Source of the DNA: Azorinus chamasolen | Lineage: Eukaryota; Mollusca; Bivalvia; Cardiida; Solecurtidae | Assembly: GCA_963576725.1 (NCBI GenBank) | Contig: OY755239.1 | Location: 56,259,640-56,323,639, forward strand | Length of the DNA: 64,000 bases | Reading direction: 5' to 3' | In this document: positions 1 to 64,000 of the stretch, piece by piece | Layout: each line of letters begins with the position of its first letter | Position numbering within the stretch: position 1 is the first letter of the stretch | The notes under the pieces: model-generated | What the model saw: only the letters and a program-made list of their open reading frames with translations | What the model was told of the DNA's origin: nothing | Databases searched by the model: none | Translations under genes and position numbers: made by a program

Positions 1-76
1 TCTAGGAGCGGTCTGATCTAGGTCTATTCTCTTGACAAATGCGTGAAAACAGGTTTATATGAGGGAAAGGGTAAAG
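1..76. mobile_element. PC palindromic element, right end only
   Basis: The window opens inside a PC copy: the right hairpin arm (GTCTGATCTAGGTCTATTCT) is followed by the family's right end GAGGGAAAGGGT. The left part lies outside the window. Confidence 0.6.
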
Positions 77-721
77 GGGTGGAGAGTTGTATCCAACCAT
101 TATTTGTTGAAATACTTTTTTTTGAAACCTTAACACTTTACTCTATAGTTTGTGTTCAGTATTGAAGACAGATGTTTGATTAAAACAGGCTGAATGGGAC
201 CATTTTGCGTTTTTCTCAGCCTGCTTTAAGCTACCGTCTACTGTGATATAGAAATATTTCTTATGGCGCATATTCATGAATGTATCAAGTGGAACTATTT
301 TTGAGTGGAGGAATGGATTAACGCACTATAATGAGTACCTATGGAGTAACGGGTTGAACTGGGTATCATTCGACGAAGAGATGCAAACAGTTGATTAAAT
401 AATTATAAAGTTCGAAACGCATCTACACTAATACACTAATACACCGCATCTACACTAATAATCTATACTGTTACAGCTATTCTTGTTTGACCGACCATGT
501 AGTGCAGCTACAAGATTTAAGTTGATATCAGAATTAAGATGAAAACTATTGTAGCTTATTGTATTATAATTTATTTTGAAACGGTGCAAAGCAGTCGCCT
601 GCATAAATCATTACTCTGTATAAAAGAGCCACCTGAAATAACAGATAGCCAAATATTGGTATGTCGTTGTCTTTCAGATGAGTTCAAAGCTGCGATCGTA
701 ATGTTATTCATTTAAGTCATA
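77..721. other. No recognisable gene
   Basis: AT-rich sequence. A small imprecise tandem of CTACACTAATACAC lies at about 420-465. No long frame and no transposon ends were found. Confidence 0.5.
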
Positions 722-860
722 TTAACCCTTTTCATGCTAGTAGCATATATTGACGCAATTTAAAAACAGTGCAGACCCAGATCAAACAGCTCTTAGAGGC
801 TGTATGACCAGGGTGTGCATTGGTTTCTTATAGGATCTGTCAAGCATAAATTGCCATTCG
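722..860. mobile_element. Degenerate TTAA-type palindromic element
   Basis: Starts TTAACCCTTTTCATG and carries a diverged core: GTGCAGACCCAGATCAAACAG on the left, a weak mirror on the right around 800-815. The right end is not clear. Confidence 0.4.
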
Positions 861-939
861 TCCTGGGGAAATTATTACTCCATTACCAATATAAAAGTTG
901 AAATGATAGATAGCCATACGTAATCCATTCATATCTGCG

Positions 940-940
<1 letters not shown>

Positions 941-980
<40 letters not shown>

Positions 981-1117
981 TGGGGGAGAGACACACACAC
1001 ACACAGAGACAGAGACAGAAAGAGAGACACACAGAGAGACAGATAGATAGGGACAGCCACAGACAGACAGACAGACAGAGAGGGAGAGTAAGAGGTGGAA
1101 GAGACGGACAGAGAGAG

Positions 1118-1201
<84 letters not shown>
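941..1201. repeat. (GA)n microsatellite cluster
   Basis: Pure GA runs at about 943-978 and 1119-1201 enclose a compound stretch of CA, GACA and GATA units. Both strands read as open frames of alternating Arg/Glu or Ser/Leu, which are artefacts of the repeat. The run stops where a PD fragment begins. Confidence 0.97.
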
Positions 1202-1203
<2 letters not shown>

Positions 1204-1351
1204 AGTGACTGCTTAATGCAGGTTGAAAGCCATGCAGAAAGCTTATATAGGAGCTTTCTACATGATTTGCACTCTATATTAAGGTACCACCTGCCTTACA
1301 TAAATATAATGATATTTATTGCAGTGTTCGATCTGTCGACGTTTTACTGTA
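1202..1351. mobile_element. PD element, left part missing
   Basis: Begins at the inner PD motif GTGACTGCTTAATGCAGG, passes through the hairpin GAAAGCTTATATAGGAGCTTT and ends with the TA-type terminus GTTTTACTGTA. The GA microsatellite sits where the left end should be. Confidence 0.6.
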
Positions 1352-1589
1352 TAATTAATGTAAAGTATGAACAGAAAGTATCCCCACAAAAGAACACTTT
1401 ATTCTAATTACATGTAATTTAGAATTGAAGAATACTGAATATGTCCAAATGCAGTTCTTAGTCATGAATTCTTCTTGGGTGTGGAAGCCGAAGATACCCC
1501 TTATCATATGACGGGGCTTGTCATGCAGATTTAAACTGGACAATTTGCACAAAGTCATCAGCAGTATGGAAAGAGATAATGCCAGACTG

Positions 1590-1680
1590 GCTAACTACAG
1601 TGAACCCTTGTTACAACTGAGGTGTTTGTTCCCAGACATTGTGCTGGTATAACGAGGTGGCCGTTATAACGGGTTTAAAT
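1590..1680. mobile_element. TA-type terminal-repeat fragment
   Basis: TACAGTGAACCCTTGTTACAAC on the left is matched by the inverted GTATAACGAGGTGGCCGTTA region on the right. It resembles PD-like TIRs with a shortened middle. Confidence 0.35.
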
Positions 1681-1696
1681 ACGAAAGGAACCATAT

Positions 1697-1697
1697 G

Positions 1698-1745
<48 letters not shown>

Positions 1746-1790
1746 GGGGAGAGAGACGGAGAGAGAGGGAGAGACGGAGAGAGAGAGAGA
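1697..1790. repeat. (GA)n microsatellite, compound
   Basis: About 45 bp of GA is followed by GACGGAGA-type variants. Frames through it are Arg/Glu runs with no gene character. Confidence 0.95.
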
Positions 1791-2223
1791 TTTTGACGTC
1801 CCTTCTGGCCTTGTGATTGCATATCATTGTAAATGTTTATTTGGGGGAGAGGACTTCTTAGAAACAACAACAATTGTACACAGAGAGAGGGACAGGGACG
1901 GTGAGGAAATATATTATGGGCTTATTAATTATGTATCAGACAATAACAAAGTCTAAAACATGATAAATATTTCATTTTAATACAGTGCCCCTGTATTGAT
2001 TCACAGGTGCTCGTAGCATGCTATGTCTCCACGACAACAACAGACAAATTCAATATAACTGGTCTATAAGGCCTTGTCCGATCTGATAGCATGGATGGAT
2101 ATCTTGTATTAACAATTTCTTAAAATAATACTTACATGTAAAATAACATTGACTGGTTTTAAACCTAACGTCAAACCCTCACCGACATCAATTATTATTT
2201 CAAGCTTATAGAGATTGTTTTAT
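1791..2223. other. No recognisable gene
   Basis: AT-rich sequence with no transposon ends or plausible exon seen. Confidence 0.5.
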
Positions 2224-2471
2224 TTAACATTTCCCTGTACTATGTTTATTCAAAATTTCAATACTTACTGAATATTCATGGACAAAAATAGTTATAAATG
2301 AAATATGGAAGGGGGACATTGCAGCTATTTAACAAAGCAAAGAAATATATCTATCAAATTCTATTAGCAAACAGAGTAGACCCTGATCAGACGGCTCCTC
2401 TAAGAGGTCAGAGAAGACCCTTCTCTGTTTGCAATTGCGTGAAAACACGTTCATATGAGGGAAAGGGTTAA
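2224..2471 (+). mobile_element. PC palindromic element (TTAA type)
   Basis: Runs from TTAAC-ATTTCCCTGT to GAGGGAAAGGGTTAA. Reference layout for PC: an asymmetric left part (AATTTCAATACYTACTGAATATTCATGG and following), then a hairpin with GCAAACAGAGYAGAYCC on the left arm and GGRTCTACTCTGTTTGC on the right, then a short right flank. In this copy the dyad CTCCTCTAAGAGG is slightly decayed. TTAA at both ends fits piggyBac-like transposition (inference). It encodes no transposase. Confidence 0.8.
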
Positions 2472-3290
2472 AGTACAATATGAAGAAATTTTGAATACAT
2501 AATACCCATTCATTCTATATTTAATATTGTGGGAAATATAGATGGCCGCTCATCAATTATGAAGAGCAATATCAATTATTGGTGATTGACACGCCTATAG
2601 GTGACAGTTGATTGGATTATGTCTTTTCAATGGGTGGGTCTTAAAGATACTGAACCAATGAGCTGTGACATCTTGATAGTAGCAAAAGAGCGGAAATACC
2701 CGATAGTCTTTCTTTAAAGTTGTCGGAACTTTATTGATGACCAAATAATTAACACAATGATGACCATAAATCAATGACCCCCCTGCGCTGAAACACCAAG
2801 GTAGTTTCCGTACATTGTAGAGCACGCAAAGCGATCATTGTTTTAATGTATGACCAAAACATTTGACCCCCATTATACTGAATTATCGTCCGCTTAAAAA
2901 ATGTAGTCTGCAAAATAAATGAAATAAGCATTGCTTTAGTTCGTTGAAAACAAACAGAAAAATGAGAGTCAGACATATTTGACCCTAGTAACACTCTGGG
3001 GAACTCATCATCTGTTCAGTATACAAACTGTTTGTAAATATTAAGGAAGCCACGCTCGGCGGGCTAAGGGTTGATCTGCATTTTTATTTTTATCTTTTTA
3101 AACTTTCAGGGTCCTATAGAGAATGTCCAAGTTACCATACATTTATTATGCTGAAAGAATTTGCTTTTAAAAATGTTTTTTTGTTTTCTTACCGGGTTTC
3201 CTTCTGTCTTCTTTTAAAATAAAAATCGACTAAATTTTGTTTCCGCGTAAAAACATCGAATTAGTGTTAGTGTATCATTTTCAAAGGCAA
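2472..3290. other. No recognisable gene
   Basis: AT-rich sequence. CGGCGGGCTAAGGGTTGA at about 3057-3074 looks like a PE right end, and GTGACTGCTTAATGCGG at 3291-3307 is a PD remnant at the border of the next repeat. Confidence 0.45.
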
Positions 3291-3310
3291 GTGACTGCTT
3301 AATGCGGTGT

Positions 3311-3424
3311 ACGGAAAAATGCCACTGGAAAAAAAATGCCACCGGAAAAAATGCCACTGGAAAAAATGCCACCCTGATTTGGAAAAATGCCATTGGAATA
3401 TATGCCACTGGAAAAAATGCCACC
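3311..3424. repeat. Minisatellite, unit about 16 bp
   Basis: Degenerate direct repeats of ATGCCACTGGAAAAA, six to seven units, some interrupted (CCTGATTTGG insertion). They give a Lys/Cys/His-rich frame that is not a gene. Confidence 0.85.
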
Positions 3425-3453
3425 CTTTTTTCAAAATTATATTTTATCCTTTT

Positions 3454-3516
3454 TTAAGGCCGCAAATAGGGGGCAAAGGTCCGGGGGCAAGTGTCCGGGA
3501 GGCAAATGTCCGTAAA
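3454..3516. repeat. Short G-rich tandem repeat
   Basis: Three to four units of GGGGGCAAATGTCCGG with substitutions. It follows the minisatellite with a short gap, so both may belong to one mobile element. Confidence 0.7.
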
Positions 3517-3519
3517 CCG

Positions 3520-3725
3520 AAATACCGATATCATGAATATTTATTAAATTTATTTTTAAAATAGCTTATGTACTGAGGCTTATTTGGTATTGGAACAAAA
3601 CTATAGAGTTAGATTCAACATAAATTCATAAGCAAACAGAGAATACCCTGATCAGACGGTTTTTATAAGAGCCATCGTATCCGTGTCTACTCTGTTTGCA
3701 AGCACGTGAAAAGCGTCGATGCTCT
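3520..3725. mobile_element. PG palindromic element, left end unclear
   Basis: Carries the PG interior (ATCATGAATATTTATTAAATT), then core GCAAACAGAGAATACCCTGA and mirror GTCTACTCTGTTTGCAAG. The dyad is decayed. Confidence 0.6.
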
Positions 3726-3819
3726 CAGAATTTTTACTTCTGTTGCCGGGTCATGTCAGACGTGCGGATCTCTAGCTGAAGTGTAACCTAAAGTTTGGTT
3801 GTCGGTGGGTTTCAACCAT

Positions 3820-4062
3820 TTCCCTGTTTAATATTTATGTCGGAAAAGATGACATCATGCTATTTATAAGTTGATTTTTATAATGGTGTATGTACGCGGT
3901 CCATGACTTTTCTTGGTACTTGTAGAAAATGTAGAGTCAGATCTTATATAATTTCACAAGTAAACAGAGCTGGTCCCGATCATACGACTCCAATAGGCAC
4001 CTTCAGATCTTGGTCTACTCTGTTTGCAAAGGCATGGACATTGTTTATATATGGTAAAGGGA
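3820..4062. mobile_element. PG palindromic element
   Basis: Interior GATGACATCATGCTATTTATA, core AAACAGAGCTGGTCCCGATC with mirror CTTGGTCTACTCTGTTTGC, right end GGTAAAGGGATAA. The coding-like frame across it is a by-product of the core. Confidence 0.6.
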
Positions 4063-4465
4063 TAAGCAAACAGAGCAGACTCCTGGTCAAACAGCTTTTA
4101 TTTAAGAAATCTGATCTGAGTCTTATCATTTAAAGGTCAAGTAAACAGATCGGGGTTTCGTCAAATTCTGATAGTGTACAGTTAGTTAAACACTAAGCTT
4201 TAGAAAATTCTTACCGTGTTTATCTAGTTTTGATTTAAATCGAGTTTTTATTGTACCGCGAACCGTGTATTTTGAAAATCGATACATGATTATCTCCCTT
4301 GCGTGACGTCACTTGTGATGCTCGCCTGTCAGGGATCCCATTGAGAGGGAGGAATGTACACAGAAACTTAACCTTTTCCTTTAAATTAACGCCTCTGCAA
4401 ACAGAGTAGATCCAGATCAGAGCCTACAGGAACCGTTTAATTAGGGTCTGTTCTGTTTGCTTACA
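4063..4465. mobile_element. Two isolated PC/PG hairpin cores
   Basis: Cores at about 4066-4125 (GCAAACAGAGCAGACTCCTG) and 4395-4465 (GCAAACAGAGTAGATCCAGA ... GGTCTGTTCTGTTTGC). Termini were not found. Nothing was recognised between them. Confidence 0.5.
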
Positions 4466-4670
4466 AAATTAGATCAAATCCGACTACTAAGTTTCTATAA
4501 ATACCCAAATTATTTTCACACTTTTCCAGACATTACGTCCATGGATTAGCCATAGAAAGTGACACTTAGTTTATCGAGTAGGGGAAACTATTTATGGGGT
4601 GTGATGTTTATTTTAGGTGTGGAATACAACGATACTTAAAATTAAACACATACTTTTTAATTTGTTAATC

Positions 4671-4875
4671 TTAAACCTTCTCTTGAATTTTACCCATGCC
4701 CTGTTGTATAATTACATATAGTTTCGCTGTGTACACGTATTTGACTGTGCAATCACTGCTGTAAATCAACTTGTAAATAGTGCAGACCCTGATGAGACAG
4801 CGGTGATTCGAGACAACTCCTGCAGGTTTTCACTATTTACAGGTATATTGACGTGAATAGCAAGCGAATGGTTAA
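4671..4875 (-). mobile_element. PB palindromic element (TTAA type), diverged
   Basis: Reverse orientation, TTAAACCTTCTCTTGAATTT to AGCAAGCGAATGGTTAA. The core GTAAATAGTGCAGACCCTGA is intact on the left, but the dyad is disrupted by GGTGATTCGAG and the right arm is partly deleted. Confidence 0.75.
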
Positions 4876-4954
4876 AACTTACTTTACCTGTCAGTGAATT
4901 AACACTATTCATAAACTATAATTTAAAAAGAGGATGAGGTTAGAACCAAGACCA

Positions 4955-5030
4955 TTAGCAAATAGTGTAGATTCAGATCAGAGGGACCATTTGGGTCCCG
5001 CCCATGAGTTGGGTCCACACAACTTTTAGA
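4955..5030. mobile_element. PF/PC-like hairpin core
   Basis: GCAAATAGTGTAGATTCAGATC followed by AGAGGGACC-ATTT-GGGTCCC and a weak right arm. No ends visible. Confidence 0.4.
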
Positions 5031-6034
5031 CAGAACCAGACAACTTTAGATGGATTTCATATTTAGGCAAAGTGGGTTCAGATGAAATGGGACGTTCTCG
5101 TTAAGTAACATAGTACTATGTATAAATGTACGTACTTTAGAAAAACAAAGAAATTCCACCAAAATGCAGAAAAATAGAAAATTATTTATTTATTTATTTT
5201 ACTTTAATATTTGCAATACCAAAAATGATGCATTACTTTCGGGAAATCGAGTAAAGGTTGAACTACCAAAATATGTATTTTGTTGGGGAAATGAGAAAAG
5301 GTGGATCTTGATAATAAATGGTTGTCAGTCTTGAAGAATGACTATTTTTTTTTAATATATTCATGTTTCTGAAGCTTGTGAATTATGTTTAAATGACTGG
5401 ACCCACTACAAATAAAAATGTCTATAAAAAAATATTGTCAACACATTAAAATTGTTACTACATTTTTCTTTATCATAATTTTACAGTATACTCGTATGTG
5501 CAATTTAATTATGGTTTGTATTACATGTATATGGGAACAACAGTAAACATAGCCAGTAGAATTTCTCTATGCATGTATGAATGAATGTGTTAAATGGCCT
5601 TAGGCCATATTGTACTAAGCCATATTACACACGAAATGCCCCATGCAGGGTCAGTCTCCAGATGTCAGTTATCATAGTGGCCTTTTGTCAAATACCGAAC
5701 AGGGGACAATGATTATTGCAAGGCCATAAAACCCGCTTCCTGTATATTACGTATTGTTGCATTCCTTTATGTAGCTGTGGTAACTTGTCAAAAGAATCAA
5801 TCATTGCGGTCATGGTGCCTCAAAGTTAGTTTTGGGCAAAATGTAGGTAATAATCAGTAAAACTATAATTATAAAACGCATCCAATGAACAATTCCGTAA
5901 ATTACAGTAATCCAGAATGACTTTTTTCCTATGGATTTATGGTCAAAATTGTCCATGTTCAAAAATTGCAAAAGGATCATATTTATGATAAACTATTTCC
6001 CTTATGAAAAAATATGTGTCAGTAAATCACTTCA
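5031..6034. other. No recognisable gene
   Basis: Long AT-rich stretch with T- and A-runs. No transposon core and no exon-like frame noticed. Confidence 0.5.
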
Positions 6035-6250
6035 CGAATATAAACCCTTCATTCCATGTGCCTGTTTATGCCAATGCAAACATAGTAGACCCAGATCAAA
6101 CGTATTGAAACAAATTTACAAACAGAGTAGATCAAGATCAGAGAGTTTCTGATCAGGTTCTTGTCGATTTGCTTAAGAAATAATATACCGGTAGGTCTGG
6201 TTATACAATTACTGCCATAGCATGTGCTCACATATCATTAACTCTCCAAT
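6035..6250. mobile_element. PG-type element, decayed
   Basis: Two cores in succession: GCAAACATAGTAGACCCAGATC at about 6076 and ACAAACAGAGTAGATCAAGATC at about 6118. The PG interior motif CATATCATTAACTCTCC follows. Confidence 0.45.
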
Positions 6251-6374
6251 TAAATCATTATTTCTTACAAGAATATTCATGAAGAAGATCTAAAGGCTTT
6301 TTTCACAATGTTAACTTTTCAAATAGATCGATCATTAGCTCTGACAGATCAATTAGGATTAGATCAACAAACTT

Positions 6375-6490
6375 TCGCAAGCAAACAGAGCAGAACCTGA
6401 TCAGACAGCTCTTACAGGAACTGTCCGATCTGGATCTACTCTATTTGCAAACGCGCGTGAAGCCGTTTATATAAGAAGAGAAGGGTTGGG
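6375..6490. mobile_element. PC hairpin with right end
   Basis: GCAAACAGAGCAGAACCTGA ... TCTGGATCTACTCTATTTGC around CTCTTACAGGAACTG, then a right end AGAAGAGAAGGGTT. Confidence 0.6.
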
Positions 6491-6552
6491 AAATTGATTT
6501 TAAAGCAAATTAGGTGTCTGCTGCCAGCAGTGCTAAATCGTGTTTATTAATC

Positions 6553-7050
6553 ATTTTTTCTTATGTTAAGTGTACTTTTAAAAGGAGTGTTCTAATTACC
6601 TTACTTAACGAATCTTTATAAGCTTGTCATTGAGCAAACAGGGTAGATCCAGATCAGATTGCTCAGTATTTTGATTTTGGTCTACTCTGTTTGAAATTTA
6701 AGAAAGTTAAGGAATTAGAAAATGGAAAAAGTTTGTGTTTAAGTTAATTGGGGTAATATTATAATAATTTATAAATAATATGGCTAATATTACATCATCC
6801 ATAGCTATTGGATCTATATTACCTGTCACAAAGCTAACATGGTTGAACTAGATCATATAGCTTTAGATTTGATTTGGGTCTACCCTGTTTGAAATAAATA
6901 TAAGGAATCTCCTCCTTGTGATCTACAATGTTTACTTTTATAAGTATAGAGTGTGCTAATTACCTTACTTAATGAATCTTTATAAACTGGTCATTCAGCA
7001 AACAGGGTAGATCCAGATAGCTGTAATTTTGATTTTGGTCCACTTTGTCC
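6553..7050. repeat. Local direct repeat, three related units
   Basis: Unit 1 (about 6553-6698) and unit 3 (about 6929-7050) share TAATTACCTTACTTAAYGAATC and then core GCAAACAGGGTAGATCCAGA ... TTTTGATTTTGGTC. A shorter unit 2 (about 6835-6895) keeps only the right arm ending GTCTACCCTGTTTGAAAT. Confidence 0.65.
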
Positions 7051-7084
7051 AAATATTTGGAGTATAATGATTAATTAACAAAAA

Positions 7085-7198
7085 TAGTGGGGAACTTTTG
7101 TAAGCCTTGGCCATTTTAGTGAGGGGCTTTTGATCGAGGGGCTTCTGTAGTGAGGGGCTTTTAGATGAGGAGCTTTTGTAGTAAAGGGTTTTTGAGTG
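7085..7198. repeat. Minisatellite, unit about 18-20 bp
   Basis: Degenerate repeats of GAGGGGCTTTTGTAGT, about six units. No gene signal. Confidence 0.8.
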
Positions 7199-8037
7199 TA
7201 CCCCTATTCGACATATGAGGCATGGCCAACACATAAATAAGAATGTCTTCCATTTCAAAGAAAGGTCAGATCATGGGATCTTTTTTTCCAAAGTTCAGCT
7301 AGTTATGTATAGGGCGTTCCTGAAGGCCGATTCATTCCAGCTTCTTGTTGTACATTGTATCTACCCTTCGGTATACGGACATTTTCTCTCTAGGACATTT
7401 GTTCTCCTATTTGGACATGGGAGGATAGGGCTGACATTTGTCCCCTTCAAATTTTATTTTATTTTACTTGCTCTACTTGCTCGCAAAGGATAAAAAAGAA
7501 AATACCTACATTGTTCTAAAAACGGACGGTTGATTACACAGGAAATCGGTAATGCAGAAAGAGTAAGGAGCTTTCTAAATTACTTCAATCTGCAATTAGC
7601 TGTCATCTGTTTTAAACGATCGTCAAATCAACATTTTTAAGAATGGTTGTTTACAATCGCCGCCCCTTAACCGATAATCTTTCTAAACCGATATTGGAGC
7701 TAGATGTATCCTGTGTTTAGTTACCACCTTTTTTAAATGACAGCCAATTCAACTGTTTTGAATTGTTATTTTACTTCGCTATACCGGTTTGAGAACCTCT
7801 CTAATCAGGTCATTTTCTCGGTATGGTCACAGGGTTCGTTTTATAAGGTTTTGCAGTAATTTTGTTATTATCAGGGGCAGTTACATTTTTAACGCATCGA
7901 ATATTAGACCACCGGCTTACTTTAAAACTAGAAATTGGCATTTAAATTAAGAAATATGCTTTTAAAAAGAAAGAAAGTTGGCGTACATGTATGAGATATA
8001 TATTTTGCTGTACGTATTTATTAATAAATGATAACTA
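7199..8037. other. No gene; PD fragment and GGACATTTG motifs
   Basis: GGACATTT-type motifs at 7377-7445 echo the GGCAAATGTCC repeat near 3.5 kb. A worn PD fragment lies at about 7530-7640 (TAATGCAGAAAGAGTAAGGA). The rest is AT-rich and featureless. Confidence 0.45.
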
Positions 8038-8292
8038 CAGTATAACCTCTGCAAAGCAACACTCTGGGAGATATAAACTTCTGTATTGTCGTTGTAGAGA
8101 GGTTGTTGCTCATCGGAGTTTCATGGCAACTCTCTCTCAAGAGACAACCCAGTAAGGAATACCTGGGATCTTTTGAATACAAGTGACCGCTTAATGCAGG
8201 ACAAAAGTACTTTTATCCTGCATTAATCTGCCACCTGTCTTAAAACAGACATTTTATTTGTACATGTATCGATGTAGAGAGGTTCCACTGTA
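8038..8292. mobile_element. PD element lacking its dyad centre
   Basis: TACAGTATAACCTCT to GAGGTTCCACTGTA. Inner arms GTGACCGCTTAATGCAGG and CCTGCATTAATCTGCCACC remain, but the central GAAAGCTCC-GGAGCTTTC is gone, leaving only AAAAGTACTTTTAT. It is longer than most PD copies because extra sequence follows the left TIR. Confidence 0.75.
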
Positions 8293-8477
8293 AGTTTTGG
8301 GGATTCATTTAAAGTGTTGTTGAAAGGAGGTGTTTGCTGTAATCTGTACTGTATGCTATAAACCCCTTCACTGTCATTATGACGTAATAATCCACTAAAA
8401 TAGTCACTGTCAAATCATTGTCTGCTTACATGTTTCATCTACTTTTCTTTATAAAAAAATTATGATAGTTTTTTTAC

Positions 8478-8721
8478 TTAACCCTTTCCTCCATAAATAC
8501 TCCTTTCTACGCCTCTGTAAAAGTCACCTGTTGAAACCAATGTGATAAAAAGAGCATTTGCTCCTACACGTATAGGAGTATATGCTCTATTTAACACAAT
8601 GGTTTCAAATTACAAAATTCTAAAAACAATAATTTTATCTACTTAATGCTCCTTTTCGGTAGATTTATTCAAAGAGGTTGGATCCAAATTGAGCCTACAT
8701 GTATGGAGGAATGGGTCTTAA
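8478..8721 (+). mobile_element. PA palindromic element (TTAA type)
   Basis: TTAACCCTTTCCTCCATA to GGAATGGGTCTTAA. Reference layout for PA: left flank TGACGACTTTTGACG, hairpin arm GAAACCATTGTGATAAATAG, dyad GAGCATTTGCTCC-TATA-GGAGC, mirror arm, then CTCCTTTTCGGTAGATTTAT and right end. In this copy the dyad carries an extra CACG. Confidence 0.8.
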
Positions 8722-8737
8722 GAAACTTTAATATAAG

Positions 8738-8810
8738 TGTCAAATGGTTTGGATCCTTATCAGACGCGGCGTCTGATCAGGATCCAAACTGTTTTGCAAA
8801 CATTAGAGTT
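8738..8810. mobile_element. PE hairpin core
   Basis: GGTTTGGATCCTTATCAGACG-CG and mirror GTCTGATCAGGATCCAAACTG. It directly follows the PA copy. No clear termini. Confidence 0.6.
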
Positions 8811-10137
8811 TTCAAGTTTGACATGGAAGGCTTTAATAGTAAATACAACTTACAATGGGGAAATTGTGATCTATTTCTAAATAAGGAATAGGTCATGGAA
8901 TTTAAGCAGGCGACACGTTGGTTTACACATATCCGTTTAACGAAAGAATGTGGGTGTACGAGGTCCGTGGTTTGATAAACCATGTACATACTGTATACGC
9001 TTCTTTAATAACATTGATTAATTTAATTCGTATGCCCCTTCACTCCCAGAATTCGGTTGCCAAGACATTAACAACACTTTAGATCTAGACCAGACGTCCA
9101 ATATCTCATTATCAAACCAGAACCAAAAACTGGTTTACATCTATATCTACGTTTTTAGAAAAAAAATGGATTATCTTTTTTAATCCATAGGATGCAGGTA
9201 CATCATGGCAGTGAATCGATTGAGCAGAATCTAAACATGCAGTACATGTACATCAAGCAGAAAGACAAAACATGTACACAGGTACATTTGTACACAGTAA
9301 AATATTAAGCACAAGGGTAATAAAACAACCATACAAGTATTATTCGAATGGCTATTGAAACTGGTTAAAACGTACATTTAAGCTGCCGAACCAAGACTAA
9401 ATAATGGAGAAAACTTCTAACTTTACAACTCACCTGGCTGAATTGATATTAGATGTATTAGTAAATAAAATCCCTCAATTCTTTCGTCTGCCAGAACAAT
9501 ATTTATATACATGTAGATCTATACAGAAATCATAAGAAGACCAGTCAGGACTATTCTCATAACAGAATCAATAGGTTTTGTTGGTCGTTTCCAGTAGATT
9601 TCTGATAATTAAAATTTACACTGATGTGAAACTGAAAACAAAATCGATTGGGAATTAGAATTGGAACCTAAAACATAGAGTCGAAATGAAGATGAATTCA
9701 TTAACAATGTGCACAAACGTATGCAAACCTGATACAAGTTATACAACCTAGTAACTTATTGTGTGTGTTTTGTGTTTAACGGGTGTTCCGTGTTTCTATA
9801 TAAAACATCTTACGTATTGAACAACAAATAATTGAAATAGAAAGCATACTAGAATATCGCACCCATATTATGCAGAAACGAATCAGACAATTCACGGACA
9901 GGTTATATTCCAGTACAATCAAACGCGCCAAAAATAATGGATGAATTAATTTGTGTTTGCCGAATGCAGAACAGTTTCGGTTTGGAATTAGTCTAAACGA
10001 ACCATTTCTCGAGTGTTTTATTTCATACATTTCATATCAATTTTGCAAAATGTGGATGTATATATTTGTATGTACTTGTAAAGAGAAAGATAAGCCGTGA
10101 AAATGGATATAAAAGGATGAAAAGGATATAAATATCA
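8811..10137. other. No recognisable gene
   Basis: AT-rich sequence with scattered TACATGTA motifs. No exon-like frame with splice borders and no transposon core was seen. Confidence 0.5.
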
Positions 10138-10371
10138 ATCCAGGTAAGGTCCAGCGCGATCCGCAGTGGTACACAGTGGTCCACGATGATACCACCGCGA
10201 CCTGCGGTGATAACGATCGCGCCCGGCGACGAGTGCCCCTGTGGAGGGACCAGCGCGGACCCATCACAACCCGCGCTCGATTGCGGAAGACCGCATATCA
10301 GCGCGGACAGAAATACCCGTGTCCGCGTTGGATAAAATTGCGATGGGCCGCGGAAAACAAAAAGTCCGCGA
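10138..10371. repeat. CpG-dense insert, probable mobile element
   Basis: A sharply bounded GC-rich block in AT-rich surroundings, with many CCGCG and GTCCGCG words and internal near-palindromes (CCGCAGTGGTAC / ACCACCGCGACCTGCGG). Both strands stay open, as expected for CpG-rich repeats with few stop codons, so this is not taken as a gene. Ends were not identified. Confidence 0.45.
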
Positions 10372-10651
10372 GGCTTGTACTGTACATGTACATTTTCACC
10401 ATAATTAGCCTTCAATACAGACACTCAGATCAGGCACCGCTTTTCCAGTGAATGATGGATCTATCGCTATATTGATTTCAAATACCTCCATAATGTAATA
10501 GTCGTAATGTTTAACTTTGTACTTTGAAAACTTTCTTTAACATAGTTACCTTATACTTACTAATACTCTGGGTGCATTATTCTGGTGAGAATACACAACG
10601 TACACAATTTACAGTAAAAAGTCGATACGTTTTAGAAATGAAGAGTTGAGG

Positions 10652-10870
10652 CAGGTATATTGACGACTTTTGACGACTCTGTAAAAGTGACTTTGTAAAA
10701 CCATTGTGATAAATAGAGCATTTGCTCCTATAGGAGCAAATGCTCTATTTATCACAATGGTTTAAAACTACAAAATTCTAAAAGTTTCCTTTTCTCTAGT
10801 TAATGCTCCTTTTCGGTAGATTTATTCAAAGAGGTTGTATCTCAAAATAGCCTATGAGGTAATGGGTTAA
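10652..10870 (+). mobile_element. PA element inside PD
   Basis: A full hairpin with perfect dyad TTTGCTCCTATAGGAGCAAA. The right end ATGGGTTAA abuts the PD motif TACAGGGTGAAAG. The left terminal CCCATTCCCTCA is missing along with the adjoining PD bases. Confidence 0.8.
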
Positions 10871-10949
10871 TACAGGGTGAAAGTAATGCAGAAAGCTACT
10901 AGAGATGCCTTCTCCGTGACTTTCACCCTGCATTAAGTTGCAACCTGTC

Positions 10950-11184
10950 TTAACCCTTCGCTTGCTATTCACGTCAATATACCTACCTGTAAATAGTGAA
11001 GACCCAGATGAGACAGCTCCTGCAGGAGCTGTCTCATCAGGGTCTGCACTATTTACAAATTGATTGTGCAACCAGTGCACTCCACAGCAGTGATTGCACA
11101 GCGAAATAGATATATATAATTATACAACAGAGCATTGGTAAAGAAGGAGACATGTATTTTAAAATTCAGCAAGCGAAGGGTTAA
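10950..11184 (+). mobile_element. PB element inside PD (TTAA type)
   Basis: TTAACCCTTCGCTTGCTATT to AGCAAGCGAAGGGTTAA. Reference layout for PB: ACGTCAATATACCTACC, hairpin arm GTAAATAGTGAAGACCCAGA, dyad CAGCTCC-TGCA-GGAGCTG, mirror arm, then an asymmetric tail holding TGCACTCCACAGCAGTGATT and TTTTAAAATTCAGC. TTAA at both borders. Its hairpin creates a spurious open frame with the peptide SADPDETAPAGAV. Confidence 0.88.
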
Positions 11185-11220
11185 ATACAAATAATTGCGA
11201 ACTATTTCGGTTTTACTGTA

Positions 11221-11454
11221 TACGATTTAACAACACATTTTCTTATCGAAATATGTAGCAGTTGTTTATATTTTGATGATGATGTATTTTAAGAGCATCG
11301 TATTATATAATGAAGGATTCATTGTGTGTATGCCTGCATGAAAAAAAGATTCACGTTTAATAATGACCATTTATGGGTGAATTGTAACATTTTCAAGGGC
11401 TTTTGTCTTTTTGCTATGAAAAACAAACCCACATAGAATAAGATCTATATAATT
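11221..11454. other. No recognisable feature
   Basis: AT-rich filler between elements. Confidence 0.4.
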
Positions 11455-11567
11455 CCATAAGGAAACAGGACATACCCAGATCAGATGGATTCTACATGGG
11501 TCGTCTGATCTGGGTCTACTATGTTGGCAAAGGAGTACAAAAGTGTTTATATGAAGGAAATGGTTAA
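11455..11567. mobile_element. PC/PG hairpin with right end
   Basis: GGAAACAGGACATACCCAGATC, dyad TTCTACATGGGTC, right arm TCTGATCTGGGTCTACTATG and right end GAAGGAAATGGTTAA. Confidence 0.55.
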
Positions 11568-11799
11568 TGAAAGGGACAAATTATGTCCCAGTTCTGGTAT
11601 TGTGTATTGTTTCTACAGTCAAAACAGATAATAAAACCCCGACATATATAGAATTTAACGGCTGCATGTATGTATTCTATGCTGTCCCAAACCGTGTTTT
11701 GCATCATGATTTCAGCGTATCAGTTCTGCATTTATATTAAAACATGTCTGCCCAGTGCGTTATATAGTCTTGTTATTTGTTTCGGATACCATTCGCTAC

Positions 11800-12260
11800 C
11801 AAATAATACCGTCCGCAAAGTTGTCGCCTGCCACACCTTTCCTTCGTTTAATTTACTCCCAATGTCTTTCAAAAAACATTACCACAGTAACAGACACTTT
11901 GCATCCTGATGACTCGCCGAGGTATTTGGCATTTCATCTGGGTCCAAACTATTTGCCTAGGTAATCACAGATGCGACAATGGCAGCGAAACGATTTCGCT
12001 TAAAGATGTTCACACACTTCAGATACTTAGTACATGTACATGCTGATGTCTGCTTTAAGTTCTGCGATGACGTTCCTTCAATTTCTCTAAAATGTAAGTA
12101 TTAATTTTCTCCCAATATCTTTCAAAACCATTATCGCAGTGACAAACGCTTTCGATTCTGGTGAGACGTTCAGTTACTAAGCATCTCAAGTACAACCAAA
12201 CCGTTTGCAAATGTAATCACAGATTCGCCCATTGCAGATTCGTCCTGTGAATCGCTTTCC
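11800..12260. repeat. Two adjacent diverged PE-like copies
   Basis: Copy 1 (about 11800-11995) and copy 2 (about 12090-12250) share the order TCTTTCAAAA-ACATTACC, CAGTRACARAC, a PE core remnant, TAATCACAGATKCG and a CAGCGAA-type end. The intact relative is at 54776-54983. Confidence 0.55.
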
Positions 12261-12497
12261 GGCGACTTCGGATTTCAAATCATTCAAATGTATATGGGCA
12301 TGGTGTAAACGACACTAATTTATCGAAAACAGATTAATTGGGTATCACAGCAAAATGTAATATTTGCAAGACAACTGAACCTGGGATTGAATGTTTGCTT
12401 TTACCAGGGACGGTAGATGTGCATTTTGACTATTTAGTATATGAGAATGTACTGAATATGATATTTATTGTTTTCAAACAAACAAAACTTTCGATTT
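12261..12497 (+). other. Weak exon-like patch, unrecognised
   Basis: After an acceptor-like GGTATCACAG at about 12350 there is an open frame with a CxxC pair (KCNICKTTEPGIECL) for about 35 codons. No matching donor or neighbouring exon could be tied to it. Chance remains likely. Confidence 0.15.
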
Positions 12498-12945
12498 GTA
12501 CAGTGGAATCCCACTTCATCGACCACTAAATTAATAAAGAAAGTTGCCTATAAAAGCAAGTGATTGTTGAATGCAGACCGAGAGTAATATAAAGTAATAC
12601 AAAAAAGCACTTATAACAGTTTCTATTGCATAGGTTTCGTCCTGCTGCATTAACCCATTCCCTCATATTGAAGCCTTTTGACGCCTCTGTAAAAGTCACT
12701 TTTTGTAACCATTGTGATAAATAGAGCATTTGCTCTATAGGAGCAAATGCTCTATTTATCACAATGGTTTCAAAACTACGCACTTTTATTTTTGTCTAGT
12801 AAATGTTCCTTTTTGGTAGATTTATTCAAAGAAGTTGGATCTAAAATAGCCTACGATGTAATGGGTTAAGATACCACATGCATAAATGACCCAGAATTAG
12901 ACATATTTTGTGGTGATTTTAGAGGGTCTTTTCTACACGCCCCAG
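12498..12945. mobile_element. PD host element interrupted by PA
   Basis: The left side starts TACAGTGGAATCCC with the inner motif AGTGATTGTTGAATGCAG. The right side resumes after PA with GATACCACATGC. The right terminus (GATTTTAGAGGGTC) is worn. Confidence 0.6.
12650..12869 (+). mobile_element. PA element inserted at a PD TTAA
   Basis: The left junction reads CCTGCTGCA-TTAA-CCCATTCCC, the right junction AATGGG-TTAA-GATACCACATGC. Removing PA and one TTAA restores the PD mirror arm CCTGCATTAAGCTACCACC in type. The dyad GCTCTATAGGAGC is intact apart from one missing C. Confidence 0.88.
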
Positions 12946-13591
12946 CTCAGGATTTTCACCAGGTACACAAGTACCAAACGCTATGTTTTAGATAGTGAAT
13001 AATGTCTGTGCTGTATAGCAATATATTCAAGAGAATCTGGAATTAATCATAAATCAATGCAAGCACATAATAAAACTAAGTGTTGTAGAATTAATACTAC
13101 CTCCGCACGTTTTAGCCAGCTGTGACAACCACTGTAGATATGATGGCTGTAAACGGCATTGAGCCTTTGAATGAGGAGCATGCATGCACTGTTTTTGCAA
13201 ACAGTGTAGATCCAGATCAGATGAATTCTAAAAGAGAACTCTGATCAGGATCTGCACTGTGTGTCATTCCAAATCCTCTTTCAAGTTTGGTTGGACTCGA
13301 TAGATAAACACTCATGGGATATTCAACCCTGAAAATTCAACTCAATGCTAAGGTTGAAGAATGAACCCAGCCCCACAGTATAGTATCCAGAAGCTAAAGT
13401 CGTCTCATAATTGTATGCATAACATAATTTGAAATGTACAATAATATTCAATGATATAATAATATGTCGTATACTCTCACGACTGAGCCAAAGCATGAAC
13501 ACACATAATCTGCAATATAGTCATTATCAACAAGAAAATGACCTCTGAAATATATGTACATGTATGTGTTTGCTACTTTACCACTTAGAGC
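12946..13591. other. No gene; one MITE core
   Basis: A PC-like core lies at about 13193-13268 (GCAAACAGTGTAGATCCAGATC ... GATCAGGATCTGCACTGTG, dyad TTCTAAAAGAGAA). The rest is AT-rich sequence without exons. Confidence 0.45.
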
Positions 13592-13752
13592 TACAGTAGA
13601 CAATGTCTTAAGCGATCATCCATTTTTGAACAAAAATTTGTCTTAAAAACAAGGTGGTTGCTTAATGCAGAGCGTAATGCAGAGCTGCATTAAGCTACCA
13701 CATGCCTGAAAAGACCTCTTTTTAATGGTCACTTAAGACCGAATCTACTGTA
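13592..13752. mobile_element. PD element lacking its dyad centre
   Basis: TACAGTAGACAATGTCTTAAG to CTTAAGACCGAATCTACTGTA. Inner arms GTGGTTGCTTAATGCAGAG and CTGCATTAAGCTACCAC are nearly fused because the central hairpin is deleted. Confidence 0.85.
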
Positions 13753-13873
13753 ACTGTTAGTATCGCCATTACAATAGCGCTATTAGCTAAACGTTGAGCC
13801 TCTCAAGTATTATTATATGATACTATATAAGTAAACCCCCTCTAAATTGGAATTCTAAGAATTCTAAGAAGAA

Positions 13874-14127
13874 TTAACTCTTCTCTTGCTGAATTTGAAA
13901 ATACATTCATTTCTCCTTCTTTACCCATGTCCTGTTATATAATTACATATAGCTTCACTGTGTACAAGTATTTCGCTGTGCAATCACTGCTGTGGAGTGC
14001 ACTAGTTACCCAATCAACTTGTAAATAGTGCAGACCCTGATGAGACAGCTCCTGCAGGAGCTGTCTCATCTGGGTATTCACTATTTACAGGTAGGTATAT
14101 TGACGTGAATAGCAAGCGAAGGGTTAA
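13874..14127 (-). mobile_element. PB element, reverse
   Basis: TTAACTCTTCTCTTGCTGAA to AGCAAGCGAAGGGTTAA, with perfect dyad ACAGCTCCTGCAGGAGCTGT. Confidence 0.88.
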
Positions 14128-14284
14128 GATATTGACTGTGTACATGGTTTATAAATATCAATGCCTAATGTTTGTTTTCTACTCTCCGTTAATGTCAAAC
14201 ATGTTGTAAGAAGTATTTAAAATTGCCATAACCTATAACACTTGTCAACCTGCATGGTTTGAATCGAAATGAAATGTATTACTG

Positions 14285-14391
14285 ACCAACATATCACTTG
14301 AGCAGCTATAATGGTTGTAGATATTTATATAAAGACGATGTATTATGTACAAGTCTAAATAAAATATTGTTATGTTCTGTTCTGTTCTGTT
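14285..14391 (+). mobile_element. Possible non-LTR retrotransposon 3' end
   Basis: The sequence closes with CTAAATAAAATATTG and a short tandem (TTCTG)n, the usual kind of 3' tail for 5'-truncated non-LTR copies. No coding part remains. Confidence 0.35.
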
Positions 14392-14584
14392 AAAGTCACT
14401 TTAGAATGTAAAAATACTAATAAATCTTTTTTGTAGTCTTGGTTTACGGAAACGCTTGATAACTGATACATATAATTGGCCTTAGTAACACATACCAATT
14501 CATTCTTATATCAAACGTATTGCTTTCCTACTATGAAAATAAAACCGACCATTACGGAGATAATATTCTCTATGCTTCACTATT

Positions 14585-14660
14585 TCACGGCCAATGCCCT
14601 CAAAATACGCTGCGACAAAAAGTGCGGCCCCAGATCCGACGACGCCTTTTTAGCGCCTGT
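14585..14660. mobile_element. PI half-core
   Basis: GCGACAAAAAGTGCGGCCCC and AGATCCGACGACGCC match the left arm of the PI hairpin (compare 33839-34084). The mirror arm is absent, and PC begins right after. Confidence 0.4.
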
Positions 14661-14896
14661 CTAACCCTTTCCCTAATATAAACGTGTTTTCACGTATCTG
14701 CAAACAGAGTAGACCCTGAAGGAGCCGTCTGATCAGGGTCTGCTCTGTTTGCTACAAATGCAATTTGATAGACCTATTTTTTGTTCCTAAAATGGCTGCA
14801 AGTTTCCACCTTCCACATCTCATTATAAGTATTTTGTCCATGAATATTCAGTAGGTATTGAAATTTGAAATAAACATAGAACAGGGAAAGGGTTAA
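14661..14896 (-). mobile_element. PC element at a PD TTAA
   Basis: CTAACCCTTTCCC to GGGAAAGGGTTAA. The hairpin lacks half its left arm (CCCTGA joined to AGGAGCCGTC). The right junction GGGTTAA-GCGACCATTC continues straight into PD sequence. Confidence 0.8.
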
Positions 14897-15091
14897 GCGA
14901 CCATTCATTTATTGATCTTATGACTCTTATAAAGCAGACGGTTGTTTAATGCAAGGCAAAAGCAACGCAGAAAGCTCTACTGGATGATTTCTGCATTACT
15001 TTTTACCTGCATTAAGCAACCACCTGCCTTACAGACCCATAATTATACATGTACCTCGTTTTGATGGCCGCTTAAGACAAGTTCTACTGTA
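14897..15091. mobile_element. PD element, left TIR displaced by PC
   Basis: From GCGACCATTCATTTATTGA through hairpin arms GCAGACGGTTGTTTAATGCA and GCATTAAGCAACCACCTGCC to TTCTACTGTA. The dyad reads GAAAGCTCTACTGGATGATT, which is degraded on the right. Confidence 0.75.
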
Positions 15092-15371
15092 CAATTATCT
15101 GAATGCCTTGTTTTACCGAGCTGTTTATAACAAAATTGCATTGCGGATGACAATTAGAAATTTGGCACCGACAAATTTAAGATATCAAACAAGTTGATTG
15201 CGATTCCATTTCCATTCCTCAGAGACAAACAAAATTAACGGACTTGAAAACGGTCACATTCATCCCTATAATTCATATCAGTTAACTGCATAATACCCTG
15301 TTGGCTGATAATGTCACATGCCAGTTGTTGCGTTACCTATCGTGAGACTGATACGGAAAATTAATCACAAT
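15092..15371. other. No recognisable feature
   Basis: AT-rich sequence. No exon or element ends seen. Confidence 0.4.
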
Positions 15372-15584
15372 TTAACCCTTACTGTGCGGGAACCAAGTAT
15401 ACCAGGCCTTGAAAAAAAGTGTTGATCCATATCAGAGGGACCACGAGAGCGATAGTTGATCAGGATCTGCACTGTTTGTTCCTATAACCACTTCATTCTG
15501 TGACGAAATTAGATAAAAGATTTTGCTTATTGATATTCAGATAGAGGGTAATCAGTTTTAATTATTCAGCAAGTTAAAGGTCAA
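15372..15584. mobile_element. PF palindromic element (TTAA type)
   Basis: Starts TTAACCCTTACTGTGCGGGA. The core AGTGTTGATCCATATCAGAG and mirror GATCAGGATCTGCACTGTTTG surround a worn dyad. The right end is indistinct. Confidence 0.6.
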
Positions 15585-15935
15585 GCTCAACAACAAAAGG
15601 TTTATTAAAGCAATAATCGGAAAATAAATACCCACGTCATGCAGAGACATATCATGTTATACAGAATGTAACGTTTGATCAGAGGTTATAGCTTTATTAC
15701 TGTGTAATATTATCGATAAAAGATATATCATACGGAAGTAATTGCAATTGTTTATTTTATAGTCTGTTATAAAGTTATTGAATTTTTAATGGGATGTTAT
15801 TATGATATAAAGGAGACAAACATATCACAAACAAACACAATGAAGATTTCTCGGCAAAATGGAAAGACTGGGACATAAAGACATTTGTTAGGATGAGTTT
15901 CCTGAGCATGTGTTCGTTAGTAGTTTTAAGCCATT
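15585..15935. other. No recognisable gene
   Basis: AT-rich sequence with no element ends or splice-bounded frames seen. Confidence 0.4.
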
Positions 15936-16145
15936 ACCTCATATGCTATTTTTAGATACAACCTCTTTGAATAAATCTTCCAAAAAGGAGCATTGACTAG
16001 AGAAAAGTAAAATTTGTAGATCGAAACCATTGTGATAAATAGAGCATTTGCTCCTATAGGAGCAAATGCTCTATTTATCACAATGGTTTCACAAAGTGAC
16101 TTTTACCGAGTCGTCAAAAGTCGTCAATATGAGGGAATGGTTTAA
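15936..16145 (-). mobile_element. PA element, reverse
   Basis: TTAAGCCATTACCTCATATG to GAGGGAATGGTTTAA, with perfect dyad TTTGCTCCTATAGGAGCAAA. Confidence 0.87.
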
Positions 16146-16300
16146 ACCAGTCAAAACGATATCCTAATAAAATGGCATCATAGTTTATTTGTTCCAAATT
16201 AAGAAAGTCTCTAAGGCAAGAAATGGAATTAAAAAGCTAGATTTATGCACAATGCCCCCAAATCTATGATTCAGATTAAGTTTGCCAAATCTAACGGTAT

Positions 16301-16513
16301 TACAGTAAAACCTGTTTTAAGCGGCCATCAAGAAGATGTCTAATTATGGGTCTGTAAGACATGTGGCAGCTTAATGCAGGTCAAAAGTAATGCAGAAAGC
16401 TCCTATAGGAACTGTCTGTATTGCCTTTGCCCTGTATTAAGCAATCACCTGCTTTTAAAGACATACATCTATGTTCAATAAATGACTGGCCGCTTAAGAC
16501 AGAATTAACTGTA
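16301..16513. mobile_element. PD element, complete
   Basis: TACAGTAAAACCTGTTTTAAG to CTTAAGACAGAATTAACTGTA, with arms GTGGCAGCTTAATGCAGG and CTGTATTAAGCAATCACCTGC. The dyad GAAAGCTCCTATAGGAAC lost some pairing. Confidence 0.85.
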
Positions 16514-16782
16514 TACTTATTGTTCCTTATAATAAAGTCAATTCCATAAGACTCGCGAGAAGAGTACAACATCATGCTATAAAACAGAGGTTTAGACATT
16601 TTGAGGTATCATTTTCACATACAAGTTAAATTCAAAATCATGTTTGTGATTATAGAACAGAACATCACTAACCTTTTAATTATAACGTAAATCAAATATC
16701 GGTTAATATTTTTAAAAAGACTACAATGCAAATCATTGAATTACAACAATTACTTTTTACTAATATGTTTAAGGTATGAACC

Positions 16783-16977
16783 TCAAATCTGCCATGCATT
16801 CAGTAGCAATACAACGTGTGCAACGTATTGTAGACTGGCTATTATGATTGGAGGTATAATTCTGAATGCGCGAAATGATTTTAACCCTTCGGACAGTATA
16901 TTCAAAACATGGCCAGAAGAGTTCTTGTATCTATACTTTAACATGTAGGTCTCCGTCTCCGAGAACCAGTTGAAGTT
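16783..16977 (-). CDS. Unrecognised gene, candidate terminal exon
   Basis: Minus-strand exon candidate. The acceptor is TTGTTTATTTCAG, with a good pyrimidine tract, followed in phase 0 by AACTTCAACTGG. The peptide starts NFNWFSETETYM, runs 64 residues and stops at TGA (16783-16785). A hydrophobic stretch near its end (IIPPIIIASLQYVAHVVLLL) could be a membrane segment. The phase matches the exon at 17220-17305 across a 242-bp intron with a strong donor. The first dozen codons look most gene-like. The exon might instead end early at a weaker donor (TTAAA|GTATAG), leaving the rest as read-through. Family not recognised; function unknown. Confidence 0.5.
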   Translation of the reverse strand, partial: NFNWFSETETYMLKYRYKNSSGHVLNILSEGLKSFRAFRIIPPIIIASLQYVAHVVLLLNAWQI

Positions 16978-17219
16978 CTGAAATAAACAATTAAACAAAT
17001 ATTCAAATGGTTGTCCTGACAACAATGGTTGCATATATATACATATCTTCAAACCTTCGTTATAGTTATGCTTTGTATAACTTATATATCTTACCAGTGG
17101 CTCCATTTAAATATTACATGTACATATAATATTCTAGTTAACTTTAAAACAATGCTTGACACATTAACAATAATCTAAATAAAACAATAGTACAGTGGCA
17201 CAATACATTTCCAACTCAC

Positions 17220-17305
17220 CAAGATATCTGGTATCGTGAACCAATCGTTCTCACACTCTCTCTGTCTGTGCTGGTGCTCTGGTGACTCGCCAGGTGCAGG
17301 TGATA
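17220..17305 (-). CDS. Unrecognised gene, internal exon
   Basis: An 86-bp minus-strand exon candidate bounded by acceptor GTTAATTGTTACAG and a near-consensus donor CTTG|GTGAGT. It is less AT-rich than its surroundings. It contributes two bases of a split codon and then SPAPGESPEHQH...CENDWFTIPDIL (28 codons), ending in phase 0, which fits the following exon. The middle is polar (His, Gln, Arg, Glu) and the end is hydrophobic. No known domain recognised. The split phase also fits the short exon proposed at 17510. Confidence 0.55.
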
Positions 17306-17509
17306 CTGTAACAATTAACTTCATTAGCATTCGGTTTGTAAAGTGAATAAATAAGTTATCATCCATGACAGTCGAAAGTAATTTCAAAGAAAGAATAGAA
17401 ATGGCGCGAATAAACCGAAAGTTCGTCTCTCCTAATTTCAGTCGAGATATCGATAAAAACCAATATACCCGTGGAAATAAGTAACCAACGACAACAATAA
17501 ATACCTTAC

Positions 17510-17533
17510 CTAATGAATCCTTCCTTCCAAAAC
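17510..17533 (-). CDS. Unrecognised gene, possible short upstream exon
   Basis: The donor ATTCATTAG|GTAAGG is strong. The frame before it reads GFGRKDSL and leaves one base over, giving GTA (Val) when joined to the exon at 17220-17305. The acceptor is uncertain: CTTAG before GTTTTGG, with a poor pyrimidine tract. The open frame extends about 16 codons further upstream before a stop, so the true 5' border may differ. Confidence 0.3.
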   Translation of the reverse strand, partial: VLEGRIH

Positions 17534-17745
17534 CTAAGTCTAATTTAATTAAAGTATATAATTCAATGAAATGTGATGTTATTCAGTTGATGACAGCTCA
17601 AGAAATGAACGTTTTAATGACAACCGGAACTATAATAACTAAAACCTGAGCCGAATTACAAAACCCGAAAAAGACCGCAAATTACACCGAGTCACATGAT
17701 GGATGGAATAAACCATTATAGGGGTGTGGTAAAACATTTGAATGC

Positions 17746-17880
17746 AGTACAATCTGTCTTAAACGGCCATCAAAACAAAGTCTAAGTATGGGTCTGTGGG
17801 TTTCTATGTTACTTTTGCCCTGCGTTAAGCAATGACCTGTTTTAAGACTCCCGTGGTCAATAAATGAATGACAGTTTATA
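17746..17880. mobile_element. PD element, left arm truncated
   Basis: TACAATCTGTCTTAAACGGCC at the left, then ACTTTTGCCCTGCGTTAAGC and GACCTGTTTTAAGAC. The left inner arm and dyad are missing. Confidence 0.6.
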
Positions 17881-18079
17881 TTGAATACAAGTACATATCT
17901 CTAAATTCCTCTAAAAATGTGCAACAACCACCTTGCTGATCCCGTTATTGACTATTGACTATACCAGGTCAAATTTACCATTATCAATGTCATATTATAA
18001 TGATAAATTATTACAAAGGAATACTCTTGGGGCGTATACATATAGCATACGAACTGGCGGCAATTCTCTAGATGCGAGC

Positions 18080-18290
18080 TACAGTAAAAACTCCATTATA
18101 CACATGTACGAACACTGAAATACGTATCATTATTGATCTTTAACACACGTGACCGCTTAATGCAGGGTGAAAATCATACAGAAAGCTTCTCTAGGAGCTT
18201 TCTGCATGACTTTCATCCTGCATTAAGCAGCCACCTGCCAACAAAGATATAAATTCTTCATTACTGAGATTTCGTAGTATCGAAGTTTAA
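18080..18290. mobile_element. PD element
   Basis: TACAGTAAAAACTCC at the left. A fine hairpin GTGACCGCTTAATGCAGGG ... GAAAGCTTCTCTAGGAGCTTTC ... CCTGCATTAAGCAGCCACC. The right TIR is worn. Confidence 0.75.
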
Positions 18291-18310
18291 CTAAACGCAT
18301 TGTATCTCAT

Positions 18311-18482
18311 TTAACCCTTTACCGGTTGCAAGAAAATGACATGAATATTTATTATCCGTGTCAGATCCGTTATAATTCCATAAGCATACAGATAGGAAGG
18401 CTACTTTAGGAACCGTCTGATCATCGTGTCGGTTGTTTGCAAAAGCTTTAAAAAGCGTTTTTATGAAGGAAAACATTAATTA
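18311..18482. mobile_element. PG element, diverged
   Basis: TTAACCCTTTACCGGTTGCA at the left, interior ATGAATATTTATTATCC, core GCATACAGATAGGAAGGC, mirror GTCTGATCATCGTGTC, right end GAAGGAAAACATTAA. Confidence 0.55.
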
Positions 18483-18607
18483 ACACTAATTTATTGCACC
18501 CAACTGGTATTTCACTGAGACGACTATTGAACTCACTCCAGTATAGTGTTGAGGTATTTGACTGACAGAAAATGCGACTGTGACTTTTGACATTCAATGA
18601 TCTTCAT

Positions 18608-18664
18608 TAACCCTTCCCTTCATATAAAGGCGTTTTCATACATCTGCAAACAGAGTAGACACCT
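18608..18664. mobile_element. PC left fragment
   Basis: TTAACCCTTCCCTTCATATA to GCAAACAGAGTAGACACC, where it breaks off before the dyad. Confidence 0.6.
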
Positions 18665-18959
18665 TGGAATATAAAACTATCAGATACATGCCTAAACAAT
18701 AAGCTGTCGCAAAGTATCTAAACATGCGTATGTAGGGTCCCAGTTTTTCCATGATCATATTCTTAATTTGTCATCACATTCTTCTCAGACTGTTCTCAGA
18801 TTCTGAGAAGAGTATGACCGGTGCCGGAATTTCATGTGAATCGAACTGACATTCTTCCCATATCGCCTTTATTTAGAACAATGTGGTCACATGAGTTTTG
18901 TTTGTTTGTTTGTGTTGATTAAAGTCCGTTTCTGTTCACTATGGGCTAATTGGACGCCC

Positions 18960-19548
<589 letters not shown>

Positions 19549-19763
19549 AACAACCCTTTGGCGGCTAAGCGCGATCCGGCTGGCATTTGCAAACAGCTTG
19601 GATCCAGATGAGACGCCGAGTAACTCGGCGTCTCATCAGGATTCAAGCTGTTTGATACACGGTCGACAGTAATTGAAAAAATCTTGAACGAATCGGAAGT
19701 CAGTAAAAACTGTAGCAGATTAGAATTTAAGTAGACCCCGTTTTTCCGCAGGCTAAGGGCTTA
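19549..19763. mobile_element. PE palindromic element
   Basis: Reference PE copy. Left flank CCTTTGGCGGCTAAGCGCG, hairpin GCAAACAGCTTGGATCCAGA, dyad GACGCCGAGTAACTCGGCGTC, mirror GGATTCAAGCTGTTTGATAC, right end GCAGGCTAAGGGCTTAA. TTAA is clear at the right border only. Confidence 0.75.
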
Positions 19764-19827
19764 ATGTTTAGAAGGATTAAAAATTAATACAGTGAATCTA
19801 TACTGACAAGTGTGTACACATAACGCC

Positions 19828-20037
19828 ATAACCCTTTTCAATGTGGGCACACTAATGTCACTTTGTAGAAAAGTGTAGACCCAGATGAGAGGACCCGTTG
19901 AAGAGTCCTCTCATCAATGTCTGCACTGTTTATCATGCTACACCTTTCTTTACAATAAGTCCCTGAATAATCACGGTAAGCGTTATCTGTTTTGAAATTT
20001 GGAATAGCCTATTTGAAAATACAGTGTTGAAAGGGAA
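19828..20037. mobile_element. PF palindromic element
   Basis: ATAACCCTTTTCAATGTGGG to GTGTTGAAAGGGAAAAC. Hairpin AAAGTGTAGACCCAGATGAG, dyad AGGACCCGTTGAAGAGTCCT, mirror TCATCAATGTCTGCACTG. Confidence 0.7.
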
Positions 20038-20272
20038 AACAACCGTAAAAGTCCTCAATAAAATGTCACATGATCTAGTTAGTCAGATTTGAATAAGAGC
20101 AACCAGATACAATCAAACTAACACAACATCTTAGCGAGTTATTGGTATTGTATTCGTGATATATCATTGCGTTAATTGATGACGAAGGGCATATTAGTAA
20201 CAAATAAATTGCATTTTTAACTGCGAAACGGCAGCCAACTTAACGCTGCCGTCATCTGCCTCGTGATTAAGC

Positions 20273-20344
20273 GGGGATGTGGCTCAGTGGTAGGGCGTTT
20301 GCTTTGCACGTGAAAGGCCCCGGGTTCGATACCCGGCATATCCA
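20273..20344 (+). tRNA. tRNA-Ala(UGC)
   Basis: A 72-nt intronless cloverleaf. The A box TGGCTCAGTGG follows the acceptor strand GGGGATG. The anticodon TGC at 20305-20307 sits in loop TTTGCAC. The T arm CCGGG-TTCGATA-CCCGG pairs perfectly, and the discriminator is A. The acceptor stem keeps the G3:U70 wobble pair, the classical identity mark read by alanyl-tRNA synthetase, but has a G4:A69 mismatch. A T6 tract lies nine bases downstream. It sits among transposons, so it could be a functional gene or a slightly decayed copy. Confidence 0.93.
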
Positions 20345-20352
20345 TGTATTTG

Positions 20353-20358
20353 TTTTTT
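20353..20358 (+). terminator. RNA polymerase III terminator of tRNA-Ala
   Basis: A run of six T follows the tRNA 3' end by nine bases, as expected for pol III termination. Confidence 0.75.
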
Positions 20359-20799
20359 ACATGGACCATTACTTCACATTCTTCATATCCAGCTGCTCCT
20401 CATATGGACTTTGATTTGATTTTGGTTTTTAACTTTACCATTCATCTCTACAAAATCATTTCCCTTAAGAAAACGAAACGTTAGACTAATCTGACATACT
20501 CTTGTGATGCTTTGGTGTATGTCTGAGAAGTCTTCAATTTTGCTGAGGGTTCTGCACAGAGCAAGTGCTAATACACCCGTTTTCTGCATTCAAAGGGTTA
20601 AATGATATTCTTACATATTGATTTGAATCAACCTAATTTATTTCTTTTACCATTTACTAAATGATTAGCCATGTAACTTTATGGATATTTTATCATGGTA
20701 TAATTTCTTATTACCCTCAGACAGACAAACATAGGCAAGTGGTGAAGACCCAGACCAAACTGTTCCGGAAGACGATTGATCAAAGTCCTCACTACTTGC
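20359..20799. other. No gene; one decayed hairpin core
   Basis: GGCAAGTGGTGAAGACCCAGAC and mirror AGTCCTCACTACTTGC at about 20733-20800 form a PB/PF-style hairpin with dyad TGTTCCGGAAGACG. No termini seen. Confidence 0.45.
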
Positions 20800-21008
20800 T
20801 ATTACAATTAAACCCTCTTAATCGGACGTTTACTTTAGTATAAATAATAGTCTTCGAGACAGGTGGCAGTTTAATGCAGGGTGTGAGTAATTTAGAAAGT
20901 TCCTCTAGGAGCTTTCTGCCAGACTTTCATCCTGCATTTAGCAGCCACCTGCCTAAAAGTATCTAAGTTATTCTCTACTAGATTTCCGGTTTAGAGGGTT
21001 TTACTGTA
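20800..21008. mobile_element. PD element, GGAATTC-TIR subtype
   Basis: Left side AAACCCTCTTAATCGG, hairpin CAGGTGGCAGTTTAATGCAG, dyad GTTCCTCTAGGAGC, mirror CATTTAGCAGCCACCTGCC, right end GGTTTAGAGGGTTTTACTGTA. Confidence 0.78.
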
Positions 21009-21154
21009 TATAGTGCAAAGCTGAATTATCCAGCTTTTTAAATGGACGGGGAGGAGAAACTCGGTGTCGGAATATTTAGAGTAAATATGATATGAATACA
21101 GCAATATTTGACTATGACAGAAACTGTAGAATCCTCAGATCTATTTATTCCACA

Positions 21155-21260
21155 AGCATTCAGAGCAGACCCTGATCAGACAGATCATGCAGAAGCTGTC
21201 TTATCTGGATATACTCCGCTTGTTTACAATTGTTTTGCAACTCGTGTAAGTGAATGGTTG
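21155..21260. mobile_element. PC hairpin core
   Basis: GCATTCAGAGCAGACCCTGATC with mirror TTATCTGGATATACTCCGC around CATGCAGAAG. Ends worn. Confidence 0.5.
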
Positions 21261-21534
21261 GAAAGGTTCTAGCTACAAATGTACGACTTAATAAGATAAA
21301 TTGTTATTGAAGATGCATGCTTTAGTTGAAAGGCTGAAAATTGAAGATAAAGGTGTTATAATTGCTGATTCTATTGTTCTTTATTTTACTTAATACAAAT
21401 ATATTAACAACATCAAATTAAAATATATTTAAACGCACCCGCACACGAAAACGTACGCACACACGCACACTTATCATCATACTAAATACTAACATCACTC
21501 CGTATATGATTGTACATTTCACGCCTTTACATAA
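21261..21534. other. No recognisable feature
   Basis: AT-rich sequence. A CA-rich patch (CGCACACGAAAACG and following) lies at about 21430-21470. Confidence 0.4.
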
Positions 21535-21721
21535 ATTAGTAAATTTCAGATCAGACGAATCCTGTAGGAGCTGTCTGAACAGAAGCTGTCCCGTTTGCTT
21601 ATGAAATAAGTATTGCCGTAGTAAACAGTACCTCTGTTCATATGTCATTATAAAGAGTCATCTAATTAATATTCATCATATCATTAGTTCTTACATGTAC
21701 ATTCATGACGTAACGGGTTAA
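21535..21721. mobile_element. PG element, left end unclear
   Basis: Core remnant CAGATCAGACGAATCCTGTAGG, PG interior TAATATTCATCATATCATTA, right end GACGTAACGGGTTAA. Confidence 0.6.
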
Positions 21722-21883
21722 ACCAGGTTACATAAACGGCTAATGAAAACATGCACATTTGACCCATGCTAACAAAGTCCTTCAATTACACATACAATGA
21801 TACAGCACTAAAACAAATATTAAATGTTTCCTTAAATACCGAAACTGAATGATGATACATGTAACAATTGTATTTATTTAGGA

Positions 21884-22060
21884 TTAACCCTTACAGTACG
21901 GGACACGAATCACTAGTGCTGTCCATGGCAAATAGTGTAGACCCAGACGAGAGCCCTCTCATCTGGGTCTGAGCTGTTTGTCATCTTACACTTTTCTTTA
22001 AATCCTTAAATATTCACAATTTTGGAATAGTCCATTTGAAAATTCAGCGTAGTAAGTTAA
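21884..22060. mobile_element. PF element with shortened dyad
   Basis: TTAACCCTTACAGTACGGGA, core GCAAATAGTGTAGACCCAGA, fused dyad CGAGAGCCCTCTCATC, mirror GGGTCTGAGCTGTTTG, end AGCGTAGTAAGTTAA. Confidence 0.75.
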
Positions 22061-22074
22061 AACCAAATGCACTC

Positions 22075-22190
22075 TACTGGCAAATATGTGATAACCTTTG
22101 CAAACGGTTTGGATCCAGATTTGCAGACACCGAGTAGCTCAGCGTCTCGTCAGGATCCAAACTGTTTTACATGTATGTTGTGATCATGTT
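22075..22190. mobile_element. PE hairpin
   Basis: TGCAAACGGTTTGGATCCAGA, arm with an extra TTGC, then CGAGTAGCTCAGCG and mirror GTCAGGATCCAAACTG. Confidence 0.6.
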
Positions 22191-22313
22191 TTTTGAATTA
22201 AAAAGGAAGATTCAAAATCAAAATTTCAAAAATAAAAATTGAAGCCGACTACAATATTTGCAGATGACACTTACTTGAGTGCAGAATGTTAAAGATAGTA
22301 TACACACTTATCC

Positions 22314-22420
22314 TTTAGCCTGCTATGGGCGGATGAGTGAATACATGTACCTACACAGTTCAGAGTAACTCGGCGTCTCATCAGGATCCAAACTGTTTGA
22401 CACCCTGGCTGCATTTTGGT
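22314..22420. mobile_element. PE element, left arm deleted
   Basis: Left end TTTAGCCTGCTATGGGCGGA. The left arm is reduced to CACAGTTC, then AGTAACTCGGCGTCTCATC and GGATCCAAACTGTTTGACAC follow. Confidence 0.6.
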
Positions 22421-22577
22421 AGACAAATTCATTATAGCTTGAATTTTGAAAATGCAGTAGGTGAAAAATTCTGTAAAAACAATATTGATAATAGTCTTCT
22501 TTATACTAGATGCGTCGATACAATATACATAGGGATGACACAAAGGAGTGAGGTTAATCTATTTCCACGTTAGCGCA

Positions 22578-22827
22578 TTAACCATTTACATGAATATTCA
22601 TTAAAGAAATAATGACACCATGAATATTAATTAGATTAATTGTTATAATAGCACATGGACGCAGGAAGTTTAGGTCAAGGCAAAAACTGTAGAATCATAT
22701 CTATATTATATCATTAGCAAACAGAGCAGACTCTGATCCGACGGCTCCTATATATATGAGCCGTCTGATCTAGGTCTAATATGTTTGCAAAGGCGAAGAA
22801 AGGCGTATTTATAGAGTATAGGGTTAG
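22578..22827. mobile_element. PG element, complete
   Basis: TTAACCATTTACATGAATATTC to GAGTATAGGGTTAG. Core GCAAACAGAGCAGACTCTGATC, dyad GACGGCTCCTATATATATGAGC, mirror GTCTGATCTAGGTC. The dyad has an AT expansion. Confidence 0.78.
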
Positions 22828-22837
22828 AATTTGATAC

Positions 22838-22972
22838 ATTGGATCCAATTGAATCTCCATAAGCATTATAGATCTGATTGTAGTTTCTACAATACCAAAC
22901 TGTACTATGTGCATATGCCGTTATATGGCGTCATTATTTCTTACGTAAATATTCAAATGGGAAAGGTTTAAA
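22838..22972. mobile_element. PG element, hairpin lost
   Basis: The PG interior (TCATTATTTCTTACGTAAATATTC) and end GGGAAAGGTTTAA remain, with a stub CATAAGCATTATAGATCTG where the hairpin would be. Confidence 0.5.
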
Positions 22973-23149
22973 CATAACGCCCATATGCTATTACATAGGT
23001 TATACAGAATATAATAAAAAATCATAATTATAATAATTCATCAATGCTTAGCAGTATATAGTAAATCCTTCTAATACTTAAGATGACAAATCTTTAAAAC
23101 GGGTCGTAAATGAATGGAAGACAAAGGTAAAAAGTTCCTTAAATTTATT

Positions 23150-23240
23150 TTATTCCCTTTGCCCAGCAATAAGCAACGACCTGCTTTTAAAGACGGTTAT
23201 GTTAATAAATCATGCGGTCGCTTTAGCCAGGCTCTACTAT
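23150..23240. mobile_element. PD right half
   Basis: TTTGCCCAGCAATAAGCAAC, GACCTGCTTTTAAAGAC and GCTTTAGCCAGGCTCTACTA. The left half is replaced by unrelated sequence. Confidence 0.5.
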
Positions 23241-23250
23241 CGTAAGTAAA

Positions 23251-23435
23251 TACAGTAGAACATATCTTAAACGGCCATCAAAAAGGTCTAATTACGAGCC
23301 TGTGGTAGCATAGTGCAAGTCAAAAGAAATACAGAAAGCTCGTATTGGAGCTTTCTGCATAACTTTTGCCTGCATTTAGCAACCACCTTTTTATGTTCAA
23401 TAAATGAATGACCGGTTAAGATAGGTTCTAATGTA
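23251..23435. mobile_element. PD element, complete
   Basis: TACAGTAGAACATATCTTAAAC to GTTAAGATAGGTTCTAATGTA. Dyad GAAAGCTCGTATTGGAGCTTTC. Confidence 0.82.
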
Positions 23436-23509
23436 ATTCATCAACGCCAAGTAGGTTCTCCCCCGAAGTCTGATATCACAATTTACCATTTTCCTAATTA
23501 GCAAGCCTT

Positions 23510-23719
23510 TTTATTATAGCTTTGCAAACATATTAGACCTCGATAAAATGGCTCCTGTATAGAAGTCGTCTGATCAGGGTCTTCTCTGAGATGATGTAGA
23601 TTTGAATACAGTTTCTGCCTTAGACAAAAGATACTATGTTTATATGCATTATTAAAATACTAATCAATATTCATGATGTCATTATTTCTTACATGAGTAT
23701 TCATCAGATAAGGTGTTAA
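23510..23719. mobile_element. PG element
   Basis: Core TTTGCAAACATATTAGACC with mirror GTCTGATCAGGGTCTTCTC around GGCTCCTGTATAGAAGTC. Interior CAATATTCATGATGTCATTA, end GATAAGGTGTTAA. Confidence 0.65.
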
Positions 23720-23740
23720 CAATGATATTATTGACCCGGT

Positions 23741-23953
23741 TTATCAATTGACCTGTAGAATATTCATGTAAGTAATAATCGCATCATGGGCATTACATGT
23801 AATTAGTTGAGTTTTTATGGGTGGTATATACACACATGGTGTTTTGGTATTGGAAGAAACTGTCTAATCAGATCTAAAATCATTTCACAAACAGACAGAG
23901 CAGATTTTGATCGGACGGCTATTGTAAAGCGTTTATATGGAGGAAAGGGTTAA
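23741..23953. mobile_element. PG element, right arm deleted
   Basis: Interior in reverse order (AGAATATTCATGTAAGTAATAA), core ACAAACAGACAGAGCAGA-TTTTGATCGGACGGC, then directly the right end TATATGGAGGAAAGGGTTAA. Confidence 0.6.
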
Positions 23954-24226
23954 AACACAATCTTTATTAATTTAACCCTTTCACTGACGACTATTTATAT
24001 AAGAAATAATACCTGTATGTAACATTGTGTAACATGGATTTGATTCAACTCGAAAATTCTGCTTTCAAATGCACACACATGAGTTGAAACTGCCAACATC
24101 CCTTCCTTTTAGTTATTGCCGAAGGGAATACTGCATGCTGATTAAACAAAACATATCCCTAATTGCAATTAAGCCCCATAACCGCGTCAAGGTAGGAGGT
24201 AAATATGGGGTGGCCACTTTTCCTTA

Positions 24227-24306
24227 TTTCTGTAAATTGTTTCTCTGTTTGTTTGTTTTTTAGAAAAAAATCTAAAAAAAACAAACAGAGAAACAATTTA
24301 CAGAAA
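24227..24306. repeat. Near-perfect short inverted repeat
   Basis: Left arm TTTCTGTAAATTGTTTCTCT... is mirrored by AGAGAAACAATTTACAGAAA. The arms are about 35 nt and differ only by one 4-nt TTTG unit, with an A-rich loop of about eight bases. It resembles none of the MITE families. Possible origins are a recent template-switch event or a small hairpin RNA source. Confidence 0.85.
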
Positions 24307-24530
24307 AAATGTTTCCCGCAGGAAAAAGATATAAAAACCATTAAATGAGTGACTTGAACCTGTCTGAAACTACATGTACATGCATAAATGCCAAAACGTC
24401 TATCTACAGCTGAGAGATCAAGCAATATCCTTATGCATTTGTCCAATAAAGGAGTTTGAAATACAGTCAAATAAAAATAAAAATGCAAGCGCTCTGTGAG
24501 CTTGATAGTTCAGTCAATTGCCCTTAATAC

Positions 24531-25645
24531 AAGCTCTCTGAGCATTTGACGGTTCAGAAAAGTATACCCTGGCAGAGGTCTAATTATGAAGTTTACTATC
24601 TACTAATAGAGGATTCAGTTCCAGGACAGACTGAAGTGGTTGAAATCCTGGGATGCAGTTTGCTTCTTGCTCACAGACGGTTAAATCACAACAGACTAAG
24701 GTGTTTATAGTTCAGTTTACGTAGTATAGTATAGTTAACGCAAGTGAAGTAAAATGAGGCAAAACGTATATCAGCAATGTTGAAGTAATTGATTCCTAGT
24801 AGTCCCTAATGCCCTATATGAAATCCTAACGCTGAGCAAGCAACCTCAACAGTGCTGGTACACGACTGCCTAGAATACAGATAAGCTGTATTTATTTTAT
24901 GTCAAAGATGCAGTTTCATTTGTACTGTAAACCCACCAAGACACCTGAACAAAACTACTAAAGTACTAAACTATCAAGACTACAAAACGATCTATGAAAG
25001 TCCGAACAAAAAATGTAACATCACTGACTTGTCTATGATGTCACATTGGACCGAGAAACGACCAAAACAACTATGAGGTGTTTGGTGGGATATGAAAACA
25101 ACGTTAAACTTTATACCAAAACAAAACTACTGCACTATAATAACTATAGACTGCTGAAATTTAAACCGTCTGTAAGCAAGGAGTAGACTTCATCCCAGGA
25201 CATCAAACACTATAGCATGTCCGGAAATCGAAACCTCTGCCAGTAGATGTAATGGACGGACGGCAGGCTAAGAAATACTCATTGAGCTTTAACCTTAACC
25301 CAGCCTAAAAGTGTGTGCAAGTAGGACGATATTAGATATTAAAAAAACCTAGAGACATCTTCATGATATCGGTCCCACGTCAGACCATAACACACACTGT
25401 ACCAATAAGCACATCCCATTGACTGAACAGAATGAGAATAAATATGGACAGATTCTTTCAATATCTCTAACCTTAGGGCCACAAAACTAGCTAAGTAGTT
25501 TATAAACGTAAATTTGCTGGCAGAAAAAGGAAAATTGGCCATTAGAATGAACGTATCGTGCATTTCTAACTATCTGATGACAGTATAGAAGCAGAACAAG
25601 TTCACATTGTTCAAAGTTGAGCATTTGGATTGGATCTCCACTGCC
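24531..25645 (-). other. MITE-free stretch, candidate 3' untranslated region
   Basis: No palindromic element is seen across about 1.1 kb, which is rare here. It lies directly downstream, on the minus strand, of the candidate terminal exon at 25646-25782. A minus-strand AATAAA (TTTATT on the plus strand) is present near 24892. Reading it as a 3' UTR is inference. Confidence 0.3.
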
Positions 25646-25782
25646 TTAACAGCGCGTCAAAGCATCCTCCAGTCCTTGCGTCTTCGCGAGCGCCATTCCC
25701 GCGTCTTTCGTCGTAGCTCCCGGTGTTGATCTGTGCCGTAGTGTTTCCTCTTCATCACCCGTCATAGCGACCCGCACGGGTC
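25646..25782 (-). CDS. Candidate terminal exon, unrecognised gene
   Basis: A GC-rich island in AT-rich surroundings. On the minus strand an acceptor TTGTTTGTTTTCAG is followed by GACCCGTGCGG. Taking two bases for a split codon, the frame PVRVAMTGDEEETLRHRSTP... runs 44 codons to TAA (25646-25648). A second frame on the same strand, starting at ATGAAGAGGAAACACTACGG inside the exon, is also gene-like and basic (MKRKHYGTDQHRELRRKT...) and ends at TGA about 10 bp upstream of the first stop. The acceptor favours the first. Neither product is recognised. No upstream exon was located. Confidence 0.4.
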
Positions 25783-25872
25783 CTGAAAACAAACAATTTC
25801 CATCTGATCAATTTGTTTAAAGTTTGCGTTATAAGTTATTTCCATGCTGCAATCAGCATACGTTCACATAAT

Positions 25873-26205
25873 ATGCAGTGAGCCATCGTTATACCGGCAT
25901 TCGTTACAATGGCACCTTCGATATACCGGCAGTATGCCTTGAAACAAAGTTACTGTTTAGTCTTCGAAACTACTGCTAATTAAATGGGCGTATTGTCGTA
26001 AAGACAGGCGATCACTTAAAAAGCTCCACATGGGATCTTTTTGCACTTCTGGTGTTCTGCATTAAGCATTTATCTGTTGGTACTAGTTTAAAGCTGGCCA
26101 TATGGTTTCTGTCATATTTAAACATGTTATAAAGGCAACTTCGTTATACCAGTAAAATGTCTGTAAAAGAAACAGATCCGTTGTAAAGAGGGTTCACTGT
26201 ATAAA
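25873..26205. mobile_element. TA-type element related to PD, worn
   Basis: Left part GTGAGCCATCGTTATACCGG with internal copies of GATATACCGGC. PD-like middle AGACAGGCGATCACTTAAAA and GCATTAAGCATTTATCTG. Right end GTTGTAAAGAGGGTTCACTGTA. Confidence 0.5.
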
Positions 26206-26254
26206 GGCCCCGCAGACGAAATTCGCAATGTTGGTAGGGTTGTCAGCTTTTATT

Positions 26255-26453
26255 TTAACCCGTTACCTCATATTTACGCCTTTTCACGCCTTTGCAAACC
26301 CAGATGCGGGTCTGCTCTGTTCGCTTATGATCTGATTCTACAAATTCTGTTTAGACCGAAATCCTCTGTACATATGCTTTTATAAAAAATAATCTAAATT
26401 ATATTCTTGATGTCATTATTTCTTACATAAATATTCAAAAGGTAACGGGTTAA
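26255..26453. mobile_element. PG element, hairpin centre deleted
   Basis: TTAACCCGTTACCTCATATT to AAAAGGTAACGGGTTAA. The hairpin is reduced to GCAAACCCAGATGCGGGTCTG followed by CTCTGTTCGC, so the dyad and part of both arms are missing. The PG interior is intact. Clean TTAA at both ends. Confidence 0.82.
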
Positions 26454-26460
26454 TTAAACA

Positions 26461-26674
26461 GAGATATGTCATTTACAAACAGCTTGAGTACAGACCAGAT
26501 GTTCGGTGACTAAACAGAAATATCTGATCAGAGATATGTCATTTACAACAACTTGAGTAGCCTACAGAGCAGATGTCCGGAATCTTATCAGAGATATGTC
26601 ATTTACAAACAACTTGTGTACAGACCAGATGTGCGGTATCTGATCAGTGATATGTCATTTACAAACAACTTGTC
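26461..26674. repeat. Tandem repeat, unit 56-70 bp, four copies
   Basis: Units begin GAKATATGTCATTTACAA at about 26461, 26531, 26591 and 26647 and continue ACTTGWGTACAGACCAGATGT. The last copy is cut by the start of the reverse-transcriptase fragment. Confidence 0.85.
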
Positions 26675-28048
26675 ATACATTAATACTCATGTTGTATGCT
26701 GATGATATGGTTGTTTTATCAGACTCTGTGGAAGATATGCAGTGTAGTTTAGACAATATTAAGGCTTATTGTGACATATGGGGATTAAAAGTCAATTTGG
26801 ACAAGACAAAAGTAATGGTTTTCAGGCATCGTGGTCGTGTACAGTAGAATGAGAAATGGACTTATGAAGAACAAGACATTGAAATTTTGGACAATTTTAA
26901 CTATTTAGAGGTTGTTTTTGGTAGCAATGGACAATTTGGTAGCAATATCCAATTATTAGTCGGTAAAGCCTTAAAAGCAATAAACGTTCTACTTTGCAAT
27001 ATGAAAATAGTTAACATTTACACCCAAAACGAAGTGTCAATTGTTTGTCAATTCTATTCTAAATTACGCCACCGAAGTTTGGGGGTTTACAAAAAGCAAA
27101 GAGCTAGAACGCATACATTTTACGTTTTTGCAAACGTATTTTAGAAGTTAAACTTGGTGCAAGCAACGCAGCAGTGTACGGTGAACTTGGGATATTTCCT
27201 CTTTATATAAACCGTTACATTCGTATCTTAAAATATTGGTTTAAAGTATTGACATCTGAAAATTGTATTATCAGAGAATCATATGCATGTGCGTTGTCAG
27301 ATACGTGGGATAACCATACAAACTGGGCGTCAGGTGTTGAAGAACTATTATATAAGTATGGTTTTGGAAATGTATGGGAAGACCCTTTTTCTGTAATTTC
27401 AAATATATTTAAATATGTATTTAAACAAAGGATAGTTGATTGTTTTCAACAGAAATGGGACAATTCATTGCAAAACAATAACAGTCTTATCTTAAACAAA
27501 CACTTGAAAACTTCGTATGGGTATGAAAACATCTTAACATGAACATACCATACATCAAGCTTAAATGTGTGGCACAATTACGTACTTCTTGCCATAAATT
27601 GAAAATTGAAACTGGTCGCTATAGTAGACACCCTATAGAACGGATTTGAAGACGAATTTCACTTTATATTTATATGTGAAAAGTACAAGGTTGTTAGGTA
27701 AAGATATATTCCAAATTATTTTAGAATGAAGCCAGATATGTTAAAACTGACTCAGATTTTAAGTTCCAACGATGAAGTTGTAATTTCAAAGCTAGTAACG
27801 TACGTTACATGTGCTCTTAAAATACGCAGTAACCTTCTTTCTGCTTAAAGTATTAGTAAACATTCCAAATTTACCATCGACGTAATGTCATATTAGCATG
27901 TATTTTATTATGGTTTGAATGCTAAAATTCTGTTTTGTTATGCGCTCAAGCGGTTTGCTTGATATTGATTATATCTTGTATCGTACAATGTGTAGGGATG
28001 ATAAACTGTATATGTTTAAATCCAAAATAAAGTTATTCTTATTCTGAT
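26675..28048 (+). mobile_element. 5'-truncated non-LTR retrotransposon, dead
   Basis: The coding remnant begins in the palm of a reverse transcriptase, with catalytic box YADD and following MVVLSDS, then a KVNLDKTKVMVF motif and FNYLEVVF. It continues through the thumb and C-terminal region (ELGIFPLYINRYIRILKYW at about 27180). Damage includes a nonsense TAG at about 26846, at least two frameshifts between about 27060 and 27150, and stops after 27540. The 3' region ends near AATAAAGTTATTCTTATTC at about 28028-28046, typical of a short-repeat tail. Clade not assigned; CR1, Jockey and RTE-X types are possible. Endonuclease and ORF1 are absent. Confidence 0.85.
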
Positions 28049-28173
28049 TATATAAACATAATAATTATATTCCAATAGGAAACTTATGGTTATACATTAT
28101 AAAATGAGTCCTATTTAGCACTCACGCTATGCAATACGCTAAATGCTGATGTCCTTATTCATCGGTCATGAAA

Positions 28174-28384
28174 TACAGCAGAACCTGTCTTGAGTGACCA
28201 TTCATTTATAGAACATAGGAGTCTTAAAAGGCAGATGGCTGCTTAATGCAAGGCAAAAGTAATACTGAAAACTACTATTATAGGAGCTTTCTGTAATTCT
28301 TTCAACCTGCGTTAAGCTGCCATCTGTCATGAATATTGATAATTAGATCTCGTTTTGATGGCCGCTTAAAACGGTTATAATGTA
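28174..28384. mobile_element. PD element, complete
   Basis: TACAGCAGAACCTGTCTTGAG to GCTTAAAACGGTTATAATGTA. Hairpin GATGGCTGCTTAATGCAAGG, dyad TACTATTATAGGAGC, mirror CTGCGTTAAGCTGCCATCTG. Confidence 0.82.
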
Positions 28385-28530
28385 ATCAGTTATTCACAAA
28401 ATAAAAACATACAGTCATTTTCTCATTTTTATGTTTCTAAACATGTATTGTCCGTTTAAATTCATTGCTTAATAACAACATAGAATGAAGTACAACACCA
28501 ATAAACACCAAACAAGTATAATAACATGTC

Positions 28531-28759
28531 TTAACTCATTCCCTACTAGGCTATTTGTAGACCCAACTTCTTTGAATAAATCTACCGAAAAACAGCATTC
28601 CCTATAGAAAAGGAGAATTTTAAAAATGTGTAGTTTTGAAACCATTGTGATAAATAGAGCATTTACTCCTATGGATCAGATGCTCTATTTACCACAATGA
28701 TTTCAAAATGCGATTTTTATAAAGGTGCCAAAATGCGTCACTAGGAAGGAATGGGTTAA
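28531..28759 (-). mobile_element. PA element, reverse
   Basis: TTAACTCATTCCCTACTAGG to GGAAGGAATGGGTTAA. The dyad GCATTTACTCCTATGGATCAG is mutated on one arm. It abuts PD sequence on the right. Confidence 0.82.
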
Positions 28760-28895
28760 AACAAGTGACAGCTAATATGGGGTTAAAATCATACGGAAAA
28801 CTCCAACAAGAACTTGGCATATGGCTTTCATCCTGCATTAAGCTGCCACCTGCCTAAACAATTATCAAGTCTTCATCCAAAAGGTTTGACTGTAC
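28760..28895. mobile_element. PD element, right part, next to PA
   Basis: Resumes ACAAGTGACAGCTAATATGG, worn dyad, mirror CCTGCATTAAGCTGCCACC, right end AAAAGGTTTGACTGTA. Its left TIR was not identified beyond the PA copy. Confidence 0.55.
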
Positions 28896-28899
28896 CATT

Positions 28900-29100
28900 T
28901 TAACCCTTAACTTATAGAAATGTCTTTTGACGTATACATATGTAAACAGGGTTGACTCAGATCAGACGATCCCTTTATGAACCACCTGATCAGGGTCTTC
29001 TGTTTGCGCGTGGAATTGATAGATTTGTGTTTTATTTTACTTTTTAAAATGGCTATATTGTACCACCTTTAGACTAAATATAGAACAGGGAAAGGATTAA
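28900..29100 (-). mobile_element. PC element, reverse
   Basis: TTAACCCTTAACTTATAGAA to GAACAGGGAAAGGATTAA. Core GTAAACAGGGTTGACTCAGA, dyad ACGATCCCTTTATGAACC, mirror GATCAGGGTCTTCTG. Confidence 0.75.
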
Positions 29101-29108
29101 ACTTGATC

Positions 29109-29345
29109 TTAACCCTTCGCTTGCTGAATTTTAAAATACATTTCTCCTTCTTTACCCATGCCCTGTTGTATAATTACATATATCTTCACTGTGTACAAGT
29201 ATCACTGCTGTGGAGTGTACTGGTTGCAAAATTAATTTGTAAATAGTGCAGACCCTGATGAGACAGCTCCTGCAGGAGCTGTCTCATCTGGATCTTCACT
29301 ATTTACAGGTACGTATGTTGACGTGAATAGCAAGCGAAGGGTTAA
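29109..29345 (-). mobile_element. PB element, reverse
   Basis: TTAACCCTTCGCTTGCTGAA to AGCAAGCGAAGGGTTAA, perfect dyad ACAGCTCCTGCAGGAGCTGT. Only eight bases separate it from the preceding PC copy. Confidence 0.88.
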
Positions 29346-29689
29346 AGTACATGTAACAGTCACTGAGGTATATCGAACATATCTAGGAACTTTGTACACT
29401 CAATGGCAACTATAATCACCCTGTGCAATGACACAGACAATAAATTATAAGACACTCTAAAAGTGGTTTTTCATACAAAGAACGTCTTAAGAATCAAGCA
29501 CTGTTAATTCTGTCTCTTTACGCAAATGGAAATAGTTTGGTTTCAAAACGTTAAATGCAACACTGTTCATAAAAACATTGACATTGACATTTTTATGGAA
29601 AACAAGAATAACACGATGAAATGTGAAATTATGCAGATGAAATGTACCTTTCCTTTTATAAAGTACAGAAAACGATTGCTTTACAAGAA
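29346..29689. other. No recognisable gene
   Basis: AT-rich sequence. An 87-codon frame starts here but ends in PD sequence and is not taken as a gene. Confidence 0.4.
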
Positions 29690-29845
29690 ACTATTTATCA
29701 CAACGCAGCAAACCACAGGCACTATAGGAACTTCCTGCATCATTTTGTCCCGAATTAAGCTACCGCCTGTTTTAAAAATTCAGAATTAGACTAATTATGA
29801 GTGGCCGTATGAGATAGGGAGAGACATTACTATATATAAGACCTA
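29690..29845. mobile_element. PD right half
   Basis: TATAGGAACTTCCTGCATCA, TCCCGAATTAAGCTACCGCCTG and a worn right TIR. Confidence 0.5.
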
Positions 29846-30080
29846 CCGCTGACAATCACTGGCAGTAACAGTTATAAACCCTCCGTCAAGTTCATGTTTA
29901 CATTAACGCTACGAATAAAACCTTTATTTTCGGAATACTCATCTATTTTTTTTAGATGTCAGTATCGTCAAATTGCAAGTTTATAAATGCCGTCAGATTG
30001 ACGCTATTTGAGAGCTGTTATCATGCTTGATTACAAAGAAGCGTTATTATCATTTGATGTTGTGTTTAACTAATCGTGAT

Positions 30081-30332
30081 TTAACCCTTTCCCTGTTCTA
30101 TGATTATTCCGAATTTCAATACCTAATGAATATTCAGTCACAAAATAGTTATTATAATGAACTATGAAAGGTAGTACATTGTAGACATTTTAGAAAGCGA
30201 AGAAATAGATCTATCAAATTCTATTAGCAAACAGAGCAGATCCTGATCAGACGGCTCTTCTAGGAGCCGTCTGATCTGGATCTACTCTGTTTGCAAATGC
30301 GTAAAACACGTTTATATGAGAGAAAGGGTTAA
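30081..30332 (+). mobile_element. PC element, best copy
   Basis: TTAACCCTTTCCCTGTTCTA to GAGAGAAAGGGTTAA. Core GCAAACAGAGCAGATCCTGATC, dyad GACGGCTCTTCTAGGAGCCGTC, mirror GGATCTACTCTGTTTGC. TTAA at both borders. Confidence 0.9.
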
Positions 30333-30478
30333 GGACTTAAGTGAACGTATATAATGGCCCTATCGCAAATATTGTCACCATTTTATTTACGTACATCTCA
30401 AATACTACCTCGTTCGACAAAACCTTAATAATTCTTAAATTGGTACAATAGCAGGAATCCTGCCACGCAAATTGCCTT

Positions 30479-30690
30479 AACCTTTAGCCTACTGCGGACG
30501 GATGAGTCGGTACCTATGTAAGCAGTTTTGATCCAAATGAGACTTCGGAAAATTCAGTGTCTCATTAGGATCCAAACTGTCTGATACCTTGAACGTGTTG
30601 GTGAAAAGGAATGCAAGACAAATCAAATTTGACAACCGAGTTTAATGGCACCGTCGACCGATAAAAGCCTTCACAGCAGGATAAAGGTTC
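30479..30690. mobile_element. PE element
   Basis: Left end TTAACCTTTAGCCTACTGCGG, core GTAAGCAGTTTTGATCCAAA, dyad GACTTCGGAAAATTCAGTGTC, mirror GGATCCAAACTGTCTGATAC, right end GCAGGATAAAGGTTCAA. Confidence 0.72.
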
Positions 30691-31342
30691 AATATCAAAT
30701 GTCATTAATATTTGATGAAGTTTACAGAAATCACGGTATGAATTTCAATTCTTGTTGTTCGTCTGATTATAAACTGCGACATTTAATCCATTAGGAGCCA
30801 TGATAATCCAAATAAAGTTTCATATTTTGTTTGCGTATTCCTGATAGATAGATCAATACCGCCTATCGAATGTAATGTTCACGGTTATCGTAGCCGCTCT
30901 TGCATCCAGTCTGTCAACAATGATAGTCTTATTTATCACATGTAGACATCTTTGATATTTAAAGTGAGAAAGTGACACCATACATGCCTGCAATAAAGCC
31001 TTGAAACACATATTAGTTTTCGGCTGCAAAACGCCCTTTTATCGTTTGCTTTTTTTATTATCTGTTTGCTTTCTTAATCACGTCAATGCCATCATTGTCG
31101 TCTGCTGGACACATTGTCGTCTGCTCAAAGCATTAGAGTAGGCGTTTCTTCAATTCCATTATAAACAATGACCAGAGTGTCAAGCCGTTGGATCGCGATA
31201 TGACGTCAAGTTACTCGGCGTCTCATCTGGATCCAAAGTGTTTTCATATGATATCAAAGACCAGTCTTCATGACACTGATGAGGGTTTTGTATCTTCAGC
31301 ATTACATTAGCGTGAAATCCTGACAAACATATGCAGTATAAC
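30691..31342. other. No gene; PE core fragment
   Basis: A PE fragment at about 31175-31250 (CAAGTTACTCGGCGTCTCATC, GGATCCAAAGTG). The rest is AT-rich without exon signals. Confidence 0.45.
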
Positions 31343-31542
31343 GTACCGCTCTAAACGGAATTATAGAAGAGAAGAATGCATATACTTTAGGCAGGTGGCT
31401 TCTTAATGCAGGATGAAAGTCACGCAGAAAGTTCATATAGAAGCTTTTTGCATGACTTTCACCCTGCCTTTAGCTACCACCTGTCTCCAAGACCTGTTAT
31501 TTATACTTAATTGAACGACCGGTTTAGAGAAGTTTTACTATG
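31343..31542. mobile_element. PD element, GGAATT-TIR subtype
   Basis: Left GTACCGCTCTAAACGGAATT, hairpin GCAGGTGGCTTCTTAATGCAG, dyad GAAAGTTCATATAGAAGCTTTT, mirror CCTTTAGCTACCACCTG, right GGTTTAGAGAAGTTTTACTATG. Confidence 0.75.
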
Positions 31543-31593
31543 CATCCTCTTATCAGACAATAACAGTGTTTAATTACATTATCTTGCATGTTT

Positions 31594-31853
31594 TCGCAAA
31601 CACCCCTGCTCTATATACATGTACAGTAAAACCCCGCTAATGCGACCACCTAAAAGAGGTATAATAATGGGTGATAGATGCAGGTGGTAGCTTAATGCAG
31701 GGTAAAAGTAATGCAGAAAGCTCCTCTAGGAGCTTTCTGCATTACTTTTGTCCTGCATTAAACAACCACCTGCTTATAAAGACACCCATGTTTTTTCATT
31801 AAATGGTCGGATTAGAGGGACCCTACTGTATATATAGAGCAGGAGTGTTCGCA
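31594..31853. mobile_element. PD element within a second, outer palindrome
   Basis: A full PD copy at 31622-31830 (TACAGTAAAACCCCGCTAATG ... GACCCTACTGTA, perfect dyad GAAAGCTCCTCTAGGAGCTTTC) is flanked by outer inverted arms CGCAAACACCCCTGCTCTAT and ATAGAGCAGGAGTGTTCGC. Either PD landed on the central TA of another palindrome, or this subtype has longer ends. Confidence 0.85.
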
Positions 31854-32134
31854 AAAAACCCAAAACGTTTTGTTTGTTTGGGTCAGAAACTATCTTTTGG
31901 TATGTTTTAGATACAAGTTTATGACATGTGATTAAAACAATAATGTATCTATGATGGAGTTTAACGTATATGTAAGTGAATACACGTTTCGGTTTCCGTA
32001 TGCATATAGTGCTCTTGGCTGCTAATCCGCGTGAAAATGTTTTCTATTCGCGACTTACAGTTGAAATAGACACAACTTTCATGTGATTGATATCGAAGTC
32101 CCGATGTTATTCGCCAATGTATTTTATCTATTCA
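31854..32134. other. No recognisable feature
   Basis: AT-rich sequence with no element ends seen. Confidence 0.4.
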
Positions 32135-32325
32135 GGTTGCAGTGTAGTTTCGTGTCTTTTCGAAAAAGGTCGGTAATATTTTGTTGTACAACAAAACAAA
32201 TACAAGTATCAACGAAAAATGTACTGGTATTTATTAGGGTTGCGTTTTAGTTCCGTGTCTTTTTGACTTAGGGAGGTAATATTTTGTTGTACAAAAAAGA
32301 GTTATAAGTATCGAGGAAAACGGTT
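32135..32325. repeat. Tandem duplication, period about 102 bp
   Basis: GGTTGCAGTGTAGTTTCGTGTC and GGTTGCGTTTTAGTTCCGTGTC start the two copies. Both continue GGTAATATTTTGTTGTACAA and AAGTATCRAGGAAAA. Confidence 0.8.
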
Positions 32326-32379
32326 TATTTTGTATCACAGGGGCATTTTGCAATATAAGTTCAACTGACAATCATTGAA

Positions 32380-32587
32380 TACAGTAAAACCTCTCTATAA
32401 CGGCTTCTAAATTACATCAAGTATATTTTGACAAAGGCAGGTGGCTGCTTAAAGCAATGTGAATATAATACAGAACGCTCCTATAGGAGCGTTCTGTTTT
32501 ACTTTCACCTTGCTTTAAGCAACCACCTGCCCTAAATACCAACTAATTAACACAATTCAGTGGCCGTTATAGAGAGATTTTACTGTA
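32380..32587. mobile_element. PD element, GCG-arm subtype
   Basis: TACAGTAAAACCTCTCTATAA to TAGAGAGATTTTACTGTA. Dyad GAACGCTCCTATAGGAGCGTTC differs from other PD copies on both arms in a matching way. Closest relative at 41289-41495. Confidence 0.9.
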
Positions 32588-32605
32588 CAGCAAATACACA
32601 ATTTT

Positions 32606-32869
32606 ATGATGCTATTGACAGTATGCGTGTTTGGTAGGGACTATTACTTTAATAAGGATGGGCACTGTGCGACGTGTCACAATTATAAAGACAATGCTTC
32701 TAACAGAAGAGCCATCCTGTATGATTTCGTATTGGTGGGTCCAGGTTATACTATTGGTTTAAAACAGAATGTCGGGACTAAAGAAATGTACACGAGGCAA
32801 ACTGTAATTCATAAGAGTTTCAAAAAGGTTTCTGTGAGACTATCACATGGTGCAAAGCTCTACTGCTAA
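32606..32869 (+). CDS. Short open frame, possible terminal exon
   Basis: 87 codons beginning just after a PD end, with a protein-like mix and spaced cysteines (DYYFNKDGHCATCHNY), ending YC-stop. An acceptor-like GATGCTATTGACAG lies at 32608-32621, so it could equally be an internal or terminal exon. No repeat family covers it. Product not recognised; a chance frame is quite possible. Confidence 0.25.
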   Translation: MMLLTVCVFGRDYYFNKDGHCATCHNYKDNASNRRAILYDFVLVGPGYTIGLKQNVGTKEMYTRQTVIHKSFKKVSVRLSHGAKLYC

Positions 32870-32904
32870 GAGTTCTACTTTGTAAAATATAATTGTAAAG
32901 TACA

Positions 32905-33060
32905 CTGTATCACTATTACGACCACTCAAAGGAAGTATACTTCTGGAGTTTTAAAACAGATGGTAGCTTAATACAGGACTGAAGTTATGCAGAAATTCAC
33001 TAAGCAGCCACCCGTTTGACAGACTCCTATGATAAAACAGTATTTTGTCGGATTAGCGAG
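32905..33060. mobile_element. PD element, worn subtype
   Basis: CACTGTATCACTATTACGACC on the left, inner arms GATGGTAGCTTAATACAGG and CTAAGCAGCCACCCGT without a dyad, right end GTCGGATTAGCGAGACTC running into the PN repeat. Confidence 0.55.
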
Positions 33061-33350
33061 ACTCAATAAAACCGAGTCTGCAATTTTATTTTTTTGCATT
33101 GCTGCTTTTGCTTTCGAAGGATCGCCCACTTTCAGAATATATGTACTTCACAACAGCAGGTGTTAAGTGCTTGTGTGTTTTGAAAATGGAATACTGCTTA
33201 AACCGTTGCTAGGGGCGTGAGTAGTGTTGCTTTTCTAATTACTACTCATGACCAGACTCAATAAAACCGAGTCTGCATTTGTTTCTTTTGTCATTGCTAC
33301 TTTTGCTTTCGAAGGATCGCCCACTTTCAGAATATATTTACTGTATTGTT
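33055..33350 (+). repeat. PN direct-repeat element, two units
   Basis: Two units 195 bp apart, each starting with hairpin AGACTC-AATAAAACC-GAGTCT (33059-33079 and 33254-33274) and continuing TTTGCTTTCGAAGGATCGCC and CCACTTTCAGAATATAT. The polyadenylation-type AATAAA lies in the hairpin loop. The layout suits two small LTRs around a short middle, or a tandem retrozyme-like repeat. No protein. Confidence 0.6.
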
Positions 33351-33838
33351 TTGTTTATCGCGTTCTTCGTTTTGATTTTAATTAGTAGGTGATACGGTCG
33401 CTTAAACAGTAATTCAGTTTTATTACCATGTCCAACGCGTTATACGGATGGAGGAAAACCCTCCGCGTATTTATACATACGAACTAGCTACCATTATTTC
33501 AGGCACAGCATTAGGATAGAACATCGCTACTACCACCAATTTGGTGTGTAATACGGTTAAGCGTTACACGTTTACGAGAAAACATTTTGAATCGAAACAA
33601 GACGAAAAATGAATCATTTCGTTTCTTAACAACCAGACATTTAATCCACTCGGCGTCTCATCAAGATTAAAACTGGTTGACAGACTACTTGCGTTTCAGA
33701 GAAGAAATTGAACGACAGTCCACTCTGAAACTTAATGCAGACGACATTGTTTGCAGACGAAAATTATTTAGCGCCGGAAGAGTTAAACAGCGTGTTACAG
33801 AGCAATTTACGTGTGTGAAGTCAATGTTTACTACATGT
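33351..33838. other. No gene; PE fragment
   Basis: PE right-arm fragment ACTCGGCGTCTCATCAAGAT at about 33648. Otherwise AT-rich. Confidence 0.4.
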
Positions 33839-34084
33839 TTAACCCTTTCGGCGCCAAATTTCTAATTGTCGTCTGCAGACCACTTTTATTAAATCGTTTG
33901 GTAAAAGAAGGAACTGAGATAAATAAATGCTAATTTTAAAGGAATAAAGCATATATATGGAAAAAGAGTTTGAGACAAAAAGTGAAGTCCCTGATCAGAC
34001 GCCGCCTTGAAAAGGCTGCGTCTGATCTGGGTCTGTACTATTTGTCGTGGTGCATTTTTGCGACACTGGGGGTGAAAGGGTTAA
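33839..34084. mobile_element. PI palindromic element (TTAA type)
   Basis: TTAACCCTTTCGGCGCCAAA to GGGGGTGAAAGGGTTAA. Left flank ends GAGTTTGAGACAAAAAGTG, hairpin GTCCCTGATCAGACGCCGCC, dyad CCTTGAAAAGG, mirror GTCTGATCTGGGTCTG. TTAA at both borders. Confidence 0.85.
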
Positions 34085-34169
34085 CTAAGTTTAATCTACT
34101 GATATTTGCCAGACGCTAGCACGTAACAATGTTATTAGTATTTCGAACAAGTCGTATAATGGACTCCTT

Positions 34170-34395
34170 TAGCCTTTAGTCTACTTTTGGCGGATAAGTG
34201 CTTACCTATGTAAACAGTGTGGATCCGGACGAGACGCCGAGTAACTCGGCGTCTCGTCTCGATCAACGCTGTTTGATAAGCTGATAGTGTTGATGATAAG
34301 AATTGCAAGATAAATCAATTGTTACAACCGAAGTCGATGACAGTTTCTACCTGCATTAGTTCAGCAGGCATTCAGCAGGATAAACATTAAACAAT
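34170..34395. mobile_element. PE element
   Basis: TTTAGCCTTTAGTCTACTTTTG, core GTAAACAGTGTGGATCCGGAC, perfect dyad GACGCCGAGTAACTCGGCGTC, mirror TCTCGATCAACGCTG, right end GCAGGATAAACATTAA. Confidence 0.78.
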
Positions 34396-35373
34396 CTTAT
34401 AATCTTAACGGGTGTTGTTTTATTCATGCAATATAAATGGAACATATGCGACCACCCCCTCACAAAGCAATTTTAGCCTTAAATTCCATTATTCACGAAA
34501 ACATATATATATTTAAATTGTTTATCTCTACGTTCTCTTAATCAGTTTAAGCAAACGTTTCAGATATTCATTGCCACCTAATGTTACCAAACAATGGTAC
34601 AATACCAGAAAAAACGTACTTCACAGTTACCTTCACTCTTACGCTGCTCAATAATTAAAGTCGTTTCACTCTGTCTGAAACCAAAAACTGGTTAAACAAA
34701 ACTATAACTGATGACTATGATCTGTATTACAAATAGTGCAGACCTCAGGAACCCTTTAATATTGGTTGACATTGTTTGTAAATAACTAATATACTCGATT
34801 TCGACACATTAAATGTTAAACAAAACTCTCAAATCATGTTAAATCGACCCTTTAAACAATTAACTCGTGAATGAATAGGCAATAAAGATAAAAAATAAAT
34901 GTTTGCAGACGATAACAGATGGCAGCGAAAAAGTTGATTCTTTACCTGATGAATAATTATACAAATGTACACGTACATAATAACGACACCTTGAATATTG
35001 TTTTGCTGAATATTTATAATTATAGTCATAGGAGTACAGGACTGCCTGGCCGTTGCAGAAACTGTAGATTCAGATTTATGTAATCCAATAAGCAGTCAAA
35101 GTAGACCCTGTAGTATGCGTTCACCCCTCTTCAAACAGCAAAGCGCAGGACAGATGCCACCTGAAATTAGCTATTCATCTTAAATACACTTAAAGACGGT
35201 ACGATCTCTTCTGGTTTCATATAGTAATTCAGACAATTTCGACTGGTCACTGGAGAAATGTTATACGAATTTGCAATGACCACCATGGCATAGATAGCCG
35301 GCTATTGGTTACAATGTGTAGACTGTATAATACAACAACCCGCACTTAATTAAAACTACAAATGCATGCTGGC
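34396..35373. other. No gene; hairpin fragments
   Basis: A PF-like half core at about 34732-34792 (CAAATAGTGCAGACCTCAGG) and the phrase TGTTTGCAGACGATAACAGA at about 34902. No complete element. Confidence 0.4.
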
Positions 35374-35605
35374 TTAACCCCTTACCTCATATGTTTTTTT
35401 TCAGATTCAACCGCTTTAAATAAATCTACCGATAAGGAGCATTAAATAGAGAAAAGGAACAATTTTAGAATTTTGTAGTTTGAAACCATTGTGATAGATA
35501 GAGTATTTGCTCCTATAGGAGCAAATGCTTTATTTATCACGATGGTTTCATAAAAGTGACTTTCACAGAGTCGTCAAAAGTCGTCAATATGAGGGAATGG
35601 GTTAA
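35374..35605 (-). mobile_element. PA element, reverse
   Basis: TTAACCCCTTACCTCATATG to GAGGGAATGGGTTAA, perfect dyad TTTGCTCCTATAGGAGCAAA. Confidence 0.88.
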
Positions 35606-35923
35606 AGAGGCGACCACGGTTGACACTTGCCGTATGTTAGCATCCCGTGAGAATGTAAGATTGTCAGAGCATTCAATCCTCTGTAATGTAGAAGATAATA
35701 ACATTTAAGACCAGGCTGTTGAAAGAAGATGAGCAAAGTTTTGTGTGTTTCATTCAAGAAACATTGTGTGTTTCAGACACATGTTCTGCGGAAATTTGTA
35801 ATAGCCTTTGCAAACAGTGTGGACACCAATGAGAAGCTAATAATGTATTTGTCGTTAGACGCCAGAATATATGATACACTGATATATGGATTATGAATAG
35901 AACAATATATAGAACATAGAAGA

Positions 35924-36300
35924 TCTTACATGAGTGGTCATTACACATATCAAACGAGTTTACTATAATAATATGACACGAGCTTTAGCGAGTGTCATAT
36001 TGATTTTCATAATAGTACGAGTTTCATGAAAACAATTTGTAATGAACACGAATATAAGATTCTTTTCATCACATAAACCTTAACAATGCCATAGAAAATG
36101 AAAAATGCTTTAGCTGACGGTTGTTTCGTCCAGACAGCGTAGTGATACAACGGACGACGCACATGGAGCGCTACGATTGGCTAACTCTTACATGAGCACT
36201 AAGATTGGCTAACGATTGCTTATTTGCATACTAAATGCACTAGTGCATTTCCGTTATTTACGGCACTCTGTTACGGCACTCCCACAAGGAAGATTATGTG
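35924..36300. mobile_element. PK fold-back element, copy 1
   Basis: A long imperfect hairpin: CTTACATGAGTGGTCATTACA and AACGAGTTTACTATAATAAT fold onto a mirror ending TAATGAACACGAATATAAG, with apex GACACGAGCTTTAGCGAGTGTC. It continues through a CAGACAGCGTAGTGATACAA region to palindrome AAATGCACTAGTGCATTT and TTACGGCACTC repeats. Second copy at 50980-51570. Confidence 0.65.
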
Positions 36301-36339
36301 ATAAAATATATTTGTACATACAGAAAACCCCAGATTGTA

Positions 36340-36920
36340 CTAATAATAAAACCCCTATCATCATCTGTCTATAAGACAGGTGACTGCTTAATGCAGGTTG
36401 AAGTCATGCAGAAATCCCCTACTTAATGCAGGGTAAATACATTCTGAAAGTTTGAGATCCTTCGAAAGCAAAAGTAGCAATACAAAAAGAGAAAATTGCA
36501 GACTTCATTTTATTGATTTTGTTCATGAGTAATTAAAAGTGCAACACTACTCACACCATAGAACCGGCTTAAGCGGTATTCAATTACTATACTTAACATA
36601 CTGTAGGAAAACTGGTTATCCAGAAGGACCAGAAAATATAACAACACTGACATGAAGTAAGGGGATACTTTTTACGGCCCCACACCAGCACTTAACACTT
36701 GCTGTTGTGAAGCACATGCATTCTGAAAATGGGAGATCCTTCGAAAGCAAACACAGCAATTCAAAAAGAAAAAAATGGTTTTATTGAGTCTGTTCATGGG
36801 TAGTAAAGTCGGGCATAAAACTCCTCTAGGAGTTCACCCTGCATTAAACAGTCACCTGCCAACACTGCTTTCAATTATTCAGTACTAAAACTTCTAACTG
36901 TCGAGGTTTTACTGTATATA
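36340..36920. mobile_element. PD host with an inserted PN repeat
   Basis: The PD left part CAGGTGACTGCTTAATGCAGG and right part CCTGCATTAAACAGTCACCTG (end GAGGTTTTACTGTATA) enclose a reversed PN element at about 36440-36807. The two PN units start GAGATCCTTCGAAAGC at 36454 and 36733. The PN middle holds GACATGAAGTAAGGGGATAC. Confidence 0.65.
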
Positions 36921-38512
36921 TTTAGCTATTGATATAATACTATCTATAAGGAATGCTATACATGCATTTGAAATAGCACCCTGTATCGAAACACACATTT
37001 AGAAATTAAATGAACAAAGACATAAGATGATAAAGGTTATAAATGCGTTTTGCAGAATGAATATAGTCAGTGTTGAACATAAAAAGGAAGACTAATAAGA
37101 AGTTTGAAATACAGAGAAAAATATTATCTAACAGCCAGCCATTGAAAATGACAGTCTGGACTGGTCGTTACTAAGACCATACAGATGGTACGTACACATG
37201 TTGTACAAGATCATTCTCCACAAACAAAGTCGAACCAAATACTTACGGAAGCGTTGAAATATTCAAATTCTCTTAATTTTCGTACGTGTATTTACAATTA
37301 ATGTGGGTGGTGGTAAACTATATCCTATCAGACCGAATATATTTTGTTTTTGCGATGGTCTTGGTGAAAACTATGTATTTATTTGTCACAATGGTTACAT
37401 GTTGTGACGTTTACAGCGGCGTGAAACGGAGTCCGTATGAGGGAACGGGTTAAACAGAATCTTATTTATCATTTGTAGTTCTTATCTTTGATACACCCTT
37501 TATATACGCGATTCTAATGACTGTCTGGTTCTACAAATAACGAGGAACACATTTCTGGATACAATACAAACAAACATGACATTAACTGGCAGTAAAACTA
37601 CTCTAAACTGCAAATCTAATAGTCTAGGTATTTTAGGTAGGTAGCTGCTTAATGCGACTCAGGTCGTGTATTGAACAGTCCAGCATTTGCATATATGTAC
37701 CTAGTTTTTAAATCCTGTACTTTCTTTCTTCAAGTTCATTTTATAGGTTAGTTTAAAAATCGAATTTGTCCAGTCAACAAATAGATGACATTTCGTGCTA
37801 TATGATTTGATGTGGTTGGCAATGCACAGGTGAAGAAATCCTCAAGGCTATCGACCGAGACCATTTTAAGCGACCATATTTTATCACTGTTTGTAATGAG
37901 TCTCTAGATGCCACGAAAGTGGAGATATATCCGTTATAAACTAAGAAATGTTATAAAACGACACCAATAAACAAAAGTACTTCAGCCTTGACAGGGAAAT
38001 TTTGATAAATGTACACTCGTAAATGTAGCACAGTTTGAGACATGCTTGTTACTTCCTGGTATATCATTGTATATGCCTTTTTGTGGGGACTATATCTGCA
38101 TTGTTTCTGAAAAAAGCAAACTTAAAATATACTAAACCCTCCCTTCCTCAGAGTTTGATATGTTTACTGTCTAAAATAAATGCAAACAATTAACGTGATT
38201 GTCTCTGCTTGTAACACGTTTTAAAGTGCATAAACATTACATCAATCATTTGTTTATGTACTGAAACAAAGTATTCGCATGAAACGCATTTGCAAACAGA
38301 GTAGGCCGATATCAGACTGATCAGGATCTGCTCTGTTTCCTAATGGTTTTTGTAGTGTCTGAAATGGCTACAATGTTACTGCCAAATCTTCCATGTGTTT
38401 GACATCGACGCCGCCGATGTTATTCACCAAAAAGTTCTTTTAACAGAAAAGGTTTATGAAAAGTTTGCGTAAGTCTTTGCTATTGCCACATACAGATGTA
38501 ACAATATGTGAA
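36921..38512. other. No firm gene; remnants of several elements
   Basis: A PA-like right end at about 37375-37455 (TGTCACAATGGTTAC ... GAGGGAACGGGTTAA), a PD stub at about 37595-37670 and a PC core at 38291-38345. On the minus strand CTTCC|GTAAGT at 37246 is a strong donor after EFEYFNAS-type codons, but no acceptor with a pyrimidine tract was found. Confidence 0.4.
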
Positions 38513-38834
38513 TACAGTGTTCCCTCTCTACAACGACACCCTTTGGGATACGAAGATTGTATGTGCTGTTCAGAGGGAGTTGTTATAGGGAGGGAAAATC
38601 AAACATAATTAGCTTGTTTTCAGATCCGCAGATCAGGTGTATTTCGAGAACTTATACCGTTATGCCTCAATCATTCTAAAGAATGGTCACAACATAGGGT
38701 TTGATAGAGGCATAAAGAAAATACGATGGAAAAAAGTTTGTTTCTGGAGCTTTGTTGTTTCGGAAACAGTGACATGCGTTGTTGTAAGGAGGGACTCGTT
38801 ATTGAGAGGGTCGTTGTAGGGAGGAAGCACTGTA
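38513..38834. mobile_element. TA-type mariner-like element, CCCTCTCTACAACGAC ends
   Basis: TACAGTGTTCCCTCTCTACAA to AGGGAGGAAGCACTGTA, with long terminal inverted repeats that include further sub-repeats (GGAGTTGTTATAGGGAGGG). A PJ fragment (TCTAAAGAATGGTCACAACA) lies inside at about 38672. No transposase. Confidence 0.75.
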
Positions 38835-39264
38835 TAACAACGTATCAACAAGTACATGTAACATTCCTGATGGTTTCCGTAGATAATTACCGTAAGTGTA
38901 AAACGTTTGCGTCATCAATCAAGCAAATGTTGTTTTGTTGTGTTTTTTTATCATGGGAACAAACGATCAGAAAGCGTTTAGTCTACATTACAATAGACGG
39001 AACCGTAATTGTAAAATAAATGCCTGATTAAAGTCTGATAGATATATACTTATTAACAAACAGCTGGGCCAATTCAATACAAATAAAACAGACGATATAA
39101 CCAAGATGTGATGGGAATGTAAAGGCATTTATCTCTTTCCTCGCTAAGAAACTGGCGTCTTCAATTGTCAAAGTTCGTGTTTCTTCCGCTTTTTCTCAAA
39201 TCAAAACAGTTAAAGTGTCAATCAGTTTTAATCATGACCGTCTCATCTAGATCCTGATTGCGTG
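38835..39264. other. No recognisable gene
   Basis: A PE-like remnant ACCGTCTCATCTAGATCC at 39237. The rest is AT-rich. Confidence 0.4.
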
Positions 39265-39630
39265 GACAGTAAACCCCCACTAAACAGGAATTCTAGTATA
39301 TACTTTTAGACAGGTGACTGCTTAAACCATTCCCTCATATTGACGACTTTTGACGACTTTGTAAAAGTCCCTTTGTGAAACCATAGTGGTAAACAGAGCA
39401 TTTGCTCCTATAGGAGCAAATGCTCTAATTATCACAATGGTTTCAAACTACAAAATTCTAAAAGTTTTCTTTTCTCTAGTAAATGATCCATTTCGGTAAA
39501 TTTATTCAAAGAGAGTGTATCTAGAATAGCCTATGAGGGAATGGGTTAATGCAGGGCGAAAGTCATGCAGAAAGCTCCAATGCTGATATTTATACTAACT
39601 TGAACGCCCTGTTTAGAGGGGTTGACTGTA
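39265..39630. mobile_element. PD host interrupted by PA
   Basis: Starts GACAGTAAACCCCCACTAAAC and ends GTTTAGAGGGGTTGACTGTA. The left inner arm GGTGACTGC is split from TGCAGGGCGAAAG by the PA copy. Confidence 0.85.
39322..39549 (+). mobile_element. PA element with readable empty site in PD
   Basis: The left junction reads GACTGC-TTAA-ACCATTCCC, the right junction AATGGG-TTAA-TGCAGGG. Removing the element and one TTAA gives GACTGCTTAATGCAGGG, the standard PD arm. This is direct evidence for TTAA target duplication by PA. Dyad intact. Confidence 0.92.
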
Positions 39631-39697
39631 CTCAGAGAACATGGATAAATAGGTGTGCATGCAATAACACAACCTTCTGCTATTTGGTCGTTTCATC

Positions 39698-39885
39698 TAA
39701 AAGTCTTAAGCGGCCATCATAAAGAGGTCTAAGTATTGGTCTATAAGGCAGATGGTAGCTTAATACAGGTCATCAGTTCCTATAGGAGCTTTCTGAATTA
39801 CTTTGTCCTGCATTAATGAAGCACCTGCTTTTTAAGAACCCACTGTTCAATAAATGAATGGCTACTTAAGCCAGGTTCTACTGTA
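39698..39885. mobile_element. PD element
   Basis: CTTAAGCGGCCATCATAAAG to TTAAGCCAGGTTCTACTGTA. Left half of the dyad lost (CATCAGTTCCTATAGGAGC). Confidence 0.75.
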
Positions 39886-40488
39886 GTAGTGTTAATATTA
39901 CTTCGCAAATAATAAATGGACATCTCAAACACCGATAATTATACCCAATTGAATTGATTTTATTGTATAGCTTAGCCTACATTAGCCACAAATGTGCAAT
40001 ACGTTAAGTAGAACACCAACTCTAGAACACTAATTGATTCCCATAAATAACAAAAGTTAAAGTAACGTCTTATTACATCTACTTACTCCCGCTGTCTTAT
40101 GTCACATATCTCGAGAATAGGTGCATAATGAATTTATTAAATGTAATAAGATATGCTTTAGGTTTTATTATATATGGGAATAGGTCTAAAGTGCTGAGTG
40201 ATTTCGCCCTTAATGGGGACCAAAAATGATGTTCTTACTGGTATAACACAAACATAAAATTTACGACATTGTGAAATGCTGAATGATCAGAGTAGAATAG
40301 TTCATCATTTTCATCACTTAATCAATTTATTAAATGTGTTAGTGGAATCTTCATGATAAACATTGATTTTGATAAGATGACTCATCCAGAGACACTGTGA
40401 TCTGGATCTACACTGTTTGCAAATGAATGTAGACTCGGTTTTCGCATTCAAAGGGTTAACATTATACGTCTGTTTGGTTTATTAACCC
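39886..40488. other. No gene; one PF-type right part
   Basis: About 40370-40460: GATCTGGATCTACACTGTTTGC and right end CATTCAAAGGGTTAAC. Before that, AT-rich sequence. Confidence 0.4.
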
Positions 40489-40707
40489 TTAACCCTTTCC
40501 CTCATATTGACGGCTTTTGACGACTCTGTAAAAGTCACTTTGTGAAACCACGGTGATAAATAGAGCATTTGCTCAAATGCTCTATTTATCACAATGGTTT
40601 CAAACTAAAAAATTCTAAAAAAATCCTTTTCTCTAGTTAATGCTCCTTTTGGGTATACTTATTCAAAGAGAGTGATTCTAAAAATAGCCTATGAGGTAAT
40701 GGGTTAA
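40489..40707 (+). mobile_element. PA element with dyad deleted
   Basis: TTAACCCTTTCCCTCATATT to ATGAGGTAATGGGTTAA. The hairpin apex is reduced to GAGCATTTGCTCAAATGCTC, lacking CTATAGGAGC. Confidence 0.88.
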
Positions 40708-40792
40708 CCTGGAACAAATTGATCTCTGCTCAAACTCTGATCTGCTACAGTTGTTGCTGACTATTGATTCCATCAAGTGTTTAAGATAGTAT

Positions 40793-40912
40793 TTACCGAG
40801 TGTCAAAAACATCGGATCCTGGTGAGACGCCGAGTTACTCGGCCGAGTTACTCGGCGTCTCATCTGGATCCAACCTGTGTTAGGTCGCGCTTAGCAGGCT
40901 AAGAGTTAAAAG
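40793..40912. mobile_element. PE element, dyad partly duplicated
   Basis: GGATCCTGGTGAGACGCCGAG then TTACTCGGCC and a second GAGTTACTCGGCGTC, mirror GGATCCAACCTG, right end AGCAGGCTAAGAGTTAA. Confidence 0.65.
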
Positions 40913-41020
40913 TATAGATATATTTGAGCAGTCTTTTAATATGGGTATCTCGTCATATTAGAAATTGTCTTCGATAAGTTTGTGATTTTCAAACAACGTA
41001 GATACAGTCCATTAACATCA

Positions 41021-41221
41021 TTAACCCTTTCAACGAAGAATTGTGAAATGGACTTTTTCCAAATCTCATACTGGTCAAGCTTACAAAGAATGTTCAATGA
41101 GTATATAACGAAAAGTGTAACGTGACAAACAGGGTAAGGGAGCATCTCTACGAACCCTCTCATCTGGGTCTGCATTGTTTGCAAATGACATTAGTGAATC
41201 GTTTCCCTAAATGAAAGGGTC
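41021..41221. mobile_element. PF element
   Basis: TTAACCCTTTCAACGAAGAA, left arm worn (GACAAACAGGGTAAGGGAG), mirror CCCTCTCATCTGGGTCTG and GCATTGTTTGCAAATGACAT, right end AATGAAAGGGTCA. Confidence 0.7.
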
Positions 41222-41288
41222 ACAGATGGTTCTGATAATGATCTACTTCGCCATATTGTGCAAAAGTTTGCTGATGCAACAAAGGGTA

Positions 41289-41495
41289 TACAGTAAAACC
41301 TCTCTATAACGGACACTATATTACATCAAGTAACTTGTGTTAAAGGCAGGTGGTTGCTTAAAGTAAGGTGAAAGTAAAACAGAACGCTCCTATAGGAGCG
41401 TCCTGTTTGACTTTCACCTTGCTTTAAGCAGCCACCGCCTTAAAAACCAACTAATTAACACAATTTAGTGGCCGTTATAGAGAGGTTTTACTGTA
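41289..41495. mobile_element. PD element, GCG-arm subtype
   Basis: TACAGTAAAACCTCTCTATAA to TAGAGAGGTTTTACTGTA, very close to the copy at 32380-32587. Dyad GAACGCTCCTATAGGAGCGTCC. Confidence 0.9.
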
Positions 41496-41512
41496 TACGG
41501 ATAATACAACAC

Positions 41513-41745
41513 TTAACACCTTCCCTCATATTAACACCTTTTCACGCAGTTGCAAACAGAATAGCTCCTACATGAGCCGTCTGATCTGGGTCTGCTCTGT
41601 TTGCTACTGGAATTTGACAGATCTGTTTCTTGACTTTCTAAAATGGCTACAATGTCCCACCTTCCATATTTCAGTATAACTAGTTTGTCCATAAATATTA
41701 AGAGGTGTCGAAAAATGGAATAAACTAGAACATGGGAAGGGTTAA
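41513..41745 (-). mobile_element. PC element, left arm deleted
   Basis: TTAACACCTTCCCTCATATT to CATGGGAAGGGTTAA. Left arm reduced to GCAAACAGAATAGCTCC, mirror GCCGTCTGATCTGGGTCTG intact. Confidence 0.78.
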
Positions 41746-41875
41746 TCTATCGATCTGATTACAGATCCAGAAACTATGTTTACCAACATCCTATTACAGC
41801 TCATTACCCCCTATCACAGCTCATTTACACCAAGACAATCTACGACAAGAGACCAATCTACAAATGATAAGCCGT

Positions 41876-42074
41876 TACAGTAGAACCCATCAAAACCCGA
41901 CGTGAAATTTAGTAATAATTTGGGAATAGGTACATGTAGCAGCTTAATACAGGGTGAAAGTCATGCAGAGAGCTCAAAGAGGAGCTTTCTGTGTGACTTT
42001 TATCCTGCATTAAGCAGCCACCAGTATTTAATTTCTGCTCTACTAGAATTCCGGTTTAGAACGTTTTCACTGTA
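41876..42074. mobile_element. PD element
   Basis: TACAGTAGAACCCATC to GGTTTAGAACGTTTTCACTGTA. Hairpin GTAGCAGCTTAATACAGGG, dyad GAGCTCAAAGAGGAGCTTTC, mirror CCTGCATTAAGCAGCCACC. Confidence 0.78.
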
Positions 42075-42254
42075 CACACATATTAAACAGTTTGTTAATA
42101 TAAAAACAGTCATTCCAATAAATCTCTCATATATATTGTAACGGAAGAAAACCTCTATTACATGCAAAAGGATCCATGAATGCCACTTCTACATGTAAGC
42201 CCTATAACTGTGTCAGAAACACGTGCTTAGCAATGTAATCCGTTTGAACCTAAT

Positions 42255-42428
42255 CTTGTCAAGCATTTCTAAACAGATTGGAACCAGATGAGGCACAATA
42301 TAACTCTGTATCTCATCAGGTTCCAAGCTGTTTAACACTCTGTCATAATCAAATTGGAAGTAAGTAAATTGGCAACTGCTAGATTAGATGTTTTGGAATC
42401 ATCATAGTTTACAGTAGTAGGGGGGTTA
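42255..42428. mobile_element. PE element, diverged
   Basis: AAACAGATTGGAACCAGATG, dyad CACAATATAACTCTGTATCTC, mirror GGTTCCAAGCTGTTTAACAC, right end GTAGGGGGGTTAA. Confidence 0.6.
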
Positions 42429-42832
42429 AAGACATCTGGTGGTTTTGCGATTAGCTCATCTCCCTTGCCCGTGGTGTCTCTTAGATATTTACATTTAGTA
42501 TGTTGATTAATATTCGCATGCAGAACAGAAACAGCGTGCTTTGAATTAAACAGAAATTATTCTTCTCCTGCATATATTCCGAATGTCAGACACTTTGTAT
42601 GCTGACAATATATCCAGACATTCGACCTACCTGGAACCAAATGTGTTATAAATATAATCACAAATACGCGAATAGCGCTCGCAATATATACCATTAAAGT
42701 CACAGCTGCTGGTGACATCTGTGACATAAACTGGGACGATTGGCACTGATTATGTTAACTCTAAAGACGTTTCCAAGTAGCATTTACGTAAGCTACAATT
42801 AGAAAAGCGCTCCAATGTTACTCGACTTCATC
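42429..42832 (-). other. Short exon-like patch plus PE remnant
   Basis: On the minus strand, after CTAAG at about 42476, a frame reads DTTGKGDELIAKPPDVFN before entering the PE element. The patch of about 50 bp is GC-richer than its surroundings, but splice borders are weak. A PE-like remnant (CAGACACTTTGTATGCTGAC) lies at about 42586-42680. Confidence 0.2.
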
Positions 42833-43076
42833 TTAACCCTTCGCTTGCTATTCACGTCAATATACCTACCTGTAAATAGTGAAGACCCAGACGAGACAGC
42901 TCCTGCTGTCTCATCAGGGTCTGTACTATTTACAAGCTGATTGTGCAATCAGTGCACTCCACAGCAGTGATTGCACAGCGATATACTTGTACACAGTGAA
43001 GATATATGTAATTATACAACAGGGCATGGGTAAAGAAAGAGACATGTATTTTAAAATTCAGCAAGAGAAGGGTTAA
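42833..43076 (+). mobile_element. PB element with shortened dyad
   Basis: TTAACCCTTCGCTTGCTATT to AGCAAGAGAAGGGTTAA. The apex reads GACAGCTCCTGCTGTC, having lost CAGGAG. Confidence 0.88.
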
Positions 43077-43228
43077 CTTTTACTTGATACATTGACGCCT
43101 TGTCAGAGTCTGGTCGATTGCTAATTGGATAATATAAATCTAAGGTTTCATTTTCGTCCTTGATTGAAACATTCACTTTTAATGTGACATAACATGTCTA
43201 ACATTTCAGCTAATCACAAATGAAAAGG

Positions 43229-43330
43229 AAAGGCATGCAGGAGATGCCATACAAAAGCATACACCCACCCAGAAAAACACATGGTGTAAGCACATACACA
43301 AACTTCACATCATTTTCGTAGTCATTCTGT
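43229..43330. repeat. PO dispersed repeat, fragment
   Basis: GCATGCAGGAGATGCCATAC and following CACCCACCCAGAAAAACAC match the PO copy at 44335. Confidence 0.45.
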
Positions 43331-43794
43331 AGCTACTTTTAATTAACATTGTGTTTTGGTAAAAGGAAATAACAACTAATTTATAACCTAACTTTGGTCA
43401 CGAGAATCACGGGTCATTCGTGTTTTCGGCATTTTCAGTTGACAGTCATTTTTTAATTCTGGCATGATTTTGATATATTTTTGGAGGAATTCTATATTTT
43501 AACAGAGGTAACCATTTCTTCATTTCATCTATACTGATTCTTGTTTAACAATTTGTTTTCTTGAACGTTAATTATTTTATTAAATTGTAGAATGCCATGT
43601 AAAGATCTGGTAACTATGCTATGCATTCACCGTACCGTTGTTTTGTACAATGCCATGTAAGTTTGTTTACATATCATCAGATATATTTGACTATTTGTTT
43701 CTTTTATTTATTATATGTATGCATTTTGCTTATAATATTTCGCATTGTTTCAGAATATATACAACTAAATCTAAGTTAAAAAAAGACCTTGAAA
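43331..43794. other. No recognisable gene
   Basis: AT-rich sequence. A repeated phrase AATGCCATGTAA occurs at about 43592 and 43650. Confidence 0.4.
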
Positions 43795-44060
43795 GTATAG
43801 GACGAACCCTGTGAAACTACCACTGGGGGTTTAAACCACGGGGAATGAAGTACGAAGCGACGTTTCAAAGCCGCCACACATGCCCTTATCAGCTGCTGTT
43901 GTACATAAATTCTGAAAGTAGGAGATCCTTCGAAAGCAAAAGCAGCAATTCGACAAGAGAAATTTGCACAATTTGGGTTTTTGAGTCTGTTCATGAGCAG
44001 TTATTAAAAGTGCAACACTACTCGCACTCCTAGCATCGGTTTAGGCGGTATTCAATTTTA
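43795..44060 (-). repeat. PN element, single unit
   Basis: Reverse orientation: TCAGCTGCTGTTGTACATAA, GAGATCCTTCGAAAGCAAAA, then TTTTGAGTCTGTTCATGAG and GTGCAACACTACTCGCACTC. Only one unit is present. The AATAAA-loop hairpin is mutated. Confidence 0.55.
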
Positions 44061-44334
44061 AAGTTTTAATTATTCAGCATTACGGAGTTAAATTTACTGA
44101 AAGTACAAAGCCAATTCTAAATGCCTTGTTAACTCCAAAGTTTCCTGGTCCTCCTTAAGAATAGTTTCACATCGAATGATTATGTCACAGTTCATACACT
44201 AATGGTACTCAGATAATCGTCTAATATTAATACAAGAATTGTTACGTGTCAAAGTAACTTTTAAGTAAATCCGTATCAACAAAGATTAGGATCAGTATAG
44301 GCCAGTCTTATTTATGTTGTTCAAGAACAATCTA

Positions 44335-44640
44335 TAAAAGTACGTGTATGAGTCATGCAGGAAACACCGCATACAAAACACGCAACCATCCGAACAGCAC
44401 CACGATCAATAACAGCAAAATTAATGTACATGTATATAAAAGACACACAGAGACGCACAAAGGCATAACAAACAAACAATACGGGAAGATGGAAGTACCG
44501 CCATGGAACGGTCAATGACAAATGTCACTGAGAGATTTAAACCCGTTTAGGAGCGCCTAACCTCACACTTATTCCATCCCCACCCTAAACTACACAGTGT
44601 AAATAAACGTACGTATCCTCTCTCCGACTACATTACAACA
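44335..44640. repeat. PO dispersed repeat, longest copy
   Basis: TCATGCAGGAAACACCGCAT through ACCGCCATGGAACGGTCAAT, GACAAATGTCACTGAGAG and GCGCCTAACCTCACACTTAT. Partial matches at 43229 and 46840 show that it is interspersed. Class unknown; no terminal repeats found. Confidence 0.5.
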
Positions 44641-44762
44641 AACGCGATGGCAAATACAGTGGTAAAGTGCATGTAAAAGTTTAAGGTCAAGGAACAATCA
44701 AGAACTTTCAGGAAGTAAACAATATGTTTACGTGAACAAATACGTTTCTAAAATTATTCAAA

Positions 44763-44969
44763 TACAGTTGAACCTGTATTAAGATACCATGAAAAAGGGT
44801 ATCATCATGGGCCTGTAAGGAAGGTGATAGCTTAATACAGGTCAAAAATAATGCTGAAAGCTCAAATAGGAACGTTCCGCATTACTTTTGCCATGCGTTA
44901 AGCTACCACCTGTTTTTTAGACTCCCATGTTCAATATATAAATGGTCAAGTAAGACAGGTTCTACTGTA
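44763..44969. mobile_element. PD element, complete
   Basis: TACAGTTGAACCTGTATTAAG to GTAAGACAGGTTCTACTGTA. Dyad GAAAGCTCAAATAGGAACGTTC. Confidence 0.83.
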
Positions 44970-45121
44970 TACTGTATAATGTCCCAGAAAAAATACAAAC
45001 TATTGGTGTCAACAAATGTCTTCAAGAACTTTCCATTATTCTTATATATTCTAAGATCTTCCTTGACACCAAGAAGTATTTTGATAAATAGTAAACACGT
45101 TAACATATTAATTATGGGAAA

Positions 45122-45284
45122 GGACAAATAGAGAATATTTGGTTCCTAGCTTTGAATGAGAAATGTTATCTGGCAAGGCGGATGAATATATCAGGTGAGC
45201 CGAAGGCGAACCTGATATATTCAGAAGCCGAGCCAGATAACATTTCTCATTCAAAGCTAGGAACCGAATATTCTATTTATCCTT
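45122..45284. mobile_element. PL fold-back hairpin
   Basis: Arms of about 65-70 nt: GGTTCCTAGCTTTGAATGAG ... ATATATCAGGT, apex GAGCCGAAGGCGAA, mirror CCTGATATATTC ... CTCATTCAAAGCTAGGAACC. Nearly perfect pairing suggests recent origin or homogenised arms. Confidence 0.85.
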
Positions 45285-46050
45285 GTCACGACAGCAAAAT
45301 ATAAAATTATTTTATTATGTACCAAATGTACCACAAAATGCACCGAAAAGTATACCCGACTCTACTGGCTCTAGACTGTTGATGACGTCACTATAAAGGC
45401 GTTATTACGTCACTGGAATTCCACTGAAAAAATGCTCAAAACAAAACCGTTGCCCCGGTTGGTTATGTGAGAAAAAGAACCTGTCGCTTGATGTTTGAGA
45501 CAAGCTGATCTAAACTCGTCTAGAATAGAAATGTCAAGGCTAGCTTAATAACATTTCAATTCTAGACTCGGTTGAGATAGACGCCGACAGAATTAAAATA
45601 GAACTGACTATAGAGTCTACTAGAATACAGGATCTAGACGATTTATGAATCTTGATGTGGATTTATCTAAACACGGTAATTTCGCGACAGACAACTAGAT
45701 CTAGTCTAGATCTAGATCTACTATGTCTAAGAATATAAGTTTGAGAGAATGAAGTGAAAGATTTATTTAGTTTAACGGGTATCGATTGAAATCAATTCGC
45801 TTTGTTAAACTTTTTTTATTCAGTAGATCTAGATCTAGATCTACTAGGTAGACGTAAATTTGTGTATTCACGAAATAAGCGTCTCGGTAAAAAACTTTTT
45901 TTAAAAAAGTAGTTTCGGCTACAGGTCATGTGACAAACTGACATAGATCTATTAACATCGGTCATGTGACCTACTGACATAATAACAAAAAGTTTATCAG
46001 GCACCTTGTTATCCGTCAGGAAAATAGGCACGTGACAGGATAAACATATT
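45285..46050. mobile_element. PL element body, probable
   Basis: Contains two AGATCT palindrome clusters (CTAGATCTAGATCTACT at about 45705-45722 and AGTAGATCTAGATCTAGATC at about 45822-45841), GGTCATGTGAC repeats at about 45924 and 45959, and TTGTTATCCGTCAGG near 46006. That these belong with the hairpin is inference. Confidence 0.4.
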
Positions 46051-46120
46051 TAGGTTAACATTATATTCAAATAATTGTTTTACACAACACTGAAGTGTAT
46101 ATATTGTTTATGGGTCTGTA

Positions 46121-46195
46121 TATGTATCGTGTGTGTATATATGTGTGTAGGTGGGGTGGGGCATGTGTGTGGGTTTTTTTTGTGTGTGTGTGTTT
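46121..46195. repeat. (TG)n-rich patch
   Basis: Interrupted GTGTGT runs mixed with GGTGGGGTGGGG. Frames through it are Cys/Val-rich artefacts. Confidence 0.8.
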
Positions 46196-46839
46196 GTAAG
46201 GGGAGTGTAGGTATTTTATTTGGGTTTCTAGGCTTGTTTTGGACATTCGTGAAGCATGACCTGCCTCTCCTGCCTAACTGCTGTTCTATATTTTCTAATC
46301 TGATTGGCAATCAAACAGCTAAACATACTTTAAAAAGGAAACGTTTTGCAGTCTTGTTATCACTGTTGTTTATATTTATCAATAATACAAAACTATTGGG
46401 AAAGTGTGCAGGAACGTTTTTCCTCTGAGAAAAAAATGCGTTGCTCATGTACGGCTGCTGCCTAGAAATCATTATCTTTCGTTAAAGTAAAAAACGTTAA
46501 AACTGACAAGTAATCAATCAACTACTTCGTGGTTTAGACAACATCGAGGTAATTTGGTATTGATTACAGGAAACGTAGACAAGCCTGAATTCAATATATC
46601 AAACACGTGTGTCAGAAATCACTCATTCATGTCATATTTTCAGAAATGACAGTACTGTCTCTTTGATTCTGGTATTCAATAATGACGTATTTCATTTCCC
46701 TAGTCATGCAGTTCTTTCAGCACAGGAAAGTCGAAAAGAATTCTCATAAATTAAAACCAAATACCAGACATATAAAACATATAAAAGTTTTAATTTAAAA
46801 CGTAATGAGTAGCCCGGATGTTGAATGGAAAAATGATTA
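46196..46839. other. No recognisable gene
   Basis: A 117-codon plus-strand frame starting at 46075 owes its first third to the TG repeat. The remainder shows no domain and no splice signal. Confidence 0.4.
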
Positions 46840-46905
46840 AGTCCAGCAGGAAATGCCGCACACAAGACGCAACAACTACCAACAAACCGATATAGAAAAC
46901 AAGTG
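46840..46905. repeat. PO dispersed repeat, fragment
   Basis: AGCAGGAAATGCCGCACACA and AGACGCAACAAC match PO. Confidence 0.4.
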
Positions 46906-47049
46906 AGTTTAGTAACAGAAATACTTATAAAATCTCAAACTTCATTGACCTATTCGTCTGTTCATTTGTATAATTAACCAAGAATTTAAAGATATTTGCA
47001 AGATTTGAATCTTTGAAGCGCTGACGAGCAGCACAAATTATATCTAATT

Positions 47050-47203
47050 TCAGGGACTTCACTTTTTGTCTCAAACTCTATTTCTATATCTGAGCTTTAT
47101 TGCTTTGAAATTTCATTTATTTATCTCATTTCTTTATTTTACCAAATTATTTAACAAAAGTGGTTTGCAGACGACAGTTAGAAATTTGGCACCAAAAGGG
47201 TTA
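47050..47203 (-). mobile_element. PI element, hairpin missing
   Basis: Reverse copy of the PI left flank: AGGGACTTCACTTTTTGTCTC to GAAATTTGGCACCAAAAGGG-TTAA. It is cut at the hairpin base. The open frame across it is a by-product. Confidence 0.7.
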
Positions 47204-48498
47204 ATATTAGACAAGGGACATTTAGCTAGGCTCCTAATTCTCTGGGATCTAAGCCTCAGGTAAATGTTATTCAGATCAATGTTAGTAGAATGGGGATGAA
47301 GGTGTCGGATGCCATAATTTTTTTAACTTAATTTAGCAGAATAGTTTATTTACTACGGACATAAGGTCACGCTTATCATACTGTTAACATAATGCATGCA
47401 GATTATCACTAGAGTCGATTAAGTTAAATGGAACACTTTGAGATATAACTTATACACATTTAACCTTTCTCATGTTGTTAGGGTATATACATGTACATGT
47501 ATTTGAATTTGCAAATAGTGTAGACCCATACGAGACAGCTCCTAGAACTATATATATATATTTTAACTATTTTATTAGAAAATTCTAAAACGTCTTATCT
47601 AACTTCCTGTATTTTTTTTATTATCAATCACATTTGGTCTCTCTGATTATTTTGGGATATTTTAATTACGTGCGATTTCGTACTAAATATTATAATCACA
47701 ACTGGAGAAACTGCCAAAATGGATTGAACGGAATAAGTGATGTTCTTCTGGTGTGTGTATACCGCACCTTATGTTAGATGATCCATAAGTGGTAGGTACC
47801 TTGTGGGATTTTTATATTTACCAGCTGCAATATGCCGGTGGATAATGCAACATTAATGTTTGAAAAAAAAACTCGGTGAGTTTGCAACTTTCCTTCCAGA
47901 TACTACAATGTACGTTGTCTTGACTTTAGTACAAATGAAACAAGATTCTCAAAATTGCTTGCGAAATACTATAGCTTCCTAGTTTAAGAAAATAGACTGT
48001 TCTCAGAGAATCTCATGCAAAGCCATAATTTGTCTTTGTCAAGTTAAACGAAAGAACAAAAGTAATTTTCTATTTTGAAAAATGGTCATGTATCACAACA
48101 GCACCTAATTGGTGAACAAAGTATCAGATATCTAAATTTATTGTCAAAGCTAGACACTAACGCTTTCAAATGATATGTTTGTACAAACAAATTTGAATTC
48201 TATTGATATTGATGGTGATGCATGAAGCAGAACGAGGATGCTATTAAGTGTACAGTAATTTGATTGATATGAATAAGCTGTTGGTAATGAATACAACAAA
48301 GTCAAGAAAGCAATTGCTATGACCATGTGATAAACGGTTGTTTCTAGCAGTAGGCAGACAAATAAATACACAAACATTGCAGCAATAGTCAATTGTGATA
48401 CTCATGTAATGGTCAGAATCTTATTCCATATGTATTTACCATGCATGTAGAGTTCTGATCATACTGTAAAATTAGTGTAAAAACAGGATGTATATAAT
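47204..48498. other. No gene; one truncated TTAA-type element
   Basis: TTAACCTTTCTCATGTTG at 47460 leads to GCAAATAGTGTAGACCCATA and GAGACAGCTCCTAG, then stops at a TATATATA run near 47555. Elsewhere AT-rich. Confidence 0.45.
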
Positions 48499-48689
48499 TA
48501 CGGTAGAACCTTCTTAAGCAGTCTTTCATTTATTGAACATAGGAATATTTAAACAAACATGTGGTTGCTTAATGGAAGACAAACGTAATGCAGAAAGCTC
48601 CTATAGGACCTGCATAAACTACCATCTGTCTAACACACCCATAATTAGAACTCATTTGGGTATCCGCTTAAGGCATGTTCAACTTTATG
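48499..48689. mobile_element. PD element
   Basis: TACGGTAGAACCTTCTTAAGC, hairpin GTGGTTGCTTAATGGAAGAC, GAAAGCTCCTATAGGACC, mirror shortened to GCATAAACTACCATCTG, right end GCTTAAGGCATGTTCAAC. Confidence 0.7.
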
Positions 48690-48843
48690 TTAAACCTTAT
48701 TGTGCCAAGTGCAATATGGTTGGCATCTCATCGGCTGTTTGACACTCGGTCAGAATGCCTGACCTACTTGGACATAAGAACAATTCGATTCAGATCATAG
48801 TTGTAGCAAGCGTCATGGTTACAACAAGTTATTATCTAAACAG

Positions 48844-49260
48844 TACAGTACGTCCCCTCTAAAACGACCACTTTATGAATTAAGACAGATGTCTTTTAAA
48901 AAACAGATGGTTATATAATATAGGACGAAAGTACAGATGAACTTCGATATCTCAAACACGGATAACTCGACCATCGTGATAACTCGAAGTAAAAGTTTGT
49001 TCCTTTCAAAATCAACCATACAAAATTATTCTAAAAGCTATCACTAAGCATATCTAGAAACACATGTGACAGCTTAATGCATGTCGAACGTAATGATAAA
49101 AGCTCTTACAGAAGTTTTCAGAATTAAGCTGTTACATATTCAGATTGGATGACTCAAACCTCAGCTATCTCGAAGTTATTTTGATGATCCCTTGAAATTC
49201 GAGGAGTAGTAGCTGCAGGAACGTTCTGCATAACTTTTGTTCTGCATTAAGCTAATAAGA
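48844..49260. mobile_element. Composite of TA-type elements
   Basis: TACAGTACGTCCCCTCTAAA (PD-like left end) is interrupted by a second element with arms GAACTTCGATATCTCAAAC and CAGCTATCTCGAAGT. PD-type pieces GTGACAGCTTAATGCATG and GAATTAAGCTGTTAC lie inside, and TCTGCATTAAGCTAATAAGA follows at 49242. Confidence 0.5.
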
Positions 49261-49439
49261 CCCAGAATTCGACCTCTTTATTGTAGTTGCATCAGACGGA
49301 GTTTAAACAATATATGACTGTAATTGTAGTTGCATAACTCCTACACACACTAAAGAGTCTAAAGCAAATGTAAATACATAAAAGCGATATATTACGTATA
49401 ATAAAAAGTTTCTTTCTACTGGAATTATAATGTTTATTT

Positions 49440-49715
49440 AAGGATTACATGTAACTAGTTCCCATTGCAAACCAGCATAATGCAGTTTTATTCACATTTT
49501 CGTACAAGAAGTGAATTTACATGAAATATTTCGATTCCAAATACACGTATTGTCATCTGCAAATGTTGTCATGTGTTGCAGTTTTCGGTAGTTTAACTTA
49601 TGTTCTCCGCTTTTCTTTAAAAACATTACTACAGCAGGAAACAGTTTAGATCCCGATGCGACACCGAAATGAACCAATTTTTTGCGTAAGTAATATTTGC
49701 AGCAAAAAGGTTAAG
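49440..49715. mobile_element. PE-like element, right arm lost
   Basis: GTCATCTGCAAATGTTGTC and GCAGGAAACAGTTTAGATCCCG, then GACACCGAAATG without a mirror. End GCAGCAAAAAGGTTAA. Confidence 0.5.
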
Positions 49716-50166
49716 CAGAGTTTATTGACATTGGTTTCATTTGTACTTACACGGGTTCAACGGGATAATGGTGAAACATTACTTTGACTTTGGAGAATTA
49801 GTTATTATCTAAAACAAACTAGTCATTGACTATTATGTCTGATTTTCTTTTTCCAACAATTATAATACTAGACACTTGATGATACAAATAACGGATACTT
49901 TTTTGTTACACATTGATTTGAAAAACGCTTTTCGACCATTTCTTGAAATGACTCGGGATCACAATCAAAAGTCTACAATTATCAAAACATGCCTGAATGA
50001 TAATTCCAATTTAATACATATTCTTGTAATATCATTATAAACAGAGTTGTCATTGTTCGTATGAATTGTTTTATAAGTTTCTAAATCAGTCGTGATGTGC
50101 AGTGATATACAGTGAGTGACACATTCGTAGATGTACTATGCGAGTTTATGTGATAGTATATCATAC
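49716..50166. other. No firm gene
   Basis: On the minus strand CCCGT|GTAAGT at about 49750 is a strong donor after codons KVMFHHYPVEP, but the open stretch before it is short and no acceptor is convincing. Otherwise AT-rich. Confidence 0.3.
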
Positions 50167-50395
50167 TTAACCCATTTGCTCCCAGTGGATTCTTCCGTGT
50201 TTATATATTGGATTAGTCCACTTTTTATCTAAGGGGTGCCTGGCTTAAATTTTCACCTTCGTTTTGTTTTATATCGCAATTCCTATGAGCAAACAGTGTA
50301 GACTCTGATCAGACGCCGCATTATGCGGCGTCTGATCAGAGTCTACACTGTTTGCCTATGTCCCATATATGGGATCGTTGGTACAAATGGGTTAA
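50167..50395. mobile_element. PH palindromic element (TTAA type)
   Basis: TTAACCCATTTGCTCCCAGT to GGTACAAATGGGTTAA. Perfect hairpin GCAAACAGTGTAGACTCTGA ... GACGCCGCATTATGCGGCGTC ... TCAGAGTCTACACTGTTTGC. The only copy in the window. The unblemished arms point to a recent insertion. Confidence 0.9.
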
Positions 50396-50559
50396 TACGA
50401 ACACTCGGTAATTTCTGATAGTATTGTGTCATATTTAAGGACCAACAGTCAGATGTTGGTACTGATGATTGCCATGTTTATGTAATTACGTAGATGAACC
50501 TTGGTAATAATTTTCTCTGTTCATTTAATATAATATAAACTAAAATTGTAATGCATGTA

Positions 50560-50702
50560 ACCTGCTTAAAACGTATGCTGACTGGTAGAACATTGTAGTC
50601 TTAATAAGGAAATGGTTGTTTTATGCAAATGGCCTGAATAAGCTATCACATATCTTGAATCCATAATTAATAGTTTATAGTCGCTTAAGAAAGATCTTAA
50701 TG
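50560..50702. mobile_element. PD fragment
   Basis: GAAATGGTTGTTTTATGC, GAATAAGCTATCACATATC and GCTTAAGAAAGATCTTAATGTA. Hairpin lost. Confidence 0.5.
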
Positions 50703-50979
50703 TACAATGAAAAAGAATACAAAGCAATAGGCATATAGATTTTCTTCATTCAAATTACTATATTCGCATGCGAAAGTTAAACGTAATGGCCCCGGTATAT
50801 TTCTTATCTGTGGTTTTCATTATTCACAGTGCCCTCAAAATGAAGGTGTTATCAATATGATTATCATCATTTGATAATAAACTATCCTGTTGGTTGATAA
50901 TGTGACATGCTTATTGATCAATAAGTTCCCTGTGTCGTTGGACTACTGAGATCACGGTGAGGCATAAACCACGGTATAA

Positions 50980-51570
50980 CACTTTCCTTCATATAAACGC
51001 CTTTTCACGCAGTGTAAACAAAGCGGTTTATGCATGTAGGACGCATTGGTCTAGTGTAGCTTTTGATGGTCCCGAGGTTATAAAACGTTATGCTTTAATC
51101 TGAGATCATTCTCAAGCATCTGACTGGCCAGATTCGGAACTTGCTGAGAGTCTGACAAATCCGATACTTGAGAATGATCTCAGACTCAGAAGTTTTATAA
51201 CATTGTGTCATGGGGTGTTCAACATAGACGCTCTTACATGAGTGTTCATTACAAATTGTTTTATGAAACGAGTTTACTATGACAATATAACACGATCTTT
51301 AGCGTGTGTAATGTTCATTATAGTAAACGAATTGCATGAAAACAATTAGTAATGAACATGGATGTAAGATTCATTTTATCACACAACCCTTATAAGGTGC
51401 CATAAGTGAAACAGACAATACCTGACGGCTTTTTCGGCCATTGTTAACAGCGTTGTACAGCCGGATTTACTGCTCATTTACATAAAATGCACTAGTGCAT
51501 TTCCGTGATTTACGGCATTCTGTTTCGGCACTCTCACACGGCAAAGTATTTGATAAATATTAAGTTGGTG
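50980..51570. mobile_element. PK fold-back element, copy 2, preceded by a PC stub
   Basis: A PC-like start at about 50980-51015 (CCTTCATATAAACGCC). Then one fold-back at about 51070-51215 (CTGAGATCATTCTCAAG ... CTTGAGAATGATCTCAG) and the PK hairpin at about 51231-51371 (apex ACACGATCTTTAGCGTGTG). Then AAATGCACTAGTGCATTT and the TTTACGGCATTC tail shared with copy 1. Confidence 0.65.
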
Positions 51571-51989
51571 TAGTCTATGTGCTTACCAGAAGGCAACTAA
51601 CATGACGTGATTAGCATATTTACAGCTTGGCGATTTCTATTCATTTTTTTGTTGTTTTTTCACTTTTTGTATTTTTATTTGGTTTATTTTTGTTATTGTT
51701 TTAGGGGAAGTGGGGGCGAGGGTGGAGAGGGGTGTAGGGGCATTAGGTCGTGTCCACTGCTTTTACTAAGCTGCTATCTAAAGTGCGGCATATTAAACCC
51801 ATAGTTTGCCGCCATTGATATGTAGTTCAAACATTTCATGATTTGATATGGTCACTTTGGCTAGAGTTTGGCCATGAGTCACTGTCTCAGCAATCACCTA
51901 GTACATGGCTTGTTCATCGTGTTTATGTAAAAACGCGTGTGCTGCTGCCTTTTCAGTACTAAGCCTAGTAGCTACATTCTTCCATTTTA
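51571..51989. other. No recognisable gene
   Basis: A T-rich run followed by a G-rich patch (GGGGGCGAGGGTGGAGAGGG) at about 51711-51730. No domain. Confidence 0.4.
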
Positions 51990-52152
51990 ACCAGAGCGAC
52001 AGATAAAGGTGCGTACTCAAATACTGCAATCGTCATTTCTCCACCAAGCACTATGTTATCTTCGAGACAATTCTAAAGTGTGGTCACATCATAGGGTTTG
52101 GTGGAGAAATTAAAACAGTTATTCTTGAAAAATGTTTTAATTCACGCATCTA
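51990..52152. mobile_element. PJ element, left arm shortened
   Basis: AGATAAAGGTGCGTACTCAA, TTTCTCCACCAAGCACTATG, apex CTTCGAGACAATTCTAAAG, mirror GGGTTTGGTGGAGAAATTAA, end TTTAATTCACGCATC. Confidence 0.7.
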
Positions 52153-52273
52153 TATGTTAAATTTTAACGAAACTGTAACATATGGAGTGTGACATGCAGT
52201 AATCCCATACCTTATATGTGCTGTAGACTATACCATGGATATTCACAGATCGCTCGTCTGACTTCCAGTCCGT

Positions 52274-52518
52274 TTAACGATATACATACGCCTTCCTACG
52301 CCTTTGCAAACAAAGTAGAACCAGATCAGGCGGCTCCTATAGGAGACGTCTGATCAGGATTTGCTTTGTTTGCTTATGGAATAATATAGATTCGAGTCTA
52401 GTGTTTGCTTTGAGAAAAACTTCATAACATAACATAGATGCTATTTTAAAAAAATACTCTAATCGATATTGATGATGTCACAATTTCTTACATGAGTATT
52501 GATGGAGTAAAGGGCTAA
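52274..52518. mobile_element. PG element, complete
   Basis: Left TTAACGATATACATACGCC, core GCAAACAAAGTAGAACCAGATC, dyad GGCGGCTCCTATAGGAGACGTC, mirror GATCAGGATTTGCTTTGTTTGC, PG interior, end GAGTAAAGGGCTAA. Confidence 0.82.
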
Positions 52519-52703
52519 GCCGAGACACTTATCATATATATTGCACATACAAACTGGTCACTAAAAATAGACTTACCGAATTATTCTCGAAACTATGTAT
52601 AGTTCATGCACGCATAATATGAGTACGTAGCACGTGGATAGACAGTAGCATTAACAGGCTCGGATCGTTACGAAAATATACGGGTCTTTTCTGCCCGCCC
52701 ACC

Positions 52704-53108
52704 TACAGTAGAACCTGTTTTAGATGGCCATTTATTTATTGAATATAGGAGTCTTAAAAAGCACGTGGTTGCTTAATGCCTGGTAAATGCATTGCAGAAA
52801 GTTCCAGTGGTGGTTTTTGTATTATTTTGAGTTATTACCTGCCATAAAAGACCCAGGTTTAGACCTCATTTTATAGGTGCTTAACCCTTTCCCTCATATA
52901 AACGTGTTTTTACGTAGAGAACCCGTCTGATCAGGGTCTACTCTGTTTGCTAACATAATTTGATAGATCTGTTTCTATACTTTCTAAATTGTCTACAATG
53001 TTCCACCTTCCATATTTCATTGTAACTATTTTGTTAATGAATCTTCAATAGTACTGAAAATTGGCCTAAATACAGAACAGAGAAAGGGTTAAAACAAATT
53101 CTACTGTA
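52704..53108. mobile_element. PD host interrupted by PC
   Basis: TACAGTAGAACCTGTTTTAGA on the left. The right TIR is split: ATAGGTGC-TTAA, then PC, then TTAA-AACAAATTCTACTGTA. The PD dyad is worn (GAAAGTTCCAGTGGTGG). Confidence 0.85.
52881..53092 (-). mobile_element. PC element at a TTAA in the PD right TIR
   Basis: TTAACCCTTTCCCTCATATA to GAACAGAGAAAGGGTTAA. The left hairpin arm is missing (TTTTTACGTAGAGAACC), the mirror GTCTGATCAGGGTCTACTC is kept. Confidence 0.85.
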
Positions 53109-53658
53109 TATTCAAAGAAACAATATTTTAGGGAATTAATGAATAAATGCGGGGGAAATTATTCTTCACCGGTTAAAAGGACCGGTTGAAAGTCCGGATG
53201 AGTCGATGTTATGCGCTAAAAATGGTACATTGGCCCCAAGAGTACATTCTGGATTGCCGAAACATAAAACCTCTAATGCTACAGATGTAACCACTGCAAT
53301 GACATTGTATGGGTATTCTCGTAACAGCTACATGCAATAGACCGGACACTAAAACGATAAAATAAACCATGTTCACAAGGGCGCCCACAACTGCATGTTT
53401 GGTTATTATATAAACCATAAGTAAGCAAGTTGCAATTACGTTCAAGTTATTGTATGTATAATGTCTAGTGTTCTATCACCATGGAAATTGACAGGGACTG
53501 GTGTAGCTTGATTTTAAAGGAGAACAAAATCCTAAATTGTCTGCCTTTCTGTCAAATTATTCCACACGTTGATGGACAAATGCATATACGTTTGCTCAGT
53601 GATCAAATCAAATCAAATAGTTGTTCTGCATGTTCCAGTTAAACTTGTACATTACAAT
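53109..53658. other. No recognisable gene
   Basis: A short palindromic patch CACCGGTTAAAAGGACCGGT at 53170. A 78-codon minus-strand frame shows no domain. Confidence 0.4.
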
Positions 53659-53847
53659 AAAGTAAAACCCCTCCAAACCGGACGTTCTATGTAGTAACAA
53701 TATCGGTCTTGGAGACAAGTGGCAGCTTAATGCAGGGTAAACGTCAGAAAGCTCTTCCAGGCTTTTACCTTGCATACTTCAGCCACCAGTCTAAAAGTAT
53801 CTAATTTCTGTTATACTAGAATTCCGGTTTGGAGGAGTTTTACTGTA
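53659..53847. mobile_element. PD element, GGAATTC-TIR subtype
   Basis: AAAGTAAAACCCCTCCAAAC to GTTTGGAGGAGTTTTACTGTA. Hairpin AGTGGCAGCTTAATGCAGGG, shortened dyad GAAAGCTCTTCCAGGC. Confidence 0.8.
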
Positions 53848-54074
53848 TGTGAAAATGAACAGAATAACGACATGGCAAATGATACACAATAAAGCGATTA
53901 AATACCGATCTTCCAAGTAGAACGTACGCTATTAGACAAAGAATAGTTATGTCTATTTCTGAAAGGATAATCTGCCATAATTTATACTAATGGTGGTAAT
54001 AAATCATTTAGATAATGCTTAGGCGTTACAATATTGGTATGTGTTCCATGAATTGATCCCCTTCTTTCTTCCTC

Positions 54075-54183
54075 TGTGAGCTTTCTGCATGGCGTTCACC
54101 CTGCATTAAGCAGCTACCTGACTAAAGGTATTAAATTTCTTCTATACTAGAATTCCGGTTTAGAGGGAGTTGTTTTTACTGTA
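54075..54183. mobile_element. PD right half
   Basis: GTGAGCTTTCTGCATGGCG, CACCCTGCATTAAGCAGCTACC and CTAGAATTCCGGTTTAGAGG to TTTTTACTGTA. Confidence 0.7.
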
Positions 54184-54396
54184 CTTTACATTGACGTTGC
54201 AAAATACAATGCATATATGAGAAGACATTCATTTGATCCTCATATCTATAATAGATGGCCTTATGGGAGCATTTTGTGATCTATTGTCAACATTAAATCT
54301 CAATGAAAAACGCGTTTTGTTTTCAAGCTATACATTGGCCAAGTTAAAAGGTTAAGCTTACGTCGGTAAGATCTGAGAACATAAATGACCTTATTC

Positions 54397-54538
54397 AGAG
54401 CTACAAATAGGATGCGTAAATTAAAACATTTCCAATAATAACTCTTCGAGACGATTCTAAAGAGTGGTCACAATATAGGGTTTCGTGGAGAAGTGACGAT
54501 TTTAGTATTTGAATACGCACCCTTATCTGTAGCTCTGA
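54397..54538. mobile_element. PJ element, left arm centre deleted
   Basis: CAGAGCTACAAATAGGATGCG to TTATCTGTAGCTCTG. The left arm jumps from CAATAATAACTC to the apex CTTCGAGACGATTC. The mirror GTGGTCACAATATAGGGTTT is complete. Confidence 0.78.
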
Positions 54539-54775
54539 CCTTATTACATAAGCCATTCGCTAATAAGTGACCCTATTATATAAGCCATTCGGGTTAAGGA
54601 TGCATTAGAAGATATTAACACATCTGTTTCTTAATACTTCCAGATTATTTTCAATCATTCATTCGGACACGATGAATTGGTAATTCCCTGGGCAAATGAT
54701 TTTACTGGTTTATTATATTACATAAAGACAAAAAACTACAGTGTATGGTAACACATCTTTATTTCATTGTCGCCG

Positions 54776-54983
54776 CATTAACTAGTTCGCTGTCAAATTG
54801 TGACGTCTGCAAACGTTGCCGTCTGCTACAATTTTCATTTTTCTTCATTTTTGTTTCAAGAACCAGTCACAGTAACAAACAGTTTGGATCCTGATGAGAT
54901 GCCGTGATACTCGGCGTTTCATCTTGATCCAAACTGTTTACATAGGTATAATCACAGATGCGACACTGTTAGCGAAAGAGTTA
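54776..54983. mobile_element. PE-like element, TTAA ends
   Basis: ATTAACTAGTTCGCTGTC to GTTAGCGAAAGAGTTAA. Core AAACAGTTTGGATCCTGATG, dyad GATGCCGTGATACTCGGCGTT, mirror GATCCAAACTGTTTACATAG. Confidence 0.75.
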
Positions 54984-55213
54984 ACATGTCCGAGTCTTCA
55001 GTTTAGTCCATATAAGAGCCAAACTGTGTGTCACCGGAATTCAAAATACCCTGACAATCGAACCCTTGCTCTTAAATAGAAATTGATAGCAGTTTTTATG
55101 ACTTTGCTAATCAAACTAACACTTTGAATGATTGTTTGATCGCCCATATATTTCTCTGCATAAGTACTCTAATGGATAGAGGGATCACAGACTAACTGTT
55201 CCGAACAGCAACT

Positions 55214-55631
55214 CAGAGCTCCAGGTAAGATGCGTAAATTAAAACATTACCAAGAATAATTTCTATATTTTCCACCAAACCGTACGTTGTGACAAATCTT
55301 TAGAATCGTCTCGATTTCGGCGCAAAATGTCTAATTCTCGTCTGCAATGTAATTTATGTTAAGTCATTTGGTAAAATAAGGAAATGAGATAAATAAATGC
55401 AAATTTCAAAGGAATAAAGCGCAGATATAGAAGAAGAGTTTGAGACAAATAGTGAAGTCCCTGCTCAGACGCCGCCTTGAAAAGGCGGCGTCTGATCTGG
55501 GACTGCATTATATGTCGTGGTGTATTAATGCGACATAGGAAGTGAAAGGGCTAAGCAGTGGTCCCAATATAGGGTTTGGTGGAGAAATTATGAATTTAGT
55601 ACTTGAGTACGCCCGTTTATATGTTGCTCTG
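55214..55631. mobile_element. PJ host interrupted by PI
   Basis: Left arm CAGAGCTCCAGGTAAGATGC through CTTTAGAATCGTCTCGA, right arm resuming CAGTGGTCCCAATATAGGG to GTTGCTCTG. The insert sits next to the apex of the PJ hairpin. Confidence 0.75.
55317..55556. mobile_element. PI element inside PJ
   Basis: TTTCGGCGCAAAATGTCTAA to AGTGAAAGGGCTAA. Perfect hairpin centre GACGCCGCCTTGAAAAGGCGGCGTC in two halves. The outermost left TTAACCC is lost. Confidence 0.82.
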
Positions 55632-55673
55632 CAGATTTGTTGCAAGGCCAAAAGCTACATAAATATCTCCTTA

Positions 55674-56709
55674 TACCCCCATTCCACTGGCGGCGTTTCC
55701 ACTGCGCTCATGGCGATCATGGCGCTTCTTCAAAATCTTCCAAATCGCCGCAGAAGCGCCGTCATGTGCCTAATTTTGGGACTTGGGCGTTTCTAGTACG
55801 CTTATAGTACGCTTCAAGAACGACCTCGCTGCGCTGTGTACGATCCTGTTGCGATGTTGCTGCGCTTCTATGGCGATTGAGGTCTCTCCAAGACGCTTCT
55901 ACTACGCTTCCACTACAAGGGATTTCAGGCTACGATTCGTCTACGCTTATTACGTTGCTGTTACGACCTTGCTTCGACCTATGCGCAGGAGCTGCGCTTC
56001 TGTTGCGCTTTTGGAACGTTTCTATATAAAATGGGTGATTAAACTGATTTCATAGTAGTTGACCATCATCCTTCGAAGTAAATTGATCAAATTGTTTTGA
56101 AGACCCAGATCAAGAAAACACAGTGTTGGGCCTGATCTAGGTCTTCTTTTTGCAAGCATTAACATTTTCCCCGTTCAATATCCATGTAAGAAAGCACAAT
56201 CTTATGAATATTTATTAGCTGCATTTTTAAAATTTAACCTTTTTAAGAAATGTTTTTGCTTTGACAAAAAACTGTAGAATCATATTTATATCATGTTATA
56301 AGCAAACAGAGCAGACCCTGATCAGACGGTTCCAATAGGAGCTTCTGATCTAGGTCTACTCTGTTTGCAAATGTGTGAAAAAGCATTTGTATTCGGACAA
56401 ATATCTCGGCGCTTTTGTTGCGATGCGACTGCGATTGCGCTACGTTACTCACGCTGCGGCTACGATACTGCTGCGTTCATGAATTTCTTACTACGCTTCT
56501 GCAGCGATTCGAATCCACGGCGATGCCACTACGATTGTTTTGAGCAAGGTCAAAACAATCGCCGTGAAGTGGCGATCAAGAAGTTTCTGTTACGCTTCTA
56601 CTACGACCAGGGCGCTTCTACTGCGCTGTTGCAGCTCCTGCTACGATATGCAGCGTTTTTACCAAAATTTCGAAGCGTAGCGGAATCGCCGCTCAGTGGA
56701 ATGGGGGTA
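55674..56709. mobile_element. CpG-dense DNA element with TIRs and TTA duplication
   Basis: Left end TACCCCCATTCCACTGGCGG and right end CAGTGGAATGGGGGTA are inverted repeats. Both flanks carry TTA (55671-55673 and 56710-56712), fitting a 3-bp target duplication. The interior consists of short degenerate units built on TACGCTTCTAC and GCGCTTCT, rich in CpG, which leaves long spurious frames. It is interrupted at about 56060-56396 by PC/PG-type sequence. PIF/Harbinger-like insertion is possible from the TTA target (inference). No transposase. Confidence 0.7.
56060..56396. mobile_element. PG/PC sequence inside the CpG-dense element
   Basis: A worn hairpin GAAGACCCAGATCAAG ... CCTGATCTAGGTCTTC (about 56098-56144), then TTAACATTTTCCCCGTTC, PG interior, core GCAAACAGAGCAGACCCTGATC, dyad ACGGTTCCAATAGGAGC, mirror GATCTAGGTCTACTCTGTTTGC. 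Confidence 0.7.
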
Positions 56710-56713
56710 TTAG

Positions 56714-56988
56714 CTATGATAGTCTGTGTATTTGGTGGGTTCTCGCTTAAGGACATGCTTGCCTGGCACATTTACCCGTTTATAATAATCAATAATGTAC
56801 ATTTGTCAGTGGTTGTCTTGAACTAGATCCTACTTTTGGAAGACATTATTTTTGAAAACTGGATAAAAGTTAATAAAACTTTGTTCGTTTCAATGAAATA
56901 TGGTCTGAACTGGACAGACGTATATATCACTTGGGACACTTGAACGCCTTCAATGATTGGGAAAATGAAAATGTCTATAACATACTTT
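56714..56988. other. No recognisable feature
   Basis: AT-rich filler. Confidence 0.4.
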
Positions 56989-57185
56989 GTTACCCTTTCA
57001 ACGCTGACGTTTCAAATTGACAACCCCAAGACTCAAACTGGCCACGCTTATCGTGAATATTCATGGGGTGTATGTAAAAAAAATTAGTGTAACATGATAA
57101 CCAGTACATATCTTAATGCGCGGGCTCCTCTGGGAGCTGTTTAAAAAGGACATAAGTGACTCGTTTTCCGCTCTGAAAGGGTTAA
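56989..57185. mobile_element. PF element, hairpin left arm lost
   Basis: GTTACCCTTTCAACGCTGAC to GCTCTGAAAGGGTTAA. The hairpin is reduced to CGGGCTCCTCTGGGAGCTG. Confidence 0.68.
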
Positions 57186-57467
57186 GTAACACGCTAAATA
57201 ATACGAGAACTGAAACGTTTAAATATTTCAGCACGTAAACACGTTGATTTCTCTGGAGAACTAGGTGACTAATGTAATATAAATAAAAATTACTGATGTG
57301 AGAACATAATTAAGTAAGACTTTGCTTTATGTGTTTATTTATGCGGTAACGTGACCTTAACAACATTCTAGCACGAACGGATTAAAACTTATATATATCC
57401 CCACAGAACACAAGTGTGTCAGAGCAATATATAAAGAATACACAAATCATCGTAATATCTTATTTGT

Positions 57468-57545
57468 GACCACTCGTTAGAAACGTCTCGAAAAGGTGGT
57501 TCTAAAGAGGTGTCACAACATAGGGTTTGGTTTGAAGATAAAGAA
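57468..57545. mobile_element. PJ fragment around the apex
   Basis: TGACCACTCGTTAGAAACGTC, apex CGAAAAGGTGG, mirror GTGTCACAACATAGGGTTTG. Confidence 0.6.
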
Positions 57546-57563
57546 GTTATTCATTAAGATATC

Positions 57564-57794
57564 TTAACCCTTCTCTTGCTGAATTTTAAAATGCGTTTCT
57601 CCTTCTTTGCCCGTGCCCTGTCGTATAATTACGAGTATTTCGCTGTGCAATCACTGCTGTGGATTGCACTGGTTGTACAATCAACTTGTAAATAGTGCAG
57701 ACCCTGATGAGACAGCTCCTGTAGGAGCTGTCTCATCTGGGTCTTCACTATTTACAGGTAGGTATATTGACGCGAATAGCAAGCGAAGGGTTAA
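57564..57794 (-). mobile_element. PB element, reverse
   Basis: TTAACCCTTCTCTTGCTGAA to AGCAAGCGAAGGGTTAA, dyad ACAGCTCCTGTAGGAGCTGT. It produces a decoy frame containing NSADPDETAPVGAVSSGS. Confidence 0.88.
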
Positions 57795-57959
57795 TTCAGA
57801 CACTGTATCTAGGTCTCTGGTGTGCCTGTTGTGCACTGATTTGAATACCCGAGTTCATAGAATTGGTTTATGACGATATGTTGTAATTCACATAAAACAC
57901 CATAATCAAAACACAAGTAATTTCTCGAATATATTCACTTATCAGGCTAATACAGAATA

Positions 57960-58105
57960 CAGTAAAAATACTATAGGCCGGAATTCTGGTAAATAATAAT
58001 TTATATACTTTTAGGCAGGTTGGTGCTTAATGCAGTATGAAAGTAACGCATAAAGCGGGAAAGCTTTGTGCATTATTTTCATCATGCCTTAAGCAACCAC
58101 TTGGC
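57960..58105. mobile_element. PD element, right part displaced by PC
   Basis: TACAGTAAAAATACTATAGG, hairpin GGTTGGTGCTTAATGCAG, dyad AAAGCGGGAAAGCTTTG, mirror CATGCCTTAAGCAACCAC, then the PC insert. A worn continuation GCGCTCGCTTTAGAG follows PC at about 58377. Confidence 0.65.
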
Positions 58106-58353
58106 TTAACTATTTCCCTGTTCTGTGTTTATTACAAATTTCAATACCTACTGAATATTCATGGACAAAAAGGTTTTAATGAAATATGGAAGGTGGAGCA
58201 TTGTAGCCATTTTAGAAACTAAAGAAACAGATCTATCAAATTCCATAAGCAAACAGAGCTGACCCTGATCAGACAGGTCCTATAGGAGCCATCTGATCTG
58301 ATTCTATCCTGTTTGCAGATTCGTAAACACGTTTAAACGAGGGAAAGGGTTAA
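58106..58353 (+). mobile_element. PC element next to PD
   Basis: TTAACTATTTCCCTGTTCTG to GAGGGAAAGGGTTAA. Core GCAAACAGAGCTGACCCTGATC, dyad ACAGGTCCTATAGGAGCCAT, mirror GATCTGATTCTATCCTG. Confidence 0.82.
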
Positions 58354-58474
58354 AGCTCATCATAAATATGTATAGGCGCTCGCTTTAGAGAAATGTTGTT
58401 TTTTTCTGTCCGTGTTATAGTTTGCAGTATCATTCGACAGCATAGAGTAGTTAGAACCACGTGAAGTGTTTACG

Positions 58475-58941
58475 TTAACCCTTTTCTTCATATGAACGTA
58501 CAGTAAAACCCCTCTAATGCGACCACTTTATGAACAAACATGGCTGTCTTCATAAGCAGGTGGTTGCTTAATGCAGGACGAAAGTTATGCAGAAAGCTCC
58601 TGTATGAGCTTTCTACATAACTTTCGTCCTGCATTAAGCTACCACCTGCCTTTGCCACTGTGCATTATGCTCATTTTTGGTGGTCGCATTAGAGGGGTTT
58701 TACTGTATTTTCACTCATTTGGAAACAGAGAAGTTCACTCATTTGCAAACATAGAAGATCCAGATCAGACATCTCCTATAGGAGCCGTCTAATGAGGGTC
58801 TGTCCCGTTTGCTAATGGAATTTTATAGACCTGTTTCTTTTGTTTCTAAATTGGATACAATGTTCCACCTTCTATATTTCATTACAACTATTTGGTATTG
58901 AAATTTGGACTAAATATAGAACAAGAAAATAGTAGAGTTAA
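58475..58941 (-). mobile_element. PC host element split by PD
   Basis: TTAACCCTTTTCTTCATATG to the end AATAGTAGAGTTAA. After the insert the PC hairpin follows (GCAAACATAGAAGATCCAGATC, dyad CATCTCCTATAGGAGCCG), with a short duplicated TTCACTCATTTGSAAACA just before it. Confidence 0.8.
58499..58707. mobile_element. PD element inserted in PC (TA target)
   Basis: TACAGTAAAACCCCTCTAATG to CATTAGAGGGGTTTTACTGTA, near-perfect TIRs. Dyad GAAAGCTCCTGTATGAGCTTTC. Flanks AACG and TTTTCACTC join to the normal PC sequence with a single TA, so TA target duplication is readable. Confidence 0.92.
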
Positions 58942-59094
58942 TATTGTCATTGACAGGCGGTCTCTCCAGTACACACACATAACTCTTCACTTGCTGTGAA
59001 AGAATAATGCCTGCTCAACTTTTGATTTTGTGCAATGGTGACTATTTCCGAGTCGAGGCATTTTTTTAGAAACTATTAACACTTTAACACTGTG

Positions 59095-59365
59095 GTGTGC
59101 GGTGGTCTAGTGGTAACGCGCTTGACTATCATTCCGGAGGTCCTGGGTTCAAATCACGGTCCCTCCCGGAACTTTCAGAGATACTTTTCAGTATCTCCCA
59201 CCCGCACATTCTCTCCACCCAGGGGTTACAATGGGTACCTGTGATTGTCACTAGCCGGGACTGCGGTTGAATGATTGCGCCATATGTTAGCCTTAGACCG
59301 ATGGTGATACTTCTTTTAGGGTTCGAAGTTACTGTAGTCAAAATTACATCAGATTCAAATTTAAT
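59095..59365 (+). mobile_element. tRNA-derived SINE
   Basis: The head is tRNA-like with internal pol III promoter boxes: A box TGGTCTAGTGG (59103-59113) and B box GGTTCAAATC (59146-59155), about 33 bp apart. The tRNA-unrelated body follows, including CCGGGACTGCGGTTGAATGA. The acceptor stem does not pair like a true tRNA. The minus-strand open frame through it is a by-product. Confidence 0.78.
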
Positions 59366-60291
59366 CAAAATAAGGGTTAACGAGGAAGTCCCTACATTAA
59401 GCGCATATTTTCAATAGCATCATAAAACTACTAGGTATTTGTTAAGTTCAATCATTATTATGAAGATTGTCAATTTGAACCAACATCGGAAAATGCCTAT
59501 GTGATACATATACATATAGGCCTTTTCATCGAGACTTATAGTTTTTGTTCTACAACAAAATAGGTTCGACTTTGGTTGAACAATTAGCGAATCTAAACCG
59601 TGAGCCGAATACATACTATTATCTTACCTCCTACTAAATTCTAGTCATTCCATTGGTCAATTGAGGTCACGTCTTTATCATGTCCTTATCACGTCTTTAC
59701 AAGAGTTACTTCCCTTGCTTGATAGCCTAATGCTTTTCTCCAATTTTTAATAATCATTCATGTTTATTCTAGCATAGTTTTTAAAAAAATGCATACATAT
59801 AATTTGTACTTTATAGGCATTGAAATATAAATATAAGTTAGTTTTATAATGATAAAAATAAAAAAAAATAAAAATATATAAACGAAATTTGAGTAAAACA
59901 AACAATTATTTTCTTTTGTTCTATTAAAGGGAGGTACTTTACAATTAAAAGAAAATGTCATATCAAGGTCGCAAGAGATCTATGGCAGAAAATTATACGA
60001 AATGATACGTGTATAAAATATATATTTGAAATACTGTTTAGATATGGTGTGAGACAACCATTATTCTATAGCATTCTGTGGTTGTTTGTAAAAAGAAAAT
60101 ACGTCTGCACAAAGCCATACATGAAGGCCTATGATGCAATCATGCATGTAAATGCTTGAAATTAAAGGTGGTCGGTAAGATAAATTCATCCCATATGAAT
60201 ATTTGCTGGCAGTGTATACTCGATATTAGGGACACTAAGCACTGCATAACTAATAATGCATTGCCGAATACATCGTGAACATGGCTTCTTC
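59366..60291. other. No recognisable gene
   Basis: Strongly AT-rich with A-runs around 59830-59880. No exon or element ends seen. Confidence 0.45.
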
Positions 60292-60547
60292 GGTTTTCTT
60301 GCGATATGCATCTTTTCAGCATACAAACAAATGATTAATGTAATTGTTAGGCATTTCTTAAACACGTTGCAAATAGAGACCTGCACTTCGCGTAATGGTA
60401 TCATGTACCGTCATATTCGACTGGTTTTCATGCGATGTGCATCTTTTCAGCATACAATCCATTTATTTATGTAATTGTTATGCATTTTTAAAACAGGATG
60501 CAAATAGAGACTTTCACTTCTAGTGATGTTATCATGTACCGTCATAA
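60292..60547. repeat. Tandem duplication, period about 128 bp
   Basis: Both copies hold TGCATCTTTTCAGCATACAA, TATGTAATTGTTAKGCATTT-type sequence, GCAAATAGAGAC and ATCATGTACCGTCATA. About one difference in eight by eye. Confidence 0.88.
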
Positions 60548-60673
60548 TTATTCAACTCCTGTCTGCTGGTACAGACCTTACGAATTAAAACAATAGGGCA
60601 TCTAAGTATTTTGACAGAAAGGTAATTGATGAAATTCAAATAAGTTAACTTTTCTAACGCTAAGTGTGAACTT

Positions 60674-60790
60674 ACCTGCATTTGCAAACAGCATAGATCT
60701 AGATAAAACGCCGAGGAATTCGGCACCTCATCAGGATCCAAACTGCTTGATACTCGGTCAATAGTGTATAACCTTTCGAACGGATCGGCC
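60674..60790. mobile_element. PE element
   Basis: GCAAACAGCATAGATCTAGA, dyad ACGCCGAGGAATTCGGCACC, mirror GGATCCAAACTGCTTGATAC. A strong minus-strand donor-like GCAG|GTAAGT lies at its edge by chance. Confidence 0.65.
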
Positions 60791-61134
60791 AATATCAAAC
60801 ATTGTTAACATGTCAGGGTTTGAACAAGACTCGGCATTAATTCAGTATGAGAAGGGTACGTTGAATGATGTAAATGAAATGATTACACTCTGTCTAGACT
60901 GCGTGAATTTTGATTTAGCATCGTAAATCGCATTGATAGTTTTTAAATCAGACGTATCACAATGGCCCGAACACTTTGAAAATCAGTTACAGGCTTTTTA
61001 AAAACAAAATGATTTTGTGACCATCTTAAAGTTTATAATAAGCAGGTATAACATTTTTGCAGAAGGCATACGTTTTAACGTTAAATGAATACTGATGCTT
61101 AGTTTTAACCCTTAGTCCGATGTAACATTATTTT

Positions 61135-61325
61135 GAGGTCCAGATCAGATCCGTAAATTAAACATTTTGAAGAATAGTTCCTTTATTTCTTCACCAAACC
61201 CTATACTCTTACTACTCTTTAGAATCGTCTCGAAGAGACGCTTCTAAAGAGTGGTCACAGTATAAGATTTGGTGGAGAAATGGCGATTGTAGTATTTGGA
61301 CAGACACCTTTATCTGTAGCTCTGG
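61135..61325. mobile_element. PJ element, best copy
   Basis: Arms CCACCAAACCCTATACTC ... CTCTTTAGAATCGTC and mirror to GGTTTGGTGG...TATCTGTAGCTCTG around apex GTCTCGAAGAGAC. The outer arms differ in the usual asymmetric way. Confidence 0.8.
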
Positions 61326-61554
61326 TTATTGGCTAGCTACTCAATTCTGACCAGATGCACGTTTTGCCTTCATCCAATTCGTTCTAAAAATTGGAGAAAG
61401 TATTGGCAGTGTGTCACTTGAACATTGACGTATGTTTCGTCTGGTTTATGTTGTAAAGACACTAAATACATTACAGTCATAAAATGCATAACCATGCTTA
61501 ACATTAATACAATTGATTACACCCTTTCCCTCATGAATAGTCATGTTAGAAACA

Positions 61555-61713
61555 GAGATCCAGTACAGATGTGTAAATTTAAACATTTACAAGAATAACT
61601 GTTTTATTTCTCCACCAAACCCTATTTTCTGACCACTCTTTAAAATCATCGTCTCGTTTGGTGAAAAATGATCATTTTAATATGTGAGTACGCCCCTTTA
61701 TCTGTAGCTCTGA
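61555..61713. mobile_element. PJ element, right arm centre deleted
   Basis: Left arm complete to TTAAAATCATCGTCTCG, then directly TTTGGTGAAAAATG and TTTATCTGTAGCTCTG. Confidence 0.75.
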
Positions 61714-61747
61714 GAAAGTATGTTTTCGTGAAAATTAATTAGACTTT

Positions 61748-61961
61748 TTAACCCTTACAACGCTGAATTTTCAAATGGACTCTTCCAAAATTCAAATGGG
61801 TAAAGCTTGTAATGAATATTTAGGGATGTTTTCTAAAGAAAAGTGTAACATGACAAACACTGCAGACCCTGATGAGAGGGCTCCCCTAGGAGCCATCTCA
61901 TCTGGGTCTACACTGTTTGCAAAGGACATTAGTGACTCGGGTCCCGCACTGTAAGGGTTAA
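61748..61961. mobile_element. PF element, best copy
   Basis: TTAACCCTTACAACGCTGAA to CGCACTGTAAGGGTTAA. Core GACAAACACTGCAGACCCTGA, dyad GAGGGCTCCCCTAGGAGCCATC, mirror CTGGGTCTACACTGTTTGC. Confidence 0.88.
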
Positions 61962-61979
61962 ATGAAGTGTTTGCTAATA

Positions 61980-62145
61980 GCTAATACGATCACTCAAAAG
62001 AAGTATACGTCTGGATTTTAAAACAGGTGATAGCTTATATAACCGGACAAACGCCCTGCATTAAGCAACCAAATGATGTTTCAGTCTCCTATGCTAAATA
62101 AACTATATGGTCGCATTAGTGATACATTTTTGTAATAGTTTTTGA
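61980..62145. mobile_element. PD element, worn subtype
   Basis: AATACGATCACTCAAAAGAAG, inner arms GGTGATAGCTTATATAAC and GCCCTGCATTAAGCAACC without a dyad, right part GGTCGCATTAGTGATACAT. Confidence 0.55.
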
Positions 62146-62332
62146 AGAGAAATATCATTATTTATCATTTTAACTTACTCAAAACAAACAATGGTTGTAT
62201 CAGGGCTTTATATCAACTTTTGTAATGCTATTCCCCTTAAATAACTGCGAAATGTTAAAGTATTCGGTTTTTATTTGGTATAATATTGGATTTTTCTGGC
62301 AACACACATTATTCAGCCTGAATATTGAGTAT

Positions 62333-62556
62333 CTAATCACGTCATAGGCTATTTTTAGATACAACCTCTTTAAATAAATGTACCGAAAAGGAGCATTAAC
62401 TAGAGAAAAGGAAATTTTAGAATTTCGTAGTTTGAAACCATTGTGATAAATAGAGCATTTTCTCCTATAGGAGCAAGTGCTCTATTTATCACAATGGTTT
62501 CACAAAGTTACTTTTACAGAGTCGTTAAAAATCGTCAATATGAGGGAATTGGTTAA
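62333..62556 (-). mobile_element. PA element, reverse
   Basis: CTAATCACGTCATAGGC to GAGGGAATTGGTTAA, dyad TTTTCTCCTATAGGAGCAAG. Confidence 0.83.
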
Positions 62557-62730
62557 ATGAAACTTTACAGCAAACACGGCATGAATTCAAAATTCGTGTT
62601 GTTCTGTTGCTAATATACTGCGACATGTAATCCATTAAGAGTTGTGGTAGTCCATATTAAGTGTAGAAATTTATATACTAATATACTACAAAATATCATG
62701 ATCTAAATAAACGAGATTGCTTTACAAATC

Positions 62731-62903
62731 GTAACCTATTCCTTCATACTGACGCCCTTCGACGCGTCTGTAAAAGTCACTTTCTGAAACCATTTGGTTT
62801 CAAAGTTACATAATTCTAAGATTTCCTTTTTTTCTAGTAAATGCCCCTTTTGAATAGATTCAACGAGGTCGGGTCTAAAATAGCCTATGAGGGAATGGGT
62901 TAA
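62731..62903 (+). mobile_element. PA element with almost all of the hairpin deleted
   Basis: GTAACCTATTCCTTCATACT to GAGGGAATGGGTTAA. The hairpin is reduced to GAAACCATTTGGTTTC. Both flanks of the element are otherwise complete. Confidence 0.88.
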
Positions 62904-63440
62904 ACATAAGATTCCCAATCGATTATTACTCAAATTCTGAGCTGAAACTTTGCTGACTTGTGACCCGTTAAATCTAATGACTGGGTGTCAATATATTTGA
63001 CCCTTGATGAGACAAACACCCATCAAGCGAATCATCTAGATCAAAACTGTTTGCAAATGAATGCACATACGATTGGTCCTTCATGTGAACAAGTTGAAGT
63101 CATTCATGATGACCGTAATATGAAATCGATTTCTACAGCATTTTATCAGTCAACTTGATAAACTGTTTAGACCATTGCATGCGTTGTGTTACTGATGAAA
63201 GATACGATACCATTAGGTTCAAAATGTCATAAATCTAAGGCTTCGTGTTTTAACTCTTTACTTTATAGATACGCTTTTTAACCCATTTACAAGCAGGATG
63301 AACCTAGACCAGATGATTCCTGAAGGAGACGTCTGATGAGGAGTCGCTCTATTTGGTTATGGAATAACAGATCTATATTATTCCAAAACCAAATAGAGCG
63401 GATCTTGGTCGATACATGTATATTTCAAGATGTGTCTACC
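62904..63440. other. Hairpin remnants, including a PG core with a new inverted repeat
   Basis: About 62999-63058: a PE/PF-like remnant (TGATGAGACAAACACC, GATCAAAACTGTTTGC). About 63279-63400: a PG core (TTTACAAGCAGGATGAACC, dyad ATTCCTGAAGGAGACG) whose right arm is followed by an inverted duplicate: GCTCTATTTGGTTATGGAATA mirrored by TATTCCAAAACCAAATAGAGC at 63344-63398. Confidence 0.5.
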
Positions 63441-63690
63441 TTAACCCCTCGCTTGCTATTCACGTCAATATACGTAACTGTAAATAGTGAAGACCCAGAT
63501 GAGACAGCTCCTGCAGGAGCTGTCTCATCAGGGTCTGCACTATTTACAAGTTGATTGTGCAACCAGTGCACTCCACAACAGTGATTGCACAGCGAAATAC
63601 TTGTACACAGTGAAGATATATGTAATTATACAAAAGGGCATGGGTAAAGAAGGGGAAATGTATTTTAAAATGCAGCAAGGGAATGGTTAA
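63441..63690 (+). mobile_element. PB element
   Basis: TTAACCCCTCGCTTGCTATT to AGCAAGGGAATGGTTAA, perfect dyad ACAGCTCCTGCAGGAGCTGT. The two decoy frames here come from this element. Confidence 0.88.
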
Positions 63691-64000
63691 TTATCGACGC
63701 ATCACTTGTGTAAGGTATTTGTCGACACCGTTTACAAATTCCGTAAGAACCATTTTGGTTATGATACGACTCGTTAATGCCACGATCTTCTATGACTTTG
63801 TCAAACTGATAGCCAAAGCACGAGACGACCAAAACATTCCAACTCTATCATAATGGTACATATACTGTTAAATCTATTTGCTCTGTTTATCTTATTAAGT
63901 GTTTAGAACCCCCAAATGCAAATAGTTTACAATCATATTTATCTGTGTCACTCCAAAAACATACAGCCTGAAAATAATACATTGATGTCGCGTACACTAT
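63691..64000. other. No recognisable gene
   Basis: AT-rich sequence to the window end; nothing identified. Confidence 0.4.

Follow-up and report, generated by a model that had tools for sequence, protein, structure and literature searches.

Most of the short, gene-less transposons found here carry a central hairpin, hereafter the heart, whose core is real and genome-wide. We distinguish three hearts, not one: T and A hearts, which belong to elements with TTAA ends, and D hearts, which belong to elements with TA/CAGT ends. In the window (i.e., the whole 64,000-nt stretch of DNA that was analysed), the core GCTCC-NNNN-GGAGC occurs 29 times at ≤1 mismatch, 14 of them exact, against a mean of 0.37 and a maximum of 2 in 100 shuffles of the window at the same threshold. 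Outside the window, a sample of 20 other 10-kb places on contigs C1-C10 (200 kb) contained 92 tips, 51 of them exact, with 0 occurrences for each of 19 permuted tip patterns. Genome-wide, exact GCTCCTATAGGAGC was found 178,273 times in 1.72 Gb, and its reversed control 0 times. The first-pass annotation had placed this core in six elements (PA, PB, PC, PF and two copies of PD); all six carry it, that of PC with one mismatch, and the core is common beyond the window. Heart patterns gave 0 matches in a viral contig collection and in a bacterial and archaeal one, which carries little information on animals.

Family C is represented by PC (30081..30332, + strand), delimited by its TTAA ends (TTAACCCTTTCCCTG...) and an alignment of seven window copies; left part, heart and right part measure 143, 68 and 39 bp in the family consensus, which was patched by hand. 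By alignment, its T heart lies at 30224..30297 (+) with the tip at 30254-30267 (GCTCTTCTAGGAGC), and folds at -54.4 kcal/mol (z -12.3) into a hairpin interrupted by a T.T and a C.A mismatch. PB of family B (10950..11184, -; TTAACCCTTCGCTTGC ends) has its T heart at 10986..11059 (-) and tip at 11016-11029 (GCTCCTGCAGGAGC), and a second B copy lies at 57564..57794 (+). This second copy is overlapped by a heart open reading frame at 57583-57870, with which a protein search returned one ENA protein, P0001 (86% identity over 58% of the query). PF of family F (61748..61961, +; TTAACCCTTACAACGCTG ends) has a T heart at 61851..61924 (+), with the tip at 61880-61893 (GCTCCCCTAGGAGC) and folds of -43.3 (+) and -50.6 (-) kcal/mol. 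T arms with other tips were found in families G, H, I and J, letters assigned here that may not equal the PG, PH and PI of the first-pass annotation. Family G (one copy, 50167..50395, +; TTAACCCATTTG ends) has the tip CCGCAT-T-ATGCGG and a symmetric heart lacking the T.T mismatch; family I (33839..34084, +, two copies aligned; TTAACCCTTTCGGCGCC ends) has the tip CCGCC, and family J (one copy, 54778..54984, +; TTAACTAGTTCGC ends) a CCG-type tip. Family H (one copy, 19547..19764, -) has the tip CCGAG-TTA-CTCGG and uncertain outer ends, with no clear TTAA pair.

PA of family A, also TTAA-type (10652..10870, +; left end of this copy degenerate), has an A heart at 10698..10763 (+) with the tip GCTCCTATAGGAGC at 10724-10737, and the family consensus heart is a perfect palindrome. 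Read from the element copies, TTAA is exact at both ends in A, B, C, F, G, I and J; family H lacks an exact pair, and the copy at 30477-30691 has TTAA/TGAA. Copies of A, B, C, F, G and I begin and end with TTAACCC and share 10-13 of 14 bases between their ends, whereas those of J depart from it (TTAACTAG/TTAACTCT). By TTAA target, terminal CC[C/T] and similar ends, A, B, C, F, G and I can be classed as putative piggyBac-type MITEs. D copies read TACAGT...ACTGTA, i.e., a TA target, CAGT termini and inverted repeats, and family D is presumably a pogo/Tc1-like MITE. From an alignment of 22 D copies, the D1 element PD lies at 31622..31830 (-) with its heart at 31680..31776 (-; stem about 46 bp; tip GCTCCTCTAGGAGC at 31720-31733), and positions 31675-31780, which enclose the heart, fold at -70.8 (+) and -72.4 (-) kcal/mol. 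The second PD copy, of subfamily D2 (32380..32587, +; inverted repeat I3), has its heart at 32432..32533 (+; CAGAACGCTCC...GGAGCGTTCTG), with the tip GCTCCTATAGGAGC at 32477-32490; the heart region (32430-32535) folds at -68.3 kcal/mol.

The three hearts have their innermost 14 bp in common, and D and T hearts share the 26-bp pattern CAGANNGCTCC-TNNA-GGAGCNNTCTG. When 12-nt half arms were aligned on the centre, D1 and D2 matched C at 10 of 12 positions and B and F at 9-10; the chance of such D-T tip likeness is 4.8e-5, or 1.5e-4 if G+C-rich tips are required. The resemblance of family A to T and D comes from the 6 nt closest to the centre (a chance of 1.1e-4 for each lineage); across 12 positions just 6-7 match (P 0.03-0.05, computed for two pairs). 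The B heart matched D tips three times, over 24 bp each. The annotated likeness of TA and TTAA cores holds at the tip but not outside it, where the hearts do not align, and whole-heart homology of D with T was rejected because alignment likeness is confined to the tip. The outer arm ascribed to the TTAA families, AAAYAGNGYAGAYCCWGATSAGA, is present in B, C, F, G, H, I and J but not in PA, whose arm is GAAACCATTGTGATAAATAGAGCATTT. Within this arm family the tip itself varies (GCTCC in B, C and F; CCG... in G, H, I and J), requiring three changes of tip type on the arm tree, on which a single clade of CCG tips was not rejected (p 0.20). Heart arms gave no signal of being inner copies of their own ends in A, B, C, F, G, H, I or J, and for D a single weak case was seen (CCTGTCTTAAGC/CCTGCATTAAGC; p 0.03 with D2, 0.23 with D1).

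For the seven families with the T arm, hearts are more alike than ends. Heart-heart z-scores were 9-41 in 15 of 21 family pairs, whereas 39 of the 42 end-end comparisons scored between -0.4 and 3.9; the exception, I-J, has right ends (z 8.1) closer than hearts (z 3.6), and we count it against our main reading. The shared hairpin (67-73 bp) is common in sequence, pairing, orientation and, except in G, where it was lost, a T.T mismatch, and its distance to the right end is nearly fixed (B 37, C 39, F 41, G 40, H 42 with its end uncertain, I 38 and J 43 bp), while the left side measures 96-143 bp. With window hearts oriented by their asymmetry (4 of 40 had none and were excluded), 24 of 36 had a GGTTAA-like end on their right at 28-50 bp, and 2 had it on their left. 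Orienting more strictly by T.T/A.A, we found it on the right in 17 of 21 window hearts, on the left in 0 and on neither side in 4, and in the sample (n = 71) on the right only in 34, on both sides in 8, on the left only in 4 and on neither in 25; core motif-to-end distances in window and sample, so oriented, peak at 53 bp (29 cases). A T.T/A.A mismatch was present in 71 of 98 sample hearts and 21 of 29 window hearts, all picked by motif. Because hearts mostly score above ends and share one orientation and one spacing, the common source proposed by the first-pass annotation fits these seven families, which are most naturally read as descendants of a single TTAA-type MITE.

The pairing of these hearts, in addition to their letters, appears in the alignments. 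Among 20 full-length T hearts chosen from 69 matches, the covariation score was 0.312 against 0.147 +/- 0.013 in shuffles, and 19 of 33 pairs had changed on both sides, compared with 12.9 in shuffles; columns 22-59 were unpaired in 18 of the 20, 17 of these being T.T by our reading. The replicate, 60 full-length sample hearts chosen from 65 listed and already selected for T.T/A.A, gave 0.225 against 0.128 +/- 0.007. Two of five covariation measures were not above shuffles in these 60 hearts, nor in the D hearts (14 full-length hearts chosen from 36 matches).

Heart type follows end type closely. Across 264 kb, 58 of 60 TTAA|CCC elements of 70-450 bp had a T or A heart and 0 a D heart, while the 46 TA|CAGTA elements comprised 35 with a D heart, one with T alone and 10 with none, the last being counted against a need for the heart. 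Four of the 35 also contain a T or A heart, and we take these mixed elements as nested insertions. Autonomous piggyBacs were bounded in three instances out of 110 PF13843 matches (P21, 5,368 bp; P22, 5,674 bp; P23, 5,326 bp). In all three, the 400 bp next to each end lack both a heart motif and any heart match scoring more than 36 bits, and we rejected the heart as a part of autonomous piggyBac ends; diverged hearts inside them are, by our reading, nested debris. The termini of P21 are identical to the family C end over 17 and 20 nt, the start of P22 is similar, though not identical, to the family A end (87.5% over 24 nt), and none of the three has ends matching B, F, G or I. Autonomous elements are mobile without a heart, which we also count against a need for it.

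Variation inside families bears on whether the hairpin is itself under selection, as the first-pass annotation had proposed; this is well supported in family A, and C, B, F and D2 show little or no sign of it. Among 37 A copies (window plus sample), singletons were equally common in the heart (48/2451) and outside it (124/5454; p 0.41), while shared variants were five times rarer in the heart (39/2451 vs 446/5454; p 6e-36); the heart is the best-kept part of the family. With MAFFT, variants in at least 4 copies occurred at 2 of 67 heart sites and 44 of 155 sites outside (p 3e-6). Clusters of 23, 6 and 5 copies differ in their ends yet have identical heart consensus sequences; in the two smallest, a pair and a single copy, the heart is altered, which counts against selection. 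Rarer shared variants at equal singletons are a mark of selection among source copies, which is well supported for family A, although copying of hearts between subfamilies would leave the same variant pattern. The constancy of the hairpin while the ends changed suggests that the hairpin itself may aid spread. In family C, shared variants did not differ in 24 copies (heart 59/1431 vs outside 210/4152; p 0.17) and did at a looser cut with 26 copies (p 0.013). Family B (11 copies) gave p 0.066, and its singletons were fewer in the heart (8/786 vs 53/1830; p 0.003), contrary to the prediction of source-copy selection. For window copies alone, variability in heart and rest was 0.044/0.053 in B, 0.089/0.101 in C and 0.136/0.150 in F, and that of the central 26 bp (0.074, 0.101 and 0.164) was equal to the rest or higher. 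D1 and D2 were computed in bins, D1 copies being mixed subfamilies; among the 16 copies of D2, variability was higher in the left arm of the heart (0.050) than at the ends (0.012, 0.025). Family H, with too few usable rows, was excluded from the variant test.

The exchange of hairpins raised by the first-pass annotation finds a counterpart in T and D halves joined tip to tip, but not in whole hearts passing between superfamilies, given the absence of D hearts from all 60 TTAA|CCC elements. Of 20 places that were read, 6 have T and D halves fused exactly at the tip, with flanks that differ, and one heart, L035, has the order D-tip-T-tip-D. A strict join pattern occurs at 20 places and at 0 in the reversed control; the six of these pattern matches that were read comprise five joins and L035. 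A survey of 119 tips in 264 kb yielded no T|D join that we accept; its one left-D, right-T call we read as the C copy at 41563, which has lost part of an arm. Hearts or tips could be copied between elements by recombination or by template switching at the palindrome, leaving them homogenised rather than needed, with D-T tip transfer possible in either direction. This is consistent with the joins, with T, A and D hearts lying near or within each other and with the three tip-type changes on the arm tree. However, the joins are rare and resemble fusions of two half elements rather than new families, whole hearts stay with their own end type, a single clade of CCG tips is compatible with the arm tree (p 0.20), and complementary double changes expected from arm copying number 0 in A against a permuted mean of 0.8, itself a weak test. 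We consider this account rather unlikely. Polymerase template switching might instead keep palindromes complementary through mutation bias, with tip likeness due to chance or a G+C clamp and no function at all. Imperfect palindromes are known to be corrected by template switching, which would yield covariation without selection, and L035 resembles a template switch. Against this, the T.T mismatch persists amid covarying neighbour pairs, the A copies lack complementary double changes, the tip-likeness chances given above are small even with a clamp, and the account explains neither the heart-to-end spacing nor why A hearts have fewer shared variants but as many singletons. Mutation bias seems improbable to us.

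It is also conceivable that the heart is transcribed as a hairpin resembling a pre-miRNA or hpRNA and kept for small RNAs or an RNA-binding protein. T and A hearts fold strongly, with z-scores of -8 to -16 and energies of -43 to -64 kcal/mol (29-33 pairs, loop 3-6 nt); pairs covary and a mismatch recurs. MADE1/miR-548 is a palindromic MITE that makes miRNAs, and the hearts are likewise near-perfect palindromes of about equal size. However, canonical pri-miRNA loops are larger than 3-6 nt, D hearts are longer (about 46 bp), small-RNA production has no obvious benefit to a transposon, and Rfam at gathering thresholds matched no heart in the window, its sole match being a tRNA at 20273-20344. We give the RNA account little credence. 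A further candidate, unlikely though somewhat less so, is a transposase-independent amplification signal, in which the mismatch hairpin with its common tip would be recognised by a host factor and needed by MITEs of two superfamilies, leaving the ends free to change.

The explanation we favour is put forward tentatively, with almost as much reason to believe as to doubt it: hearts would be cis-acting MITE hairpin modules kept in copying lines, while ends follow the available piggyBac transposase. Lines that keep producing copies would have to retain the heart, and ends would adapt to whichever piggyBac transposase is at hand. The heart would most likely act as DNA, forming a hairpin or cruciform during replication, excision or repair, and a host or shared factor may bind it at a fixed distance from one end. 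The tip common to T, A and D would most likely be a site at which this step takes place, or the outcome of an old transfer between hearts, possibly aided by tip-to-tip recombination, of which traces exist.

The closest precedent is the CMITEs of corals, several families of TTAA-flanked piggyBac-type MITEs whose internal region is more conserved across families than the terminal repeats and shows little similarity to an autonomous coral piggyBac with matching ends; their authors already suggested a role for it in transposition (Wang et al. 2010, PMC2872659). Here too, I-J excepted, the internal region is better conserved between families than the ends. In contrast, the printed 60-nt CMITE internal consensus folds to just -11 kcal/mol and matches neither hearts nor D elements above shuffles (P > 0.05; lowest 0.053), and we rejected the hearts as CMITE internal sequence. 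Its accessible text mentions neither a long hairpin nor covariation, and contains no tip joins, no singleton/shared comparison and no second kind of end combined with the same tip. MER6, which carries a SINE V domain (Luchetti et al. 2019, PMC6887750), is alike in having a conserved module in MITEs and another kind of transposon, but there the module is SINE-derived. Internal parts of mPing raise or lower transposition (Redd et al. 2023, PMC9921582), making a cis role of the MITE interior an established possibility; rice mPing/Ping/Pong is not piggyBac-type, and the accessible text mentions no hairpin. A literature search by heart letters or peptides gave no match, and no paper on these families beyond the named precedents was among the matches listed.

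Why certain MITEs become hugely abundant when the autonomous elements they depend on stay rare is an open question. A physical part, the hairpin, may be the answer, being present in 58 of 60 TTAA|CCC elements and the best-kept part of family A. Moreover, this genome holds natural recombination products between unrelated palindromes, joined at their common tip.

The window is dense in short elements, each built around a long palindrome, and a scan of it returned 36 palindrome clusters in 64 kb. With at most one mismatch, GCTCC-NNNN-GGAGC, the innermost core (tip) of the central hairpin (heart) of these MITEs, occurred 29 times in the window against 0.37 ± 0.56 expected, and SAGANNGCTCCTNNAGGAGCNNTCTS, with at most two mismatches, 20 times against 0.00 expected. 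The core noticed there by the first-pass annotation extends beyond it: 20 other 10-kb places (the 200-kb sample) held 92 tips, 51 of them exact, where 19 permuted patterns found none, and GCTCCTATAGGAGC was counted 178,273 times across the genome (1,723,440,353 bp; reversed control, 0). Window and sample together (264 kb) contained 209 strong palindromes, comprising 84 T, 46 D, 37 A and 42 others. Many of these 42 belong to one satellite-like array (L002, ~149-5821) whose units, many with a palindrome around TCAACTGGCAAC, repeat every ~277 bp; several belong to a further palindromic family, the fourth, which has a 3-nt centre (TGACCACTCTTTAGAATCGTCTC) but not the GCTCC tip, found at window 61185-61281, L005 ~549, L009 6300 and L016 4683. 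A long inverted repeat at window 45132-45274 (70-nt arms, 89% complementary) looks unrelated to the T, A and D hearts.

Signatures in the arms assigned 89 of the 92 sample tips to T (44), D (30) or A (15), and the three that the script called other are, by reading, two T and one D. The innermost GCTCCT is common to all three. Half arms of both D subfamilies (D1 and D2) are identical to that of family C at 10 of 12 positions, a D-to-T match reached by chance in 4.8 × 10−5 of draws (19/400,000), or 1.5 × 10−4 (9/60,000) under a G+C clamp, while the A half arm agrees with T at only 6-7 of 12. Accordingly, an outer arm proposed earlier as common to the TTAA families occurs in B, C and F and in the families lettered G, H, I and J in this analysis, but not in family A, whose arm differs from the T arm. 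Chance is an unlikely origin of the common tip, which may mark either a functional site or an old transfer. Pairs of TTAA/CCC ends 70-450 bp apart delimited 60 elements in the 264 kb (2 pairs in reversed sequence), containing T (30), A (27), both (1) or no heart (2), and TA/CAGTA ends, scanned without a control, gave 46 pairs with D (31), D and T (3), A and D (1), T (1) or none (10). Hearts therefore stay with their own kind of ends. A heart-less TTAA/CCC element of 199 bp lies at window 26255-26453. Additionally, a TA-flanked family with TACAGTGYTCCCTC ends, in which no heart was found (window 38513-38834; L020 7625-7942), offers a natural comparison for the D elements with a heart.

Among the seven T families, with G, H and J represented by single copies, I by two and C by a hand-patched consensus heart, heart-to-heart z was 9-41 for 15 of the 21 pairs; two pairs had 8.2-8.7, and the four pairs B-H, B-J, C-J and I-J had 3.5-4.8. 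Of 42 end-to-end comparisons, 39 had z between -0.4 and 3.9, the exceptions being B-F left (7.6), C-I right (5.1) and I-J right (8.1). T hearts are imperfect palindromes. In 20 aligned window hearts, drawn from 69 matches, one pair was unpaired in 18 (by reading, T.T in 17 of these) and a second in 15, mostly as C against A or T; T.T, or A.A on the other strand, was present in 71/98 motif-picked sample hearts and 21/29 in the window. This mismatch gives the T heart an orientation, in which the near end lay to the right in 24 and to the left in 2 of 36 window hearts. Under a stricter rule, the near end was on the right in 17 of 21 window hearts, on the left in 0 and on neither side in 4; of 71 sample hearts, 34 had it on the right alone, 4 on the left alone, 8 on both sides and 25 on neither. 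Its distance peaked sharply at 53 bp from the core motif. By consensus, 37-43 bp lie between heart and right end in each of the seven families, although the end of H is uncertain and the orientation of G is not independent because G is symmetric. Overall, a single ancestral MITE, its heart kept while the ends follow different transposases, best accounts for the T families.

The genome holds at least 110 PF13843 matches. Comparison of two copies apiece delimited three autonomous piggyBac elements: P21 (5,368 bp, copies 98.7% alike), P22 (5,674 bp, 99.6%) and P23 (5,326 bp, 99.1%); in Pfam, the transposase regions of P21 and P23 both matched DDE_Tnp_1_7. Terminal stretches of 17 and 20 nt are common to P21 and MITE family C, and the start of P22 is 87.5% identical to that of family A over 24 nt. 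The 400 bp next to each end of all three lacked a heart motif and any heart match above 36 bits, so the ends of these elements did not supply the heart. Diverged hearts in their interiors resemble the remnants of nested MITEs. The P22 transposase match falls in two parts ~0.9 kb apart with heart-like matches between them, and L022 4051-5000, running to the locus end, carries about three copies of a 317-bp tandem repeat within this recent element.

Family A (37 full copies in 264 kb) allowed changes that mostly postdate insertion, taken as singletons, to be separated from marks of source lineages, taken as variants shared by at least two copies, CpG positions being excluded. Singletons were equally common in heart and outside (48/2451 vs 124/5454, P = 0.41), whereas shared variants were five times rarer in the heart (39/2451 vs 446/5454, P = 6 × 10−36), at 0.015-0.017 per cell in three heart bins and 0.058-0.112 in all others, terminal ends included. 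In a MAFFT alignment, sites varying in at least four copies numbered 2/67 in the heart and 44/155 outside (P = 3 × 10−6). Clusters of 23, 6 and 5 copies differ in their ends and have one heart consensus in common; the heart is altered in those of 2 and 1. However, several results count against selection among source copies: for shared variants in family C, P was 0.17 over 24 copies and 0.013 over 26; in family B, with few copies, singletons were also lower in the heart (P = 0.003); and in D2 the tip is kept (variability 0.012), but the left arm (0.050) exceeds the ends (0.012, 0.025). Among window copies only, the hearts of B, C and F showed little more conservation than the remaining sequence, and their central 26 bp showed no more.

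In the coral study of CMITEs (PMC2872659), piggyBac-type MITEs of the same kind are better kept inside than at their ends. Among the literature titles and abstract openings listed, a set with few subscription papers, we found no precedent for a hairpin with this mismatch, spacing and orientation, for the singleton/shared contrast, for tip joins, or for one tip in both TTAA and TA elements.

Hearts homogenised by exchange are a less probable explanation, ranked second. SAGACNGCTCC-NNNN-GGAGCTTTCTGC occurs at 461 places (control 0), and we read 20 among 100 listed (8/8 CAGACGG, 10/88 CAGACAG, 1/3 CAGACTG, 1/1 CAGACCG). By reading, six (L037, L039, L041, L042, L049, L053) join a T half to a D half at the tip with differing flanks; L035, a D heart with a second tip (D-tip-T piece-tip-D), resembles the product of a template switch from one heart to another; the others are altered T hearts (L036, L038) or altered D hearts (eleven). 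The stricter GATSAGACNGCTCC-NNNN-GGAGCTTTCTGCAT has 20 exact places (control 0), of which the six read are five joins and L035. These joins demonstrate past recombination between unrelated hearts at the tip, but they are rare, look like fusions of two half elements, and none was accepted among 119 tips in 264 kb.

Predicted folds reach -43 to -64 kcal/mol in T and A hearts and -68 to -72 in D. In the 20 window T hearts, 83.9% of cells were paired (74.1 shuffled), 19 of 33 pairs had changes on both sides (12.9 shuffled), and covariation scored 0.312 vs 0.147 ± 0.013, falling to at most 0.095 with the partner slid by 1-3 columns. Sixty sample hearts (from 65 selected for T.T/A.A and tip length) exceeded shuffles in score (0.225 vs 0.128 ± 0.007) and double-change cells (99 vs 40.6), but not in pairs with double changes (11 vs 11.6) or pair types (38 vs 39.7); likewise 14 of 36 D hearts exceeded them in score (0.181 vs 0.140) and double-change cells (31 vs 18.4), but not in the other two counts. 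Kinship among sequences can inflate the controls in all these comparisons. Family A copies contained no complementary double changes (permuted mean 0.8). Heart ORFs yield spurious peptides (NSADPDETAPxGAVSSGSSLFTG), e.g., at window 57583-57870 (+), and a public protein collection includes one of them, P0001, predicted from a 15.5-kb ENA contig.

We tentatively rank highest a cis role of the heart, at the DNA level, in the multiplication of these elements. Exchange comes second, and behind it an RNA function of the heart and a mutation bias that keeps hearts are both improbable, to an equal degree. Family A repeats, within a single family, what the T families show, and provides the best indication of a part played by the heart in copy-making.
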